This document shows positions 1 to 64,000 of a stretch of 64,000 bases of DNA, one piece after another. Every line of letters begins with the position of its first letter. The stretch's first letter is position 1. The stretch spans positions 1,240,001-1,304,000 of the forward strand of contig NZ_CP114777.1 of assembly GCF_027359355.1 (NCBI RefSeq), given 5' to 3'. The translations under genes were made by a program, and so were the position numbers. The notes beneath the pieces were generated by a model. That model was not told the DNA's origin. It did not search any database and was given only the letters and a program-made list of their open reading frames with translations. The DNA is from Prochlorococcus marinus str. MIT 1214 (GTDB lineage: Bacteria; Cyanobacteriota; Cyanobacteriia; PCC-6307; Cyanobiaceae).

Positions 1-794
1 CTGGACTAGCCGAACTAGCAGCAACTAATAACTATATTCAACCAAATATAATTATTAGTGATAATCCAGAAAAATCAAGAAAAATATCTATCATAGGCGG
101 GCGCCATCCTGTGGTTGAGCAAATTCTAAATGATAAAGTTTTCGTTCCAAACGATATTGATCTTGGTTCTAAGACTGATCTCATAATTCTTTCAGGGCCG
201 AATGCAAGTGGAAAAAGTTGTTACTTAAGACAAATAGGTATTTTGCAAATTATGACTCAAATGGGTAGCTGGATCCCTGCCAAAGCAGCAGATATTGGGA
301 TCGCTGATCAAATTTTTACTCGTGTTGGAGCAGTAGATGATTTAGCTTCAGGACAATCAACCTTTATGGTTGAAATGATTGAAACAGCTTTCATACTTAA
401 TAAAGCGACCGATAAATCATTAGTTTTATTAGATGAGATTGGACGAGGAACATCTACTTTTGATGGTTTATCTATTGCCTGGTCAGTTAGCGAATTTTTA
501 GCAAAAAAAATAAAGAGTCGTTCAATATTTGCAACTCATTATCATGAATTGAATCAGATTTCTGAATATATTGATAATGTAGAAAATTATCAAGTTATTG
601 TCCAATATAAAAATAATTCACTTTCTTTCCTTCACAAAGTTAAAAGAGGAGGGACAAATAAAAGTTATGGAATTGAAGCTGCTCGCCTTGCGGGAGTGCC
701 TAAAGAAGTGGTTAATAATGCAAAGAATATTTTAAATAATCTTGAGAAAAATAGCTCCAATAATATTAAAATTATCCAACCAATGAAAAACTGA
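1..794 (+). CDS. mutS: DNA mismatch repair protein MutS (C-terminal part, 5' truncated)
   Basis: This is the C-terminal ATPase part of MutS, which binds mismatched DNA and starts mismatch repair. The reading frame is open from base 3, before any start codon, and its first residues include the family sequence GGRHPVVEQ, so the gene begins outside the window. The Walker A motif GPNASGKS is followed by the Walker B region [14 protein letters not shown] and the TH-Y-HEL segment typical of MutS. About 263 residues are visible. An internal GTG at 111 can be read as a start but lies inside the conserved domain, so it is not the true one. The downstream neighbour is convergent. Confidence 0.97.
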
Positions 795-815
795 AAATAA
801 AATTATTCTTGAACT

Positions 816-1448
816 TTAATTTTCAGCGGCTCTCAATAAGGCATTGGTAGTAGCTGCTGCTAAAGATGCTCCTCCTTTAGAACCCTCCAAGACAATATAT
901 GGACAATCACTATTCAATAATCGACTTTTACTCTCAGAAACACCTATAAATCCTACGGGCATTCCAACAATTAAACTTGGTCTTGTATGACCAGATTCAA
1001 CAAGATCTAATAAAGAAATTAAAGCTGTTGGAGAACTGCCAATAACAACCAACGGAGCATTTAATAAGTTCTCCTTCTGCTCAAAATCCAACCAAATATT
1101 TCTCATGCCGATGGCACTTTTAGTAGTCAAAGTTGACTCAAGAGTAATAGGAGCCATGCCTAAAATGCATTGAATATCTGAATTTAAAGTCCTTTTAGCC
1201 ATGGGAGATATTGCAGCCTCAGCCATATAAGTATCAGTCAAAATCTTTGCGCCATTCTGCAACGCATTAATAGCATCCTCACAAGCACTATGACTAAACC
1301 TAAGACATGACTGCAAGCTGAAATCACCACTTGAATGAATAATCCGTTCTAAAATTGATTGCTGAACCTGGTCAAGCCCTGTAAAACCAAGATTAGATCT
1401 AATATAATTAACACTTTCTAGAAAAATTGGATGCTCAGGTATTTTCAC
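816..1448 (-). CDS. cobH: Precorrin-8X methylmutase (CobH/CbiC)
   Basis: This enzyme moves a methyl group from C-11 to C-12 of precorrin-8X to give hydrogenobyrinate (cobyrinate in the cobalt-early route), a step in the corrin ring pathway to cobalamin. The 210-residue length is normal for the family. The family signature MPVGFIGVSESK lies near residue 165, the SKGGASLAAA region is near the C terminus, and the probable catalytic histidine is H53 in LRFSHSACED. The start codon is GTG. The gene is convergent with mutS and divergent from holA. Marine picocyanobacteria commonly make a B12-like cofactor, so the presence of the gene is expected. Confidence 0.93.
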   Translation of the reverse strand: MKIPEHPIFLESVNYIRSNLGFTGLDQVQQSILERIIHSSGDFSLQSCLRFSHSACEDAINALQNGAKILTDTYMAEAAISPMAKRTLNSDIQCILGMAPITLESTLTTKSAIGMRNIWLDFEQKENLLNAPLVVIGSSPTALISLLDLVESGHTRPSLIVGMPVGFIGVSESKSRLLNSDCPYIVLEGSKGGASLAAATTNALLRAAEN

Positions 1449-1506
1449 TGTTAAATTTACTGGTTAATTTAAGATCAGAATCTTTTTCATAACATATCTC
1501 TCATCA

Positions 1507-2535
1507 ATGCCAATACATTTAATATGGGGAGATGATTATGAAGCCTGTAACAGGGAAATAGAAGAAATAATTAAAACAGTTATTGATCCATCATGGAAAA
1601 GTTTTAATTACAGTCAAATCGATGGAAATGATCCAAAACAAAATCTTAGAGCACTTGAAGAAGTTCAAAGTGCTCCTTTCGGAAGCGGAGGAAGAGTTGT
1701 ACTAGTTAGAAGAAGCCCGTTTTGTAATGGGTGCTCTATTGAGCTCGCTACTAAACTGGAACAAACAATTAAATTAATTCCTGATAAAACACATCTAATT
1801 TTAAATAATTCAAATAAACCAGATAAAAGACTAAAAACTACTAAATTAATTGAAAAAAACATATTATCAAATACCTTTTCAGAGGAAAAAAATTTTAATC
1901 TTCCACTGCCTTGGGATATCAATGGACAACGAAAATTAGTTAAAAATATATCACATAGATTAAATCTAAAAATTAACTATGAAACAATTGATTTAATAGT
2001 AGAAAGTATAGGAAACGATAGCTCATTAATTAATACTGAACTTCAAAAACTCACATTATTATCAGAGGCAGTTAATAAAAAATCAAATATTAATGAACCA
2101 CAAGAAATCTCCAAAGAATTAGTCCAAAAATTAATTCAAAATAATTCCACAAATGCACTTGAAATTGCCAGTTTACTGCTTAACGGTGAAAGAATTATAG
2201 CTCTAAATAAAATTCAATCCTTACTTAAAAATGGAGAACCAGCTTTAAGGTTAATTACAACATTGACCGGTCAATCAAGAGGATGGATTTGGGTACATCT
2301 CTTAGATTCCCATGGAAATCAAGACGTCAAAGAAATGGCCAAACTTGCTGGGATTGCCAATCCAAAACGTATTTTTATAATCCGAAAACAAATTCAAGGT
2401 AAATCTTTGCAAACATTACTTGAATTGATGAAAAAGCTTTTACTTATTGAAGCCTCAATAAAATCAGGAACCTATCCAATCGATTCTTTTAAAGATAATC
2501 TGCTAACAGAAAGTAAAATTATGACTAATAACTGA
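1507..2535 (+). CDS. holA: DNA polymerase III delta subunit (HolA)
   Basis: The product is the delta subunit of the DNA polymerase III clamp loader, which opens the sliding clamp. The 342-residue protein starts MPIHLIWGDDYEACNRE, matching the N-terminal clamp-loader fold that opens with a short hydrophobic strand and a GDD/GxD turn. The C-terminal part, with ALRLITTLTGQSRGWIWV, resembles the helical collar region of cyanobacterial HolA proteins. No complete Walker motif is expected in delta, and none is seen. The gene lies 27 bp before lysC on the same strand, so co-transcription is possible. The partner subunit DnaX is encoded at 16.2 kb. Confidence 0.9.
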   Translation: MPIHLIWGDDYEACNREIEEIIKTVIDPSWKSFNYSQIDGNDPKQNLRALEEVQSAPFGSGGRVVLVRRSPFCNGCSIELATKLEQTIKLIPDKTHLILNNSNKPDKRLKTTKLIEKNILSNTFSEEKNFNLPLPWDINGQRKLVKNISHRLNLKINYETIDLIVESIGNDSSLINTELQKLTLLSEAVNKKSNINEPQEISKELVQKLIQNNSTNALEIASLLLNGERIIALNKIQSLLKNGEPALRLITTLTGQSRGWIWVHLLDSHGNQDVKEMAKLAGIANPKRIFIIRKQIQGKSLQTLLELMKKLLLIEASIKSGTYPIDSFKDNLLTESKIMTNN

Positions 2536-2562
2536 AATAATCAATAAGTTAACAAGAATTTA

Positions 2563-4329
2563 ATGGCCCTGCTGGTTCAAAAATTTGGCGGCACCTCTCT
2601 AGGAAGCATTGAGCGAATAAAAGCTGTCGCACAAAGGATCCAATCTATTAAAGAGCAAGGAAATGATCTAGTTGTTGTTGTGTCGGCCATGGGACATGCA
2701 ACTGATCAATTAACACAGCTGGCTTCAGAAATAACTGTTGATCCTCCTCATAGAGAGATGGATATGCTTTTATCAACTGGAGAACAGGTTTCAATATCAT
2801 TATTAACAATGGCCCTGAAAGAATTGGGGACACAAGCAATCTCATTAACTGGAACCCAAGCTGGAATTATTACAGAATCAGCTCATGGAAGAGCTCGAAT
2901 ACTAGAGATAAGAACAGAAAGAATAAAAAATCTTTTAGATCAAGGCAAAACATTAGTCATTGCTGGATTCCAAGGAACCAGTCTTGGCATAGGAGGTATT
3001 GATGAAATCACAACACTAGGAAGAGGAGGATCAGATACTTCTGCAGTAGCTTTAGCAGCATCTCTGGAAGCTGAAAAATGTGAAATTTATACCGATGTTC
3101 CTGGCGTATTAACAACTGATCCAAGAATTGTTAAAAATGCACAATTAATGGAAAGTATTAGTTGTGATGAGATGTTAGAACTGGCAAGTCTTGGAGCTGC
3201 TGTTTTGCATCCTCGCGCAGTAGAAATAGCAAGGAATTTCGGCGTAACCCTTGTAGTCAAGTCAAGTTGGGACAATCTTGAGGGAACGACTCTAACTAGT
3301 AAAAAGAATCATATTTTTTCAAAATGTGGGATAGAACATCGTAGTCCTGTTGACGGATTAGAACTTGTTGAGAATCAAGCAGTGGTAGCTCTATCTAATA
3401 TTCCAGATCGTCCAGGAATTGCTGCTGATCTTTTTGAATCTTTATCGGAAGGCGGAGTAAATGTTGATCTTATTATTCAAGCGACACACCAATTAGACTC
3501 TAATGATATTACTTTTACTATCGCAGAACATGAATTAATTAAGGCACAAGCTCAATGCAAAAAATTCATTACTACTGTTGGCGGTGAAATATCTTCTCAA
3601 AAAAATCTGACGAAACTGAGTATTTATGGGGCTGGGATAATGGGGAGACCTGGAATAGCATCATCTCTGTTCCAAACTCTATCTGATGCTGGTATTAATA
3701 TACGACTTATAGCCACTAGTGAAGTTAAGGTAAGTTGTGTTATTGATGCAGCATTAGGGAAAAAAGCACTTCGTAGCGTCGGAGAGGTTTTCAAACTTGT
3801 TGAGAAACAAATGACTCTTAATCCTATGATTGAAAATAACAACGAACCAGAAGTAAGAGGCATAGCTTTAGATAAGGATCAAATCCAAATCAGCGTGAAA
3901 AATGTTCCAGACAAGCCAGGGATTGCCTGTACGTTGTGTTCAACATTAGCTGAGAAAAATATCAGCCTAGATACAATAGTTCAATCAGAAAGGAATAATA
4001 AGAATCACACTAAAGATATTAGTTTCACATTAAAAAAAAGTGATAAAAAACACGCTAAATATGCTTTAGAGGAATTGCTATCCAATTGGAAGGGCTCAAA
4101 ACTTGAAGAAGGAGAATCAATAGTTCGAATTAGCGCAGTAGGCTCTGGAATGCCTTTCACAAAAGGAACCGCTGGTAAAATGTTTAGAGCACTGGCAAAT
4201 CAAAAAATAAATATCGAAATGATAGCTACGAGTGAAATCAGAACGACTTGTATTATCTCAGAGAAATATGGTGAACAAGCATTAAAGGAAATTCATTCTT
4301 GCTTTAAATTAGGAAAGAATGAAAGCTAA
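2563..4329 (+). CDS. lysC: Aspartate kinase, cyanobacterial long form
   Basis: Aspartate kinase phosphorylates L-aspartate, the first step toward lysine, threonine, methionine and isoleucine. The N terminus has the kinase signature KFGGTS at residues 7-12, then FQGTS and the GRGGSDTSAVALAA substrate and ATP region. The second half is regulatory: ACT-like segments recur (DRPGIAADLFESL, GRPGIASSLFQTL, DKPGIACTLCSTL, FTKGTAGKMFRAL), consistent with the four-ACT arrangement of cyanobacterial enzymes (588 residues against about 450 for many bacterial forms). These segments are expected to mediate feedback inhibition. It is convergent with uvrB, only 7 bp away. The next two steps, asd and dapA, lie at 10.4-12.3 kb. 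Confidence 0.97.
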   Translation: MALLVQKFGGTSLGSIERIKAVAQRIQSIKEQGNDLVVVVSAMGHATDQLTQLASEITVDPPHREMDMLLSTGEQVSISLLTMALKELGTQAISLTGTQAGIITESAHGRARILEIRTERIKNLLDQGKTLVIAGFQGTSLGIGGIDEITTLGRGGSDTSAVALAASLEAEKCEIYTDVPGVLTTDPRIVKNAQLMESISCDEMLELASLGAAVLHPRAVEIARNFGVTLVVKSSWDNLEGTTLTSKKNHIFSKCGIEHRSPVDGLELVENQAVVALSNIPDRPGIAADLFESLSEGGVNVDLIIQATHQLDSNDITFTIAEHELIKAQAQCKKFITTVGGEISSQKNLTKLSIYGAGIMGRPGIASSLFQTLSDAGINIRLIATSEVKVSCVIDAALGKKALRSVGEVFKLVEKQMTLNPMIENNNEPEVRGIALDKDQIQISVKNVPDKPGIACTLCSTLAEKNISLDTIVQSERNNKNHTKDISFTLKKSDKKHAKYALEELLSNWKGSKLEEGESIVRISAVGSGMPFTKGTAGKMFRALANQKINIEMIATSEIRTTCIISEKYGEQALKEIHSCFKLGKNES

Positions 4330-4336
4330 AAATATA

Positions 4337-6373
4337 TTATTTACCCACTAATCTATGCCGTAATTTCTTTATTCGATCTCTCAAAAGTGCAGCCTTTTCA
4401 AAATCTAGATCTTTAGCTGTCATTTTCATTTTAGATTCCAATTTTTCGATTAATTCAGGTAAAGAATCCAAGGATATAGCACTATCAGAATCTTTTGAGC
4501 TATGCTCGATAAGTTTATCTGCAATATCGACAAAATCAGCAGGGTTTCCGTCTTGATTTATTCTTCTTGAGAGCTCTAAAAAAGAAAGAATTGAATTGTT
4601 CGCTTTCTTCCCTGCAGCTTTAGGAGTTATACCGTTCTCAATATTATAAATATTTTGTATTTCACGGCGTCTTTCTGTCTCACTTATTGCCTTTGCCATA
4701 GAGTCGGTCATTTTATCTGCATAAAGCAAAGCTAAACCTTCAACGTGCCTCGCTGCACGACCGATTGTTTGTATTAACGATCTTTGTGCTCTTAAAAATC
4801 CTTCTTTATCTGCATCAAGAATTACTACAAGAGAGACCTCAGGTAAATCTAAACCTTCTCTCAGAAGATTAACTCCAACTAATACATCATATTCTCCCAA
4901 TCGTAAATCTTGAATAATTTCAATTCTCTCGATCGAATGAATCTCTGAATGTAAATAGCGGACTCTTATTTTATTTTCAGATAAATAATCAGTAAGATCT
5001 TCAGCCATTCTTTTCGTAAGAGTTGTCACAAGTATTCTTTGACTTTTCGATGCTCTTTTCCTGATTTCAAAAAGTAAATCTTCAACTTGTCCATGTGTTG
5101 GACGTACTTCCACTAAAGGATCTAAAATACCAGTAGGCCTAATAACTTGCTCAACTATATTTCCTGTACTTTGAGACAGTTCCCAGTCGCCAGGTGTTGC
5201 ACTAATAAAAACAGTTTGTTTTGCCTTATTCCAAAATTCTATATCCTTTAAAGGACGATTATCTGCTGCACTAGGTAATCTAAAACCATGATCAATTAAC
5301 ACTTTTTTTCTAGCTTGATCACCATTATACATAGCCCTTAATTGAGGGCAAGTAACATGACTTTCATCAATAAATAATAACCAATCTTTCGGGAAATAAT
5401 CAATAAGGCATTCTGGCGCAGAGCCAGGTTCTCTTCCAGATAGATGACGAGCATAATTTTCGACTCCATTACAGTATCCAACTTCTTTTAACATTTCTAA
5501 ATCATAAATTGTTCTTTGTTCTAATCTCTGAGCCTCGAGTAATTTACCCTCTTGATTAAGAAATTCTAATCTATCGTTTAATTCTTTTTTTATTGCCAGA
5601 ATTGCCAATTCTAGTCGATCTTTTGGCGTTACAAAATGTTTTGCTGGGTAGATATTAATTGAGTCAAGTTTATTTAATATTTCACCTGTAGTAGGATCCA
5701 CATAAGTAATACTCTCAACTTCATCCCCGAACAATTCTAATCTAACAAGTCTATCATCATATGCTGGTCCGATTTCTAACACATCTCCTCTAACTCTGAA
5801 CCTACCTCTGCTGATTTCAATATCATTACGTGTGTATTGATTTGACACTAATGATCTAAGGCAGGCTCTTAAATCAATATTCTGACCAACTTGAAACTTA
5901 ACAGAAGCCTTTAAATATTCACTTGGAATTCCCAAACCATATATACAACTAATTGAAGCAACAACTATGACATCATCTCGTTCAAATAAAGATCTAGTTG
6001 CAGAATGACGTAACATATCAATTTCTTCATTAATTGATGATGTCTTTGCTATATAAGTATCACTAATTGGAACATAAGCCTCTGGCTGATAATAATCATA
6101 ATAAGATATAAAATATTCAACAGCATTCTCAGGGAAAAATTCCCTTAGTTCATTACATAGCTGAGCTGCAAGTGTTTTGTTATGAGCTAAAACTAACGCT
6201 GGCCTCCCAGTTTGAGCTATCAAATTAGCTATAGTAAAAGTTTTTCCTGTTCCAGTTGCACCTAATAAAGTTTGAAACTTTTTACCACTATTTACACCTC
6301 CAACGAGTCCTTTAATAGCCGCAGGTTGATCACCTTTTGGTAGATAAGGAGCTTGAAGGTTATATTCAGGCAT
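4337..6373 (-). CDS. uvrB: UvrABC system protein B (excinuclease subunit)
   Basis: UvrB is the damage-verifying helicase-like subunit of nucleotide excision repair, which works with UvrA and UvrC. The Walker A motif GATGTGKT is at residues 38-45. The beta-hairpin region [12 protein letters not shown], which clamps DNA, is near residue 95. The helicase motifs [10 protein letters not shown] and QTIGRAARH follow. The C-terminal UVR segment ([19 protein letters not shown]) that binds UvrC is present. The 678-residue length is usual. It starts at an ATG. The expected excision partners are not in this window. Confidence 0.98.
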
Positions 6374-6452
6374 ATTGATTAAATGCTCAAGAAAGAGAAA
6401 TTTATTAATTCCATATTCTGCAAATTGTGATCAATAACTATAAATTAGCCTA

Positions 6453-7238
6453 TTAAATTGATTTATTAACCGTGGAAACAAGTTGAAAGGAATCTAGAGC
6501 ATGACGAAGACCTTTGACAGTAGCAATCATAGCTAATTCAGTATTCAATTTATTCACAGCCGAGCCAATACCAACACCATTAGCCCCGATTGATATAGCC
6601 ATTGGGACAGTAACTTCGGAGAGTCCAGAAGCACAAATCACAGGCACATTACAATGATTCTCTTTTAAAGCAGCGGCAATAACAAAAGTTCCAGCCAAAG
6701 TAGGTGAAGCTTTTTCTATTAAACCCAAGGTTCCAGGACTAATAGGGGAAGAGCTAGTCCCTCCTTCTGTCTGAATTAAGTCGACCCCTTTATCAATAAG
6801 ATCTAACGCTAATTGTGCTTGACTATCTAAAGGCAAAGTATGGGGAACGGTTACAGACAAAACAACTTCAGGTAAAAGGCTTCTAGATTCAATAGCTAAA
6901 GAGAGCACCTCATCAGCTGAGAAAACGCGACCATCTGGATAAAAAGAATCAAAATTCCCAATCTCAATAATTGATGCTCCTGCTTTAACAGCTTGAGGAA
7001 AAAGTTTTGGTTCCACCGAACTTACACAGACAGGAATATTCGAAGCCTCCAAAGCTAGCTCTACTAATTTTGGTTCACAAGCAATGTCCAATAAATCGGC
7101 ACCCCCCACCCCTGCAGCTTTTGAAATTCGAAATACTGATTCTGGATTAAAATTATTCAAACCAGAAATTACTTTCAGTAACGATTTATTTTGAATACTC
7201 TTTTGAAGTGAACCTGGCAATGCTTGCAAACGTGTCAT
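6453..7238 (-). CDS. ycf23: Ycf23 family protein (DUF561)
   Basis: This 261-residue protein matches the Ycf23/DUF561 family of cyanobacteria and algal plastids. The sequence reads as a TIM-barrel of the phosphate-binding type: VGGADLLDIACEP, PVCVSSVEP, GASIIEIGNFDSFYPDG, DLIQTEGGTSS, and a C-terminal ANGVGIGSAVNKL that resembles a phosphate-binding loop. The function is not established and I do not assign one. It is divergent from tilS with an 85-bp gap that could hold both promoters. Confidence 0.85.
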   Translation of the reverse strand: MTRLQALPGSLQKSIQNKSLLKVISGLNNFNPESVFRISKAAGVGGADLLDIACEPKLVELALEASNIPVCVSSVEPKLFPQAVKAGASIIEIGNFDSFYPDGRVFSADEVLSLAIESRSLLPEVVLSVTVPHTLPLDSQAQLALDLIDKGVDLIQTEGGTSSSPISPGTLGLIEKASPTLAGTFVIAAALKENHCNVPVICASGLSEVTVPMAISIGANGVGIGSAVNKLNTELAMIATVKGLRHALDSFQLVSTVNKSI

Positions 7239-7323
7239 AAAAACATCAACTATTAATCTGATTGTGACACTGACTCAGCAAAAGAACTAAAAAAATGCGA
7301 ATAGAGCTCTGAAACCAAAGCAA

Positions 7324-8349
7324 ATGTCACAATCTACTAAAAATGACATGTCTTGGAGCAAATGGCATCTGCGTTTGCACAAAAGGCTTAAACAACATAA
7401 ATCTCTACTTCCCAGTAACTCCACGCTTCTTTTAGCTATATCTGGCGGGCAAGATTCGATGGCTCTTCTAAAATTAATTATCGATTTAAAAAGGCTATAT
7501 AAATGGCAAGTTGAAATCTGGCATGGAGATCATCAATGGCATACTAAATCTGAGAAAATAGAAAAAGAATTAAAACTTTGGTGTCTTAATAAGCAAATCT
7601 CATTTCACTCAAATAAAGCAAATCAAAGAGAAGTTTATAATGAAGAGAAAGCAAGAGACTGGAGATATAAAAACTTAATATTGAGGGCTAATTTACTATC
7701 ATCAAAAAATATATGTTTTCCATGTACAAGAATATTAACTGGTCATACTGCTACTGATCGCGCAGAAACAATTATTATGAACTTAGCCAGGGGAACTGAT
7801 CTGATTGGACTTAGTACACTGAAAGAACAAAGACCTTTAAAGAATAATTTAGAATTAGCCAGACCCTTACTAATTTTTAATAGAAGCGAAACTCTCGAAA
7901 TTTGCAAAGAATTTAATTTGCCAATATGGATTGATCCTTCAAATGAAAATCATAATTTGACAAGAAATAAAATTAGAAAAGAAATTTTACCAATTTTAAA
8001 TTCAATCTATAAAGGCGCAGACTCAAGAATAGCCTCTTTAGCGAATAGACTTGAAAGTTATAGCGAAGACCAACAATTATTTGCAAAAATAGCAATAGAG
8101 TTTTGCCAAGGAAAACAAATCAATTCTCTATCCAGAAAAAAACTAATCGAATTAAAAGACTCTATTAGAAAAACAATACTTTCTAATTGGTTGAAAATGT
8201 TAGGAGTAAAAAAAGTTACAACTTTACAAATCGAAGAAATAAATAGAAAAATATCTAAAAAAAATCCACCTGGAACCATCCACCTTCATGGTGACTACCT
8301 AATCAGATGGGATAAAGAAACTATTTTTATCTCAAACAAGACTACTTAG
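7324..8349 (+). CDS. tilS: tRNA(Ile)-lysidine synthase
   Basis: TilS converts cytidine 34 of the CAU-anticodon isoleucine tRNA to lysidine, so that it reads AUA. The PP-loop ATP-binding motif SGGQDS is at residues 40-45, in the context [15 protein letters not shown]. Other family features are the HGDHQW strand, [18 protein letters not shown], and the conserved segment [18 protein letters not shown]. At 341 residues it is the shorter form common in picocyanobacteria and appears to lack much of the C-terminal domain of E. coli TilS. It is convergent with rnj, 18 bp apart. Confidence 0.95.
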
Positions 8350-8367
8350 AAGAAACTATGCAGTATT

Positions 8368-10317
8368 TCAACTAATGGCTGATCTGCGTCGTCTTGTTCT
8401 TCCGGATGGCATTTCCTCAGAATTAGAACCGCTGTCTGTTTTTTGTTCTAGTTGTGAACTTGGCTCGTTATTTTTTACAGAAGAATTAGATGCCTTAGGC
8501 GTTTTATCAGCAGTTTTCTTAACCACTTGTCGAGAGTCTGGCTGTTGATCAAGTTGAGGTTTATAAGCACGAGTCCCACCAGGAGCAGGTTGAACAAGGC
8601 AAAGAATTAATGGCTCAGCTTGAACCTCCCTTCTTAATCTACGAGATAATCCTGATTCAACCTCTCTTTGCAAACCAATCCAATCAACTTCAACTGACTT
8701 TCCTCCTGTCTTAAGAACAAGCTGTTTCCATCGATTCTCTAAGACCCAATTGATTTCTCTTTCAGTCCAATTAACCATTGTTTTAGCATCAACATTAGTT
8801 ATGACACCCCGAAGATTCACCCTCGGTGGTGCAACCATTACACCATCAGTGCTAATTGGGGTCAGCACAGTAATAACTCCATCATCAGCAAGTTGCTGAC
8901 GTTCTTTTAGGACTCGAGTATCCACAACCCCTGTTCTAGAAGAATCCAGTAATTCTACTCCTGATTTAACTGGAGACCCTTGAACAAGAGAATCAGGCCT
9001 TAATTCAGCAACATCCCCATTTTCCATCACACATACATTTTCGGGATGCACCCCCATTGATACTGCAGTTTTCCCATGAAGTACTTGCATTCTGTACTCC
9101 CCATGGACAGGGATGAAGTATTTAGGTCTAATTAATCCAAGCATCCATTTTTGATCTTCTTGGCATCCATGACCTGAGACATGAATACCCTTGTCTTTGC
9201 CATAAATAACTTTCGCACCCAATTTTATTAATTTATCAATCGTATGCATTACTGAGATAGTATTGCCAGGAATAGGACTAGCAGAAAAAATTACAGTATC
9301 ACTAGTCTTCAACTGAACATGTTGATGCTCACCCCTAGCGATACGACTCAAAGCAGCCATTGACTCTCCTTGGCTGCCTGTCATCAATAAAAAAGTCTCT
9401 CTATCAGGCAAATCTCTAATCTGTTTAATGGGGAAAAACAAATCATCAGGAAAACGCATATATCCAAGTTCTCTTGCTTTACCAACGACATTCAGCATCG
9501 AACGACCAAGCAAGCCTACTTTTCTACCGTTTTTCATTGCTAACTCTAAAAGCATTGCTACGCGATGAGTTGAACTAGCAAAAGTAGTAACCATAACTCT
9601 GCCCTCAGCAGTAGCTATATATCTGTCTAAATTTGGGAAAACAGAATATTCAGAGGGTGTGAACCCTGTAACTTCAGAGTTGGTTGAATCAGATAGAAGA
9701 CAAAGAACACCTTTATCTCCATAATGTGCCATTCTGGCCAAATCAGCAGGCTGCCCATCAGGAGGAGTATGATCGAATTTAAAATCACCAGTGAAAAACA
9801 CTACTCCCACTGGTGTAGTAACTGCGAAGGAATAACTATCAGAAATTGAATGTGTATTTCTTACGAATTCAACTGAAAAATGTTGTCCAACTTTAATAAC
9901 TTCTCGAGGACCACATACTTGTATCGTTGTCCGATCAGCAACCCCTGCTTCCTCCATTTTCCCCCTAAGCATCGACATAGCAAGGGGAGGACCATAAACA
10001 ATTGGAATATTGAATTTCTTTAAATGATGAGAAATCCCACCAATATGATCTTCATGTCCATGAGTTACTACTAAACCTCTTATTCGACTTTGATTTTCAC
10101 GCAAATAAGTAGTGTCTGGCATGACAACATTTACACCATGCATCCCATCAGTGGGGAACGCCAAACCAGCATCAAGAATCATTATGTCGTCACCATATTC
10201 AAATACACAAGTATTTTTTCCGATTTCTCCGAGGCCGCCTAAGGGAATAATCCTCAAACAGGGGGCTTGAGATTGAATATTTTTTGAAACTTGAGAATTC
10301 ATTGAACTTGATGTCAT
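8368..10317 (-). CDS. rnj: Ribonuclease J
   Basis: RNase J is a 5'-to-3' exonuclease and endonuclease for RNA maturation and turnover. The metallo-beta-lactamase metal site THGHEDHIGG gives H86, H88, D90 and H91. The beta-CASP region follows, with a DSTNSE segment, LMTGSQGE near the middle and a HVSGHG motif. Residues after about 560 form a low-complexity, Lys/Ser/Pro-rich tail that ends in an arginine run (SGRTRRRR), as seen in cyanobacterial RNase J. This tail may bind RNA or a partner (inference). It lies downstream of dapA on the same strand, 72 bp away, an arrangement typical of this lineage. Confidence 0.96.
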   Translation of the reverse strand: MTSSSMNSQVSKNIQSQAPCLRIIPLGGLGEIGKNTCVFEYGDDIMILDAGLAFPTDGMHGVNVVMPDTTYLRENQSRIRGLVVTHGHEDHIGGISHHLKKFNIPIVYGPPLAMSMLRGKMEEAGVADRTTIQVCGPREVIKVGQHFSVEFVRNTHSISDSYSFAVTTPVGVVFFTGDFKFDHTPPDGQPADLARMAHYGDKGVLCLLSDSTNSEVTGFTPSEYSVFPNLDRYIATAEGRVMVTTFASSTHRVAMLLELAMKNGRKVGLLGRSMLNVVGKARELGYMRFPDDLFFPIKQIRDLPDRETFLLMTGSQGESMAALSRIARGEHQHVQLKTSDTVIFSASPIPGNTISVMHTIDKLIKLGAKVIYGKDKGIHVSGHGCQEDQKWMLGLIRPKYFIPVHGEYRMQVLHGKTAVSMGVHPENVCVMENGDVAELRPDSLVQGSPVKSGVELLDSSRTGVVDTRVLKERQQLADDGVITVLTPISTDGVMVAPPRVNLRGVITNVDAKTMVNWTEREINWVLENRWKQLVLKTGGKSVEVDWIGLQREVESGLSRRLRREVQAEPLILCLVQPAPGGTRAYKPQLDQQPDSRQVVKKTADKTPKASNSSVKNNEPSSQLEQKTDSGSNSEEMPSGRTRRRRSAIS

Positions 10318-10389
10318 GGAAAAATGTATGTAAAAAACTTGGTTGTTACTTAAATGAAAGTTAAATCCACTCGGAAACGAGGGAATGAA

Positions 10390-11298
10390 TCAAATCAATC
10401 TCAAAGAAGAGAGTATCTTCAAGAGTTCTTCTTTCATTTTGCTGTTTAAAGAGACTAAAGGACTTCGAGGAGGTCCAACAGACCAACCAATTAATTGAAG
10501 TGCCGCTTTAACAGGAATAGGATTTGTGGTTGCAAAAAGTGATTTAAAAAGAGGTTGTAGTTTCTCGTGCAAATAAAGTGCCTCAGCGTATTTACCTTCT
10601 AAAAAACTCTCTATAATTTTCTTCATATTTGGGCCAACCAAGTGACTTGCAACACTTACAACACCTACTGCCCCTACTGAAAGCATTGGTAAAACCAAAG
10701 CATCATCACCGCTATAAATAGCCAAATCTGATCCACAATAGTTTCTTAATTCAGTCACTTCCTCTGTTGTTCCACTTGCAGCTTTAAAACTGACTACATT
10801 GCTGCAATCCATAAGCTTACTTACAATGATAGGTGATATCGAACAGCCTGTCCGCCCTGGGATGTTGTAGAGCATCAAAGGTAACTGTGGAGCCGCATTA
10901 GCGATAGCACGAAAATGAACTTCTAATCCTTCTTGCGGTGGTTTGTTGTAATAAGGAACAACCACTAATGCCCCGTCAGCGCCTGCATTAGCTGCTTCCT
11001 TTGTCGCTTCAATTGCCTCAGAGGTCGAATTACTCCCTGTTCCAGCCAAAACTTTAGCTCTAGAGCCTAAAGAGTTTCTTACTGTTTCCAGCATCTTTTG
11101 CTGTTCTTGCCAAGTTAAAGTCGGAGATTCTCCTGTAGTTCCACATACAACGATTCCATCTGAACCTTGATCTACTAGATAATTTGCCAAATCAGCAGCC
11201 AGACCAAAATCTACTTTCCCGTTTTTATCAAAGGGAGTCACCATTGCCGTTAGTAATCTTCCAAAAGGTGCTGGTGATAATAAAGCTGACTTAGTCAT
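10390..11298 (-). CDS. dapA: 4-hydroxy-tetrahydrodipicolinate synthase
   Basis: DapA condenses pyruvate with L-aspartate semialdehyde, the first committed step of lysine and diaminopimelate synthesis. The pyruvate-binding motif GTTGES is at residues 53-58. The Schiff-base lysine is K172 in VSFKAASG, with Y144 in LYNIPGRTG. The 302-residue length is normal. The start ATG overlaps the stop of asd by 4 bp (ATGA), so the two consecutive steps of the pathway are translationally coupled. Confidence 0.97.
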
Positions 11299-12329
11299 GA
11301 TTGTTTCGGCAAAAGAAGTTCAGCAATTTGCACAGCATTCAGTGCCGCACCTTTGCGAATTTGATCTCCACATAACCATAGTTCCAAAGCATTGGGATTA
11401 CTAATGTCCTGCCTTATTCGACCTACAGATACGGGGTCTCTACCAGTTACATCTTGTGGCATAGGAAAACGATTGTTTTCCACATCCTCAAGTATCTCCA
11501 CTCCTGGTGAGGATTCCAAAATTTCATATGCTTCTTTGACTGGGAATGGCTTTGTAAATTCAATATTTACTGCTTCAGAATGGGCCCTAAAAACAGGAAC
11601 TCTGACACATGTTGCGGTCAAAGAAAGTTCTGGATCTCCTAGAATCTTTCGGGTTTCATTAACCATTTTCATTTCTTCCTCGCAATAATTATTCGATTGC
11701 AAAGGTGAATTATGCAAAAAAAGATTAAATGCCAAGGAGTAAGGAAGAACTTTACTGTTTGGAGTTTTTCCCTCTAAAACTTCTTTGCTTAATTTTTCTA
11801 ATTCTTCCATTGCCATGGCACCTGCACCACTGGCGGATTGATAGGTTGAGACAACTATCCTTTTAATAGGAATATGTCTGGTCAATGGAGATAGAACCAA
11901 CGCTAATAAAATAGTCGTGCAATTAGGATTAGAAATTAAACCTTTGTGTTTACTTGCATCGGCAGGATTGACTTCAGGAACAACCAAAGGAACATTCTCG
12001 TCCATTCGAAATGCACTTGAGTTATCAATCATTAAAGCTCCAGAATTATGAATTGAATCTTTCCACTTCCGAGATATTGAACTACCAGCTGAAGCTAAAA
12101 TTAAATCTACATTTTTAAAGCTGTCTTTAGTTGTCTCTTCAACTTTCAACTCATTTCCACAAAAAGTCTGAATCTCCCCTGCGGATCGATGAGAGGCTAG
12201 TAAAACTAATTTTTTAATAGGAAAAGATCTCTCTTCAAGTAAAGCCAATAATTCCTTACCTACAGCTCCACTCGATCCTAGAATCGCAACTGTAAGAGGT
12301 CTATTTGGGAGAAGAGAATGTGGGTTCAA
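11295..12329 (-). CDS. asd: Aspartate-semialdehyde dehydrogenase
   Basis: This enzyme reduces aspartyl phosphate to aspartate semialdehyde with NADPH. The nucleotide-binding turn [13 protein letters not shown] is near residue 17. The catalytic cysteine is C137 in SNPNCTTI. The segment [14 protein letters not shown] is typical of the family. The start codon appears to be TTG, because the frame has no nearby ATG. The gene is first in the asd-dapA-rnj run and divergent from tig across 153 bp of AT-rich DNA. Confidence 0.96.
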
Positions 12330-12482
12330 ACTTGATGAAGAAAATTAAAAGGTTTAACAAAAAATTTTTTCTTATTGGAAAAATCAACAAATAACAAATT
12401 TTTCGATGCTTTTTAGGCCACAATAGCTTTGGAAGTGAATTAACGCTTTCTTACGCTAACCAAATTTGAGAATTCCGTTTCA

Positions 12483-13901
12483 ATGAGTGCTGCCAAATTA
12501 AAAGTAAAAACCAGTTCGAAACCTAATAGCAGAATTGCTGTAGAGGTAGAGGTGCCCGCAGATCGATGTAAAAATAGTTATGACGAAGCTTTAAGCAAAC
12601 TCAGCAGATCTATCTCAATCCCAGGTTTTCGCAAAGGCAAAGTCCCAAAAGCAGTAGTAGTGCAGCAACTTGGAGTCAAAAGGATACAAGCCTCTGCATT
12701 AGAATCACTGTTGCAAAAAGTTTGGACACAAACATTAGATCAGGAAGGAATTGAACCCTTGTGTGAGCCAGAACTCGAGGATGGCTTTGAAACTATTTTG
12801 GAGAATTTCAACCCTGAAAAATCTCTTAAATTAAAACTTGAAACTGATATTGCCCCAATCCCAACTTTAAAAAAATCTTCAGGTCTAACTGCTGAAGTAG
12901 AGAATTTAAGCTTTGACCCCAAGAAAGTAGATGAACTTATTGAGCAATCCCGAACTCAATTAGCAACTAAGGTCCCTGTTACTAATCGTGCCGCAAAAAA
13001 AGGAGATATTGCCCTATTAAGCTTTAAAGGAAATTTCTCAGATGATGGAAGCGAAATTGAAGGAGGAAGCGCGGATTCAATAGAAATAGAACTTGAAGAA
13101 GGCCGAATGATACCTGGATTCATTGAGGGTGTGATTGGAATGAACATTAGTGATAAAAAAACATTAAATTGTGAATTTCCCAAGGATTATCATCAAGAAG
13201 ATGCAAAAGGGAGAAAAGCTGAATTCAAAGTCAGTCTTGAAGATTTAAAAATCAAAGAATTACCTGAACTAAATGACGAATTTGCCAAGCAAGCAAGTGA
13301 TAAAGAAAATATGACTGACTTACGAGCGGATCTGGAGAAGAGGCTTAAAGAAGATACTGATAGAAAACAAGCAAAAAATCGCCAAGACTCCCTTCTTGCC
13401 GCTTTGGTCAATGAGCTGGAAGTTGAACTTCCAAAAAGTCTTATTGACCAAGAAGTTCGAATCATTGTTGAACAAACAGCTCAAAATTTTGCTCAGCAAG
13501 GCATTGATGTGAAATCAATGTTTACTCCAGAGCTTGTGAAATCGCTAATGGAGTCTTCAAAAGGAGAAGCAGAGAAAAAGCTTCGTCAAAAACTTGCTTT
13601 AAATGCTTTGGCCAAGTCGGAAAAAATTGAGGTTTCACAAAAAGAAATTAATTCAAAACTCAAAGAAGTAGAAGCTGATATAAAACTTTCAAACGAAAAA
13701 AATATCGATGAAAATCGTCTCAAAGAAGTTATTACTGATGAATTATTGCAAGATAAATTATTTGTTTGGCTGGAAGAAAATAATACGGTTGTAGAAAAAG
13801 CCCCGAAAAAAACTAAGGATCAAAGCAAGGAGAAAAGTTCTAAAAAGACAACAACAACAACAAAAACAGAAAAGAAAAGTTCTAAAACACCCAAATCCTA
13901 G
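12483..13901 (+). CDS. tig: Trigger factor (ribosome-associated chaperone)
   Basis: Trigger factor binds at the ribosome exit tunnel and helps nascent chains fold. The N-terminal ribosome-binding signature is visible as SIPGFRKGKVPK near residue 47. The FKBP-like peptidyl-prolyl isomerase domain runs roughly from 160 to 245 (KKGDIALLSFKG, EEGRMIPGFIEGVIG). The long helical C-terminal domain ends in a lysine, serine and threonine tail with a short run of threonines. That tail comes from an ACA trinucleotide tract near 13848-13863 and is probably disordered. It is followed by clpP and clpX, the conserved bacterial arrangement. Confidence 0.97.
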   Translation: MSAAKLKVKTSSKPNSRIAVEVEVPADRCKNSYDEALSKLSRSISIPGFRKGKVPKAVVVQQLGVKRIQASALESLLQKVWTQTLDQEGIEPLCEPELEDGFETILENFNPEKSLKLKLETDIAPIPTLKKSSGLTAEVENLSFDPKKVDELIEQSRTQLATKVPVTNRAAKKGDIALLSFKGNFSDDGSEIEGGSADSIEIELEEGRMIPGFIEGVIGMNISDKKTLNCEFPKDYHQEDAKGRKAEFKVSLEDLKIKELPELNDEFAKQASDKENMTDLRADLEKRLKEDTDRKQAKNRQDSLLAALVNELEVELPKSLIDQEVRIIVEQTAQNFAQQGIDVKSMFTPELVKSLMESSKGEAEKKLRQKLALNALAKSEKIEVSQKEINSKLKEVEADIKLSNEKNIDENRLKEVITDELLQDKLFVWLEENNTVVEKAPKKTKDQSKEKSSKKTTTTTKTEKKSSKTPKS

Positions 13902-13944
13902 TTTCTACACATAGATTAGAATTATTAGCTATCTAAAGTTCAAG

Positions 13945-14601
13945 TTGATTGAAGCAAGACAAAATCACCCCATTAATAGTTTATGGAATAACTCCTATCT
14001 ATCTTCAGGGCCAGGAGTTTTGCCAACTGTAATCGAACAATCAGGTCAGGGTGATCGGGCATTTGATATTTACTCCCGATTACTTCGTGAAAGAATCATC
14101 TTTCTAGGAACCGATGTAAATGATCAAGTTGCTGATGCATTAGTGGCACAAATGCTTTTTTTAGAAGCTGATGATCCAGAAAAAGATATTCAATTGTACA
14201 TTAACTCTCCTGGAGGATCTGTAACTGCGGGGCTAGCTATCTATGACACCATGCAGCAAGTTAGTCCTGATGTCATAACAATTTGCTTCGGGCTTGCTGC
14301 AAGCATGGGAGCTTTTCTTCTGTCTGGGGGAACAAAAGGTAAACGACTTGCATTGCCCAATTCAAGAATTATGATTCATCAACCTCTTGGTGGAGCTCAA
14401 GGTCAAGCTGTGGAAATTGAAATTCAAGCAAAAGAAATTCTTTATTTAAAAGAGACTCTTAATTCACTTTTAGCTGAGCATACTGGGCAAGATATTGAAA
14501 AGATTTCAGAAGACACTGATCGAGACCACTTTCTTTCTCCCCAAGAAGCGGTTGAATATGGCCTGATCGACAAAGTGGTTTCCAATCTCAACTCCATATG
14601 A
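13945..14601 (+). CDS. clpP: ATP-dependent Clp protease proteolytic subunit
   Basis: ClpP is the serine protease barrel that degrades proteins fed by Clp ATPases. The catalytic triad is S120 ([10 protein letters not shown]), H145 (MIHQPLGG) and D194. The spacing agrees with other ClpP proteins. The start is TTG at 13945, with no in-frame ATG before the conserved region, so the first 30 or so residues are uncertain. The gene lies between tig and clpX, so this copy (ClpP2-like) is the one expected to pair with ClpX. Confidence 0.95.
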
Positions 14602-14705
14602 ATCATTAAGGAAAGCTGACAAGGCATCAATCCTCAATGATCCTATTAACTGAGACTGAATAAAATTAATGCTCGGTCTATCTACCCTGTTTTCTATAGA
14701 GCTCG

Positions 14706-16061
14706 ATGGCAAAATTTGAGGCCCATCTTAAATGCTCCTTTTGTGGCAAGGCCCAAGATCAGGTGAGGAAACTCATTGCTGGTCCAGGAGTTTACATATG
14801 CGATGAATGTATCGACTTATGCAACGAAATTTTAGATGAAGAACTCATTGATAATCCAACTCATCAAAGAAGTGGACAAGAACAAACTCGTAAAGCTAAA
14901 CCTGCCACAACAACAGCTAAACCTGCCCCCACTTTGGCTTCCATACCAAAGCCCATTGAAATTAAAAAGTTTTTAGATGATCAGGTCGTGGGGCAAGAAC
15001 CAGCAAAAAAAATCTTGTCTGTAGCTGTCTACAACCACTACAAGAGACTTGCATGGAAAGGGGACGGTGCTGGCGAAACTGATTTAACAGCCACAAAATT
15101 ACAAAAATCTAATATTTTATTAATTGGCCCTACTGGATGCGGAAAGACATTACTTGCCCAAACATTAGCTGAAATGCTAGACGTTCCATTTGCTGTCGCA
15201 GATGCAACAACTCTTACTGAAGCAGGATATGTTGGGGAGGATGTAGAAAACATTCTCTTACGTCTCCTACAAAAAGCAGATATGGATGTGGCTTTAGCAC
15301 AAAGAGGAATTATTTACATAGATGAAATAGACAAAATTGCTAGAAAAAGTGAAAACCCATCCATTACTAGAGATGTTTCGGGAGAAGGCGTTCAGCAAGC
15401 TCTTCTAAAGATGCTCGAGGGTACTGTTGCAAACGTGCCTCCTCAAGGAGGGAGGAAACATCCTTATGGTGATTCTATTCAAATTGATACAAGCCAAATA
15501 CTCTTTATATGTGGTGGAGCATTCGTTGGCTTAGACGATGTAGTTCAAAGAAGACTTGGTAAAAATTCAATTGGTTTCATACCAAATGAAACTAGGGTAA
15601 GAACCAAATCCAATCGAGATCGTGTTGGTGCAGATTTAATTAATGATCTTGAGCCTGACGATTTGGTGAAATACGGGTTAATTCCCGAATTTATTGGAAG
15701 AATGCCTGTAAGTGCAATCTTAGAACCATTGAATGCTAAAGCACTTCAATCTATTCTTACAGAACCAAGAGATGCCTTAGTAAAGCAATTTAGAACCTTA
15801 TTGAGTATGGATAATGTAGAGCTTTCATTTGATGAAGATGCTGTTGAAGCAATTGCGCAAGAAGCTTTTAAAAGAAAAACTGGAGCTAGAGCTTTGCGAG
15901 GAATTGTTGAAGAAATCATGCTAGATCTAATGTATAACCTTCCATCTCAAACTAAGATTAAAAATTTCAACGTAACAAAAAAAATGGTTGATGAAATTAC
16001 TGGTGGCAAAGTGGTTCCACTCTTATCTAATGAAAAAAGGATCGTTAAGGAATCTGCTTAG
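14706..16061 (+). CDS. clpX: Clp protease ATPase subunit ClpX
   Basis: ClpX is a hexameric AAA+ unfoldase that delivers substrates to ClpP. The N-terminal zinc-binding domain has C10, C13, C32 and C35 (CSFCGK, CDEC). Walker A is GPTGCGKT, Walker B is [10 protein letters not shown], and the pore and sensor segments ([32 protein letters not shown]) are all present. The 451-residue length is typical of cyanobacteria. A proline, alanine and threonine-rich linker follows the zinc domain. It is 104 bp downstream of clpP. Confidence 0.98.
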
Positions 16062-16205
16062 ATAGAATCAACTTTTTGAATACCTTTCTCAAATTTAATT
16101 GTAAAATTTTCAAAAATTAAATTAGTCAAATATTTGATGAATGATTTTCAATTTTGAATATGATCAAATAGATCAAGATTAAATTTATAGATATTTTAAT
16201 TAAAA

Positions 16206-17903
16206 ATGATAAAAACTTATGAGCCATTACATCATAAATATCGTCCAACCAACTTTGACGAGCTTGTTGGACAAGATCCAATTACATCTACATTAAAACA
16301 AGCATTAATCAGTGATCGAATTGCACCTGCATATATATTTACTGGGCCTCGAGGAACAGGTAAAACATCAAGTGCAAGAATTTTTGCAAAATCTTTAAAT
16401 TGCTTAAAAAGTGAAAAATCTACAACCATGCCTTGCAATAAATGTGAATTATGTAAGGGGATTAGCTCTGGTAATGCATTAGATGTAATTGAAATTGATG
16501 CCGCTTCTAATACAGGTGTTGAGAATATTCGTGAATTAATTGAAAGGTCTAGATTTGCACCAGCAAAAGCTCGCTGGAAAGTTTATGTCATCGATGAATG
16601 CCATATGCTTTCAACTGCAGCCTTTAATGCACTTCTAAAAACCCTAGAAGAACCTCCCGCGCAAGTCGTTTTTATCCTTGCGACAACAGATCCGCAACGC
16701 GTTTTGCCTACAATTCTTAGTAGATGTATGCGCTTTGATTTCAGAAGAATCGCTTTAACTGATTTAGAAAAGCATTTAATGAGTATTGCTAAAAAAGAGG
16801 AAATTTCAATCAACGAAGAGGCAATATCATTAATTGCAAAGCATTCTCAAGGAGGGTTAAGAGATGCTGAAAGTTTACTTGATCAAGTAAGTTTACTTCC
16901 TCCCCCTATAACTCAATTAAATATCATTAATTTGATCGGGGCTGTACCAGAAGAAGAATTGATAATATTAGCTAAATCTTTACTAAATAAAGATCCTAAT
17001 TCTATTCTAAATATTTGTAATAATCTAATTAATAAGGGAAAAGAGCCAATTGCAATATTACATGGAATAGCATCTATATTAAGAGACTTAGTTGTCACAA
17101 AAATTACCGACCAGCCAACAAATTTATGTAATATTTCGCAAGAGAATAGTAAAAGTTTAAAAGACTTAGCAACTTCGATCAATCTTGATCAAATACTCAG
17201 TCTACAAGCTCAATTAAAAGGATCAGAAAACCATATAAGACACAGTAATCAACCAAAATTATGGTTAGAAATTAATTTGCTTGGAATGCTTTCAAATAGC
17301 AATTCCAAAGAAATTAACAGAATAAATAAGTCCTTTTTAAAAACAAAGATATCAGATGATTCTCAGCCAAAAAATTCAAATAATTTATTAAAAAATATAG
17401 ATTCTAATACCAACATAAAACAAATCAAAAGAACAATTGCTGAAGAAGAGTCTCAAACAAGTCAAAATTTGAATCTTGATGATATATGGAAACAAGTCAT
17501 AGCAATGTTAGAGCTTCCTTCAACAAAAATGCTACTTTCACAACAAGCTAAGTTAATAAGTTTGAACTCTGACTCTGCTGAAATAGCAATTTCAGAAAAA
17601 TGGATAAATATGATTCAAAGTCGAAAAAATCTTATTGAAGATGCTTTTTATAAAGCGAGAAGATCATCAACTAAAGTTATTTTAATACAACACAAAGAAA
17701 ACTTATCCAATCACAAAAAAGATGAAACTCCCACTCAAAAAATAAAACAAAAACATGAATTTAAAACTGATAATGAGCTAGAAAAAAATCATATCAAAGA
17801 AAGGAAAGTAGAACAAATAATCAATAAAGATACAAACTCTATTGATCAAAAAGCTAAGCAATTTGCAGACTTCTTTAATGGAGAAATTGTCGATCTTGAA
17901 TAA
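16206..17903 (+). CDS. dnaX: DNA polymerase III subunit gamma/tau
   Basis: DnaX is the ATPase motor of the clamp loader. Walker A GPRGTGKT is at residues 47-54, the zinc-binding cysteines are C66, C77, C80 and C83, and the DEXX-type motif VYVIDECHML follows. The conserved TLEEPPAQVVFILATT and ILSRCMRFDF segments complete the AAA+ core. The C-terminal third is lysine and asparagine-rich and poorly conserved, as in other cyanobacterial DnaX proteins. The 144-bp upstream gap is AT-rich and holds a 12-bp palindrome (16126-16137). It is convergent with the glycosyltransferase gene. Confidence 0.96.
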   Translation: MIKTYEPLHHKYRPTNFDELVGQDPITSTLKQALISDRIAPAYIFTGPRGTGKTSSARIFAKSLNCLKSEKSTTMPCNKCELCKGISSGNALDVIEIDAASNTGVENIRELIERSRFAPAKARWKVYVIDECHMLSTAAFNALLKTLEEPPAQVVFILATTDPQRVLPTILSRCMRFDFRRIALTDLEKHLMSIAKKEEISINEEAISLIAKHSQGGLRDAESLLDQVSLLPPPITQLNIINLIGAVPEEELIILAKSLLNKDPNSILNICNNLINKGKEPIAILHGIASILRDLVVTKITDQPTNLCNISQENSKSLKDLATSINLDQILSLQAQLKGSENHIRHSNQPKLWLEINLLGMLSNSNSKEINRINKSFLKTKISDDSQPKNSNNLLKNIDSNTNIKQIKRTIAEEESQTSQNLNLDDIWKQVIAMLELPSTKMLLSQQAKLISLNSDSAEIAISEKWINMIQSRKNLIEDAFYKARRSSTKVILIQHKENLSNHKKDETPTQKIKQKHEFKTDNELEKNHIKERKVEQIINKDTNSIDQKAKQFADFFNGEIVDLE

Positions 17904-17917
17904 GTAGATTAACTTAA

Positions 17918-19234
17918 TCATGAGCCAACATGATCAGTTTTTTCCCATATTAAAGTCTTACGAAATAATGACATTTTCAAAACTATAAAGGGAATAACAA
18001 TAAACCAATGAGCAAGATAAATTGTTGCTCCAAATATATTAATAAAATTAGGAGATGGTACTCTTGGACCTTCACTATTTTGAGAACATCCTTTCCAAAA
18101 AGCTAAACTAGAAATACCGAATGCAACTATAGATATTGGCCAATATAATGGCATCTCAACTAAAATAAGTGATACAATAAAATCTATAAATGATACAACT
18201 GGTAAAACATATTGCAACAAGAAAAAACAAGATAAATCTATTTTCTTAAAGTTTGATAAGCGTTTTGAAATCAATAAGGGCCAGTAATCAAAAAACCTTT
18301 GTAAACCACCCTCAGCCCACCTTTTTCTTTGTCGAAATAAAGCTGGTAATGATTCAACTGCTTCCTCTTGAATAGGTGGATCCCACATTATTACTATTGG
18401 CGATCGGGTTAATAAAAACCGGAAACTTAAATCTAAATCATCCGTGATAGTTTGTTCATTAAAGCCTCCACAAGATTCAAGAACTTTTCTATTAATTAAT
18501 TGTCCATTACCTCTTAACTCCGAAACACCACCACAAGCAAGTCTACCCCTTTGAATAACAGCATCCATTGCCATCTCCATTGCTTGAAATGAAGCAATTG
18601 GACTCAACTCACAATTCACAACTGATTTTCTTAGCTGCACAGCAGACCATCCCCCATGCAAAGCAAGAGCTATTGCTCTAAGTAATACATTGCTCTGTAG
18701 TTGTGCGTCCGCGTCAAGAATAAATAACCATTCTCCATCAGTTTTATTCAATACAGAATTCAGAGCTCCTGATTTACCACCACCACTCATCAATGGTCGA
18801 CTTAAAATATTGATTCTTGAGAAACTTATACGTAATTTGTGTAATAAATCAGATGTTCGATCTTGACTTCCATCATCAATTATCCATAGAGAAAGTTTCT
18901 CCTCTGGATATTCAATTGATAAAAGTCTTGAAACCAGTCTCTCTATTACATTTTCTTCATCACGTGCTGCCACCAAAACATCAATTTTAGGAAGGGTATC
19001 AACAAATTTTTCATCCTTGATTAGATACTCTTTTGGTAATTGATAATTCTCCCTACGATCTTGTAAAACAACAATTAAACCATACCCACCCAGTAAGACA
19101 GCCAAAGTAATTGAAAGCAATAAATTCTTGCTAGGGTCCATTAAATGAGGAAAAATTCCTGCCAAAGCGCAGAAAATCAAAAACACTATTGATTTAATGC
19201 GTCGGTTTTCTCCACTGATTTTGGCTAAAGCCAT
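17918..19234 (-). CDS. Membrane glycosyltransferase, family 2
   Basis: This is a processive-type family 2 glycosyltransferase of 438 residues, expected to add sugars at the cytoplasmic face of a membrane. The sequence shows DDGSQDRTSD, a LDADAQL nucleotide-sugar motif, TDDLDLSFRF and a C-terminal RQRKRW (QxxRW-like) motif. Two hydrophobic helices precede the catalytic domain and three or so follow it. The acceptor and sugar cannot be told from sequence. The best guesses are a polysaccharide or a glycolipid. It starts at ATG with a GGA-containing ribosome-binding sequence. It lies just downstream of the SpoIID-like gene, so a shared envelope role is possible. Confidence 0.85.
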   Translation of the reverse strand: MALAKISGENRRIKSIVFLIFCALAGIFPHLMDPSKNLLLSITLAVLLGGYGLIVVLQDRRENYQLPKEYLIKDEKFVDTLPKIDVLVAARDEENVIERLVSRLLSIEYPEEKLSLWIIDDGSQDRTSDLLHKLRISFSRINILSRPLMSGGGKSGALNSVLNKTDGEWLFILDADAQLQSNVLLRAIALALHGGWSAVQLRKSVVNCELSPIASFQAMEMAMDAVIQRGRLACGGVSELRGNGQLINRKVLESCGGFNEQTITDDLDLSFRFLLTRSPIVIMWDPPIQEEAVESLPALFRQRKRWAEGGLQRFFDYWPLLISKRLSNFKKIDLSCFFLLQYVLPVVSFIDFIVSLILVEMPLYWPISIVAFGISSLAFWKGCSQNSEGPRVPSPNFINIFGATIYLAHWFIVIPFIVLKMSLFRKTLIWEKTDHVGS

Positions 19235-19279
19235 GGAGTAATCCTTTTATCAACAAGTGACTCTAAGAGGCTTTCATCA

Positions 19280-20833
19280 CTAAGGCAAAAATCCATATTT
19301 AGTTTTCGGATAATAATGAGAAAGAATTTGCTTTGTAGTCCATCCATTTTTTGCTAACTCTATAGCCCCAGCCTGAGACATTCCTGCACCATGGCCAAAA
19401 CCTCCACCAGAAAAAAGCCATTTACCTTCTTTAATTTCTTTAACAACAAATAATGTGCTTGGTAATTGTCTAAGAACACGTCGAATGTCATCAAGTTTAA
19501 GCAAAATTCCTGGGCCAGTCTTTCCGTCAATTTGCAATAAAGTGACTCTCCCACTACTTCCTCTACGTACAACCTCAATTTTATTTGGATAAAAAGAACG
19601 ACTAACCTTTTGAGCTCGATTGAGCTGTTGAAATATCTGAGAGGACTCTATTGTTCTTTCCCATCTAAAGAGAGGATGATCAGAACCAAAAGCATCAGAC
19701 TTAGAAAATAAAAAAGATTTCAAATATTTTTCATTTGATAGAGGTAATTTAACGCTACTGGTCCAATTTTTTGGGCCATCCAAGCGCATTTGCAAATAAG
19801 GAACTTTATTGATTGACCATGCTTCATCAACCGAGGCCATTACTCCACCATTTGTCGCGTGATAAACAGTGTTTATTGGCTTTTTATTCCAAGTAAGAAT
19901 TTTTCCAGCAGTTTTTTTTATAGCTGTTTTAATTGTTTGATTGGCATTAGAGGGATCCTTGTAAACCTGACATTGGGTATCTCTGCAAAGGTTGTATCCA
20001 TCAACTTTAAATCTATGGCTATTAGCCAAAGCCCATGTTCTAGCGAGCACCGCCTGGGCTGCAAGTGCTGCTGCAGGTGAATTGGCGCCAATTTCGTAAG
20101 GAACTACTCCTGTTAAATACCTTTCAATCGGAACATGCTCAACTAAAGTCCAACTACCATATGCATCTGCCTGGATAGAAAATGGACCCATGTATATTCC
20201 CTTCTCCCAGCGCAATCCATCGGGGGCATGCAAAGAAATAGGACCTGTGAGGGCAATCTTTCGATCATTTACATTCAAATAAGGTAAAACAGTCTTTGCA
20301 ACTTGTATTTTTTGGTAAGTTGACTTGATGGATGGAGGAATGGGGATATCTCCTGCCACCCAAACCTCCCAATCAAACGGATGAGCAATAGTTGATTCAA
20401 TACCTTTTTCTTTTAAATCATTTGCCAATCTTTCAGCAGACTCGAAACTTGCGAAGGGACCAATTTTATGACGAATAAATACTTTTGGATCTAATAATTG
20501 TTGTGCTCGCCAACCAATATTAATTTCTTTAGCCCTTCTAATAACTCCATCAGCATCTTTCAAAATCAAGTTTCTACCATTACTTACAAGCTTTAAAGAT
20601 GGCGAATTTTGATCATTAATGATTTCCTTACCTAGATATGGCTCTATCCCAACAAGCAGAACATTTTTTTCCGTACTTATTAAAGGCGTTTCAGGAGGAG
20701 CTTCATGAGTTTTAAAAAACTTAACTTTGCGAGGATTCGCATTACTTACTTGATTTGAATAATGCACACCAATCAAGAGAAAGAAACCCAAAACAAAAAA
20801 ACTCTTTTGAGCCTGTAAATAACTTTTAATCAC
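19280..20833 (-). CDS. SpoIID/LytB-domain protein with SPOR-like region
   Basis: The protein has 517 residues and begins with a hydrophobic segment (FFVLGFFLLIGVHY) that looks like a signal or anchor, so it probably acts in the periplasm. A SPOR-like segment (KIGPFASFESAERLANDL) near residue 125 suggests binding to peptidoglycan stripped of side chains. The SpoIID domain follows, with VPYEIGANSPAAALAAQAV and the C-terminal signature GFGHGAGMSQAGAIELAKNG. Related proteins are lytic transglycosylases or amidase enhancers that act on cell-wall glycan; the precise activity here is inferred. The start codon is GTG. Confidence 0.85.
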   Translation of the reverse strand: MIKSYLQAQKSFFVLGFFLLIGVHYSNQVSNANPRKVKFFKTHEAPPETPLISTEKNVLLVGIEPYLGKEIINDQNSPSLKLVSNGRNLILKDADGVIRRAKEINIGWRAQQLLDPKVFIRHKIGPFASFESAERLANDLKEKGIESTIAHPFDWEVWVAGDIPIPPSIKSTYQKIQVAKTVLPYLNVNDRKIALTGPISLHAPDGLRWEKGIYMGPFSIQADAYGSWTLVEHVPIERYLTGVVPYEIGANSPAAALAAQAVLARTWALANSHRFKVDGYNLCRDTQCQVYKDPSNANQTIKTAIKKTAGKILTWNKKPINTVYHATNGGVMASVDEAWSINKVPYLQMRLDGPKNWTSSVKLPLSNEKYLKSFLFSKSDAFGSDHPLFRWERTIESSQIFQQLNRAQKVSRSFYPNKIEVVRRGSSGRVTLLQIDGKTGPGILLKLDDIRRVLRQLPSTLFVVKEIKEGKWLFSGGGFGHGAGMSQAGAIELAKNGWTTKQILSHYYPKTKYGFLP

Positions 20834-20926
20834 AACAAAAATCTCATTCCAGCAAGAATTTAATAATTTTGGGTTGGCTTAAGTGAGCTCAAGGACGTAT
20901 TCTTATAGACTAACTATGCTTTTTCA

Positions 20927-21124
20927 ATGCCAAAGCTCAAGACCCGCAAAGCTGCTGCAAAGCGGTTCAAAGCAACAGGCACTGGCAAGTTCATGAGACG
21001 TCGTGCATTTCACAATCACTTACTCGACCATAAGAGCCCTAAATTAAAAAGGCACCTTAAAACAAAAGCAGTCGTAGACGAACGTGATGCAGAAAACGTA
21101 AGCCTTATGCTTCCCTATGCTTAA
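20927..21124 (+). CDS. rpmI: 50S ribosomal protein L35
   Basis: This 65-residue basic protein is ribosomal protein L35. It has the expected [18 protein letters not shown] start and the HLLDHKS segment. It precedes rplT by 52 bp, the widely conserved rpmI-rplT pair. No infC lies upstream and I saw no obvious L20 leader structure. The promoter must be in the 93-bp gap from the divergent SpoIID-like gene. Confidence 0.98.
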
Positions 21125-21176
21125 GACTGCTTAAGAACGTTTATTAGTTCAATTTCTTGATTTCTGATTATTAATT

Positions 21177-21524
21177 ATGGCACGCGTTAAAAGAGGAAAT
21201 GTTGCTAGAAAACGTAGAAACAAAATCCTTCGTCTAGCCAGAGGATTTAGAGGAGGGAATGGAACTCTTTTCCGAACTGCAAATCAAAGAGTAATGAAAG
21301 CTCTTTGTAACGCCTACAGAGACAGAAGAAGAAGAAAACGTGATTTCAGAAGACTTTGGATTGCAAGAATTAATGCAGCAGCAAGATTAAATGGATTAAG
21401 CTATAGCAAGTTTATCGGTGGGTTAAAAAAAGCAGATGTAAGAATCAACAGAAAAATGCTGGCTCAATTAGCAGTTACAGATCCTAAAACATTCACAAAT
21501 ATTGCAGTTAATTCAAAAAATTAA
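21177..21524 (+). CDS. rplT: 50S ribosomal protein L20
   Basis: L20 is an early assembly protein of the large ribosomal subunit. The 115-residue sequence has the expected basic N terminus ([18 protein letters not shown]), the segment [13 protein letters not shown] in place of the usual YRGR region, and [20 protein letters not shown]. It directly follows rpmI. The following 149 bp are very AT-rich with no gene that I can support. Confidence 0.98.
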
Positions 21525-21673
21525 ATATGCTTTAATAGTGTTTGTCTTATTGAAAGTTATGAATGAATGATTAATTAAAATAAAAGAATAAAGAAGAAAT
21601 TCGAAAAATTTAAAATATTCTAATAATAAATAATTACTATATAATCAGGAAATTAGTAATTGAGTTTTAGGCA

Positions 21674-22231
21674 ATGATAGTTAATCTTCCTCAAAGTTAT
21701 TTAATAGGCCTCTGTTTGCTTTTAGTAATTATTGCTATTTTAGTTGGAAAACAACTATATCAAGTAAGAAAAGATGAAATGAAGCTAATAAAATTAGAGA
21801 AAGAAGATACAAATACAAAAGAAGATTCAGCTAAAATGTATGAATTAGCGTCTGTTCAATTAAAGAAAAGATTATATCCTCAAGCTACTTCAACTTTAAA
21901 ACAAGCGTTAAAGAAACTTGATGGCGAACCAGAAGAAGCTAAAGCACTTATAGAAAATGCACTAGGTTTTGCACTGGCTGCTCAAAATGATTTCAAATCA
22001 GCGGTGATTCATTACAAAAAAGCATTAACCGCAAAATCTGAATATCCAGTCGCACTTAATAACCTTGGTTTTGCTTATCAACGTTTGCTCAAAGAAGATG
22101 AAGCTTATAAAAATTATCAAGAGGTTTTAAAGCTAGATCCTAATAACAAAACAGCGATCTCTCAAATTAAAAGACTTGACCGTATAATTGGAAAAGACAA
22201 AGATCAATTATTTAATAAAAAAGGCTTCTAA
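21674..22231 (+). CDS. TPR-repeat protein with N-terminal membrane anchor
   Basis: The protein has 185 residues. An N-terminal hydrophobic helix (residues about 8-27, YLIGLCLLLVIIAILVGK) should anchor it in a membrane. A charged linker follows, then about three tetratricopeptide repeats, seen best as ALGFALAAQNDFKSAVIHYK and ALNNLGFAYQRLLKEDEAY. TPR domains mediate protein contacts; in cyanobacteria, similar small anchored proteins are often linked to photosystem assembly, but that is only a possibility here. It lies 29 bp upstream of thiG on the same strand. Confidence 0.75.
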   Translation: MIVNLPQSYLIGLCLLLVIIAILVGKQLYQVRKDEMKLIKLEKEDTNTKEDSAKMYELASVQLKKRLYPQATSTLKQALKKLDGEPEEAKALIENALGFALAAQNDFKSAVIHYKKALTAKSEYPVALNNLGFAYQRLLKEDEAYKNYQEVLKLDPNNKTAISQIKRLDRIIGKDKDQLFNKKGF

Positions 22232-22260
22232 ATCATTCTTAATTCATCATATTTTGACTT

Positions 22261-23067
22261 ATGCAAAAAACAAATCAATTTCTCAAAATAGGCAATAAAG
22301 AGTTCAAAAGTAGGCTTCTTGTTGGAACTGGTAAATACTCATCCCTAGAAGTGATGCAAAAAAGTCTATTAAATACAAAATGTGAAATAGTTACTGTCGC
22401 TGTTAGAAGAGTTCAAGGACTAGAACACGGACATAAAGGATTAATGGAATCAATAGACTGGAAAAGTATATGGATGCTCCCAAACACTGCAGGATGCTCA
22501 AATGCGGAAGAAGCTATTCGAATAGCAAGACTTGGAAGAGAATTAGCAAAGTTAGCAGGTCAAGAGAATAATAATTTTGTCAAATTAGAGGTTATTCCTG
22601 ACACAAAATATTTATTGCCCGACCCAATTGGAACTTTAAAAGCAGCCGAGCAATTAGTTAAAGAAGGATTTACTGTTCTTCCATATATAAATTCTGATCC
22701 ATTAATTGCAAAACAACTTGAAGAAATTGGATGTGCAACTGTTATGCCTCTTGGTTCCCCCATCGGATCTGCTCAAGGAATAAGAAATGCTGCAAACATT
22801 GCAATGATTATCGAAGAAGCTCGAATCCCAATAATTATTGATGCAGGTATTGGAGTTCCAAGTGAAGCAGCTCAAGCATTGGAAATGGGTGCTGATGGGG
22901 TTTTAATCAATAGTGCAATTGCTTTAGCTAAAAACCCGATTCTTATGGCTCAAGCCTTTTCTAAAGCGACTGAGGCTGGCAGGGATGCTTATCTATCTGG
23001 AAGACTCCAAGAGAACCCACTTGCCCATCCGAGCTCTCCAGTAGATGGAGTTATTTCAAACAATTAG
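22261..23067 (+). CDS. thiG: Thiazole synthase
   Basis: ThiG makes the thiazole ring of thiamine from 1-deoxy-D-xylulose 5-phosphate, dehydroglycine and ThiS-thiocarboxylate. Visible family features are [11 protein letters not shown] near the start, [20 protein letters not shown], the Schiff-base lysine region [13 protein letters not shown], and [21 protein letters not shown]. The 268-residue length is typical. The upstream gap is only 29 bp and contains no TPP riboswitch that I can see. Confidence 0.97.
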
Positions 23068-23116
23068 AGTAATTCGTTAAAAATTAGTAACGTTATAAGC
23101 TAAGAAACAAAAAAAC

Positions 23117-23284
23117 ATGGCAGTCACTAGAGAAAGTCAAGGCAGGCTTAACGTTTTTGCAGATGAACCAAAAATTGAAATTCTTACAAAAGAAAGCAGT
23201 GGCAACAAAGGTTCTTGGCTTTTTACCCTTGCTGGAGTTATCCTTGTAATTGGGCTTATCGCATATTCTTTAACAATCAAGTGA
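23117..23284 (+). CDS. Psb34-like small membrane protein
   Basis: A 55-residue open frame starts at ATG 23117 and ends in TGA. The N-terminal part contains QGRLNVFADEPKIE, which closely matches the GRLNNFA-EPK motif of Psb34 (Ssl1498 family), a small subunit of photosystem II assembly intermediates. A single transmembrane helix follows (WLFTLAGVILVIGLIAYSL). Psb34 has a short N terminus and one helix, as here. Expected location is the thylakoid membrane. It sits 49 bp after thiG and before sqdB, on the same strand. Identification rests on the motif and topology, so it is probable rather than certain. Confidence 0.7.
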   Translation: MAVTRESQGRLNVFADEPKIEILTKESSGNKGSWLFTLAGVILVIGLIAYSLTIK

Positions 23285-23340
23285 AACCCTTGTAGTAGCT
23301 TGAATAATATGAGCATTTGCTCTGTCTTTTGGAGTTTAGA

Positions 23341-24534
23341 GTGAAAGTTTTCGTTCTTGGTGGTGACGGCTTCTGCGGATGGCCTTGTGCAGTAAATCTT
23401 GCTGACAAGGGTCATGATGTATTCATCGTGGATAATCTTAGTCGTCGAAAAATCGATATAGACCTTGAAGTTGAATCCTTAACGCCAATCACAAGTATTG
23501 GTGAAAGGATTCAAGCTTGGTCTGAGATAGGTGGAAAACCTATTCAATTTATTCATTTAGATCTTGCATCTGAATATCAAAAGCTTTTAGATCTTTTGAT
23601 CGAGGAAAAGCCTGATTCAATAATTCATTTTGCTGAACAGCGTGCTGCTCCATATTCCATGAAAAGCAGCGCAACCAAAAGATATACAGTGGATAACAAT
23701 GTGAATGGTACCCATAATTTACTCGCTGCAATTGTTGAATCTCAATTAGATATTCACATTGTTCATCTTGGGACAATGGGGGTTTATGGCTATGGTTCCC
23801 ATAGAGGCGCAACCATTCCTGAGGGTTACTTAAAGGTTGAAGTACCACAACCAGATGGCAGTCGTTTTGAAGAAGAAATCCTTCATCCAGCTAGTCCTGG
23901 GAGCGTTTATCACATGACAAAAACGCTCGATCAATTGCTCTTTCTTTACTACAACAAAAATGACCTGATCAGAATCACTGATCTTCATCAAGGAATTGTA
24001 TGGGGAACAAATACTGATGTCACAAGCCGTGATCCACGACTCACTAATCGATTTGACTATGACGGTGATTACGGAACAGTATTAAATCGATTTTTAATGC
24101 AAGCTGCCATTGGATATCCATTAACAGTCCACGGCACTGGTGGACAAACCAGAGCATTTATTCATATACAAGATTCAGTAAAATGTGTTCAGCTGGCACT
24201 GGAAAATCCTCCGGAAAAAGGTGAGAGGGTGAAAATTTTCAACCAAATGACGGAAAGTCACCAAGTCGGGGAATTAGCTAAAAAAGTAGCCTCTCTCACT
24301 GGAGCAAAAATTAATTATCTTCCAAACCCAAGAAACGAAGCGGTCGAAAACGATTTAATAGTTGATAATCGATGTTTTATTGAGCTTGGATTAGATCCCA
24401 CAACTCTGGATAATGGACTTTTAGCAGAAGTTGTTGATGTCGCGAAAAAATTCTCCAATCGATGCGATCTAAAACGAATACCTTGTGTATCTGCATGGAC
24501 ATCAACCCAAGCAAAGGCAATAAATAAATCCTAA
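23341..24534 (+). CDS. sqdB: UDP-sulfoquinovose synthase
   Basis: SqdB makes UDP-sulfoquinovose from UDP-glucose and sulfite, the head group donor for the thylakoid sulfolipid SQDG. The NAD-binding turn GGDGFCGWPCAVNL is near the N terminus, with GTMGVYG and the short-chain dehydrogenase pair Y-x3-K in SVYHMTKTLD. I place the start at GTG 23341 (397 residues), preceded by GGAG at 23331; a longer frame from TTG 23317 is less likely. The partner gene sqdX follows 36 bp downstream. Sulfolipid lets picocyanobacteria reduce their phosphorus demand. Confidence 0.97.
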   Translation: MKVFVLGGDGFCGWPCAVNLADKGHDVFIVDNLSRRKIDIDLEVESLTPITSIGERIQAWSEIGGKPIQFIHLDLASEYQKLLDLLIEEKPDSIIHFAEQRAAPYSMKSSATKRYTVDNNVNGTHNLLAAIVESQLDIHIVHLGTMGVYGYGSHRGATIPEGYLKVEVPQPDGSRFEEEILHPASPGSVYHMTKTLDQLLFLYYNKNDLIRITDLHQGIVWGTNTDVTSRDPRLTNRFDYDGDYGTVLNRFLMQAAIGYPLTVHGTGGQTRAFIHIQDSVKCVQLALENPPEKGERVKIFNQMTESHQVGELAKKVASLTGAKINYLPNPRNEAVENDLIVDNRCFIELGLDPTTLDNGLLAEVVDVAKKFSNRCDLKRIPCVSAWTSTQAKAINKS

Positions 24535-24570
24535 ACCTAACTAGTACAAAATCTTGAAAAGACTCGTTCA

Positions 24571-25719
24571 GTGAAAATAGCTTTTTTTACAGAAACTTTC
24601 CTCCCTAAGGTTGATGGGATAGTCACGCGTTTAACAAAAACAATTCAAAATTTAGTTCAATCAGGTGATGAGGTTACCGTTTTTTGTCCAGAAGGCTGTC
24701 CATCAAAATATATGGGTGCAAAAGTTGTAGGGGTCCCCGCGATGCCATTACCCTTATATCCAGAACTGAAATTAGGGCTTCCTGGCCCAGGTGTTTCAGA
24801 TGAATTAGAAAACTTTAAACCTGACCTCATTCATGTTGTTAACCCTGCTGTACTTGGATTGGGTGGTATTTGGCTAGCTAAAACAAACAATGTTCCACTA
24901 GTAGCTAGTTACCATACTCATTTACCTAAGTATTTAGAGCACTATGGCATGGGTATGTTAGAACCGCTTTTATGGGAATTGTTAAAAGCTGCGCATAATC
25001 AGGCAACTCTAAATCTATGTACTTCAACTGCGATGGTGAAAGAACTATCGGAAAAAGGAATTCAAAATACTGCGTTATGGCAAAGAGGAGTTGATACAGA
25101 TATTTTCAGGCCAGAACTAAGAGATGAACAAATGAGAAGACGTCTTTTAGGAAACTTTAGCGATGAAGGATCTCTATTGATATACGTAGGAAGACTCTCA
25201 GCTGAAAAACAAATTGAGAGAATTAAACCTGTACTTGAAGCACTACCAAGCACTCGACTAGCCCTTGTTGGAGATGGTCCATATAGACAACAATTAGAAA
25301 AAATTTTCCAGGGAACCTCTACTACCTTTGTGGGATATCTAAGTGGGAATGAATTAGCAAGTGCTTATGCCTCTGGTGATGCTTTCTTATTTCCCTCAAG
25401 TACAGAAACCCTTGGGTTAGTGCTTTTAGAAGCAATGGCAGCTGGATGCCCAGTCGTAGGAGCAAATAAAGGTGGAATCCCAGATATCATTTCAGATGGA
25501 GAAAATGGATGTTTATACAATCCTGATGCAGATGATGATGGGGCTTTAAGTTTGATAGAGGCTACAAAAAAATTATTGGGCAACGAAATAGAACGCACTG
25601 AGATGAGACAGGCAGCTCGTTCAGAAGCTGAGAGATGGGGTTGGGCAGGAGCTACTAAACAATTGAGAAGTTATTACAATGACGTTTTAGACAAAAAACA
25701 ATCAAATATCGCTGCTTAG
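24571..25719 (+). CDS. sqdX: Sulfoquinovosyl diacylglycerol synthase (glycosyltransferase family 4)
   Basis: SqdX transfers sulfoquinovose from UDP-sulfoquinovose to diacylglycerol to form SQDG. The 382-residue sequence is a family 4 glycosyltransferase: it begins MKIAFFTETFLPKVDGIV, has HVVNPAVLGLGG and ASYHTHLPKYLEHYG in the N-terminal half, and PSSTETLGLVLLEAMAAG (the E-x7-E motif) in the C-terminal half. The start codon is GTG at 24571. Its position directly after sqdB fixes the role. Confidence 0.96.
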   Translation: MKIAFFTETFLPKVDGIVTRLTKTIQNLVQSGDEVTVFCPEGCPSKYMGAKVVGVPAMPLPLYPELKLGLPGPGVSDELENFKPDLIHVVNPAVLGLGGIWLAKTNNVPLVASYHTHLPKYLEHYGMGMLEPLLWELLKAAHNQATLNLCTSTAMVKELSEKGIQNTALWQRGVDTDIFRPELRDEQMRRRLLGNFSDEGSLLIYVGRLSAEKQIERIKPVLEALPSTRLALVGDGPYRQQLEKIFQGTSTTFVGYLSGNELASAYASGDAFLFPSSTETLGLVLLEAMAAGCPVVGANKGGIPDIISDGENGCLYNPDADDDGALSLIEATKKLLGNEIERTEMRQAARSEAERWGWAGATKQLRSYYNDVLDKKQSNIAA

Positions 25720-25722
25720 TTT

Positions 25723-25983
25723 TTACGCTGCATGAGGTGGTGGCGTTGGGGAATCAAATGATTGCAGAGGTAATACCAAAGTTGCCCATGTAGAAAGTTT
25801 TGCAGGCCTTTGTTTCTTAGGCTGTCGAACACCAAATGGAACTCGAACAACATTAGTTCCAGCAACTTGCAAAAGTTCTCCTTTATTTAAAACAGATTCA
25901 AAGCAATTAGAAAAAGAAGGCAAGGAAACATCATCCTTTTTTGTCATTTGATCTGGAAAATCAAAAGATGTTTTTTTGGTCAT
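25723..25983 (-). CDS. Small conserved-looking hypothetical protein
   Basis: This 86-residue frame has no function I recognise. I choose ATG 25983, which follows a GGGGA ribosome-binding sequence; the frame extends up to 26055 but the added residues look unconstrained. A second start-like copy of the same MTKK segment lies 12 codons downstream, from a direct repeat at 25937-25953 and 25971-25990. The C-terminal half (VVRVPFGVRQPKKQRPAK, then TWATLVLPLQSFDSPTPPP) has a non-random, protein-like composition and ends in a proline-rich tail. It is convergent with sqdX with a 3-bp gap. Confidence 0.6.
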   Translation of the reverse strand: MTKKTSFDFPDQMTKKDDVSLPSFSNCFESVLNKGELLQVAGTNVVRVPFGVRQPKKQRPAKLSTWATLVLPLQSFDSPTPPPHAA

Positions 25984-26107
25984 TTGGTCCCCATAAAATT
26001 TAAAGCTGCGGCAAAAATTACTAGAAAAAATTGCAAAACAGCCGAAAATAACCAATAAATTGGTTTTCGCTTGAAATTTAACTAATAAAACAACTTTTAA
26101 CCAGTCT

Positions 26108-29014
26108 TCAAATAGAATTAGTATCTTCTAAATCTTGAACTGAAGGACAACTACATATCAAATTCCTGTCTCCATAAGCATTATTAATACGTGAAACTGA
26201 TGGCCAAAATTTATATTTTTCCTGACTGTTCAAAGGGAAAGCGGCTTCTTTACGAGAATAAGGTCTATCCCAATCATCGGATGTAACTGTGTTTAAAGTA
26301 TGTGGAGATTGTTTTAAAGGATTATTAGTAGGATCACTCTTTCCTAATTTGATTTGTTCAATTTCTTCTCTTATTCCAATCATCGCCTCACAAAAACGAT
26401 CTAATTCAGACAAACTTTCACTTTCTGTTGGTTCAACCATCAAAGTGCCAGCGACAGGCCAACTGATTGTTGGAGCATGAAAACCATAATCCATCAATCT
26501 CTTAGCAACATCCTCAACTTCTATACCTAACTGACTCTTTAAAGGTCTTAAATCTAATATGCATTCATGAGCTACCAAGCCATTGGGATCTTTAAATAAA
26601 ACTGGATAATAAGGATCAAGTCGTTTTGCTAAATAATTAGCAGAGAGGATAGCAATTGAACTTGCTTTGCGTAATCCATCTTTACCCATCATACGTATGT
26701 ACATCCAACTAATAGGCAATATTCCAGCGCTGCCAAATGGAGCTGCTGAAACTGCTGAAATAGCCTTTTCTCCTCCACACTTAACAACTGAATGCCCAGG
26801 AAGATAAGGAGCTAAATGGCCTGCAACAGCTATGGGACCTACGCCTGGGCCTCCTCCTCCATGAGGGATAGAAAAGGTTTTATGAAGATTTAAATGGCAG
26901 ACATCTATGCCATAAGATCCTGGCCTGCAAATACCTACTTGAGCATTCAGATTTGCACCATCCAAATAAACCTGACCGCCCTCTTGATGAATGACTTGGC
27001 ACATTTCACGAATCTTTGGCTCAAATACTCCATGAGTTGAGGGATAGGTAACCATCAATGCAGCCAAATTCTTTGAATAAATCTTTGCTTTATTTCTTAG
27101 GTCTTCCAAATCAACATTGCCGTATTCATCACATTTCACCGAGACAACTTTAAAACCAGACATGACCGCGCTAGCTGGATTTGTACCATGGGCGCTTGTT
27201 GGAATCAAGCAAATATCTCTATGCTCCTCACCACGAGACTGATGCCATGAACGTATTACAAGCAAACCAGCAAATTCTCCTTGGGAACCTGCATTTGGCT
27301 GAAGAGAAACTCCCTGAAAGCCAGTTAAAGTAGACAGCCATCTTTCAAGGTCATTAATTATTTCCTGGAAACCAGCTAATTGAGTGGGAGGAGCAAAAGG
27401 ATGAATAGAAGAAAACTCGCTCCATTCAATTGGTAAAAGTTCAGCAGCTGCATTCAATTTCATAGTGCAACTCCCCAACGGAATCATTCCTTGCACGAGA
27501 GAAAAATCTTTCGATGCTAAAAAGTGAATGTATCTCATTAAATCAGTCTCACTTTGATATTGATTAAATACCAATTGTTCAAGCCAAGGTTTTTCGCGAA
27601 GTGGGATATCTTTTAGTGAATCATTTTCATTAATAATCTTAGGAATATCATGTACATTTTTTCCTTTAATTTTTGCAAGTATTGTATACAATTTATAAAT
27701 TTCTTGATCACAAGTTAATTCATCGAAAGTTACACCAAAACCATTTGCATTCTCAACATCTGATCCAATAGGCAGAACTCTAAGATTATATCCTTCTTCA
27801 GAAGCTGACTGAATAACTTTTGATGCTTCTGGACAATATATGTCAATACTATCAAACCCTGAATATTTATCTGAAGGATATTCAAGATTACTTAAAATAT
27901 ATTCAAAATCTGACCTATATTTAAGGATCTTGTTTGCAATTTTCTTAAGACCACTTGGACCATGATGAACTGCATAAAAAGAAGAAAGAATAGCCAATAA
28001 AACTTGGGCTGTGCAAATGTTACTTGTTGCTTTATCCCTTCGAATATGTTGCTCTCTTGTTTGCAGGGCAAGTCTCAAAGCTTGATTGCCCTCTACGTCA
28101 ACTGATTGGCCGACAATCCTACCTGGTATTTGTCTTTTATATATTTCTTTAGTTGCAAAAAAAGCTGCATGTGGTCCACCACATGCAATAGGTACTCCAA
28201 ATCTTTGCGCACTTCCAACAACAATATCAGCGCCAAATTCACCCATAGGTTTAATCAAAACTTGAGCCAAAGGATCAATTGAGATGGTTACAATTGCATC
28301 AAATTTATGAACTTTCTTAATTACTGAGGTTGGGTCCCAAATACGACCATTTTTTCCAGGTAACTGAATAAGTATTCCGAAGACATTATTATCAATTTCA
28401 AAATTATTATTATCAAAGAACTCCAGTACAATTCCCAGTGGTTCACATCGAGTTTTTAAGACGTCAAATGTTTGAGGCAAAATCTCTTGATCTACTAAAA
28501 ATTTATTAGCATTTTTATTTTTTCTAACAGCTAAACTCAAACTTATTGCCTCAGCTGCCGCAGTTGCTTCATCAAGTAAAGATGCATTTGCTATAGGCAA
28601 GCCTGTTAATTCACTTATTAAAGTCTGAAAATTAAATAAAGCTTCTAATCTCCCTTGAGATATTTCTGCTTGATAAGGAGTATAAGCTGTGTACCAATTG
28701 GGATTTTCTAGAACATTTCTTTGTACAACTGGAGGTATGAGTGTCGAATGATAACCCAGACCAATCAACGATCGATTTTCAATATTTTTCTTGGAAATAA
28801 TTTTGATTTCTTTCAACGCTTCATTTTGATCACACCCACATGAAAGAGAAACACCATTTATTTCTGAATCAAAGATTTCATCAGGAATTACAGAAGATAT
28901 GAAATCTTCCATATTTTCAAAACCAAGATTTTGAAGCATAAAAGCTTCGTCTTCGTTGGTTGGACCTAAATGGCGAGACTTAAAAGTGAAATCCTTTAAT
29001 TCTGCTTTTGACAT
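26108..29014 (-). CDS. gcvP: Glycine dehydrogenase (decarboxylating), P protein
   Basis: The P protein decarboxylates glycine and passes the aminomethyl group to lipoyl-GcvH. It supports photorespiration and one-carbon supply. The PLP lysine is K712 in [15 protein letters not shown]. The N-terminal half carries [13 protein letters not shown] and [14 protein letters not shown], the C-terminal half [13 protein letters not shown], so this is the fused single-chain type. I place the start at ATG 29014 (968 residues), since the longer frame begins at TTG 29038. gcvH lies 101 bp upstream and gcvT at 49 kb. The L protein is not in the window. Confidence 0.97.
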
Positions 29015-29115
29015 GAGCTTGTTCTCAAGCACAAGCAAGTAAAGTTATTGGAGGGAAGGCCACTGTAGAGAAAAATTTCCTGATTTGTTGTAAGAAAAAA
29101 TTATTAAGTAAAATT

Positions 29116-29502
29116 CTACGGAGCAATTTTCTTTGAATAAGTTTCAGAATCCATAAGCTCTTGTAATTGATCAGGGTGATCAGGACGAATTATTAATAGC
29201 CATCCTTCGCCATGAGGATCATTTTGAAGTTCCTCAGGGCTTGCTAACACAGAATTGTTTCTATGGATAATGTCTCCACTAACTGGAGCATACATATCTT
29301 CTACAGCCTTTACTGATTCCACTGAGCCAAAGCTCTCTCCTTTAACTATTGAAGTCCCTTCATCTGGTAAATCAACAAAAACGATATCTCCTAACTGATC
29401 TACCGCAAATTCACTGATGCCAATTCGAACTAATTCATCATCAGCAAAAGCATATTCATGACTGTCAGCAAAACGAAAATGATCTGGGAAGGAAAAAGCC
29501 AT
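29116..29502 (-). CDS. gcvH: Glycine cleavage system H protein
   Basis: GcvH carries the aminomethyl intermediate on a lipoyl group. The lipoylated lysine is K65 in VESVKAVEDMYAPVSG. The 128-residue length and the sequence SHEYAFADDELVRIGISEFA at the N terminus agree with the family. It is between the PLP lyase gene, 20 bp upstream, and gcvP on the same strand, a likely operon. Confidence 0.97.
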   Translation of the reverse strand: MAFSFPDHFRFADSHEYAFADDELVRIGISEFAVDQLGDIVFVDLPDEGTSIVKGESFGSVESVKAVEDMYAPVSGDIIHRNNSVLASPEELQNDPHGEGWLLIIRPDHPDQLQELMDSETYSKKIAP

Positions 29503-29522
29503 TGCGTCAAAACTAAAAACGC

Positions 29523-30788
29523 TTAATCATTCTGGGGCAATTTGATGAATCCTGCCTGAAATAAATTGGATAATGCATGAATCAAAGCAATTTTGACATG
29601 AGAGCGATGGGATCCTCCTTGAATAAATAGATCAAATGGAGGTTTCATAGGCGCATCAGCAGAAAATTCACTCGTACTACCATCTACAAAAGTTCCTCCA
29701 GCCATGACTAAGTTATTTTCATAACCTGGCATTGGAGCCGGTATTGGATCAAGAAAAGATCCAATAGGTGATTTTTCCTGAAAAGACCTACAAATAATTT
29801 GTAAAATTTCTGGATTGCCTATTCTTACTACTTGGATCAAATCAGTTCTCATAGAACCTGGTGTTGGCAAAACTTGAAAACCCAATTCGCTAAACGTACT
29901 TGAAACAATCTCAGCACCTATAAGGGCCTCTGCAACCATTTGAGGCGCAAGAAAAAGTCCTTGTAAAATAGTTCTATTTAAATCAAAATTAATACCACCC
30001 TCAGATCCAATACCTGGAGCAGTTAAGCGGCAACATGCTTTATCAACTAAATCAGCTCTCCCCGCAATATATCCACCAGTAGGAACTATAGTTCCCCCTA
30101 AATTTTTTATTAAAGAACCTGCAATTAAATCTGCCCCAACTGTCGTCGGTTCCTTAGTTTCGACAAATTCTCCATAGCAATTATCAACAAAACAAATACA
30201 CTTCGGTTGAATTTTATGACATAAATAACAAATCTCTTTAATAACCTCAATACTCAAAGATGGACGCCATGTATAGCCACAACTTCGTTGTATAAAAATT
30301 AATTTTCTAGGAATATGTAAAGCTTTTTCTAAAGCTACAAAATCTATATTTCCATCATTTTTTAAAGATATCTCTTCATAGTTAATTCCAAATTCAATCA
30401 AGGATCCTTGACCATTCCCCCTCAATCCAATAACTTCTTCAAGTGATTCGTAGGGCCGTCCAGTAACAGATAACAAATCATCTCCTGGTCTTAAGACACC
30501 AAACAAAGATGAGGTAATGGCATGCGTGCCGCTAACAAACTGAAGCCTTACCGCTGCTTTTTCAGCTTCTAAAACATCTGCAAAAATTTTATCAATTATG
30601 TCTCTCCCTAAATCTCCATGTCCATATCCTGTTGCCGATGCAAAATGTTGAACGTTTAGATGAGAGTCAGAAAAAGCTTTTAATACTTTTTCTAATTTAA
30701 GTGTGATACTGTCAGTCTTTTCTTGTATAGATAAGTATAATTTTTTTTCTATATTATTAACAAAATTTTTAGCGGATTTTTTTAACAT
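29523..30788 (-). CDS. PLP-dependent lyase of the methionine gamma-lyase / aluminium-resistance family
   Basis: The 421-residue protein belongs to the COG4100-type PLP enzymes annotated as methionine gamma-lyase family or aluminium-resistance proteins. The cofactor-binding lysine is K228 in AGSLIKNLGG, with FVDNCYGEFVE before it and FASATGYGHGDLGRD near residue 50. The physiological substrate is unknown; sulfur amino-acid lysis is only the family label. It starts at ATG 30788. It is upstream of gcvH, 20 bp away, so it may be co-transcribed with gcvHP, which also uses PLP chemistry. Confidence 0.85.
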   Translation of the reverse strand: MLKKSAKNFVNNIEKKLYLSIQEKTDSITLKLEKVLKAFSDSHLNVQHFASATGYGHGDLGRDIIDKIFADVLEAEKAAVRLQFVSGTHAITSSLFGVLRPGDDLLSVTGRPYESLEEVIGLRGNGQGSLIEFGINYEEISLKNDGNIDFVALEKALHIPRKLIFIQRSCGYTWRPSLSIEVIKEICYLCHKIQPKCICFVDNCYGEFVETKEPTTVGADLIAGSLIKNLGGTIVPTGGYIAGRADLVDKACCRLTAPGIGSEGGINFDLNRTILQGLFLAPQMVAEALIGAEIVSSTFSELGFQVLPTPGSMRTDLIQVVRIGNPEILQIICRSFQEKSPIGSFLDPIPAPMPGYENNLVMAGGTFVDGSTSEFSADAPMKPPFDLFIQGGSHRSHVKIALIHALSNLFQAGFIKLPQND

Positions 30789-30824
30789 ATGATTTTCAAT
30801 TAAGCATCAAGAAGTTTTATACAA

Positions 30825-31559
30825 TTAATCTGAAAAAATAATTTCTAATTTTTCTTGATCTTTAAGTAATAAGCCTCTTTGCCGAAGATTCTCCAAAAAG
30901 TCATCTGCACCTTGCAAATTATTGGTATTTAACAATTTATTAGTTGCATGTAAATCTAGCAATTCACCATCAAGTTCCTCCGCTGTGTAATCTTTTAAAC
31001 CCGCCATAACTGCTTCAAATCTGTCTCTTCGCTGCTTTTTACTTACTGGATAAGCTGCCATTACTTGTTCTCTACACATTCTCCATGACCTTCCTTTACA
31101 TAAATAGTCAGACAACGCAGCACTTAGTACAGGGGCCTCAGCTTCCTCAATAAACCAATCAAAGGAGGAAGGTAAAGATGCTAAACCAACAAAAATCTCA
31201 AAAAAGTCACCTGCAGACAGGGGATTATTGTCATTGCCTTGAACAGCGATAGCTGATTCTTGAAGCGATCTATGCAACTCAGGATGAACACTCAATATTT
31301 GACTTTCTATATTTTCTAACCCTCGAGAAAGTACTTGATTTACCTTCCCTAAAGCAAAAAATACTTCAGGGCTTGGCGATACAAGTTTTCCATTTCGTAG
31401 ATTTGAGATTTGAGAGCTATGTACCCTTCCCAGATCCAAGCATTCGGCCAAAGCAGGAAGAACTTTATGAGACCAGCCATTGCGCTCATGCCATACATGC
31501 ACTAGATGAGCCATCGCCCTTCTACCTGCAGTCAATTGATCCCGAAAACTAGAGGTCAC
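30825..31559 (-). CDS. Hypothetical protein with HTH-like N-terminal region
   Basis: No family is recognised with confidence. The 244-residue frame starts at GTG 31559. Residues about 40-80 (LDLGRVHSSQISNLRNGKL, then SPEVFFALGKVNQ) resemble the turn and recognition helix of a lambda-repressor-type helix-turn-helix, so DNA binding is possible. The rest is acidic and helical with many charged residues. The gene heads the minus-strand run (lyase, gcvH, gcvP) and is divergent from the desaturase across 79 bp, so a regulatory role in either direction is conceivable but unproved. Confidence 0.6.
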   Translation of the reverse strand: MTSSFRDQLTAGRRAMAHLVHVWHERNGWSHKVLPALAECLDLGRVHSSQISNLRNGKLVSPSPEVFFALGKVNQVLSRGLENIESQILSVHPELHRSLQESAIAVQGNDNNPLSAGDFFEIFVGLASLPSSFDWFIEEAEAPVLSAALSDYLCKGRSWRMCREQVMAAYPVSKKQRRDRFEAVMAGLKDYTAEELDGELLDLHATNKLLNTNNLQGADDFLENLRQRGLLLKDQEKLEIIFSD

Positions 31560-31606
31560 AAATCACATTCAAGATTGGTAGATAGACCTGATTAGGATCC
31601 TTATCA

Positions 31607-31612
31607 TATATT
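31607..31612 (+). promoter_or_regulatory. Possible -10 element for the desaturase gene
   Basis: The sequence TATATT lies 26 bp before the desaturase start, in a strongly AT-rich stretch (31601-31617) of the 79-bp divergent gap. No -35 element at normal spacing is seen, which is common for cyanobacterial promoters. This is a weak prediction from base composition and position only. Confidence 0.3.
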
Positions 31613-31638
31613 ATATACACCAAGTAGACGGATCACTA

Positions 31639-32568
31639 ATGGTTTCAAGTTTAATCGAGGCTTCGGCTCCATTAAAAAAACCAGTTGCTGCCGATAAAGC
31701 TATGGCTGCATCGAAGAAACTCCAAGGGCATGTACCAAGACGTATTCATAATCAAAGGGCTAGAAAAAGATGGGGAACAGTCATATTCATGTTCACAATT
31801 CATGCTTTAACTATATTTACTTTGCAGGCTAAATTTTGGAGTTGGCTAGCTTTTGCTGGATTTATTTTTTTGTATTGGGTGACTGCTTGTTTGGGAGTAA
31901 CCACTGGATATCATCGTCTTCTTTCTCATCGTTCTTTTCAAGTTCCAAAATGGCTTGAAAGATTTTTTGCAACTTGTGGAGCTTTGAGTTGCCAACATGG
32001 ACCAATTGATTGGGTTGGTCTTCATAGACATCACCATACTTTTTCCGATACTGAAGCTGATCATCATGACAGCAACAAGGGATTTTGGTGGAGTCATATG
32101 GGATGGATGTTTGAGAATGTACCTGCCATGAAAGCCGTTCCAAGACTTTCTGGAGATTTAATCAAAGATCCTTACTATCGCTTCTTAAATAAAAATTTTT
32201 TACTTTTGCAACTGCCATTAGGCGCGACGCTTTATTTAATTGGCCAATCAGCTGGCGTTGGAGGATGGGCAATGGTCCTTTGGGGAATTCCACTAAGACT
32301 GGTTTTTGTTTATCACATAACTTGGCTAGTTAATTCAGCAACTCATTGTTGGGGTTCAATTGCATATGAGAGTGGAGATAATTCCAAAAATAATAAATGG
32401 GTGGCAGCGCTTACATTTGGAGAAGGTTGGCACAACAATCATCATGCTTTTCCTAATTCAGCTAAGCATGGCCTTCAACGAAATCAAATAGACCTAACTT
32501 GGCAACATATACGTTTCTTGAAATCAATTGGTTTAGCCAAAAAAATTAGACTCCCTGTCGCGTCGTAA
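31639..32568 (+). CDS. Acyl-lipid fatty acid desaturase (delta-9 type)
   Basis: This integral membrane di-iron enzyme introduces a double bond into fatty acids of membrane lipids. The three histidine boxes are present: HRLLSHR (about 92-98), HRHHH (129-133) and HNNHH in EGWHNNHHAFP near residue 257. This set of boxes fits the delta-9 (DesC-like) class. Four hydrophobic segments are visible. The 309-residue length is slightly longer than many DesC proteins because of an N-terminal, Lys/Ala-rich extension. Position selectivity is inferred from the class and not shown by the sequence. Confidence 0.88.
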   Translation: MVSSLIEASAPLKKPVAADKAMAASKKLQGHVPRRIHNQRARKRWGTVIFMFTIHALTIFTLQAKFWSWLAFAGFIFLYWVTACLGVTTGYHRLLSHRSFQVPKWLERFFATCGALSCQHGPIDWVGLHRHHHTFSDTEADHHDSNKGFWWSHMGWMFENVPAMKAVPRLSGDLIKDPYYRFLNKNFLLLQLPLGATLYLIGQSAGVGGWAMVLWGIPLRLVFVYHITWLVNSATHCWGSIAYESGDNSKNNKWVAALTFGEGWHNNHHAFPNSAKHGLQRNQIDLTWQHIRFLKSIGLAKKIRLPVAS

Positions 32569-32611
32569 TATTACTAATAACAAATAAATAGCATTAATTC
32601 ATTTTCAATCC

Positions 32612-33070
32612 ATGGCTAAGAGAGTTCAAGTTGTTCTAAACGAAGACATAAAAAGTCTTGGCAATGATGGTGACCTTGTTGAGGTTGCTCCTGGCTTTGC
32701 AAGAAACTTTTTATTACCTAACAAAAAAGCATTACCAGTTACTCCAACTGTTTTAAAGCAAGTTGAGCACAGAAGAGCAAAACAAGCAGAAAAAGAAGCT
32801 GCTAAAAAACAAGAAGCTATTGATTTCCAAACAGCTCTTACAACAATTGGAAGATTTACTGTCAAAAAACAAGTAGGAGAAGATGGAGTTTTATTTGGAA
32901 CAGTGACAAATGGAGATGTAGCAGAAGTTGTAAAAGAAGCCACCAAAAAAGATATAGACCGTAGAGATATATCTGTCCCTGAGATACATGGTGTTGGGAA
33001 ATATAAAGTGCAAATCAAGCTTCATAACGAAGTAAATGCTGAGATAAACCTTGAAGTTACAAGTTACTAA
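32612..33070 (+). CDS. rplI: 50S ribosomal protein L9
   Basis: L9 binds the base of the L1 stalk in 23S rRNA. The N-terminal domain signature [20 protein letters not shown] and the segment [15 protein letters not shown] are typical. A long charged central helix joins it to the C-terminal domain ([14 protein letters not shown]). The 152-residue length is normal. It is 57 bp upstream of dnaB, a common bacterial neighbour. Confidence 0.98.
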
Positions 33071-33127
33071 TAGTTGCATCTTTGCCTGAACAAGCCAAAG
33101 TAGGTGTCCTTGTCCAAAAAGCAATAA

Positions 33128-34546
33128 ATGATAAGCACCCCCTCTTCAAATAACGGGGATTTTTCAAAACAAGGTATAGATTTCGGAGCTTTTAATAACT
33201 CCAGGATTGAAAAGCCTCGTTTTGAAGCTCAACCTGACCAAATACCACCACAAAATTTGGAAGCAGAAGAATCTGTTCTTGGTGGAATTTTATTGGATCC
33301 TGATGCGATAGGAAGAATAGCTGATTTGCTACAAGTTGAAGCTTTTTACACATCTGCTCATCGAGAAATATATAGAACAGCATTAATGCTTCATAGCCAA
33401 GGCAAGCCTACAGATTTAACAGCAATGAGCGCTTGGCTTGCCGATACAAATTCTTTAGAAAAAGTGGGAGGCAACAACCGATTAGTTGAACTGGTTGAGA
33501 GGGTGACATCTACAGCCTCAATCGAACAAGTTGCTAAATTAATCAGCGACAAATTTTTGCGCAGACAATTAATTAAATCTGGAAATGATGTAATCAAATT
33601 AGGCTTTGATCAAAGCCTTCCAATGGAAGAAGCCATTGATCAAGCTGAACAAAAGATCTTTGCTATTAGCCAAGAGCAACCATCCAAAGGTTTAACACCT
33701 ACTGCCGAAATTCTTACAAGTACTTTCAATGAAATAGAAAGTAGATCACTTGGTACATCCGTAGCAGGCATACCTGTTAATTTTTACGATCTGGATGCAA
33801 TGACACAAGGACTACAGAGGAGCGATCTAATAATTGTCGCAGGAAGACCAGCAATGGGAAAAACTTCAATTGTTCTTAATTTGGCTAAAAACGTAGCTCA
33901 ACTTCATGACCTACCTGTTTGTGTCTTTAGTCTTGAGATGAGTAAAGAGCAACTAACTTACAGACTGCTATCAAGCGAGGTAGGCATTGAAAGCAGTCGA
34001 TTAAGAACGGGACGTTTGCAACAAGATGAATGGCCATTACTTGGTCAAGGTATTAATACACTTGGTCAATTACCAATCTTCATTGACGACAAACCAAATT
34101 CAAGTGTTCTTGAGATGAGGTCCTTATGTCGTCGCCTAATTGCTGAACAAGGTAAAGAGCTGGGACTAATTGTGATTGATTATCTACAACTAATGGAAGG
34201 TACTTCACCCGATAATCGAGTTCAAGAAATCTCAAGGATTACTAGAGGTCTGAAGGGTATGGCAAGAGAACTGAAAGTCCCTGTAATCGCTTTATCTCAA
34301 TTAAGTAGAGGAGTTGAATCAAGAACCAATAAAAGGCCAATGCTTAGCGATCTGCGTGAATCTGGCTCAATAGAACAGGATGCGGACTTAGTTCTAATGA
34401 TTTACAGGGATGAGTATTACAATCCAGAAACAACTGATAGAGGAATTACAGAAGTTATCGTGACAAAGCACCGAAACGGACCTGTTGGAACAGTTAAATT
34501 ACTTTTTGAACCCCAATTCACTAGATTTAGAAATCTTGCTGCTTAA
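33128..34546 (+). CDS. dnaB: Replicative DNA helicase
   Basis: DnaB is the hexameric helicase of the replication fork. The N-terminal domain contains PPQNLEAEESVLGGILLDPD. The RecA-like C-terminal domain has Walker A GRPAMGKTS, FSLEMSKEQLTYRLL, the DYLQLM motif and ISRGLKG-like helicase segments, ending with DLRESGSIEQDADLVLMIYR. No intein or insertion is present, unlike some cyanobacterial DnaB proteins. The 472-residue length is normal. Confidence 0.98.
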   Translation: MISTPSSNNGDFSKQGIDFGAFNNSRIEKPRFEAQPDQIPPQNLEAEESVLGGILLDPDAIGRIADLLQVEAFYTSAHREIYRTALMLHSQGKPTDLTAMSAWLADTNSLEKVGGNNRLVELVERVTSTASIEQVAKLISDKFLRRQLIKSGNDVIKLGFDQSLPMEEAIDQAEQKIFAISQEQPSKGLTPTAEILTSTFNEIESRSLGTSVAGIPVNFYDLDAMTQGLQRSDLIIVAGRPAMGKTSIVLNLAKNVAQLHDLPVCVFSLEMSKEQLTYRLLSSEVGIESSRLRTGRLQQDEWPLLGQGINTLGQLPIFIDDKPNSSVLEMRSLCRRLIAEQGKELGLIVIDYLQLMEGTSPDNRVQEISRITRGLKGMARELKVPVIALSQLSRGVESRTNKRPMLSDLRESGSIEQDADLVLMIYRDEYYNPETTDRGITEVIVTKHRNGPVGTVKLLFEPQFTRFRNLAA

Positions 34547-34580
34547 TTCTTCGAACATTAAATTCCTAAATGCTTAATTG

Positions 34581-36551
34581 ATGATTACCAAACAATCTTC
34601 AAATGAAAGTTTTGACGTAATTGTTGTAGGAGGTGGTCATGCAGGCTGCGAAGCTGCGCTGACTTCTGCAAGATTAGGATTGAATACAGCTTTATTTACG
34701 CTCAATTTAGATCGAATCGCATGGCAACCATGTAATCCCGCAGTAGGAGGACCAGCTAAAAGTCAATTAGTTCATGAAGTTGATGCGCTAGGAGGGGTCA
34801 TTGGAAAATTAGCCGATTTAACAGCTCTTCAAAAAAGAGTCCTTAATGCAAGCAGAGGACCAGCAGTTAGAGCATTAAGGGCACAAACAGATAAGCGGTT
34901 ATATGCTCATGAAATGCTGAAAATCCTTCAAAATACGCCAAATTTAAAAATTAGAGAGGCAATGGTTACTGGGCTAGAAATTGAACATTATCCCAATCAG
35001 ATTAAAAAAAACACAAAAGGAATTCAAGAAAAAATCGGAGTTATAAAGGGAATTAAAACCTATTTTGGAAGCGTTTTTCATGCGAAAGCAGTTGTAATAA
35101 CAACAGGAACCTTTTTAGGAGGCAGAATTTGGATTGGCAATCAATCCATGAGTGCAGGTAGAGCAGGAGAGCAAGCATCTGAAGGGTTAACTGAAGAATT
35201 ACAAAAGTTAGGTTTTACTACTGATCGTTTAAAAACAGGAACCCCTGCTCGCGTAGATAGACGAACTATTGATCTTGACTCACTAGACGAGCAATTAAGC
35301 GATGCCTCAGATAAATTCTTTTCTTTTGATCCTCTTTCGTGGAAAAGTGGAGAACAAATGAGTTGTCATATCACGCGAACAACAAAAGAAACTCACCAAC
35401 TTATTAAAAACAATCTTCATTTAACTCCTATTTATGGAGGTTTTATTGATAGTAAAGGTCCAAGATATTGCCCATCAATTGAAGATAAAATTGTACGTTT
35501 TGCTGACAAAGATTCACACCAGATTTTCTTGGAGCCCGAAGGTAGAGATACTCCAGAAATGTATGTACAAGGTTTTTCAACTGGACTTCCCGAAAACTTA
35601 CAATTAGAACTTTTAAGGACTCTTCCAGGCTTGCAAAAATGCGTAATGCTTCGACCTGCTTATGCAGTTGAATATGACTACATACCAGCCACACAATTAG
35701 AAGCAACACTAGAAACAAAAAGAATAAGTGGTTTATTTAGTGCAGGTCAACTCAATGGAACAACAGGATATGAAGAAGCAGCTGCACAAGGTTTAGTAGC
35801 AGGTTTAAATGCTGCAAGATTAGTAAATAATAAAGAAGGAATTATTTTTGAGAGAGAGAGTAGTTATATAGGAACTATGATTGATGATTTAGTTACAAAA
35901 GATTTAAAAGAGCCATATAGAGTATTAACTAGTAGAAGTGAATATCGATTAATTTTAAGGGGTGATAATGCAGATAGGCGTTTAACTCCAATCGGTTACA
36001 AATTAGGATTAATTGATGAAAGAAGGTGGAAAATTTATAATACTAAGCAACAATTAATTGATCAAGAAAAAAAAAGATTAGAAAAAATGCGTATTAAAGA
36101 AACTGATATATGTGCAAAAGAAATATATTCCTCAACTGGAACATCTATTAAAGGTTCAATAACACTAGCAAATTTCCTTAGAAGAACAAATATTCACTAT
36201 AAAGACCTAATAAATTATAAATTAGCAAATAACAGTATTCCTTTAGATGTGGCAGAAGGAGTTGAAATAGATATTAAATATACCGGTTATTTAGAAAGAC
36301 AAAAAGCTCAAATAAATCAATTAAAGCAGCAAAGTAAAAAGTTATTACCAAAAAATTTAAATTACAATGATATAGAAACACTATCTAAAGAAGCGAGAGA
36401 AAAATTAACAATTTCTCAGCCAAAAAGTCTTGGACATGCTGCTCAACTTCCCGGTGTAAGCAAAGCAGACCTCACTGCACTTCTTGTTTGGTTAAAAATA
36501 GAGAAAATGAAAAAAGCTGAAAGAAAAGATCCACTACAAATAACAAGCTGA
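34581..36551 (+). CDS. mnmG: tRNA uridine 5-carboxymethylaminomethyl modification enzyme MnmG
   Basis: MnmG (GidA) with MnmE modifies uridine 34 in the wobble position of certain tRNAs. The FAD-binding GVGG-type motif is [13 protein letters not shown] near residue 15, and the family segments [21 protein letters not shown] and [13 protein letters not shown] follow, with [18 protein letters not shown] near residue 395. I set the start at ATG 34581, giving 656 residues. An adjacent upstream TTG adds one residue. Confidence 0.97.
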
Positions 36552-36556
36552 TAACA

Positions 36557-37144
36557 GTGAATTCACATCAATCTCAATTACCTTCACCTGAAGTGATTTG
36601 GAAAGCCTCGAAAGAAAATGTTCTCTCAGGGAAAGGAAATCATAAACTCTCTGGAGCATGGCAATTAATGCTATTGGGTGATGGCAGCCCAACAAGACAT
36701 CTCAAGCTTTTAACAGGGCATGAGGTTGCCATAAAAGTCATATCCATGGACATGGAAAATAATAATCAAAATGGAGTTCCAGAGGAAGTCAATGAACTAG
36801 AGCCACCTTTGCTACGAAGACAAGTTTGGCTTACATGTGGAAACTTAACCCTGGCATGGGCAGAAAGCTGGTGGAATTATCAAGAATCAGAAAAACATCT
36901 GCAAAATAAGGATCAACCAATCTGGAAAAGCTTGACCCAAGGACGCTCCGAGCTTTTTAGAGAAGTTGATGGCTTGGGATTAGTTAATGCCAAGTGGCTG
37001 AAAGAAGAATTTCAAGAAGATGGACCTTTTTGGAGTAGGCATTATCGATTTTTTCGCCAACAAAAAGAATTAACTGTAATCAGAGAAGTTTTCAGCCCAA
37101 AGTTAGAAAAATGGTTAGGACCAATACCAAGAAAGGCTTTTTAA
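36557..37144 (+). CDS. Chorismate lyase (DUF98/Ycf21 family)
   Basis: This 195-residue protein matches the cyanobacterial chorismate pyruvate-lyase family (DUF98, Ycf21). These enzymes convert chorismate to 4-hydroxybenzoate, the precursor of the plastoquinone head group. Family features are WQLMLLGDGSPTRHLKLLTG near residue 35, the LLRRQVWL strand, AWAESWW, and LFREVDGLGLV. The start is GTG 36557, 5 bp after mnmG, so it may be translationally coupled. It is convergent with the next gene. Confidence 0.8.
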   Translation: MNSHQSQLPSPEVIWKASKENVLSGKGNHKLSGAWQLMLLGDGSPTRHLKLLTGHEVAIKVISMDMENNNQNGVPEEVNELEPPLLRRQVWLTCGNLTLAWAESWWNYQESEKHLQNKDQPIWKSLTQGRSELFREVDGLGLVNAKWLKEEFQEDGPFWSRHYRFFRQQKELTVIREVFSPKLEKWLGPIPRKAF

Positions 37145-37150
37145 CAAGAA

Positions 37151-37684
37151 CTAGTATTTTCTTCGACTAGATCTTGGTATGTTTTTTCGTCTTTGAGGAG
37201 TTCGCTCATTTTGAAAAGAATCGTTTAACTCGGGTTCATTTTGCTTAGGTTCACTATCTTTTCTTTCCCACTTATTTAATTTAAAAGATTGATCATCTGG
37301 CCATTCATCCAGTTCGCCTGAATTGCTTCTCCTTCCTTGAATCTGAGGTGGTAAGGCTTTAGGAGCCCTCAAGGAAATAGCAGTTAAGGGTCTTTTTGTA
37401 TTGCTTATGCTTTCTCGAAGCGGTTCATCTCCTAAATCTTCATTATCCAACCAATCATCATCTTCTTCAAAAAACCAATCAATTTTCTCTTCCATCCAAC
37501 GACCAACTTTTTCGAAACTTGCTGAAGTCTCTTTATCTTGCCACCCTCCCCTTCTTTGGCCAGGGCGATTACCTGCAACGCCATCTACAACCTGTTTTCC
37601 AGTTTGTATCCATTTATCCATTCTGCGATCAAGGGGTACTCGGGATCGCTGACGAATTTGATTGCGATTGTTATATGAGCTCAT
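37151..37684 (-). CDS. Hypothetical charge-biased protein
   Basis: I do not recognise a family. The 177-residue sequence is basic at the N terminus (RNQIRQRSRVPLDRRMDKW), has a strongly acidic middle (residues about 70-85, FFEEDDDWLDNEDLGDE), and ends in a basic Arg/Ser tail (RRKNIPRSSRRKY). No hydrophobic helix is visible, so it is probably soluble and partly disordered. The bias could suit an RNA- or protein-binding role, but that is a guess. Start at ATG 37684. It is convergent with the chorismate lyase gene, 6 bp away. Confidence 0.65.
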   Translation of the reverse strand: MSSYNNRNQIRQRSRVPLDRRMDKWIQTGKQVVDGVAGNRPGQRRGGWQDKETSASFEKVGRWMEEKIDWFFEEDDDWLDNEDLGDEPLRESISNTKRPLTAISLRAPKALPPQIQGRRSNSGELDEWPDDQSFKLNKWERKDSEPKQNEPELNDSFQNERTPQRRKNIPRSSRRKY

Positions 37685-37780
37685 CTTTTAAATTTAACGC
37701 TTTCAAACCAACAAGTGAAATACCTTAAAGATGAAATTATTCAAAAATTCAAATAACAGTCAATTAAAGAAAAAAATTAT

Positions 37781-38329
37781 TTATGTACTGCTAGAAAAAG
37801 GTTGAAATACAAGTACACATTTTTGATCCCAACGACCTCCAAAATAATTATTACAACAACTACGACAAGCGGCGCCTTTCACAATACGTCGATAACTAAA
37901 ACTTCTTTTACATGAAGGGCAAGTTGCCACCCATTTTGGGATTCTTTTTGATGTGGGGAACGAATGACGAACTGTTACTTGGAAATCTATTTGAGCGGAA
38001 TTTATCTCTGCCATACGTTTATGAAAATTAGGCCCATGTGCCTCTTCAACTTTTAGGACAAGATCAATCCAGGCATGAATCATTTCATGGCACAAGGTAC
38101 TCTTCAATGCTTTTTGGGGAAGATACTCTAATACTGGTCTAGACAAAATTATTTCACTAGCTTTAACTCCGAAAAAATTCGTTTTACTTCTATATAACCC
38201 AGCCGTAGTGCGCATGCGACCATCACTCCAACGAACAGAGACTTTGGGAACTCCTTTCTCGAGAAGAGAATTCTGAAAATATTGTCTGTTTAATTCAAGG
38301 AATAATGGTAAAACAGGTATTAAAGACAT
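37781..38329 (-). CDS. SprT-like zinc metallopeptidase domain protein
   Basis: This 182-residue protein carries the zinc-binding motif HEMIHAW and a C-terminal zinc ribbon of CPSCKRSFSYRR and CRSCCNNYFGG, as in the SprT-like/YhdJ family related to SPRTN proteases. I use ATG 38329, which opens with SLIPVLPLFLELN; the frame extends to TTG 38395 but the added residues look like leader. A proteolytic role is expected, with an unknown target. It is divergent from the 38448 gene. Confidence 0.8.
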   Translation of the reverse strand: MSLIPVLPLFLELNRQYFQNSLLEKGVPKVSVRWSDGRMRTTAGLYRSKTNFFGVKASEIILSRPVLEYLPQKALKSTLCHEMIHAWIDLVLKVEEAHGPNFHKRMAEINSAQIDFQVTVRHSFPTSKRIPKWVATCPSCKRSFSYRRIVKGAACRSCCNNYFGGRWDQKCVLVFQPFSSST

Positions 38330-38447
38330 TGATGCAGAGAACTCATTAGCTTTATTATTCCGATAACATTCTGTCTGACTATCAATAACAAACAAGCTAA
38401 TCTCATAGCTAATAAGTCAGACTCTCTAATCAAAAGGAATTACAAAC

Positions 38448-38870
38448 ATGGATAGCGCTTTAATCAAAGCAATTGGTTTAAAAGCTCTCTTAGTAGGAGT
38501 TGGCGCACTTCTACTTTTTTGGACTTTTAATGCAATCAAACTTGTAATTAGCGCAAGAGGTATTAATCCTCTTGTGAAAAAGTTTTTTGATCAAATAGCT
38601 GCCGGACGAATTGATGGTGCCTATAGACTGACTACAAAAGCATATAAACAACATGTAAACAGGCAAGACTTCATCAAATTTTTGGGCGCTTTACAATTGA
38701 ATCGATATAGAAACTTGAAGTCAGGTCGTCCAAGAATAGAAGACAATCAAATAATGCTCACACTAAGCTTGAAATCAGAAGATAAAAAAAATGAAATGCC
38801 ACTGGACTTCACTTTCATTAAAATCAACGAAAATTGGCAAATAGATCGTATTGCGAAAGCAAATACATAA
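38448..38870 (+). CDS. Membrane-anchored hypothetical protein with NTF2-like region
   Basis: The 140-residue protein starts with a hydrophobic helix (about 10-34, LKALLVGVGALLLFWTFNAI). The remainder, with FFDQIAAGRIDGAYRLTTKAY and a final DFTFIKINENWQIDRI, is like the small alpha/beta NTF2-like fold of DUF4864/DUF4878-type proteins. The function is unknown. It lies 18 bp before ligA on the same strand. Confidence 0.65.
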   Translation: MDSALIKAIGLKALLVGVGALLLFWTFNAIKLVISARGINPLVKKFFDQIAAGRIDGAYRLTTKAYKQHVNRQDFIKFLGALQLNRYRNLKSGRPRIEDNQIMLTLSLKSEDKKNEMPLDFTFIKINENWQIDRIAKANT

Positions 38871-38885
38871 TGAAACCAAATGTGA

Positions 38886-40961
<2,076 letters not shown>

Positions 40962-40980
40962 AAATAAATAGAATTTAAAA

Positions 40981-41139
40981 ATGAATAAGAATCCAATCTT
41001 TTCTTTAATCAAAACAGAGTGCGGACGCGCAAAATATGAAGTGCTTGCTTCCAAAAAAGGTATATTTGATCGCATTAGACTTTATTGGTTTATCTTATTT
41101 GCAGCGATTGAAGATTGGAATTTAAAAGCTGATGATTAA
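40981..41139 (+). CDS. Small hypothetical protein (52 aa)
   Basis: An open frame of 52 codons starts at ATG 40981, 19 bp after ligA, and ends with TAA. The sequence is protein-like: a basic N-terminal half with CGRAKYEVLASKKGIFD, then a hydrophobic stretch RLYWFILFAAI and an acidic end EDWNLKADD. Its stop overlaps the convergent TVP38-like gene by 4 bp. I know no family for it; conservation in related genomes would decide whether it is real. Confidence 0.55.
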   Translation: MNKNPIFSLIKTECGRAKYEVLASKKGIFDRIRLYWFILFAAIEDWNLKADD

Positions 41140-41759
41140 TCTAGTGATTGAGAATCCTTATTTAGTTTTCTTGTTGAACGTAAAACTAAAATAATAACTA
41201 AAATAGTCGACAAAATACTAATTAAGCTCCAAATAAGTGAACTAGTATCAGATCTTCCTGATAGTACTTCAGCAAAATTTGAAACTTTGAGTGCTAAAGA
41301 ACCTAAGCTGCAATATAAAATTGTGCCAGGCAATATACCAATCATGCCAAGAGTAAAATCACGAACTTTTACCTCACTCAAGCCATATGTAAAATTAAGT
41401 AAGCCAAATGGAAAAAGAGGAGAAAGTCTTGTAAGCAAAATGACTTTTAGACCCTCGCGTTGAACAGCTTTCTCCATTATTTGAACTTTTGGAAAATTTG
41501 AGACCTTTTTTTGAGCCCATTCTTTTAAAAAAGTTCGCCCTAAATAAAAAGTTAAATGAGCTCCAATAAAAGCACCTACAAAAACAACCGAACTTCCAAG
41601 CCAGGTGCCATAAAGAAAGCCAGACAACATGGAAAGCCATGAGCCTGGCAACAAAAAAGACACCCAAAAAACATACACCAAAGCAAAAACCAAAATTCCA
41701 AAAGGGCTACTTAAAAAAGGAATGAAATTATTAACCAGAGTTTCTAAGTTATAAGACAT
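41136..41759 (-). CDS. TVP38/TMEM64 family membrane protein
   Basis: This 207-residue integral membrane protein matches the TVP38/TMEM64 (VTT/DedA-like) family. It has several hydrophobic helices and the signature FIGAHLTFYLGRTFLK together with LTRLSPLFPFGLLNF. Related proteins take part in lipid handling in membranes; the substrate here is unknown. It starts at ATG 41759 and lies 16 bp downstream of valS on the same strand. Confidence 0.83.
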   Translation of the reverse strand: MSYNLETLVNNFIPFLSSPFGILVFALVYVFWVSFLLPGSWLSMLSGFLYGTWLGSSVVFVGAFIGAHLTFYLGRTFLKEWAQKKVSNFPKVQIMEKAVQREGLKVILLTRLSPLFPFGLLNFTYGLSEVKVRDFTLGMIGILPGTILYCSLGSLALKVSNFAEVLSGRSDTSSLIWSLISILSTILVIILVLRSTRKLNKDSQSLD

Positions 41760-41775
41760 AGATAGTTTAGTGAGT

Positions 41776-44577
41776 TCAATCCAATCCCATTAGACGCTCT
41801 TTGACTAGGCGGACTTGGGCCTCTGACTCCATTAAGTTTGCTCTGCATTCCTCGACAACCTCTTTGGGAGCTTTATCAACAAAATTCTTATTTGCCAGAC
41901 GTCCAGAGAGACTTTCTATTTCCTTTTCTGCTTTATTTAAATCTTTTTCAAGCCTTGATCGTAAAGAAGCTATATCTATCAATCCTTCAATAGGAAGAAC
42001 CACCTCGAGCTCTCCACTTACGCCTGCTAAAGCTTTCATAGAAGGTAATGATTTTGCTTGCTCTGGAGATAATATTTGGACTTCCTTAGCTTTAGTCAAA
42101 ACAGCAATATCATTAATTGATGTTTTGAGAGTGTTTTGCAAAACTTCCTTACCAGAGACCAACATGACAGGAACTTTTTGAGAGGGTTTCAACCCAGCAA
42201 CTGCTCGTAAATTGCGAATTAATCTGATAGAGGCAAATAAATCAGAGAAAGAACTCTCTAAATCAATATTCAAGTCTTGTTCATTGAATTTTGGCCAAGG
42301 CTGCAAAGCTAGAAATTGATCTTCAGTTAAACCTGTTAATCCATGCCAAAGCTCCTCTGTCAAATGAGGCATTAGAGGATGAAGCATAATCAAAAGATCA
42401 CTTAAAACTTTGTATAAGATGCTTTTCGCTATTTTTTGATCTAATAATTCATCGGGAGAAAGATTGGCTGCACTATTCAATCGTCGTTTAATTAGTTCTA
42501 AATACCAATCACAAAAATCATTCCAAGCAAATTCATATAATCCCTTAGCTGCCTCTCCTAAAGCATAATTTTCATATCTATTAGCGGTCTCACTATTGAC
42601 TCGAGCAAGTCTTGATAAAATCCACTTATCTGATAATTGCAACTTCGATAAATCATATTTGTCCAAACTTTCATAATCTTGATCCTCAAGATTGATAAGA
42701 GCAAATCTAGTTGCGTTCCAAAGCTTGTTAGCAAAATTTCTTGAGGCCTCAACAGTTGCTGATGTTTGGGTTTTACGATCAAAGTCAAGACGTATATCTT
42801 GGCCCGCACCGGCAACTTCACGAACCAGAGCAAACCTCAAAGCATCAGTTCCATATCTTTCTATTAGTAATAAAGGATCAATACCATTTCCTGCACTTTT
42901 ACTCATCTTTCTATTTTGCTCATCTCTAACAAGCCCATGAATATAGACGTCAGAAAATGGCATCTTCTCCGTAAATACTCCAGCCATCATTGTCATTCTT
43001 GCTACCCAAAAGAAAATAATGTCAAAGCCAGTTACGAGGGTATTTGTGGGATACCAACGTTGAAAATCAGGATGAGTTTCATCAGGCCAACCTAAAGTGG
43101 AAAAAGGCCATAATCCGCTAGAGAACCATGTATCTAGAACATCTTCATCTTGCTCAATTTTGACTGAATCTCCATATTGTTCTCGTGCTAATTTCTTAGC
43201 TTCAACTTCTGTTCTAGCGACAATATACGGTGTTTCATTAACAACCCTATTATCTGTTTGACTAATCACAAACCAAGCCGGAATGCGATGTCCCCACCAT
43301 AATTGTCTACTAATACACCAATCTCTAATATCAGTTAACCAATCTCGATAAACTTTTGACCATCTATTAGGAATAAATTTAGGTTGTCCTTTCTCAAAAA
43401 ATTCAGAACAACTATTTGCTAAAGGATCCATTTTGACAAACCACTGAGTTGACAGCAATGGCTCGACTGGTACTTTACCTCTGTCAGAGAAAGGCACACT
43501 ATGTTTATAAGCTTCTATTTTAGTTAACAGACCAATCTCCTTTAAAGAATCAATAACAGCTTCACGAGCTTCAAAACGATCCAAGCCTTCAAATTGACCT
43601 GCATTGTGATTCATTGTTCCTTTTTTAGTCATGACTGTTATTTGAGGTAAGTCATGTCTCTGACCTATCTCAAAATCATTTGGATCATGAGCTGGAGTAA
43701 CTTTGACACATCCAGTTCCAAAATCTTTATCTACATGAGGGTCTCCAATAATTGGAATAGTTCTGCCAACTAGAGGCAAAGTAAGTTTCTCCCCTATGAG
43801 ATCTTTATACCTTTCATCTGATGGGTTCACAGCAACTGCTACATCGCCAAGCATCGTCTCAGGACGTGTAGTCGCTACTTCTAAGTAACTAATTTGTTTG
43901 ACGCTTGATCCAGATGATGAGACTAACGGATATCGAAAATGCCATAAATGTCCATCTACTTCTTTCATTTCAACTTCTAAATCACTCACAGCCGAACCAG
44001 AGGCAGGGCACCAATTCACTAAATATTCTCCTCGATATATCAATCCCTTTTCATATAAACGAACAAAAGCCTCGGAAACAGCTTTACTCAGCCCCTCATC
44101 CAATGTAAATCTCTCTCTACTCCAGTCTACGGAATATCCCAAACGTTTTAATTGATCAACAATTCTTCCACCACTTTTTTCTTTCCATTCCCAAGCTTTT
44201 TCCAAAAAAGAAGCTCTACCAAGATCACGACGATTTTTGCCTTCTTCCTTGAGTTGTCGCTCGAGAATAGTTTGAACCGCAATTGAAGCATGGTCTGTCC
44301 CTGGAAGACAAAGAACATTATTTCCTTTTAATCTCTTATACCTGACAACTGTATCTATTAAGGCAGTATTAAAAGCATGCCCCATATGCAGACTACCTGT
44401 GACATTTGGAGGAGGAATAACTACGGAGAATGGGTCTCCAGGGGCTGCTGGATCAGGTTTAAAAACTCCTTTTTCTTCCCAAGCTTTCTGCCAGCGATTT
44501 TCAGTCCCAACTGGATCATATGTTTTAGGAAGCCCTGAGGCTTCAGATAATTTTGTAGTTTTTGCCCGCTCTATCAC
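41776..44577 (-). CDS. valS: Valyl-tRNA synthetase
   Basis: ValS charges tRNA-Val. The class I signature HIGH appears as HMGH (residues 64-67) in [15 protein letters not shown], and KMSKS as RKMSKSAGN. An editing domain lies between. A coiled coil closes the protein ([16 protein letters not shown]), as in bacterial ValS. The 933-residue length is normal. The start codon is GTG 44577. A tRNA-Val gene is encoded nearby at 45.8 kb. Confidence 0.98.
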
Positions 44578-44650
44578 AGAAAAAAAATGTGTTTAATTTA
44601 ATTTACTCATTCCAGAGAAAAGTTTTACATCATTCTTGCTTTTCCTAAAT

Positions 44651-45115
44651 TCAAATGTCACTTTTCACGTTCCAAGGAATCGAAACTATTGAGTCATGCC
44701 TTTCCCATGCAGCCGAAGATAAAGAAACCTTGTTACTTAAACCGATCGTTTGTAAGGCTTGAACTACATCGTTATCAAGAATTCTCTGATTTCCATCCAT
44801 TGGCATTATCAAAACTTGCGCTTCTGCAGGATCAGCCATCACATGTAATGACAAATCTTCTAAAGCTCTTTCAAAAAATATTTTTCTCATTCGACTTGTT
44901 AAAGGAGAACCCATGGCTTTCGCAAACAATTCCAGGCTTTCTTTATCTCCAGAGAGCCCACAATTTAAACTTAACCAGATTAAAAATTTAACCCAGCTAT
45001 CAACGCTCCACAGTGGCTGAAAGCTATCTCGCTTACTATAAATTAATTCCATCAATGCGAATTCAAATGCTTTTGCTTGAATAGAAGAGCGAGATATTTG
45101 TTCCATAGAAGACAT
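44651..45115 (-). CDS. Hypothetical protein
   Basis: No family is recognised. The 154-residue sequence (start ATG 45115; GGAG lies a few bases before it and TTG 45124 or ATG 45106 are alternatives) is probably helical and soluble. Conserved-looking stretches are ALMELIYSKRDSFQPLWSVD, WLSLNCGLSGDKESLELFA and AWERHDSIVSIPWN near the end. It sits 73 bp upstream of valS and is divergent from the 45170 gene by 54 bp, which would hold both promoters. Confidence 0.6.
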   Translation of the reverse strand: MSSMEQISRSSIQAKAFEFALMELIYSKRDSFQPLWSVDSWVKFLIWLSLNCGLSGDKESLELFAKAMGSPLTSRMRKIFFERALEDLSLHVMADPAEAQVLIMPMDGNQRILDNDVVQALQTIGLSNKVSLSSAAWERHDSIVSIPWNVKSDI

Positions 45116-45169
45116 TTTCTCCAACTACAGCCAAACTAGTGTTTATTGTTCATTATCTGTTTATTTGTC

Positions 45170-45421
45170 ATGGATCTGAACGACCCTGAACTTGAGTTCT
45201 CCGATCTTGTCTACGCATATCAAAGCTGGATAATTGCTGTAATCAACGATGAAAAATTAAATAGTAAGGAAAAGTTGCTTACAGAAGAAATATCGGATGA
45301 TGCCTTAAATGCTATGAGATTCTTACCGGGTGAAGTAACTAGCGCAATTGAGACAAGTTTAGCTCGCGTCTATGAAGTTGATTCTGATGAACTCTCTTCG
45401 ATCTTGTTTCCAGAAGAATAG
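45170..45421 (+). CDS. Small acidic hypothetical protein
   Basis: The 83-residue frame starts at ATG 45170; the longer reading from 45146 lacks an ATG and looks like leader. The protein is acidic and helical (LEFSDLVYAYQSWIIAVIND, then NAMRFLPGEVTSAIETSLAR). No domain is recognised. It is convergent with the IscA-like gene, 27 bp away. Confidence 0.6.
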   Translation: MDLNDPELEFSDLVYAYQSWIIAVINDEKLNSKEKLLTEEISDDALNAMRFLPGEVTSAIETSLARVYEVDSDELSSILFPEE

Positions 45422-45448
45422 TATCAATGCTCTAATTGTTTTAAGAAA

Positions 45449-45799
45449 TTATTGTGCTTTTGAAAGTTTTCTAAAGCCTGATCCACATGGAGAAGCTTCT
45501 GCCCCTTTTGGCGTGCTAATCAAAAATCCACCTCCACTTAGATCACCAAAATAATTCAGCTTTAGACCTTGAAAAAATAGGACTTGATCTTGGCGAGCAT
45601 ACAAAGTAATCCCATCAGCTCTAGCGAGGGGAACACCATCATTTTTCCCTGGCCTAATTCTTATAAATTTCCATCCTTCTCCACACTTATCATCCATTAG
45701 ATCAATATGCATAACTCCTGGTGTTCCAGTAAAAGCAGCTTGCCTATTTAACTCTGCTACTGCTGTTGCTGAAATTTTTAATCCAGGACCATTTTGCAT
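45449..45799 (-). CDS. HesB/IscA-like iron-sulfur assembly protein
   Basis: The 116-residue protein has the A-type carrier fold: LKISATAVAELNRQ at the N terminus, DDKCGEGWKF and a C-terminal GGGFLISTPKGAEASPCGSG. Family members carry a first cysteine and a C-G-C pair; here the last motif reads C-G-S, so one ligand cysteine is absent. It may therefore be a divergent member. Cluster carriage is the family role, but the loss of one ligand makes the biochemical activity uncertain. It starts at ATG 45799, 19 bp downstream of tRNA-Val. Confidence 0.75.
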   Translation of the reverse strand: MQNGPGLKISATAVAELNRQAAFTGTPGVMHIDLMDDKCGEGWKFIRIRPGKNDGVPLARADGITLYARQDQVLFFQGLKLNYFGDLSGGGFLISTPKGAEASPCGSGFRKLSKAQ

Positions 45800-45818
45800 A
45801 AATAAAGAATAATCTAGA

Positions 45819-45890
<72 letters not shown>

Positions 45891-46030
45891 ATACAATTTT
45901 TAGTCCTTTGACTAATTCATTTACTTTATACCTCAAGCTGCTCTGTTGTTGAGAATTAATCATAATTAGATCAACGATTCATAAAAAATCGTTTCTGAGC
46001 TTAGTCACAGTCCTCTCAAGACAATTAGCA

Positions 46031-46843
46031 ATGACAAAAACAAACCAAATAAATACAGAAGATAAAATGAATAAACTCCTTGAAGTAGTTTCAGACCTCA
46101 GAGATCCAATCAATGGCTGTCCTTGGGATCTAAATCAAACACATCTATCCTTGGTCCCATATGTTTTAGAGGAAGCCTATGAAGTTACTCACGCAATACG
46201 AGAAGACAATCCTGATGAATTAAAAGAAGAGCTTGGAGATCTCTTACTACAAATAATTTTGCATGCTCAAATAGCAAAAGAAAAAAACTTATTTGATATG
46301 GCAGACATCATTGACATAATCACTAAAAAAATGATTCGAAGGCATCCGCATGTATTTCAAAATAAAGCAAAAGTTAGTATCAAAGAAGTAGAAAAATCAT
46401 GGGAACAAATAAAGACTAATGAAAAACCATTAAATAATTCAAAAACCCCAATCAGTGACCGATTGAAATTGAAAATAAGACCACAACCTTCTACTAAAGC
46501 AGCACTGATTATCTCCAAAAGAGCCTCAAAAAGCGGATTCGAATGGGAAACAATTGATCAAATCTGGGATAAATTATATGAAGAATTAGAAGAATTAAAA
46601 GATGCATTAAAAAAAGAAGATACTTCCGAAGCTGAAGCTGAAATAGGAGACGTATTATTCACATTGATAAATATTGCAAGATGGAATAAAATATGTATAG
46701 AAGAGGGATTAGCAAAAACTAATAAAAAATTCTTAGAGCGATTAAGGTACATAGAAGAAAATATAGAGGGCGAATTACATTCGAAATCAAAAAAGAAATT
46801 AGAGAAATACTGGAAATTAGCAAAGATTAATCTCAATAATTAA
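46031..46843 (+). CDS. mazG: MazG nucleoside triphosphate pyrophosphohydrolase
   Basis: MazG hydrolyses nucleoside triphosphates to monophosphates and pyrophosphate, for pool sanitation. The 270-residue protein shows the tandem MazG layout: the N-terminal copy has [22 protein letters not shown] and [15 protein letters not shown], and the C-terminal copy has [24 protein letters not shown]. The acidic EExxE and ExxD motifs bind Mg. The start is ATG 46031, 140 bp from the divergent tRNA. Start of a plus-strand run with speE, 10 bp downstream. Confidence 0.95.
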
Positions 46844-46853
46844 TATTATAATT

Positions 46854-47720
46854 ATGAAAAATAAACTAAAAACAACCTTAGAATGGCTTGACGAATATCA
46901 TCAAGGAGTTAGGTATGGATTAAAGGGAAAATTAATACTAGAAGAGTCTAGTCCTTTCCAGAAAATTACCATCTATGAAAGCAAAAGATATGGCAAGGCA
47001 CTATTACTTGATGATTGCTGGATGACAGCAGAAAAGTCTGAAAAGTGGTATCATGAATGTCTTATTCATCCTGCATTATGTTCTTCTAATCAAATAGATA
47101 ATATTTTAATTATTGGAGGAGGCGATGGGGGAAGTGCAAAAGAATGTTTAAAATATAAAGCGGTTAAGTATATCGATTTAGTTGAAATCGATATAAGAGT
47201 TATTGAATTAAGTCAAAAGTATTTACCTACTATTGGAGGAAATGCATGGTCTGATTCAAGATTAAATTTACAAATCAAGAATGGAATTGATTGGGTAAAA
47301 CATATAAAAGAGAATTCATATGATGTAATTATTATTGATGGCGCAGATCCTGTTGGACCGGCCACAGGGTTATTCAGCAATTCGTTTCTCAAAGATTGCC
47401 AACGAATACTTAAACCAGGAGGGGTTTTAGCAACACAAAGTGAATCGCCAGAATCTTTTCAGGAAATTCATATAAATATTGTCAAAGTTCTTCGTGAAAT
47501 TTTTGACTACGCAGATCCAATGTATGGATCTGTATCCATATACCCAAGCGGTTTATGGAGCTGGACATTTGCATCTATGGAAAAGCCAAAATATATGTAT
47601 CCAAAAAAAAGTCGCGTAGAAGAGATCTCCAAAAATTGTCAGATTTGGAGCGAACGATGGCAACAAGGTGCATTTAACACTATTCCTGCATTCATCGAAA
47701 GGGAGCTCGCAAAAAAATGA
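46854..47720 (+). CDS. speE: Spermidine synthase
   Basis: SpeE transfers an aminopropyl group from decarboxylated S-adenosylmethionine to putrescine. The SAM-binding motif [12 protein letters not shown] is near residue 88, with [16 protein letters not shown] following and the DGADPVGPA segment near residue 165. The 288-residue length is normal. It overlaps speB by 4 bp, and the adjacent agmatinase gene could supply putrescine, so the pair makes a short polyamine route. Confidence 0.96.
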
Positions 47721-48616
47721 CCAAATCCAACCTCAAAGATCTATCACTATTTAATAACGATGGTGCAATATTTATGGGTGCGAAAAGAGGCATCGATCAA
47801 TGCAGAGTTTCGCTATTAGGTGTTCCTTATGATGGAACTTGTTGCTTTAGACCTGGTGCAAGATTTGGTCCTTCTGCTGTTAGGGAAGATAGTTATGGAA
47901 TTGAAACATATTGTCCACAATTAAATTTAGATTTAGAAGATATAAACTTTGCTGATGTTGGTTCATTAGATGTTCCCCTTGGAGATGCAAAGTTAACACT
48001 CTCTTGTATAAAAGATGCTACAGATATTTTACTTAAAAATAATTTAAAACCTCTTATTATTGGTGGAGAGCATTCAATAACAAGTGGGGTGATTCAATCA
48101 ATAATTACTAATTATCCTGAATTAATTATGCTTCAATTAGATGCTCATGCAGACCTTAGAGATGAATGGTTAGGTAGTAAATTTAGTCATGCATGTACTA
48201 TGAGCAGATGTTTAGAAATACTACCGAGCAAAAAAATTTTTCAAATAGGAATAAGAAGTGGAACAAAATCAGAATTTCTTGAAATGAATAAAACTAAAAG
48301 ATTAATTCATCATACTTTGGGAGAGAATGCAAAATCTTTAGAAGAGGCTCTAAAAAGTTTTAAAGGAACACCAATCTATTTAACTTTTGATTTAGATTGG
48401 TTTGATCCATCTATAATGCCTGGAACAGGCACTCCCGAGCCAGGAGGCTATTTCTGGGGAGATTTTGCAGCAATAATAGATGTGATTAAATCTCATAACT
48501 TAATTGGTGCTGATGTAGTCGAATTATCTCCCAAATTAGATAACACTGGTATCAGTAGCATCCTTGCTGCAAAAGTTATTCGTTCATTAATTATGTTATT
48601 GGACAAATCATCCTAA
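47717..48616 (+). CDS. speB: Agmatinase / ureohydrolase (SpeB)
   Basis: This 299-residue ureohydrolase should convert agmatine to putrescine and urea. The binuclear manganese site is visible as [23 protein letters not shown] and the C-terminal [20 protein letters not shown]. Sequence alone does not fully separate agmatinase from arginase or guanidinobutyrase, but the 4-bp ATGA overlap with speE favours a polyamine role. It is convergent with the next gene. Confidence 0.9.
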
Positions 48617-48636
48617 AAAAGTTTGCATTTCAATTC

Positions 48637-48852
48637 TCATTCAACTAATACCTTTCCAAAATCGAGTTGTTGATGAACAAATTTTTCAGAAATCTTTGGG
48701 AAATTAGGTTCTTTTTTTATCCAATGACCACAAGAAACAAATGAAGATATCTCAGAATGTATTTTTATCTTTCTAAGTTTGCACCATGAAAATGAATCAC
48801 AATGACTTAAAACACACTGATTACAGCTCCTACAAGATCTTTTTGCAGTCAT
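48637..48852 (-). CDS. Small cysteine-rich hypothetical protein
   Basis: The 71-residue frame (ATG 48852) has cysteines at 7, 10, 13, 18, 24 and 41, with histidines at 17, 32 and 43. The segment CRSCNQCVLSHCDSFSWC looks like a zinc or iron-sulfur site. I know no family. It is convergent with speB and lies 130 bp from the divergent gcvT. A 6-bp inverted repeat (AGTCTT-5-AAGACT, 48854-48870) lies just upstream of its start. Confidence 0.6.
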   Translation of the reverse strand: MTAKRSCRSCNQCVLSHCDSFSWCKLRKIKIHSEISSFVSCGHWIKKEPNFPKISEKFVHQQLDFGKVLVE

Positions 48853-48982
48853 TAAGTCTTAACCCAAGACTCATAGAGTAGTAAAACTTTCCGGATCGAG
48901 CCACAAAGCATTAAATTTAGTTTTAGAAATTCTTATAGGTTCACGGTATCACTTGTGAATTTCTTTTACCGTTCAAGAAAAA

Positions 48983-50101
48983 ATGAAATTACTGCAAACT
49001 CCTCTTTATCAAGAATGCAAAAGATTAGGCGGTAAAATGGTCCCTTTTGCAAATTGGGAAATGCCTGTTAGTTTTTCTGGGTTAATAGAAGAACACAATG
49101 CAGTAAGAAAAAATGTCGGGATGTTCGACATATCCCACATGGGTGTAGTCCAATTAAAAGGTAAAAATATAAAAAGCGCATTACAAAATTTAGTTCCCTC
49201 AGACGTGTTTCGAATAGGACCTGGTGAAGCGTGTTATACAGTTTTTTTAAAAGAAAATGGAGGAATTCAAGACGATCTAATCATTTATGATCAAGGATTT
49301 TTAGATACAAAAGAAGAAAGTATAGTTCTAGTCATTAATGCCGCAAGAAAAAAGTCTGACATTGAATGGTTGAGTTCAAATCTTTCTAAAAAGGAAATTA
49401 CGATATCCGAATTCATGCCAGAGGGTGCATTAATTGCCATCCAAGGTCCAAAATCAATCCATACGTTTGAGAAAATTCTTCAAGAGCCTTTATCTGATTT
49501 ACCACGTTTTGGTCACAGAACTATTACTTCAAATCCCAATCTAATCAACTCACAAGAATCAATTTTCATAGCACGAACTGGTTATACAGGAGAGGAAGGT
49601 TTCGAATTTTTATCATCTCCAGAAACTGCGAAGTCCATCTGGAAGAATCTTATTGCGTCGGGAGTTACCCCATGCGGGCTTGGAGCTAGAGATACTCTGC
49701 GATTAGAGGCTTCTATGCATTTATATGGCAACGATATCAACCTAGATACAACTCCCTTTGAAGCTGGCTTGGGTTGGTTAGTTCATTTAGAAATGCCTAA
49801 TGATTTTATAGGTAGGAAAGCTCTCGAGAAACAAGCCGAAGTTGGAACGCGAAAAAAACTTGTTGGTATTCAAGTCCAGGATAAAGGAATTGCAAGACAA
49901 GGATATCCAGTTCTATACAACAGCGAAACTGTTGGAATGGTCACTAGCGGAACTTGGTCTCCAACATTGAAAAAACCTATAGCTCTTGCTTATGTGCCAA
50001 GCGAAATTGCAACAGTAAATACTCAATTAGCAGTAGAAATTAGAGGGAAAAAACATCCTGCAATCATCGTAAAAAGACCTTTCTATCGAAAAGGTTTTTG
50101 A
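48983..50101 (+). CDS. gcvT: Aminomethyltransferase, glycine cleavage T protein
   Basis: GcvT transfers the methylene group from aminomethyl-lipoyl-GcvH to tetrahydrofolate, releasing ammonia. Family features are NWEMPVSFSGLIEEH, FDISHMGVVQLKG, the TGYTGEEGFEF motif and RDTLRLEASMHLYGND near residue 235. The 372-residue length is normal. It is separated from gcvP and gcvH by about 19 kb. No glycine riboswitch is seen in the 130-bp upstream gap. Confidence 0.97.
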   Translation: MKLLQTPLYQECKRLGGKMVPFANWEMPVSFSGLIEEHNAVRKNVGMFDISHMGVVQLKGKNIKSALQNLVPSDVFRIGPGEACYTVFLKENGGIQDDLIIYDQGFLDTKEESIVLVINAARKKSDIEWLSSNLSKKEITISEFMPEGALIAIQGPKSIHTFEKILQEPLSDLPRFGHRTITSNPNLINSQESIFIARTGYTGEEGFEFLSSPETAKSIWKNLIASGVTPCGLGARDTLRLEASMHLYGNDINLDTTPFEAGLGWLVHLEMPNDFIGRKALEKQAEVGTRKKLVGIQVQDKGIARQGYPVLYNSETVGMVTSGTWSPTLKKPIALAYVPSEIATVNTQLAVEIRGKKHPAIIVKRPFYRKGF

Positions 50102-50175
50102 GCAAGTAGAAACTGTGTTGTGCATAAAAGCCGGTCTTTGTGGGAAACTCATTATTCATGATGATTGAGAGTTTC

Positions 50176-52011
50176 ATGCGCAATAAAACTTGTGGAGAAT
50201 TACGAGCTTCCGCAATTAGCGCAAACGTTCAACTATGTGGTTGGGTTGATCGCAGAAGGGATCATGGCGGGGTGATTTTTATTGATCTAAGAGACCGTTC
50301 TGGAACAATTCAAATCACAGTTGATCCAGATCAAGGTCAGGACCTTTTTAGAATCGCTGAAAGTCTAAGAAATGAGACTGTTCTTCAGATCAATGGATTA
50401 GTAAGAGCGAGACCTGACGAAGCTATTAATACAAAAATCCCAACGGGTGAAGTAGAAGTCTTAGCTAAAAATATAAAAATTCTCAATTCTGTCACGAGTA
50501 CACTTCCTTTCTCAGTGTCAATTCATGATGAGGAGAGTGTTAAAGAAGAAATCAGGCTAAGGCATAGATATTTAGATCTTAGAAGAGAGAGAATGAATAA
50601 TAATCTTCGATTGAGACATAGCACTGTCAAAGCAGCTAGAAGTTTTCTTGAAAACGAAGGATTTATAGAAGTTGAAACACCAATTTTGACTCGCTCAACT
50701 CCTGAAGGAGCCAGAGATTACTTAGTCCCCTCACGTGTATGTGGTGGTGAGTTTTTTGCTTTACCGCAATCCCCACAATTATTCAAACAATTGTTGATGG
50801 TTGGTGGAGTTGAACGTTATTACCAAGTCGCTCGTTGCTTTCGTGATGAAGATTTACGCGCAGACAGGCAACCAGAATTTACTCAATTAGATATTGAAAT
50901 GAGTTTTATGGAGGAAAAAGAGATCATTGAATTAAATGAAAGATTAATTGTAAATATTTGGAAAAAAATTAAAGGGATTGATCTCCAAACTCCTTTTCCA
51001 AGAATGACTTGGCAAGAAGCTATGGATCGTTTTGGAACTGACAGACCTGATACTCGATATGGAATGGAACTTGTCAACACAAGTGATTTATTTTCCAAAA
51101 GTGGATTTAAAGTTTTTTCAAATGCTATTTCTTCTGGTGGATGCGTTAAATGCATCACCATTGAGGATGGAAATAATTTAATTAGTAATGTAAGAATAAA
51201 ACCCGGTGGAGATATTTTTAGCGAAGCCCAAAAGGCTGGCGCTGGTGGACTAGCATTTATAAGAGTTAGAGATGATAAAGAAGTCGATACAATTGGAGCC
51301 ATAAAAGATAATTTAACTACCTCGCAAATAAAAGAACTACTTTTAAAAACCCAAGCTAAACCTGGTGATTTAATCCTTTTTGGTGCAGGGCCCACAAACA
51401 TTGTTAATAGAACCTTAGATAGAGTTCGTCAATTTATTGCGAAAGATCTAAAGATAATCTCAGACAAAGAATTAAAAACTCAATGGAATTTTCTTTGGGT
51501 CACGGATTTTCCTATGTTTGAATTCAATTCTGATGAAAATCGTCTTGAAGCAATTCATCATCCTTTCTGCGCTCCTAAGCCTGAAGATATTGGTGAATCA
51601 GAAAGCTTATGGAAAGACAAATTACCCAATTCAAATGCTCAAGCGTATGATCTAGTTCTTAATGGATTAGAAATTGGTGGAGGATCTTTAAGAATTCACA
51701 ACTCAGAACTTCAAAAAACCGTACTAGAAGTAATTGGTCTATCTAAAAATGAAGCAGAAGAGCAATTTGGTTTTTTAATTGATGCGCTCTCAATGGGTGC
51801 TCCTCCACATGGTGGGATTGCATTTGGACTGGACAGAATAGTTATGCTCTTATCCAATGAAGATTCAATTAGAGATACTATTGCTTTTCCAAAAACACAA
51901 CAAGCTCGTTGTTCCATGGCTAAAGCCCCTGCAAACGTGGAAAACAAGCAATTAGAAGACCTCCATATAGCTTCTACTTGGATAGATCCTGAGAGTATTG
52001 ATAGAAATTAA
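50176..52011 (+). CDS. aspS: Aspartyl-tRNA synthetase
   Basis: AspS charges tRNA-Asp (and possibly tRNA-Asn). The OB-fold N-terminal domain has [21 protein letters not shown]. Class II motif 2 is [18 protein letters not shown], and motif 3 is [18 protein letters not shown]-like insertion domain lies in the middle, marking the bacterial type. I choose ATG 50176 (611 residues). Starts at GTG 50140 and ATG 50158 or 50161 extend the frame by up to 12 codons. Confidence 0.96.
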
Positions 52012-52099
52012 CTGTAAAAACATTATCCTAAAGAGAAAATATGTAAATTTCTTGGTGTTTACCTAGATCAAGGTAGCTTAAAGAATGATTGAAAAGTAA

Positions 52100-53767
<1,668 letters not shown>

Positions 53768-54409
53768 ATGGAAGCATCTCTACCAGTAGTGGAATGTTTT
53801 CATTCTCTACAAGGAGAAGGAGAACATGCTGGCAGAAGCGCTTACTTCATCAGATTAGCTAGTTGTAAAGTTGGATGTCCTTGGTGTGATACGAAAAAAT
53901 CATGGAATTCCGAACTTCATCCACAACAAACTTTGATAGATTTATCAATTAGCACAGCCAAAGCGCAAAAAGAAGGTGCAGCTTTTGTTGTAATCACTGG
54001 AGGTGAGCCATTGCATCATAATTTAAATCATCTATGCAGAGAAATTAGAAAATCTACACTCAATCTAGAGAAAAAATCTATTCCAATTCATCTCGAAACG
54101 AGTGGCGTAGATGCACTAAGTGGCAACCCAGATTGGATAACATTATCTCCTAAACGGCATTCTCCTCCACGCCTTGATAATCTGTTATCTTGCCAAGAAT
54201 TAAAAGTTGTCATACAGAACGCTGAAGATTTACTTTTTGCTAAAAAAATGGCTGATTTAATAAAAAACAATGGAAAGATTAAACCTCAATTATTTTTGCA
54301 AGCAGGATGGGAAAATGAAGAAGGGCAAACACTCGCAATCAAGTATGTAAAAAACAATCCTGAGTGGAGATTAAGTATGCAAACTCACAAATGGCTAGGT
54401 GTACTCTAA
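53768..54409 (+). CDS. queE: 7-carboxy-7-deazaguanine synthase
   Basis: QueE is a radical SAM enzyme that makes 7-carboxy-7-deazaguanine in queuosine synthesis. The cluster motif is C33-x3-C37-x2-C40 in SCKVGCPWCDT. ECFHSLQGEGEHAG, VITGGEPLHH and HLETSG are also present. At 213 residues it is the short form. It begins directly after pyrG and is followed by queC, so the pathway steps are adjacent. Confidence 0.95.
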   Translation: MEASLPVVECFHSLQGEGEHAGRSAYFIRLASCKVGCPWCDTKKSWNSELHPQQTLIDLSISTAKAQKEGAAFVVITGGEPLHHNLNHLCREIRKSTLNLEKKSIPIHLETSGVDALSGNPDWITLSPKRHSPPRLDNLLSCQELKVVIQNAEDLLFAKKMADLIKNNGKIKPQLFLQAGWENEEGQTLAIKYVKNNPEWRLSMQTHKWLGVL

Positions 54410-54455
54410 CCATCTAGATAAATGAGATTTTGCTTCATTAGATTTAAAAAAAATA

Positions 54456-55133
54456 ATGATTGAACAGACAACAATTGCATTACTTTCCGGAGGAATTGAT
54501 TCGGCTACAGCTGCTTGTATAGCTATGGAAGCTGGGCAAAAAGTGATTGGATTATCCTTTGATTATGGCCAACGACATCTCAAGGAGTTACAAGCAGCCG
54601 CAGATTTAGCAAAAGATTTAAATCTTGATGATCACATAACAATCAAGATTGATTTATCTTCTTGGGGTGGGTCCTCCTTGACCGACACGTCACAAATAAT
54701 TCCCACTAAAGGTATACAAAAAAATACTATTCCTAACACTTACGTTCCAGGTAGAAATACTATCTTTGTTGCTATTGGGTTAAGTCTTGCAGAAGCTCGT
54801 GGAGCCAATCGAATAGCATTAGGCATCAATGCAATGGATTATTCTGGATATCCAGACTGTAGACCGGATTATTTAGAGGCATATCAAGAATTAGCCAACT
54901 TATCCAGCAGAGTAGGACGCGAGGGGAAAGGTATAAAACTCTGGGCTCCACTACTAGATTGGGAAAAAACAAAAATCTTTAAAGAGGCATTACGCTTAAA
55001 AATTCCTATAGAAAAAACATGGAGTTGCTATCAAGGTGAAAGTAAACCGTGTGGTAGATGTGATAGTTGTCGTATTAGAGATAAAGCATTAAAAGAAATA
55101 GGTCGAGAAGATCTATGTAGCCAAAATATCTAG
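54456..55133 (+). CDS. queC: 7-cyano-7-deazaguanine synthase
   Basis: QueC converts 7-carboxy-7-deazaguanine to preQ0 with ATP and ammonia. The ATP-pyrophosphatase motif SGGIDSATA is at residues 11-19, FVPGRN-like VPGRNTIF follows, and the zinc-binding C-terminal region has [15 protein letters not shown]. The 225-residue length is normal. It overlaps pabB by 1 bp. Confidence 0.96.
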
Positions 55134-56473
55134 TGAATAACATTACGCGACTACTATGTCAGTGGAAATCACCTGAGCTAGTAGCTTATAAATTGATTGA
55201 AGAATGGGGAGAGGCAGGATTTATATGGCTTGATGGCGATGGGAGTGATTTAGGGCGATGGGTCACCTTAGGAATTAATCCTCTGGAACAGTTTTGTTCT
55301 AGAGAATTAGAAATTTCAAAAAAGGACTCTAATCCTTTTAAAATTTTACGCGAATTACCGCCAGGGCACTGGACTGGTTGGTTGAGTTATGAAGCTGCAT
55401 CTTGGACAGAGCCACAAAATCCATGGCAAACAAGTTCTATGGCAACTTTATGGATAGCCTCTCATGACCCTATATTAAAATTTGATCTTCAAAATAAAGA
55501 GCTATGGCTAGAAGGCAAAGATGAAAAGCGAATCTCAATTATGGAAAATTTTCTAAAAAATACTTTTCATCAAAAACTTTCCAAACCAGACAATGAAGCA
55601 GCAAAACAAGCAGAACGCAAACATAGTATTCCCCTAGAATCTTGGGACTGGAGGTTAACAAGTCAAGAATATTCTGAAAGAGTTGATGAAATCAAAGAAT
55701 GGATTGCGAACGGTGATATTTTTCAGGCTAATCTAACTACCTCATGCCAAGCCCCATTGCCAGAATCCATGCGACCAATAGATGTATATTCAAAACTTAA
55801 AAAATGCTCCCCTGCTCCATTTGCTGGAGTAATTATCGGCGATCAGATGGCAAACGGAGAAGCTATTATATCAACTTCACCAGAAAGATTTTTAAAAGCT
55901 TTCCCCACTGGAGAGGTCGAAACAAGACCAATCAAGGGAACTAGACCCAGAGATAGAGATCCAGAAAAAGATGCTGATTGGGCAGCAGAGCTTATTTGTA
56001 GTCCAAAAGATCATGCTGAGAATGTAATGATTGTAGATCTACTAAGAAATGATCTTGGAAGAGTATGCCAGCCTGGTTCAATCAAAGTCCCTCATCTACT
56101 AGTTTTAGAAAGCTATTCACAAGTTCATCATCTCACTTCAGTAGTTAAAGGTAGACTCAATACAAATAAAACTTGGGTTGACTTGCTTGAAGCATGCTGG
56201 CCAGGAGGTTCAGTAACAGGAGCACCGAAGCTTAGAGCATGTAAAAGATTGTATGAACTTGAACCAACAGCGAGAGGTCCATATTGTGGATCAATATTAA
56301 ATATAAATTGGGATGGGGTCCTTGATAGCAATATTTTAATCCGATCTTTAATGATTAAAGAATCCTCTATCAGTGCTCATGCTGGATGTGGAATTGTTGC
56401 AGATTCAGATAGTCAAAAGGAAGCTGAGGAAATGAATTGGAAATTGATGCCACTTTTAAACGCATTAACATGA
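55133..56473 (+). CDS. pabB: Para-aminobenzoate synthase component I
   Basis: PabB makes 4-amino-4-deoxychorismate from chorismate, for folate. The anthranilate synthase-like fold shows the family motifs ISTSPERFLK, ETRPIKGTRPR, DLLRNDLGRVC and the segment GSVTGAPKLRACKRLYELEP, which indicates the PabB subtype. At 446 residues it has no glutamine amidotransferase domain, so a PabA/TrpG partner must be elsewhere. The start is GTG 55133, overlapping the queC stop. Confidence 0.9.
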   Translation: MNNITRLLCQWKSPELVAYKLIEEWGEAGFIWLDGDGSDLGRWVTLGINPLEQFCSRELEISKKDSNPFKILRELPPGHWTGWLSYEAASWTEPQNPWQTSSMATLWIASHDPILKFDLQNKELWLEGKDEKRISIMENFLKNTFHQKLSKPDNEAAKQAERKHSIPLESWDWRLTSQEYSERVDEIKEWIANGDIFQANLTTSCQAPLPESMRPIDVYSKLKKCSPAPFAGVIIGDQMANGEAIISTSPERFLKAFPTGEVETRPIKGTRPRDRDPEKDADWAAELICSPKDHAENVMIVDLLRNDLGRVCQPGSIKVPHLLVLESYSQVHHLTSVVKGRLNTNKTWVDLLEACWPGGSVTGAPKLRACKRLYELEPTARGPYCGSILNINWDGVLDSNILIRSLMIKESSISAHAGCGIVADSDSQKEAEEMNWKLMPLLNALT

Positions 56474-57297
56474 CTGAAAATAAGAACGAAAAATTAGGCT
56501 GGATTAATGGTCACTGGGGAGTCTTCAAAGATTTAAAAGTGCCAATTAATGATCGAGGTCTCAACTTTGCAGATGGAATCTTTGAAACGATTTTCATTTT
56601 GAATGGCGTTCCGCAGCTTCTTAATGAGCATTTAAATAGATGGGAAGAAAGTGCAAGTATTTTAGAAATGAATCCCCCGCCATCAAAAGAATGGTTGATT
56701 GCACTCATTGAAGATGGTATTAACCGATCGCAATTAAATAATGTCAATGGAGTAATGCGTATTAATTGGACTAGAGGAGCATCAAAACAACGTGGAATTG
56801 ATATCAGCAAGACAAGCCATCATAGTTTTTGGTTGGAGATAGATTCTTATCAACCAAATTTTGAATCTATATCTACAATAATTAGTCAAACTGAAAGAAG
56901 AAATTCTTTTAGCCGATTGAGTTTTTGTAAAACATTTTCCTATAACCAAGGGATTCAAGCGCGCATAGAAGCAAAGAATGCAGGCTGTAATGATGCAATA
57001 TTATTAAATAGTCAAGGTGAAATATGCTGCGCCACTACAGCAAATATATTAGTAAAAAGAGAAAATAATTGGTTGACTCCACCATCTAATAGTGGTTGTC
57101 TACCTGGCATAATGCGTCAACGAGGAATTGATTTGAATATAATACAAGAAGCTCTCATTGAAGCGACACCAAAAGATAATGATGAATGGTTTTTAATTAA
57201 TAGTTTAAGTTGTCGTCCAATTCAAAAAATAAACAAAAAAGAATTAAAAATATCAACTAACCCCAAAGAATTTTGGCTGAGTTTATTAAAAATCTAA
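56470..57297 (+). CDS. pabC: Aminodeoxychorismate lyase / class IV aminotransferase
   Basis: PabC releases 4-aminobenzoate and pyruvate from aminodeoxychorismate. The 275-residue frame starts at ATG 56470, which overlaps the pabB stop (ATGA), so I reject the longer frame from 56437. Class IV features are NDRGLNFADGIFETI, the PLP lysine in SFCKTFSYNQG and GEICCATTANILV. The class also includes branched-chain and D-amino acid aminotransferases, but the overlap with pabB makes the folate role the best reading. Confidence 0.88.
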   Translation: MTENKNEKLGWINGHWGVFKDLKVPINDRGLNFADGIFETIFILNGVPQLLNEHLNRWEESASILEMNPPPSKEWLIALIEDGINRSQLNNVNGVMRINWTRGASKQRGIDISKTSHHSFWLEIDSYQPNFESISTIISQTERRNSFSRLSFCKTFSYNQGIQARIEAKNAGCNDAILLNSQGEICCATTANILVKRENNWLTPPSNSGCLPGIMRQRGIDLNIIQEALIEATPKDNDEWFLINSLSCRPIQKINKKELKISTNPKEFWLSLLKI

Positions 57298-57318
57298 AAA
57301 TAATATCTGACAGACTAT

Positions 57319-58104
57319 CTATATAGGAATTGGAAATGTCACTTCAGCTGGCTTTGGAGAGCAAGCTTCTACTTGAAAATCCACAACTGAACCTATTACA
57401 ACAATCGCAGGAGACCTTAAATTTTCTTCTTGAACTCGGTCGAAAAGCTGTACCAAAGGGCTCTTAATATAACGTTGACCAATTACAGTCCCCTGCTCAA
57501 TAACTGCCGCAGAAGTCTCAGGATGCATACCACCAGCAATCAACTCTGCTGAGATAAATTTTAAATTATGAACACCCATATATATAACGATTCCATCACT
57601 GGATTTCGCTAAAGACCGCCAATTTACAGCTGGGCGTTTTTTATCAATCTCCTCATGTCCAGTCACAAAAGTGACTGACGATCCAGCAAGTCTATGAGTA
57701 ATAGGTATCCCAACATAAGCAGGAGCAGCTATACCTGATGTAACCCCAGGTACTACTTGTACTGGAACCCCTTTTTTATGCAGATAAGAAGCTTCTTCCG
57801 CACCTCTACCAAACAAAAATGGATCACCACCTTTTAATCTAACAATACAAGAATAACTCTTTGCTAAATCAAACAAAATATCATTCGTTTTCCTCTGAGG
57901 AACCGAATGATGACCACGCCTCTTACCTACTGAATGAAGTTGACAATTTGAAGAAACTAATTCAAGTAGCTCTACAGGAACTAAAGAGTCGTATACCAGC
58001 GCATCACATTTACTAATTAGTTTTTGCGCTTTAACTGTTAATAAATCGGGATCTCCAGGACCTGCTCCGACAAGATAAACAGTGCCAAACTGATGTGTAT
58101 TCAT
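57319..58104 (-). CDS. cobA: Uroporphyrinogen-III C-methyltransferase (SUMT)
   Basis: CobA methylates uroporphyrinogen III at C-2 and C-7 to give precorrin-2, the branch point for siroheme and cobalamin. The family motifs VGAGPGDPDLLTVKA and RLKGGDPFLFGRGAEE are both present, with VVPGVTSGIAAPAYVGIPIT in the middle. The 261-residue size is the single-function form, without a siroheme CysG-type fusion. It overlaps the upstream CbiX-like gene by 4 bp, and that pair is divergent from nirA, whose enzyme needs siroheme. Confidence 0.96.
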   Translation of the reverse strand: MNTHQFGTVYLVGAGPGDPDLLTVKAQKLISKCDALVYDSLVPVELLELVSSNCQLHSVGKRRGHHSVPQRKTNDILFDLAKSYSCIVRLKGGDPFLFGRGAEEASYLHKKGVPVQVVPGVTSGIAAPAYVGIPITHRLAGSSVTFVTGHEEIDKKRPAVNWRSLAKSSDGIVIYMGVHNLKFISAELIAGGMHPETSAAVIEQGTVIGQRYIKSPLVQLFDRVQEENLRSPAIVVIGSVVDFQVEACSPKPAEVTFPIPI

Positions 58105-58913
58105 GGCAAGTTACCCAAAATATTAACAAGACCACGATGAATAATATCAATCTCAAGCAAAGATTTAAGCTGCTCTCCTTGACTATCAATTTCTACATTT
58201 TTGTTGGGAGTCAAAAGATAGGGAATAGGGAGATAATTCTTCTTCTTTTTAAAAGTATCTTGATTCCATCTAGACCATGAATAAAGAGGAATATTTAGGA
58301 ATTTTTCTAAGGACTTAAGAAAAACACTTGAAGTAACTGAAGAGACAGGGTGATGAATCAATGCAGGTTTAACAAAAGGACTCTGACTAGTTATCAGATC
58401 ATCTATTAATGATAGCCATGGTATAAAAGAACCTAGGAAAGGAAACAATTTTATATTTTGTCCATCTTCTTGCAAACGTTTAAATATTGTTGGTACATCA
58501 ATACAAACATGACTTCCAGGTAACAAAAAAAGAGGAACTAAAAACACTGACCTATTACCGATGTCAATTTGTTCTGGATTGTCATCAGTTAAAGCCTCTA
58601 TTGAAACAGAGCGATTTTTCAGCCTTTTTAATTGGTCAACCAAAAAAAGAAGAGATGGATGTATCTCACCACCTCGAGAACCATGAACTAATAAATGTAA
58701 ATGGTGAGGAGGCTCACAATTAATTCTATTTGGTAACAAAGACAACTTTTGATGAGCATCTGAAGATGTATTAGTACTTTCAACTAATTTATTAAAATTG
58801 AGATGATGAGAAATTCTAGATACTCGGGAACAAATAATTTCAGACGAGGAGAGGGGGTTAATCGAAGGAAGACTCAATACAGAGGAAGAAAAAGATTCAA
58901 AAGTACTTTTCAT
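58101..58913 (-). CDS. CbiX/SirB-like chelatase domain protein
   Basis: This protein has a CbiX-type domain with LLVHGSRGG (metal-ligand histidine H77) and a second histidine in VPLFLLPGSHVCIDVP. Family members insert Fe2+ or Co2+ into sirohydrochlorin. I place the start at ATG 58913 (270 residues); the frame extends to TTG 58994 with extra low-quality residues. A second C-terminal domain of about 100 residues has no assigned role. Overlapping cobA and opposite nirA, it is a candidate siroheme ferrochelatase (inference), and cobalt insertion is not excluded. Confidence 0.75.
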   Translation of the reverse strand: MKSTFESFSSSVLSLPSINPLSSSEIICSRVSRISHHLNFNKLVESTNTSSDAHQKLSLLPNRINCEPPHHLHLLVHGSRGGEIHPSLLFLVDQLKRLKNRSVSIEALTDDNPEQIDIGNRSVFLVPLFLLPGSHVCIDVPTIFKRLQEDGQNIKLFPFLGSFIPWLSLIDDLITSQSPFVKPALIHHPVSSVTSSVFLKSLEKFLNIPLYSWSRWNQDTFKKKKNYLPIPYLLTPNKNVEIDSQGEQLKSLLEIDIIHRGLVNILGNLP

Positions 58914-59047
58914 AGAGATCTCTTTGCTATGAAAGAAGTTTGGGAAATGCTCAAAAGTGGAGCGATTAGAAGCCTCGGAGAAATTGGACGCCAATACTAA
59001 ATGAGAAATTTTGAAACTAATTAATCAATTTAATGGGTAGATTTGGT

Positions 59048-59061
59048 GTATTGAATGATAC
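59048..59061 (+). promoter_or_regulatory. NtcA-binding site (GTA-N8-TAC)
   Basis: The sequence GTATTGAATGATAC is a perfect match to the palindromic NtcA consensus GTA-N8-TAC, the site of the cyanobacterial nitrogen-control activator. A TAAAAA element at 59083-59088 starts 21 bp after it, close to the 22 bp typical of class II NtcA-activated promoters, which puts transcription start near 59095. That is upstream of the nirA ATG 59148 but inside the longer TTG frame. It may also serve the divergent cobA pair. Confidence 0.75.
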
Positions 59062-59147
59062 CAAAATAAATAAAAAATTTGGTAAAAACGGATACATCTG
59101 GAATTCAGATTTTAAAGGTTAATTATAAATGTAAACTCTCAATACAA

Positions 59148-60809
59148 ATGGTTCAATACTATCTCGAAGGCAAAAAACTAAATAAAGTTGAAAAAAATAA
59201 AGCTGCTAAGGATGGACTAGAAATAGGAAAGGATATAGACAAATTTGCTGAAATGGGATGGGAGCAAATGGATAAAACTGATTTAGAATTAAGATTGAAA
59301 TGGTATGGGATGTTTTGGAGACCAAAAACACCTGGAAAGTTTATGTTAAGGCTAAGAATACCTAATGGAATAATTAATACAGAACAATTAAAGGTAATTG
59401 CATCAATTGTTGCGAGATATGGAGAGAATGGAAGTTGTGATATAACAACTAGGCAAAATATACAACTTAGAGGTGTTTTGATTAGTGATTTGCCTGAGAT
59501 ATTAAATAGGTTAAAAAAAGTAAACATATCGACAACTCAATCTGGATTTGATAATCCAAGAAATGTTACTGGAAATCCCATCGCTGGAGTTGATCCAAAA
59601 GAAATTATAGACACAAGAAAATATACATCACAAATGCAAGATTATTTAACTAATGAAGGTAAAGGAAACTCAGAATTTTCAAATCTTCCAAGGAAATGGA
59701 ACACAGCTATAGCAGGTTCTAAAGATAATTTTCTTTTACATAATGATTTGATTTTTCATCCAGTTAAAATTAATGGAGTTTTAGGTTTCAGTGTATGGAT
59801 TGGAGGTGTACTTTCATCAGTAATGAATGAATATGCAGTTCCGTTGAATGCATGGGTTGAAGAAGAAAAAATTTATGAATTAACATCAATTATTTTATCC
59901 CTCTGGAGAGATAATGGGGAACGTAATATAAGACCTAAAGGTAGGTTTAGATTTTATTTAGATAAAATTGGTGTTGAAAAATTTAGAGATCTTATCGAAA
60001 AACAATATGGAGCATTAAAAGAAGATCCAGGTTCAATATTTTCAGAAAAACCAAGGTCATTTTTTGGAATTCATTCTCAAAAACAAGAAGGTAAATATTT
60101 TGCAGGAATTCATGTGCCAGTAGGCCGTCTTTTGGCTGAAGATTTACAAGATATAGCAAATATATGTGAGAATTTTGGTGATAAAGAAATAAGACTTACC
60201 GAAGACCAAAATATTATTATTACTGGTATAGATACAAATCTAATTGAAGAATTTAAGAAGCAATCTATCTTACAAAAATTTCCATTAAAACCAGAAAATA
60301 TTGCCGCAGGTACTGTTTCTTGTACTGGAAATACCTATTGTGGTTTCGCTCTGACAAATACAAAAGATCAAGCTTTAAAAATCTCGCATGAATTAGACAA
60401 AGAATTAGATTTGAAAGACGAATTAAAGATTCATTGGACCGGGTGTCCTAATAGTTGTGGTCAAGCCTACATGGGAGGCATTGGTTTAACGGGTAAAAAA
60501 GCTAAAGACAAAGAAGGAAAAACTGTTGAAGCTTATGATATAAGCATTGGTGGATCACAAGGTCCTAATTATAAATTAGGAGAATTAATAAAAAAATCTG
60601 TCCCTCAAGATGAATTAAAAGATGTACTAAAAGATTTACTTATTTCAAATTTTGAGGCAAAAGAAAAAAAATTTTTAAGTAAAAAATCTGGTTCATTCTC
60701 TCGATTTATGAATTGGTTGAGTCCTCTTGGCAAAGATAAACCGCTGATTAATCGAGCCAATGGCAGCCCCGACATCTTTTCCAAATTTATGAATCGAATT
60801 AGTAATTAA
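59148..60809 (+). CDS. nirA: Ferredoxin-nitrite reductase
   Basis: NirA reduces nitrite to ammonium with six electrons from ferredoxin, using a [4Fe-4S] cluster and siroheme. The ligand cysteines are C392 and C398 (CTGNTYC) and C433 and C437 (GCPNSC). TTRQNIQLRG and FSVWIGGVLSS are family segments. I use ATG 59148 (553 residues), because the NtcA-linked start site lies inside the longer frame from TTG 59079. The last 40 residues (514-553, starting SGSFSRFMNW) extend beyond the usual conserved end and are repeated in the downstream array. Confidence 0.95.
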   Translation: MVQYYLEGKKLNKVEKNKAAKDGLEIGKDIDKFAEMGWEQMDKTDLELRLKWYGMFWRPKTPGKFMLRLRIPNGIINTEQLKVIASIVARYGENGSCDITTRQNIQLRGVLISDLPEILNRLKKVNISTTQSGFDNPRNVTGNPIAGVDPKEIIDTRKYTSQMQDYLTNEGKGNSEFSNLPRKWNTAIAGSKDNFLLHNDLIFHPVKINGVLGFSVWIGGVLSSVMNEYAVPLNAWVEEEKIYELTSIILSLWRDNGERNIRPKGRFRFYLDKIGVEKFRDLIEKQYGALKEDPGSIFSEKPRSFFGIHSQKQEGKYFAGIHVPVGRLLAEDLQDIANICENFGDKEIRLTEDQNIIITGIDTNLIEEFKKQSILQKFPLKPENIAAGTVSCTGNTYCGFALTNTKDQALKISHELDKELDLKDELKIHWTGCPNSCGQAYMGGIGLTGKKAKDKEGKTVEAYDISIGGSQGPNYKLGELIKKSVPQDELKDVLKDLLISNFEAKEKKFLSKKSGSFSRFMNWLSPLGKDKPLINRANGSPDIFSKFMNRISN

Positions 60810-60850
60810 TTCGATTTTATAAAAAATTATTTTTCTTACTTTTTAAATTT

Positions 60851-61012
60851 ATGACTCAAAGTACTTCTCAAATGAGCTACGTCTTGCCTAAAGATTCTAT
60901 TTCTCGCTTCATGAATTGGTTTAACAACCTTGGTAAAGATAAACCGCTGATTAATCGAGCCAATGGCAGCCCCGACATCTTTTCCAAATTTATGAATCGA
61001 ATTAGTAATTAA
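60851..61012 (+). CDS. Chimeric microprotein 1 (FocA-like leader plus NirA-like tail)
   Basis: A 53-residue frame starts at ATG 60851 and stops at TAA 61012. The first 15 residues (MTQSTSQMSYVLPKD) match the FocA N terminus MTSSASQMDYVLPNE. The remaining 38 match the NirA C terminus, from SRFMNW onward. The 41-bp sequence before it is identical to the one before focA, so the same translation signals apply. No Shine-Dalgarno sequence is visible. Synonymous changes against focA in the YVLP codons and against nirA in SRF hint that it is translated (inference). No function is known. Confidence 0.6.
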   Translation: MTQSTSQMSYVLPKDSISRFMNWFNNLGKDKPLINRANGSPDIFSKFMNRISN

Positions 61013-61053
61013 TTCGATTTTATAAAAAATTATTTTTCTTACTTTTTAAATTT

Positions 61054-61215
61054 ATGACTCAAAGTACTTCTCAAATGAGCTACGTCTTGCCTAAAGATTC
61101 TATTTCTCGCTTCATGAATTGGTTTAACAACCTTGGTAAAGATAAACCGCTGATTAATCGAGCCAATGGTAGCTCCGACATCTTTTCCAAATTTATGAAT
61201 CGAATTAGTAATTAA
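61054..61215 (+). CDS. Chimeric microprotein 2 (FocA-like leader plus NirA-like tail)
   Basis: This second 53-residue frame is the next copy of the first, 203 bp downstream. It differs by one residue: proline 41 becomes serine (GSPDIF to GSSDIF), and one change is silent. Start, upstream spacer and stop context are the same. It ends 41 bp before the focA start. If translated, both would be co-expressed with nirA and focA from the NtcA-linked promoter. Confidence 0.6.
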   Translation: MTQSTSQMSYVLPKDSISRFMNWFNNLGKDKPLINRANGSSDIFSKFMNRISN

Positions 61216-61256
61216 TTCGATTTTATAAAAAATTATTTTTCTTACTTTTTAAATTT

Positions 61257-62168
61257 ATGACTTCAAGTGCTTCTCAAATGGACTACGTCCTACCAAATGA
61301 ATTGGTAGATGGAATGATTGCTGCAGGTGGCAAGAAATCATCTGTAAGCGTAAAAAACTTGCTAATAAGAGGCTTCTATTCAGGAGCAATTTTAGGTTTA
61401 GCGACATGTCTTGCAATTACTATAGGTATTCAATCTGGGATGCCTTGGTTAGGTTCTTTTATATTTCCTTTTGGTTTTGCAAGTATCGTTCTTTTCGGTA
61501 TGGAGCTTGTTACTGGTAATTTTGCGTTACTACCAATGGCCGTATGGGCTGGAAAGAGTTCTTGGTCTGCAACTGTAAGGAATTGGCTATGGGTTTGGAT
61601 CGGTAATTTTCTAGGTACAGCATTTGTTGCTGTTCTACTATCCATCAGCTTGTCCAGTGCTGGAAATGTTGATCCTTTAGCTGCTGCTGAAGGTGGAAAA
61701 GGATGGGCAGTTGTAGCAGCAAAAATCATAGCTATACATAAAGCAAACACAGTTGTGAAATATGAGGCACTTGGAAGTACTGGTTTTTTCCTCGCATTTT
61801 TACGTGGGGTAATTGCAAACTGGCTAGTTTGTTTAGGTGTAACAATGGCACTTGTAAGTAAAAGTGTTCCAGGAAAGATACTTGCTTGCTGGCTCCCTAT
61901 AACTGCATTCCAAACAATGGGAATGGAGCACATAGTAGTTAATATGTTTTTGCATACAACTGGCCCTCTACTAGGATCAGGTATTCCTTTTACAAAAGTA
62001 ATTTTTTGGAATTTCTTACCAGTGACGATTGGAAATATTGTTGGAGGAATGGTATTTATTGGAATGCTTTTCTATAGCACCCACAAAACTCCTATCTCTA
62101 ATGTTTTACCAGACGTAAAAGATGAAAAATTAGAACGAGAGCTCGAAGCACAACTTGGTGCAAGATAA
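61257..62168 (+). CDS. focA: Formate/nitrite transporter family protein
   Basis: This 303-residue membrane protein of the FocA/NirC family forms pentameric channels for small monovalent anions. Six hydrophobic helices are visible, and the family motif MGMEHIVVNMF is near residue 222. The neighbouring nirA makes nitrite the likely substrate. The N terminus (MTSSASQMDYVLPNE) is related to the leaders of the two upstream microproteins. The gene probably shares the nirA transcript and ends before a strong terminator. Confidence 0.95.
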   Translation: MTSSASQMDYVLPNELVDGMIAAGGKKSSVSVKNLLIRGFYSGAILGLATCLAITIGIQSGMPWLGSFIFPFGFASIVLFGMELVTGNFALLPMAVWAGKSSWSATVRNWLWVWIGNFLGTAFVAVLLSISLSSAGNVDPLAAAEGGKGWAVVAAKIIAIHKANTVVKYEALGSTGFFLAFLRGVIANWLVCLGVTMALVSKSVPGKILACWLPITAFQTMGMEHIVVNMFLHTTGPLLGSGIPFTKVIFWNFLPVTIGNIVGGMVFIGMLFYSTHKTPISNVLPDVKDEKLERELEAQLGAR

Positions 62169-62195
62169 AAAAATTAAATTTTAAACTAAATTAAG

Positions 62196-62227
62196 AAAGC
62201 CTAGAAAGTTGTATTCTAGGCTTTTTT
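62196..62227 (+). terminator. Rho-independent terminator after focA
   Basis: A perfect 11-bp stem (AAAGCCTAGAA with TTCTAGGCTTT), 62196-62206 with 62214-62224, encloses a 7-nt loop and runs into a T tract. It lies 27 bp after the focA stop and should end the nirA-focA transcript. It is the clearest hairpin terminator in the window. Confidence 0.9.
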
Positions 62228-62380
62228 AAAATGTCTACTATTTAATAGTTATTAATAGGGTTTTAAAAGATTTTCAATTGATCTCAAAACAAATCAAATA
62301 GTTGACTTGATTGATAAACAAATAGTAATTTATAAAATTAATCTGATTAATTATTTTCTAATCCACTAAATTTAAATTCT

Positions 62381-63091
62381 ATGATTATTGAAGAAAGCAA
62401 TATATGGGATACGCTTAATAACGCAAAAAAAACTAAGCCAAGCGCTGAGTGGCTTCGGAATGCATACAATCCGAATATCAACTACGAGCTTAGGCAAGAA
62501 ATCGCAAATCGCCTAGGACAATTTTCAAAAGTAGGATGGATAAAAATAAAAGATCTAATTAATACATATGGCAATAAAGATGAACTAATTCTTGCCGCAG
62601 GACTTACCTATCAAGAGGATGCCAAAGAATGGCTCTTAAAACATCTTTATGATGATGACACTATGAACATCAAAATCGTAGAAGCTTTAGCTTGCTGGGG
62701 AGGAACATTACCGATTGAGCTTATCAAAACAATATTAGAAGATAAACGTGAACACATGAAAATAGCTGGTCTAGAATTACTAAAGTTTAAAGCTCATTTA
62801 CTTTCTGATTCTCATTTACTTGATATAGCAAAGTCACCTTTAAATGATTTCAGAGAAAAGATAGTGATCAAAACACTGACCATCATTCAAAGACGTGAAA
62901 GCCTAGATATCTGTATAGCTATCAGCGATGTAATACAAAAAGGATCGGATAAGTCTGCATACTACGGCTTAATGGCTCTTGGTTCAATCGGAACTGAAAT
63001 TAGTAAAAATATCTTATTAGATTTGGTCAAAAATTTAAAGAATGCTCAACGCAAAGAACTTGCAAAAAAACAACTTAACTTTGAAATATAA
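62381..63091 (+). CDS. HEAT-like repeat protein
   Basis: The 236-residue protein is helical, with HEAT/Arm-like repeats. The clearest are YYGLMALGSIGTEISKNIL near the end, VEALACWGGTLPIELIKTIL and LNYELR-type helices, as in phycobiliprotein-lyase-type HEAT proteins. The catalytic role is unknown. HEAT-type accessory proteins are linked to nitrite or nitrate reductase in other cyanobacteria, so the position after nirA and focA is suggestive. It has its own 212-bp upstream region with no NtcA box that I can see, and a partner gene follows 6 bp downstream. Confidence 0.7.
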   Translation: MIIEESNIWDTLNNAKKTKPSAEWLRNAYNPNINYELRQEIANRLGQFSKVGWIKIKDLINTYGNKDELILAAGLTYQEDAKEWLLKHLYDDDTMNIKIVEALACWGGTLPIELIKTILEDKREHMKIAGLELLKFKAHLLSDSHLLDIAKSPLNDFREKIVIKTLTIIQRRESLDICIAISDVIQKGSDKSAYYGLMALGSIGTEISKNILLDLVKNLKNAQRKELAKKQLNFEI

Positions 63092-63097
63092 GCTCTC

Positions 63098-64000
63098 ATG
63101 ATAAACAAATACGAAGAATTTAAAACCTATTTAAAAAAAATAGGTAGTGGTGAGTTCACAGGAAAAAGTCTTACTCGCGAAGAAACTAAATCAGCTATTA
63201 AGCTGATGCTTAAAGAAGAAGCAAGCGCAGCACAAATTGGTGGCTTCATGATTGCGCATAGAATTAGACGTCCTATCCCTGAAGAATTAGCCGGGATGAT
63301 TGATGCATATATAGAACTTGGACCAAAGATTCAATCACCCAGTAATCAACATCAACCTATGTTTTTTGGGATGCCTTTTGATGGTCGAAAAAAAACAGCA
63401 CCAATTTACCCTCTAACAACTTTACTATTACTAACTCAGAAACAGCCTGTTATTTTGCATGGTGGTTCTCGTATGCCCGTGAAATATGGCGTTACCCATA
63501 ACGAACTCTTTCAAGCCTTAGGAATAAATTTAACTGGTCTATCCATAGAAGAACTACAAAGTTTTTTCAACCACAACGACCTAGCTTTAATACATCAGCC
63601 AGATCATTTTCCGCTAGCTGAAAATTTAATTCCTTATAGAGATCAAATAGGTAAGCGACCACCTCTAGCAAGTATGGAATTAATCTGGACTTGCCATCAA
63701 GGAAATCATCTACATATCAGTGGCTATGTTCATTCTCCTACTGAAGAGAGACATTGGAAGACCTTAGAGCTTATGGGAGAACAAAATGTGATTACTGTCA
63801 AAGGACTTGAAGGTGGAATAGATCTTTCAATAAGTCGTTCATCAACAATTGGACAGTACAAAAATCAGCATGGAACAAGAAAAGTGTTTCATCCCAAAGA
63901 CTATGCATGTTCAGGAAAAGATATTGAATGGAACGACATCGAAGAATGGCAGAGATTTGCTTTACAAGCTCTTCATGGCGAGGGTCCTTTGACTAAAGCA
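63098..64000 (+). CDS. Anthranilate phosphoribosyltransferase-like protein (3' truncated)
   Basis: The frame starts at ATG 63098 and runs off the window with 301 codons and no stop. The N-terminal helices (EETKSAIKLMLKEEASAAQI, then GFMIAHRIRRP) and the fold segment VILHGGSRMPVKYGVTHNEL match the TrpD/TrpD2 nucleoside phosphorylase-like superfamily. The usual TrpD glycine-rich motif is altered (PMFFGMPFDGRKKT), so this is more likely a TrpD2/YbiB-type paralogue than the tryptophan enzyme. Six bp separate it from the HEAT-like gene. Confidence 0.8.
   Translation, partial: MINKYEEFKTYLKKIGSGEFTGKSLTREETKSAIKLMLKEEASAAQIGGFMIAHRIRRPIPEELAGMIDAYIELGPKIQSPSNQHQPMFFGMPFDGRKKTAPIYPLTTLLLLTQKQPVILHGGSRMPVKYGVTHNELFQALGINLTGLSIEELQSFFNHNDLALIHQPDHFPLAENLIPYRDQIGKRPPLASMELIWTCHQGNHLHISGYVHSPTEERHWKTLELMGEQNVITVKGLEGGIDLSISRSSTIGQYKNQHGTRKVFHPKDYACSGKDIEWNDIEEWQRFALQALHGEGPLTKA

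Follow-up and report, generated by a model that had tools for sequence, protein, structure and literature searches.

The two micro-ORFs that lie between nirA and focA in the window (the whole analysed stretch of 64,000 nucleotides from Prochlorococcus marinus str. MIT 1214) are members of a family of free-standing microproteins of about 44–47 aa, which occupy this position across Prochlorococcus/Synechococcus. In the clade of the window the full microprotein domain is carried on NirA and the free copies are headed by a leader captured from FocA. NirA has gained one or both motifs of the microprotein at least three times. A plausible, still tentative reading is that the microprotein, with its two amphipathic motifs, works with FocA/NitM and NirA and ties opening to NirA. 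That FocA and NirA are linked had been proposed in a preliminary description of this DNA, and such a link is the best reading here.

Table 1. Features of the nirA–focA locus, in positions of the window
Feature	Position	Strand	Basis or remark
nirA, ferredoxin-nitrite reductase, 553 aa, C-terminal microprotein domain fused	59148..60809	+	Pfam NIR_SIR, NIR_SIR_ferr; start picked against relatives
NirA-fused microprotein domain, both helix motifs	60690..60806	+	Free-standing family profile, positions 5-47, 74.3 bits
41-bp spacer, copy 1	60810..60850	.	
Micro-ORF 1, 53 aa: FocA-derived leader and microprotein domain	60851..61012	+	
Micro-ORF 1, first amphipathic motif DSISRFMNWFN	60893..60925	+	Internal repeat; helix 14-29 in low-confidence model
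Micro-ORF 1, second amphipathic motif DIFSKFMNRIS	60974..61006	+	Internal repeat; helix 43-52 in low-confidence model
41-bp spacer, copy 2	61013..61053	.	
Micro-ORF 2, 53 aa, P41S vs micro-ORF 1	61054..61215	+	
41-bp spacer, copy 3, precedes focA	61216..61256	.	
focA (= nitM), formate/nitrite transporter	61257..62168	+	Pfam Form_Nir_trans 1.4e-62
FocA leader, relative of micro-ORF heads	61257..61298	+	Sequence comparison
FocA C-terminal segment, last 21 residues	62103..62165	+	Counterpart of MIT9313/CC9311 NitM stretch; function published for those strains
HEAT-like gene adjoining focA, probably nirX	62381..63091	+	HEAT_2 weak, E 0.0041, below its cut-off; nirX by position only, after the focA-nirA-nirX cassette of PMC6370341

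The tandem unit measures 203 bp and the array spans 60692-61300, with two full units before focA and the NirA-fused copy, which equals unit 1 only over 60732-60850. Two perfect 203-bp copies and a partial third had been described; the tandem is real, but the full units differ at 2 of 203 nt, with one P to S replacement. Each full unit does hold an intact 53-codon ORF, and the same 41-bp spacer that precedes focA follows each micro-ORF, as had been noticed. A duplication through the 10-bp match ATGAATTGGT common to nirA and focA was considered; by inspection its joint would be out of frame with the observed ORF, and this route gives no simple explanation of it.

The comparison of MTQSTSQMSYVLPK in the window ORF with MTQSTSQMDYVLPN of FocA in L010 supports the FocA-derived leader of the earlier chimera picture. 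The tail is not NirA's own, for outside the clade this sequence stands alone as a gene and has a start of its own. It lies past the conserved end of NirA, and the NirAs from genomes without focA end before it (all 11 that were read, among 101 such genomes), so it was rejected as a NirA fragment and NirA is the borrower of the domain. The micro-ORFs were likewise rejected as FocA/FNT fragments, as their FocA likeness is limited to the first 14-17 residues and Form_Nir_trans is absent from both (Pfam: 0 families). NirA and FocA sequences were surveyed at chosen loci. Among 108 NirAs, 21 carry the full domain, 11 the first motif and 3 the second; this count omits L130 and L132 (stretch without nirA), and L135, scored as tailless, is cut by the contig end. 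All fused NirAs in this set sit in focA-bearing loci, and the second-motif fusion needs two origins on the starred branches. A further NirA fusion is present in G538, with no intact free copy beside its focA.

The members of the family are mostly 41-53 aa long, with one nearly invariant Trp, no conserved Cys and two predicted helices. One amphipathic motif occurs twice in each microprotein, and none of 300 column shuffles equalled this internal repeat. The mean amphipathic moments are 0.63 and 0.66 for motifs 1 and 2 vs 0.32 and 0.35 in shuffles, of which 2.5% and 4.6% reach the motif values. The window copies lie directly upstream of focA/nitM as short ORFs, and they match the profile of the WH7803 RSS12335-type family over both helix motifs (E 8.7e-27 and 8.1e-26) and a wider profile (E 5.0e-21 and 1.3e-20), the window sequence being itself a row in both profiles. 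Searches for Pfam/NCBIfam families or solved relatives gave only weak, chance-level matches. Among 242 genomes of the class searched for relatives outside family f1, 15 had a match, 12 of them in f1; the other three were single matches (E 0.003-0.005) and were taken as chance. The AlphaFold models of the microprotein and the NirA tail are low-confidence single chains, and thus reveal no partner.

The domain is found in 118 of 300 genomes of the family, and 117 of the 118 have focA. A free copy and focA occur together in 114 genomes (the copy is decayed in G347), the copy being directly upstream of focA in 113 and on a different contig in G320; in three of the 118 (G006, G020, G127) the domain is on NirA only. 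Within the five genera having both states there are 44 genomes with focA and domain, 30 with nirA and neither focA nor domain, and 3 with focA without domain, namely G037, where the nirA contig stops, and the decayed G283 and G337. Altogether focA stands without the domain in 17 of 134 genomes: G048, G140, G167, G189, G207, G222, G236, G247, G258, G268, G101, G132 and G153, the decayed G283 and G337, and the fragmentary G037 and G051. In genus g5 (34 genomes) the domain is lacking from G533 and G541, which have focA, and is on NirA only in G538. The micro-ORF is intact in G165, where focA has an in-frame stop, and in G322, where focA is split. In genus g10 the absence of the domain may follow the NirA type, since the NirAs of focA-less genomes are more distant (E about 1e-77 to 1e-141 vs 1e-236 to 1e-245). 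Three bacterial genomes hold a microprotein copy away from focA. In two viral contigs the microprotein is present and the record gives no FocA match, and a viral contig bears focA and nirA with the microprotein absent; among named phage records, neither the microprotein nor the 20-kb piece of the viral contig had a match.

This distribution also bears on whether the microprotein regulates NirA itself, as a lineage-specific NirP1 counterpart binding to nitrite reductase, FocA being a mere neighbour in the genome. The repeated joining of the motifs to NirA (at least three times) agrees with it, and NirP1 is a precedent for small-protein control of NirA in cyanobacteria which, according to the accessible part of its report, is absent from Prochlorococcus and most marine Synechococcus (PMC10907346). 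We consider this unlikely, as 100 of the 101 genomes with nirA and no focA are without the domain, and in L148 and L149 the microprotein stays beside focA though nirA is 2-3.5 kb away.

The favoured FocA-NirA coupling draws further on the C-terminal segment of the transporter, which the available text of the NitM study places as the regulatory part of cyanobacterial NitM (PMC4390861). There, NitM of MIT9313 and CC9311 expressed alone in S. elongatus was inactive and became active without its C-terminal 21 residues, the NitM of CC9605, which has no such segment, is active, and the authors proposed in 2015 that NitM is activated via this segment by an unknown mechanism (PMC4390861). Among complete FocA ends at 97 loci (L123 is omitted, at a contig end) the segment is missing only in L133 and L134, whose micro-ORFs are both decayed. 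The single clade without the segment, which very probably includes CC9605, also lost the microprotein; this joint loss may be chance, as it is one event in two sister genomes. In its last seven residues FocA reads AAELGAR at all 67 loci that have a free microprotein but not a full NirA fusion, (E/A)AQLGAR at all 21 loci of the NirA-fusion clade, and AAQMGGR in G127, where the motif is borne by NirA only. At the site before DEKL, judged by eye, 66 of these 67 loci have H and one has K.

We place the following steps only conditionally: the motifs may bind the cytoplasmic C-terminal segment of FocA, such binding would lift the block of the segment on transport, and the NirA-borne motifs would tie nitrite entry to the nitrite-removing enzyme. 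An activator would be expected rather than a co-inhibitor, because full-length transporters expressed alone were inactive in the published work. The stronger claim, that the free or NirA-fused microprotein is the missing activator of an autoinhibited FocA and that motif shuffling rewires the interlock, is possible and somewhat doubtful. The segment is retained in several lineages where the microprotein is absent (genus g9, with 10 genomes by search and 2 read; G101, G132, G153, G533 and G541), and G347 retains it with a decayed copy; hence the segment does not always need the microprotein, and the segment-microprotein mechanism is putative. The activator could also be nirX, another gene of the cassette. 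The motifs could instead act only as a tether, which holds NirA and the microprotein on the membrane close to FocA for nitrite handover with transport activity unchanged. Both motifs are amphipathic with moments above shuffles, and by eye the 21 NirA tails in which no motif was recognised resemble amphipathic helices, which fits such anchoring; but it leaves the published silence of lone full-length NitM (PMC4390861, as far as its text is available) and the FocA C-terminus changes accompanying NirA fusion unexplained, and we think it unlikely.

The micro-ORFs look like real coding sequences on comparative grounds. The preliminary description had claimed selection on the peptide, and the free copies of other genera point to purifying selection (median dN/dS 0.18 in 261 pairs, none above 1, for pairs with protein identity of at least 60% and dS 0.05-1.5, a filter that leans to low values). 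In related genomes, where stops or frameshifts were to have refuted it, the free copy is open in 16 of the 16 other clade loci having one (of 20 loci; 4 have no free copy), and both copies in the window are open. Its argument from silent differences was weak as made: some differences are silent, but the choice was selective and replacements are also present, the FocA leader vs micro-ORF 2 showing 2 silent and 4 replaced among 14 codons and the NirA tail vs micro-ORF 1 showing 4 silent and 5 replaced among 40. It is the comparative evidence, namely open copies across the clade and low dN/dS elsewhere, that takes the repeat beyond chance. Across the clade, 15 distinct domain sequences show 18 silent vs 10 replaced changes.

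The window has 3 units, and the other clade loci have 2 (16 of 20, including the other single-contig genomes G019, G025, G032 and G033) or 1 (4 of 20). The one-unit loci lie in draft assemblies named in single-cell style, where the repeats could have been collapsed; as they are drafts, they do not decide ancestry and were set aside as an ancestral state. Copies within a genome differ by a mean of 3.0 (range 0-16) vs 10.8 between genomes, and 0 of 10,000 permutations were as low; this concerted-evolution count covers 15 genomes and omits L007 (pattern found one copy only). The loci L002 and L003, as repeats of L001, were not used. An unstable junction duplication whose micro-ORFs are functionless in the clade since NirA bears the domain would fit this homogenisation, the variable copy number and the four loci without a free copy, but it is very unlikely given the open copies, the excess of silent over replaced changes and the conservation of the family throughout the lineage.

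The microprotein may be the missing switch for nitrite uptake. It is a concrete candidate for the NitM activation proposed in 2015, being encoded in the operon of the transporter, occurring along with it and having moved more than once onto the reductase. If the activator reading is true, nitrite would enter only with the clearing reductase present, a built-in safety interlock which lineages would have rewired by shifting the motif between free microprotein and enzyme. The primary nitrite maximum of the ocean may be shaped by the way in which Prochlorococcus takes up and loses nitrite, as stated in the accessible part of PMC10470740. The family also gives a clear natural example of how one short motif changes places between free microprotein and enzyme, and of how a new start is taken over from the gene that follows.

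Several known systems are comparable. NirP1 is also a small cyanobacterial protein at the nitrite step and tied to NirA; it has 81 aa (mostly 76-86 aa), one absolutely conserved Cys, three Trp and predicted beta strands in the available text (PMC10907346), and the window ORFs, with 53 aa, no Cys and one Trp, were rejected as members. PirN likewise coordinates nitrate assimilation in a cyanobacterium as a small protein; the accessible part of its report gives it DUF1830 and absence from Prochlorococcus (PMC13205821), and membership was rejected, since the 14 Pfam families that any of 42 family members matches (E up to 1) do not include DUF1830. NitM/FocA of alpha-cyanobacteria, whose C-terminal segment inhibits transport, is the neighbour gene of the microprotein; the microprotein is unmentioned in the available part of that study, where the listed constructs encode nitM (PMC4390861). 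The closest counterpart is SynWH7803_RSS12335, reported in 2022 as a 44-aa ORF of unknown function between nirA and nitM of Synechococcus WH7803. Its report, in the accessible part, describes two predicted helices, cotranscription with nirA and nitM and strong induction under nitrogen stress, with a rise of about 200-fold (published for WH7803 only), and a resemblance to the nitrite reductases of CB0101 and NATL2A; noting this resemblance, the authors suggested an origin from existing nitrogen genes (PMC9430850). It has the same family and position as the window micro-ORFs, and L114 and L175 hold the 44-aa copy. That part of the account (PMC9430850) does not mention tandem copies headed by a FocA leader, and in contrast to it the free form is here widespread and focA-linked, with NirA as the borrower.

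The microprotein domain is linked to focA, the nitrite transporter gene also named nitM. Among 300 genomes of the family, the domain was found in 118, focA in 134 and nirA (ferredoxin-nitrite reductase) in 233. focA was present in 117 of the 118 domain-positive genomes, and the domain was absent from 100 of the 101 genomes having nirA and lacking focA, the lone exception (G197) being a draft whose copy is a paralog located elsewhere. The free copy was placed directly upstream of focA in 113 of the 114 genomes having both, and 3 of the 118 carry the domain on NirA only. Genera g1, g5, g10, g61 and g79 each hold both states, with 44 genomes having focA and the domain, 30 having neither, and G037, G283 and G337 as the exceptions; the focA-less genomes of g10 also have a more distant NirA. 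At two loci (L148 and L149) nirA lies 2-3.5 kb off and the free gene remains beside focA. A role as a regulator of NirA only is also possible.

Five genomes of the window's genus (G010, G027, G009, G012 and G038) carry neither focA nor the microprotein, and their NirA is divergent (about 70% identity). They resemble the "type II NirA" group in the accessible part of PMC10470740, where one strain of that group, MIT0917, is stated to excrete nitrite. This genus (g1) would be the LLI clade, judging from its complement of nirA and focA genes and from the division into type I and type II NirA that is described for LLI Prochlorococcus.

The family is conserved as a coding sequence. Free copies of other genera gave a median dN/dS of 0.18 over 261 pairs (protein identity of 60% or more, dS of 0.05-1.5), with 0 pairs above 1, and 42 diverse members share six invariant positions, the start Met among them. 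In the window clade, where NirA bears the full domain, 15 distinct sequences differ by 18 silent and 10 replacement changes within the domain, and by 3 of each kind within the leader.

The microprotein consists of an internal repeat, D-x-F-S-R-phi-phi-N-x-phi-S occurring two times, which was matched by 0 of 300 column shuffles, and each motif is amphipathic. The structure model places helices at 14-29 and 43-52 with low confidence (mean pLDDT 64.8, pTM 0.28). A pure membrane tether is another possible role. The NirA model has a mean pLDDT of 81 overall and an average below 60 over the last 43 residues; this low-confidence tail is compatible with a flexible tether, and packing is neither shown nor excluded by the output, which came without contacts.

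In other genera the free ORF before focA typically has 44-47 codons and its own start, and NirA lacks the full domain; thus the free gene is the usual form, and the "tail" on NirA in the window clade is the same domain fused on. The FocA leader is strongly conserved outside the clade (SQMDYVLPNELVDGM and variants), so the leader of the clade micro-ORFs came from FocA; the window micro-ORF starts with MTQSTSQMSYVLPK and the FocA of L010 with MTQSTSQMDYVLPN. A simple history would have the free gene join nirA first, followed by a tandem duplication restarting the domain at the focA start codon.

The genome holding the window is a single contig of 1.93 Mb. Its nirA-focA gap consists of two units of 203 bp, each made up of a 53-codon ORF and a 41-bp spacer. 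The units differ at 2 of 203 nt, and the distal part of the unit is also present at the nirA end. Two free copies occur only here among 21 clade loci; in the other 20, the domain-bearing NirA comes first and focA last, with a single free copy between them at 16 loci and no free copy at 4. L032, of the same genus, is of a different type: its NirA bears just the first motif, and its free ORF lacks the FocA leader. Copies of one genome have strain-specific changes in common (15 genomes), with a mean of 3.0 differences within a genome (range 0-16) versus 10.8 between genomes, and 0 of 10,000 permutations were as low.

Fusions to NirA are of several kinds. The 108 NirAs read comprise 21 with the full domain, 11 with the first motif, 3 with the second motif, 21 with another tail of at least 15 residues and 52 with none. 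All motif-bearing NirAs sit in focA-positive loci; tail-less NirA was found in 11 of 11 focA-less loci, yet also in many focA-positive Synechococcus-type loci. NirAs with the second motif require two origins in the NirA tree, both on starred branches; those with the full domain, the first motif or another tail share one other group with support 94, just under the star. An additional second-motif NirA, from G538, lies outside the tree's sample. In G127 and G538 the NirA-borne motif is the sole motif found, as if it could stand in for the free protein.

Autoinhibition of the transporter is published for two strains. In the accessible text of PMC4390861, nitM genes were expressed in an S. elongatus mutant without nitrite transport, and NitM of MIT9313 and of CC9311 was inactive there until the last 21 residues were deleted; CC9605 NitM, which lacks this C-terminal segment, was functional, and a mechanism activating NitM via this segment was proposed. 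Of the 97 loci whose FocA end is complete, only L133 and L134 are missing the segment, and in both the micro-ORF is a decayed remnant, still alignable to sister genomes. FocA of L133 (from G283) stops 20 residues short of the usual form, as is stated for CC9605 NitM relative to CC9311 NitM, which makes it very probable that G283 is CC9605. The FocA end residues shift where NirA bears the domain: FocA ends in AAELGAR in all 67 loci that have a free copy and no full NirA fusion, in (E/A)AQLGAR in all 21 fusion-clade loci, and in AAQMGGR in G127. G148 and G289, which are probably MIT9313 and CC9311, both have segment and microprotein.

The most likely mechanism is that the microprotein would present two docking helices acting on the cytoplasmic FocA end and freeing its transport block. 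Motif-bearing NirA would have the same effect, and may thereby couple nitrite entry to the nitrite-consuming enzyme. Excessive nitrite uptake causes damage, according to the published text available, which would give a reason for such a lock on entry. Against this, the segment persists where no intact microprotein exists, namely in g9 (2 of the 10 genomes concerned were read) and in G101, G132, G153, G533, G541 and G347; its loss in L133 and L134 is one event; and the micro-ORF is intact in G165 (L176), whose focA has an in-frame stop, and in G322 (L158), whose focA is split in two frames.

A second target may exist, since the microprotein occurs on two viral contigs that gave no FocA match and as rare unlinked paralogs. 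The free viral copies (L205, also L206, L210 and L211) lie close to a psbA of phage type (about 90% to those of Prochlorococcus and Synechococcus phages), on two IMG/VR contigs 57.5 and 81 kb long; neither record gave a match for FocA or Terminase_6, and among 15 proteins compared with PHROGs only psbA received a named function. A copy on a viral contig without the transporter hints at a role during infection. The paralogs away from nirA/focA are found in three genomes, those of L213 and L216 being of the MDLFSAFVNWFSELGKDLPE type. Judged by eye, neighbours resemble flavodoxin and a chlorophyll-binding protein at L214 and PurT at L216. Another viral contig (L207), resembling a scaffold described in the accessible part of PMC8115048, gave no microprotein match. 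In the window, CbiX-like and methyltransferase-like genes perhaps supply sirohaem for NirA.

Coordinates of the copies and neighbouring features
Feature	Location	Strand	Remarks
Identical part of the NirA-borne copy	window 60732-60850		equals unit 1
CbiX-like protein	window 58101-58994	-	E 8.4e-6; divergent from nirA
Methyltransferase-like ORF	window 57319-58104		adjoins CbiX-like gene; divergent from nirA; by eye
Free viral copy	L205 5977-6123		near psbA
Unlinked paralog	L213 3560-3829
Unlinked paralog	L216 4194-4313
Unlinked paralog	L214 about 4696-4797
focA, small AbrB-like ORF (by eye), nirA, in that order	L207 3316-5875		viral contig

A single-strain ORF is already in print: in the accessible part of PMC9430850, the 44-aa ORF of WH7803 is named SynWH7803_RSS12335, shares a transcript with nirA and nitM, and is induced 194-fold in one condition and 239-fold in another. 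No description of the family, of its link with focA, of the recurrent fusions to NirA or of the copies headed by a FocA leader was found in the literature searched, mostly open-access papers. The microprotein can be grouped with the known small regulators of transporters or enzymes; the exchange of its motif between a free protein and an enzyme is unusual.
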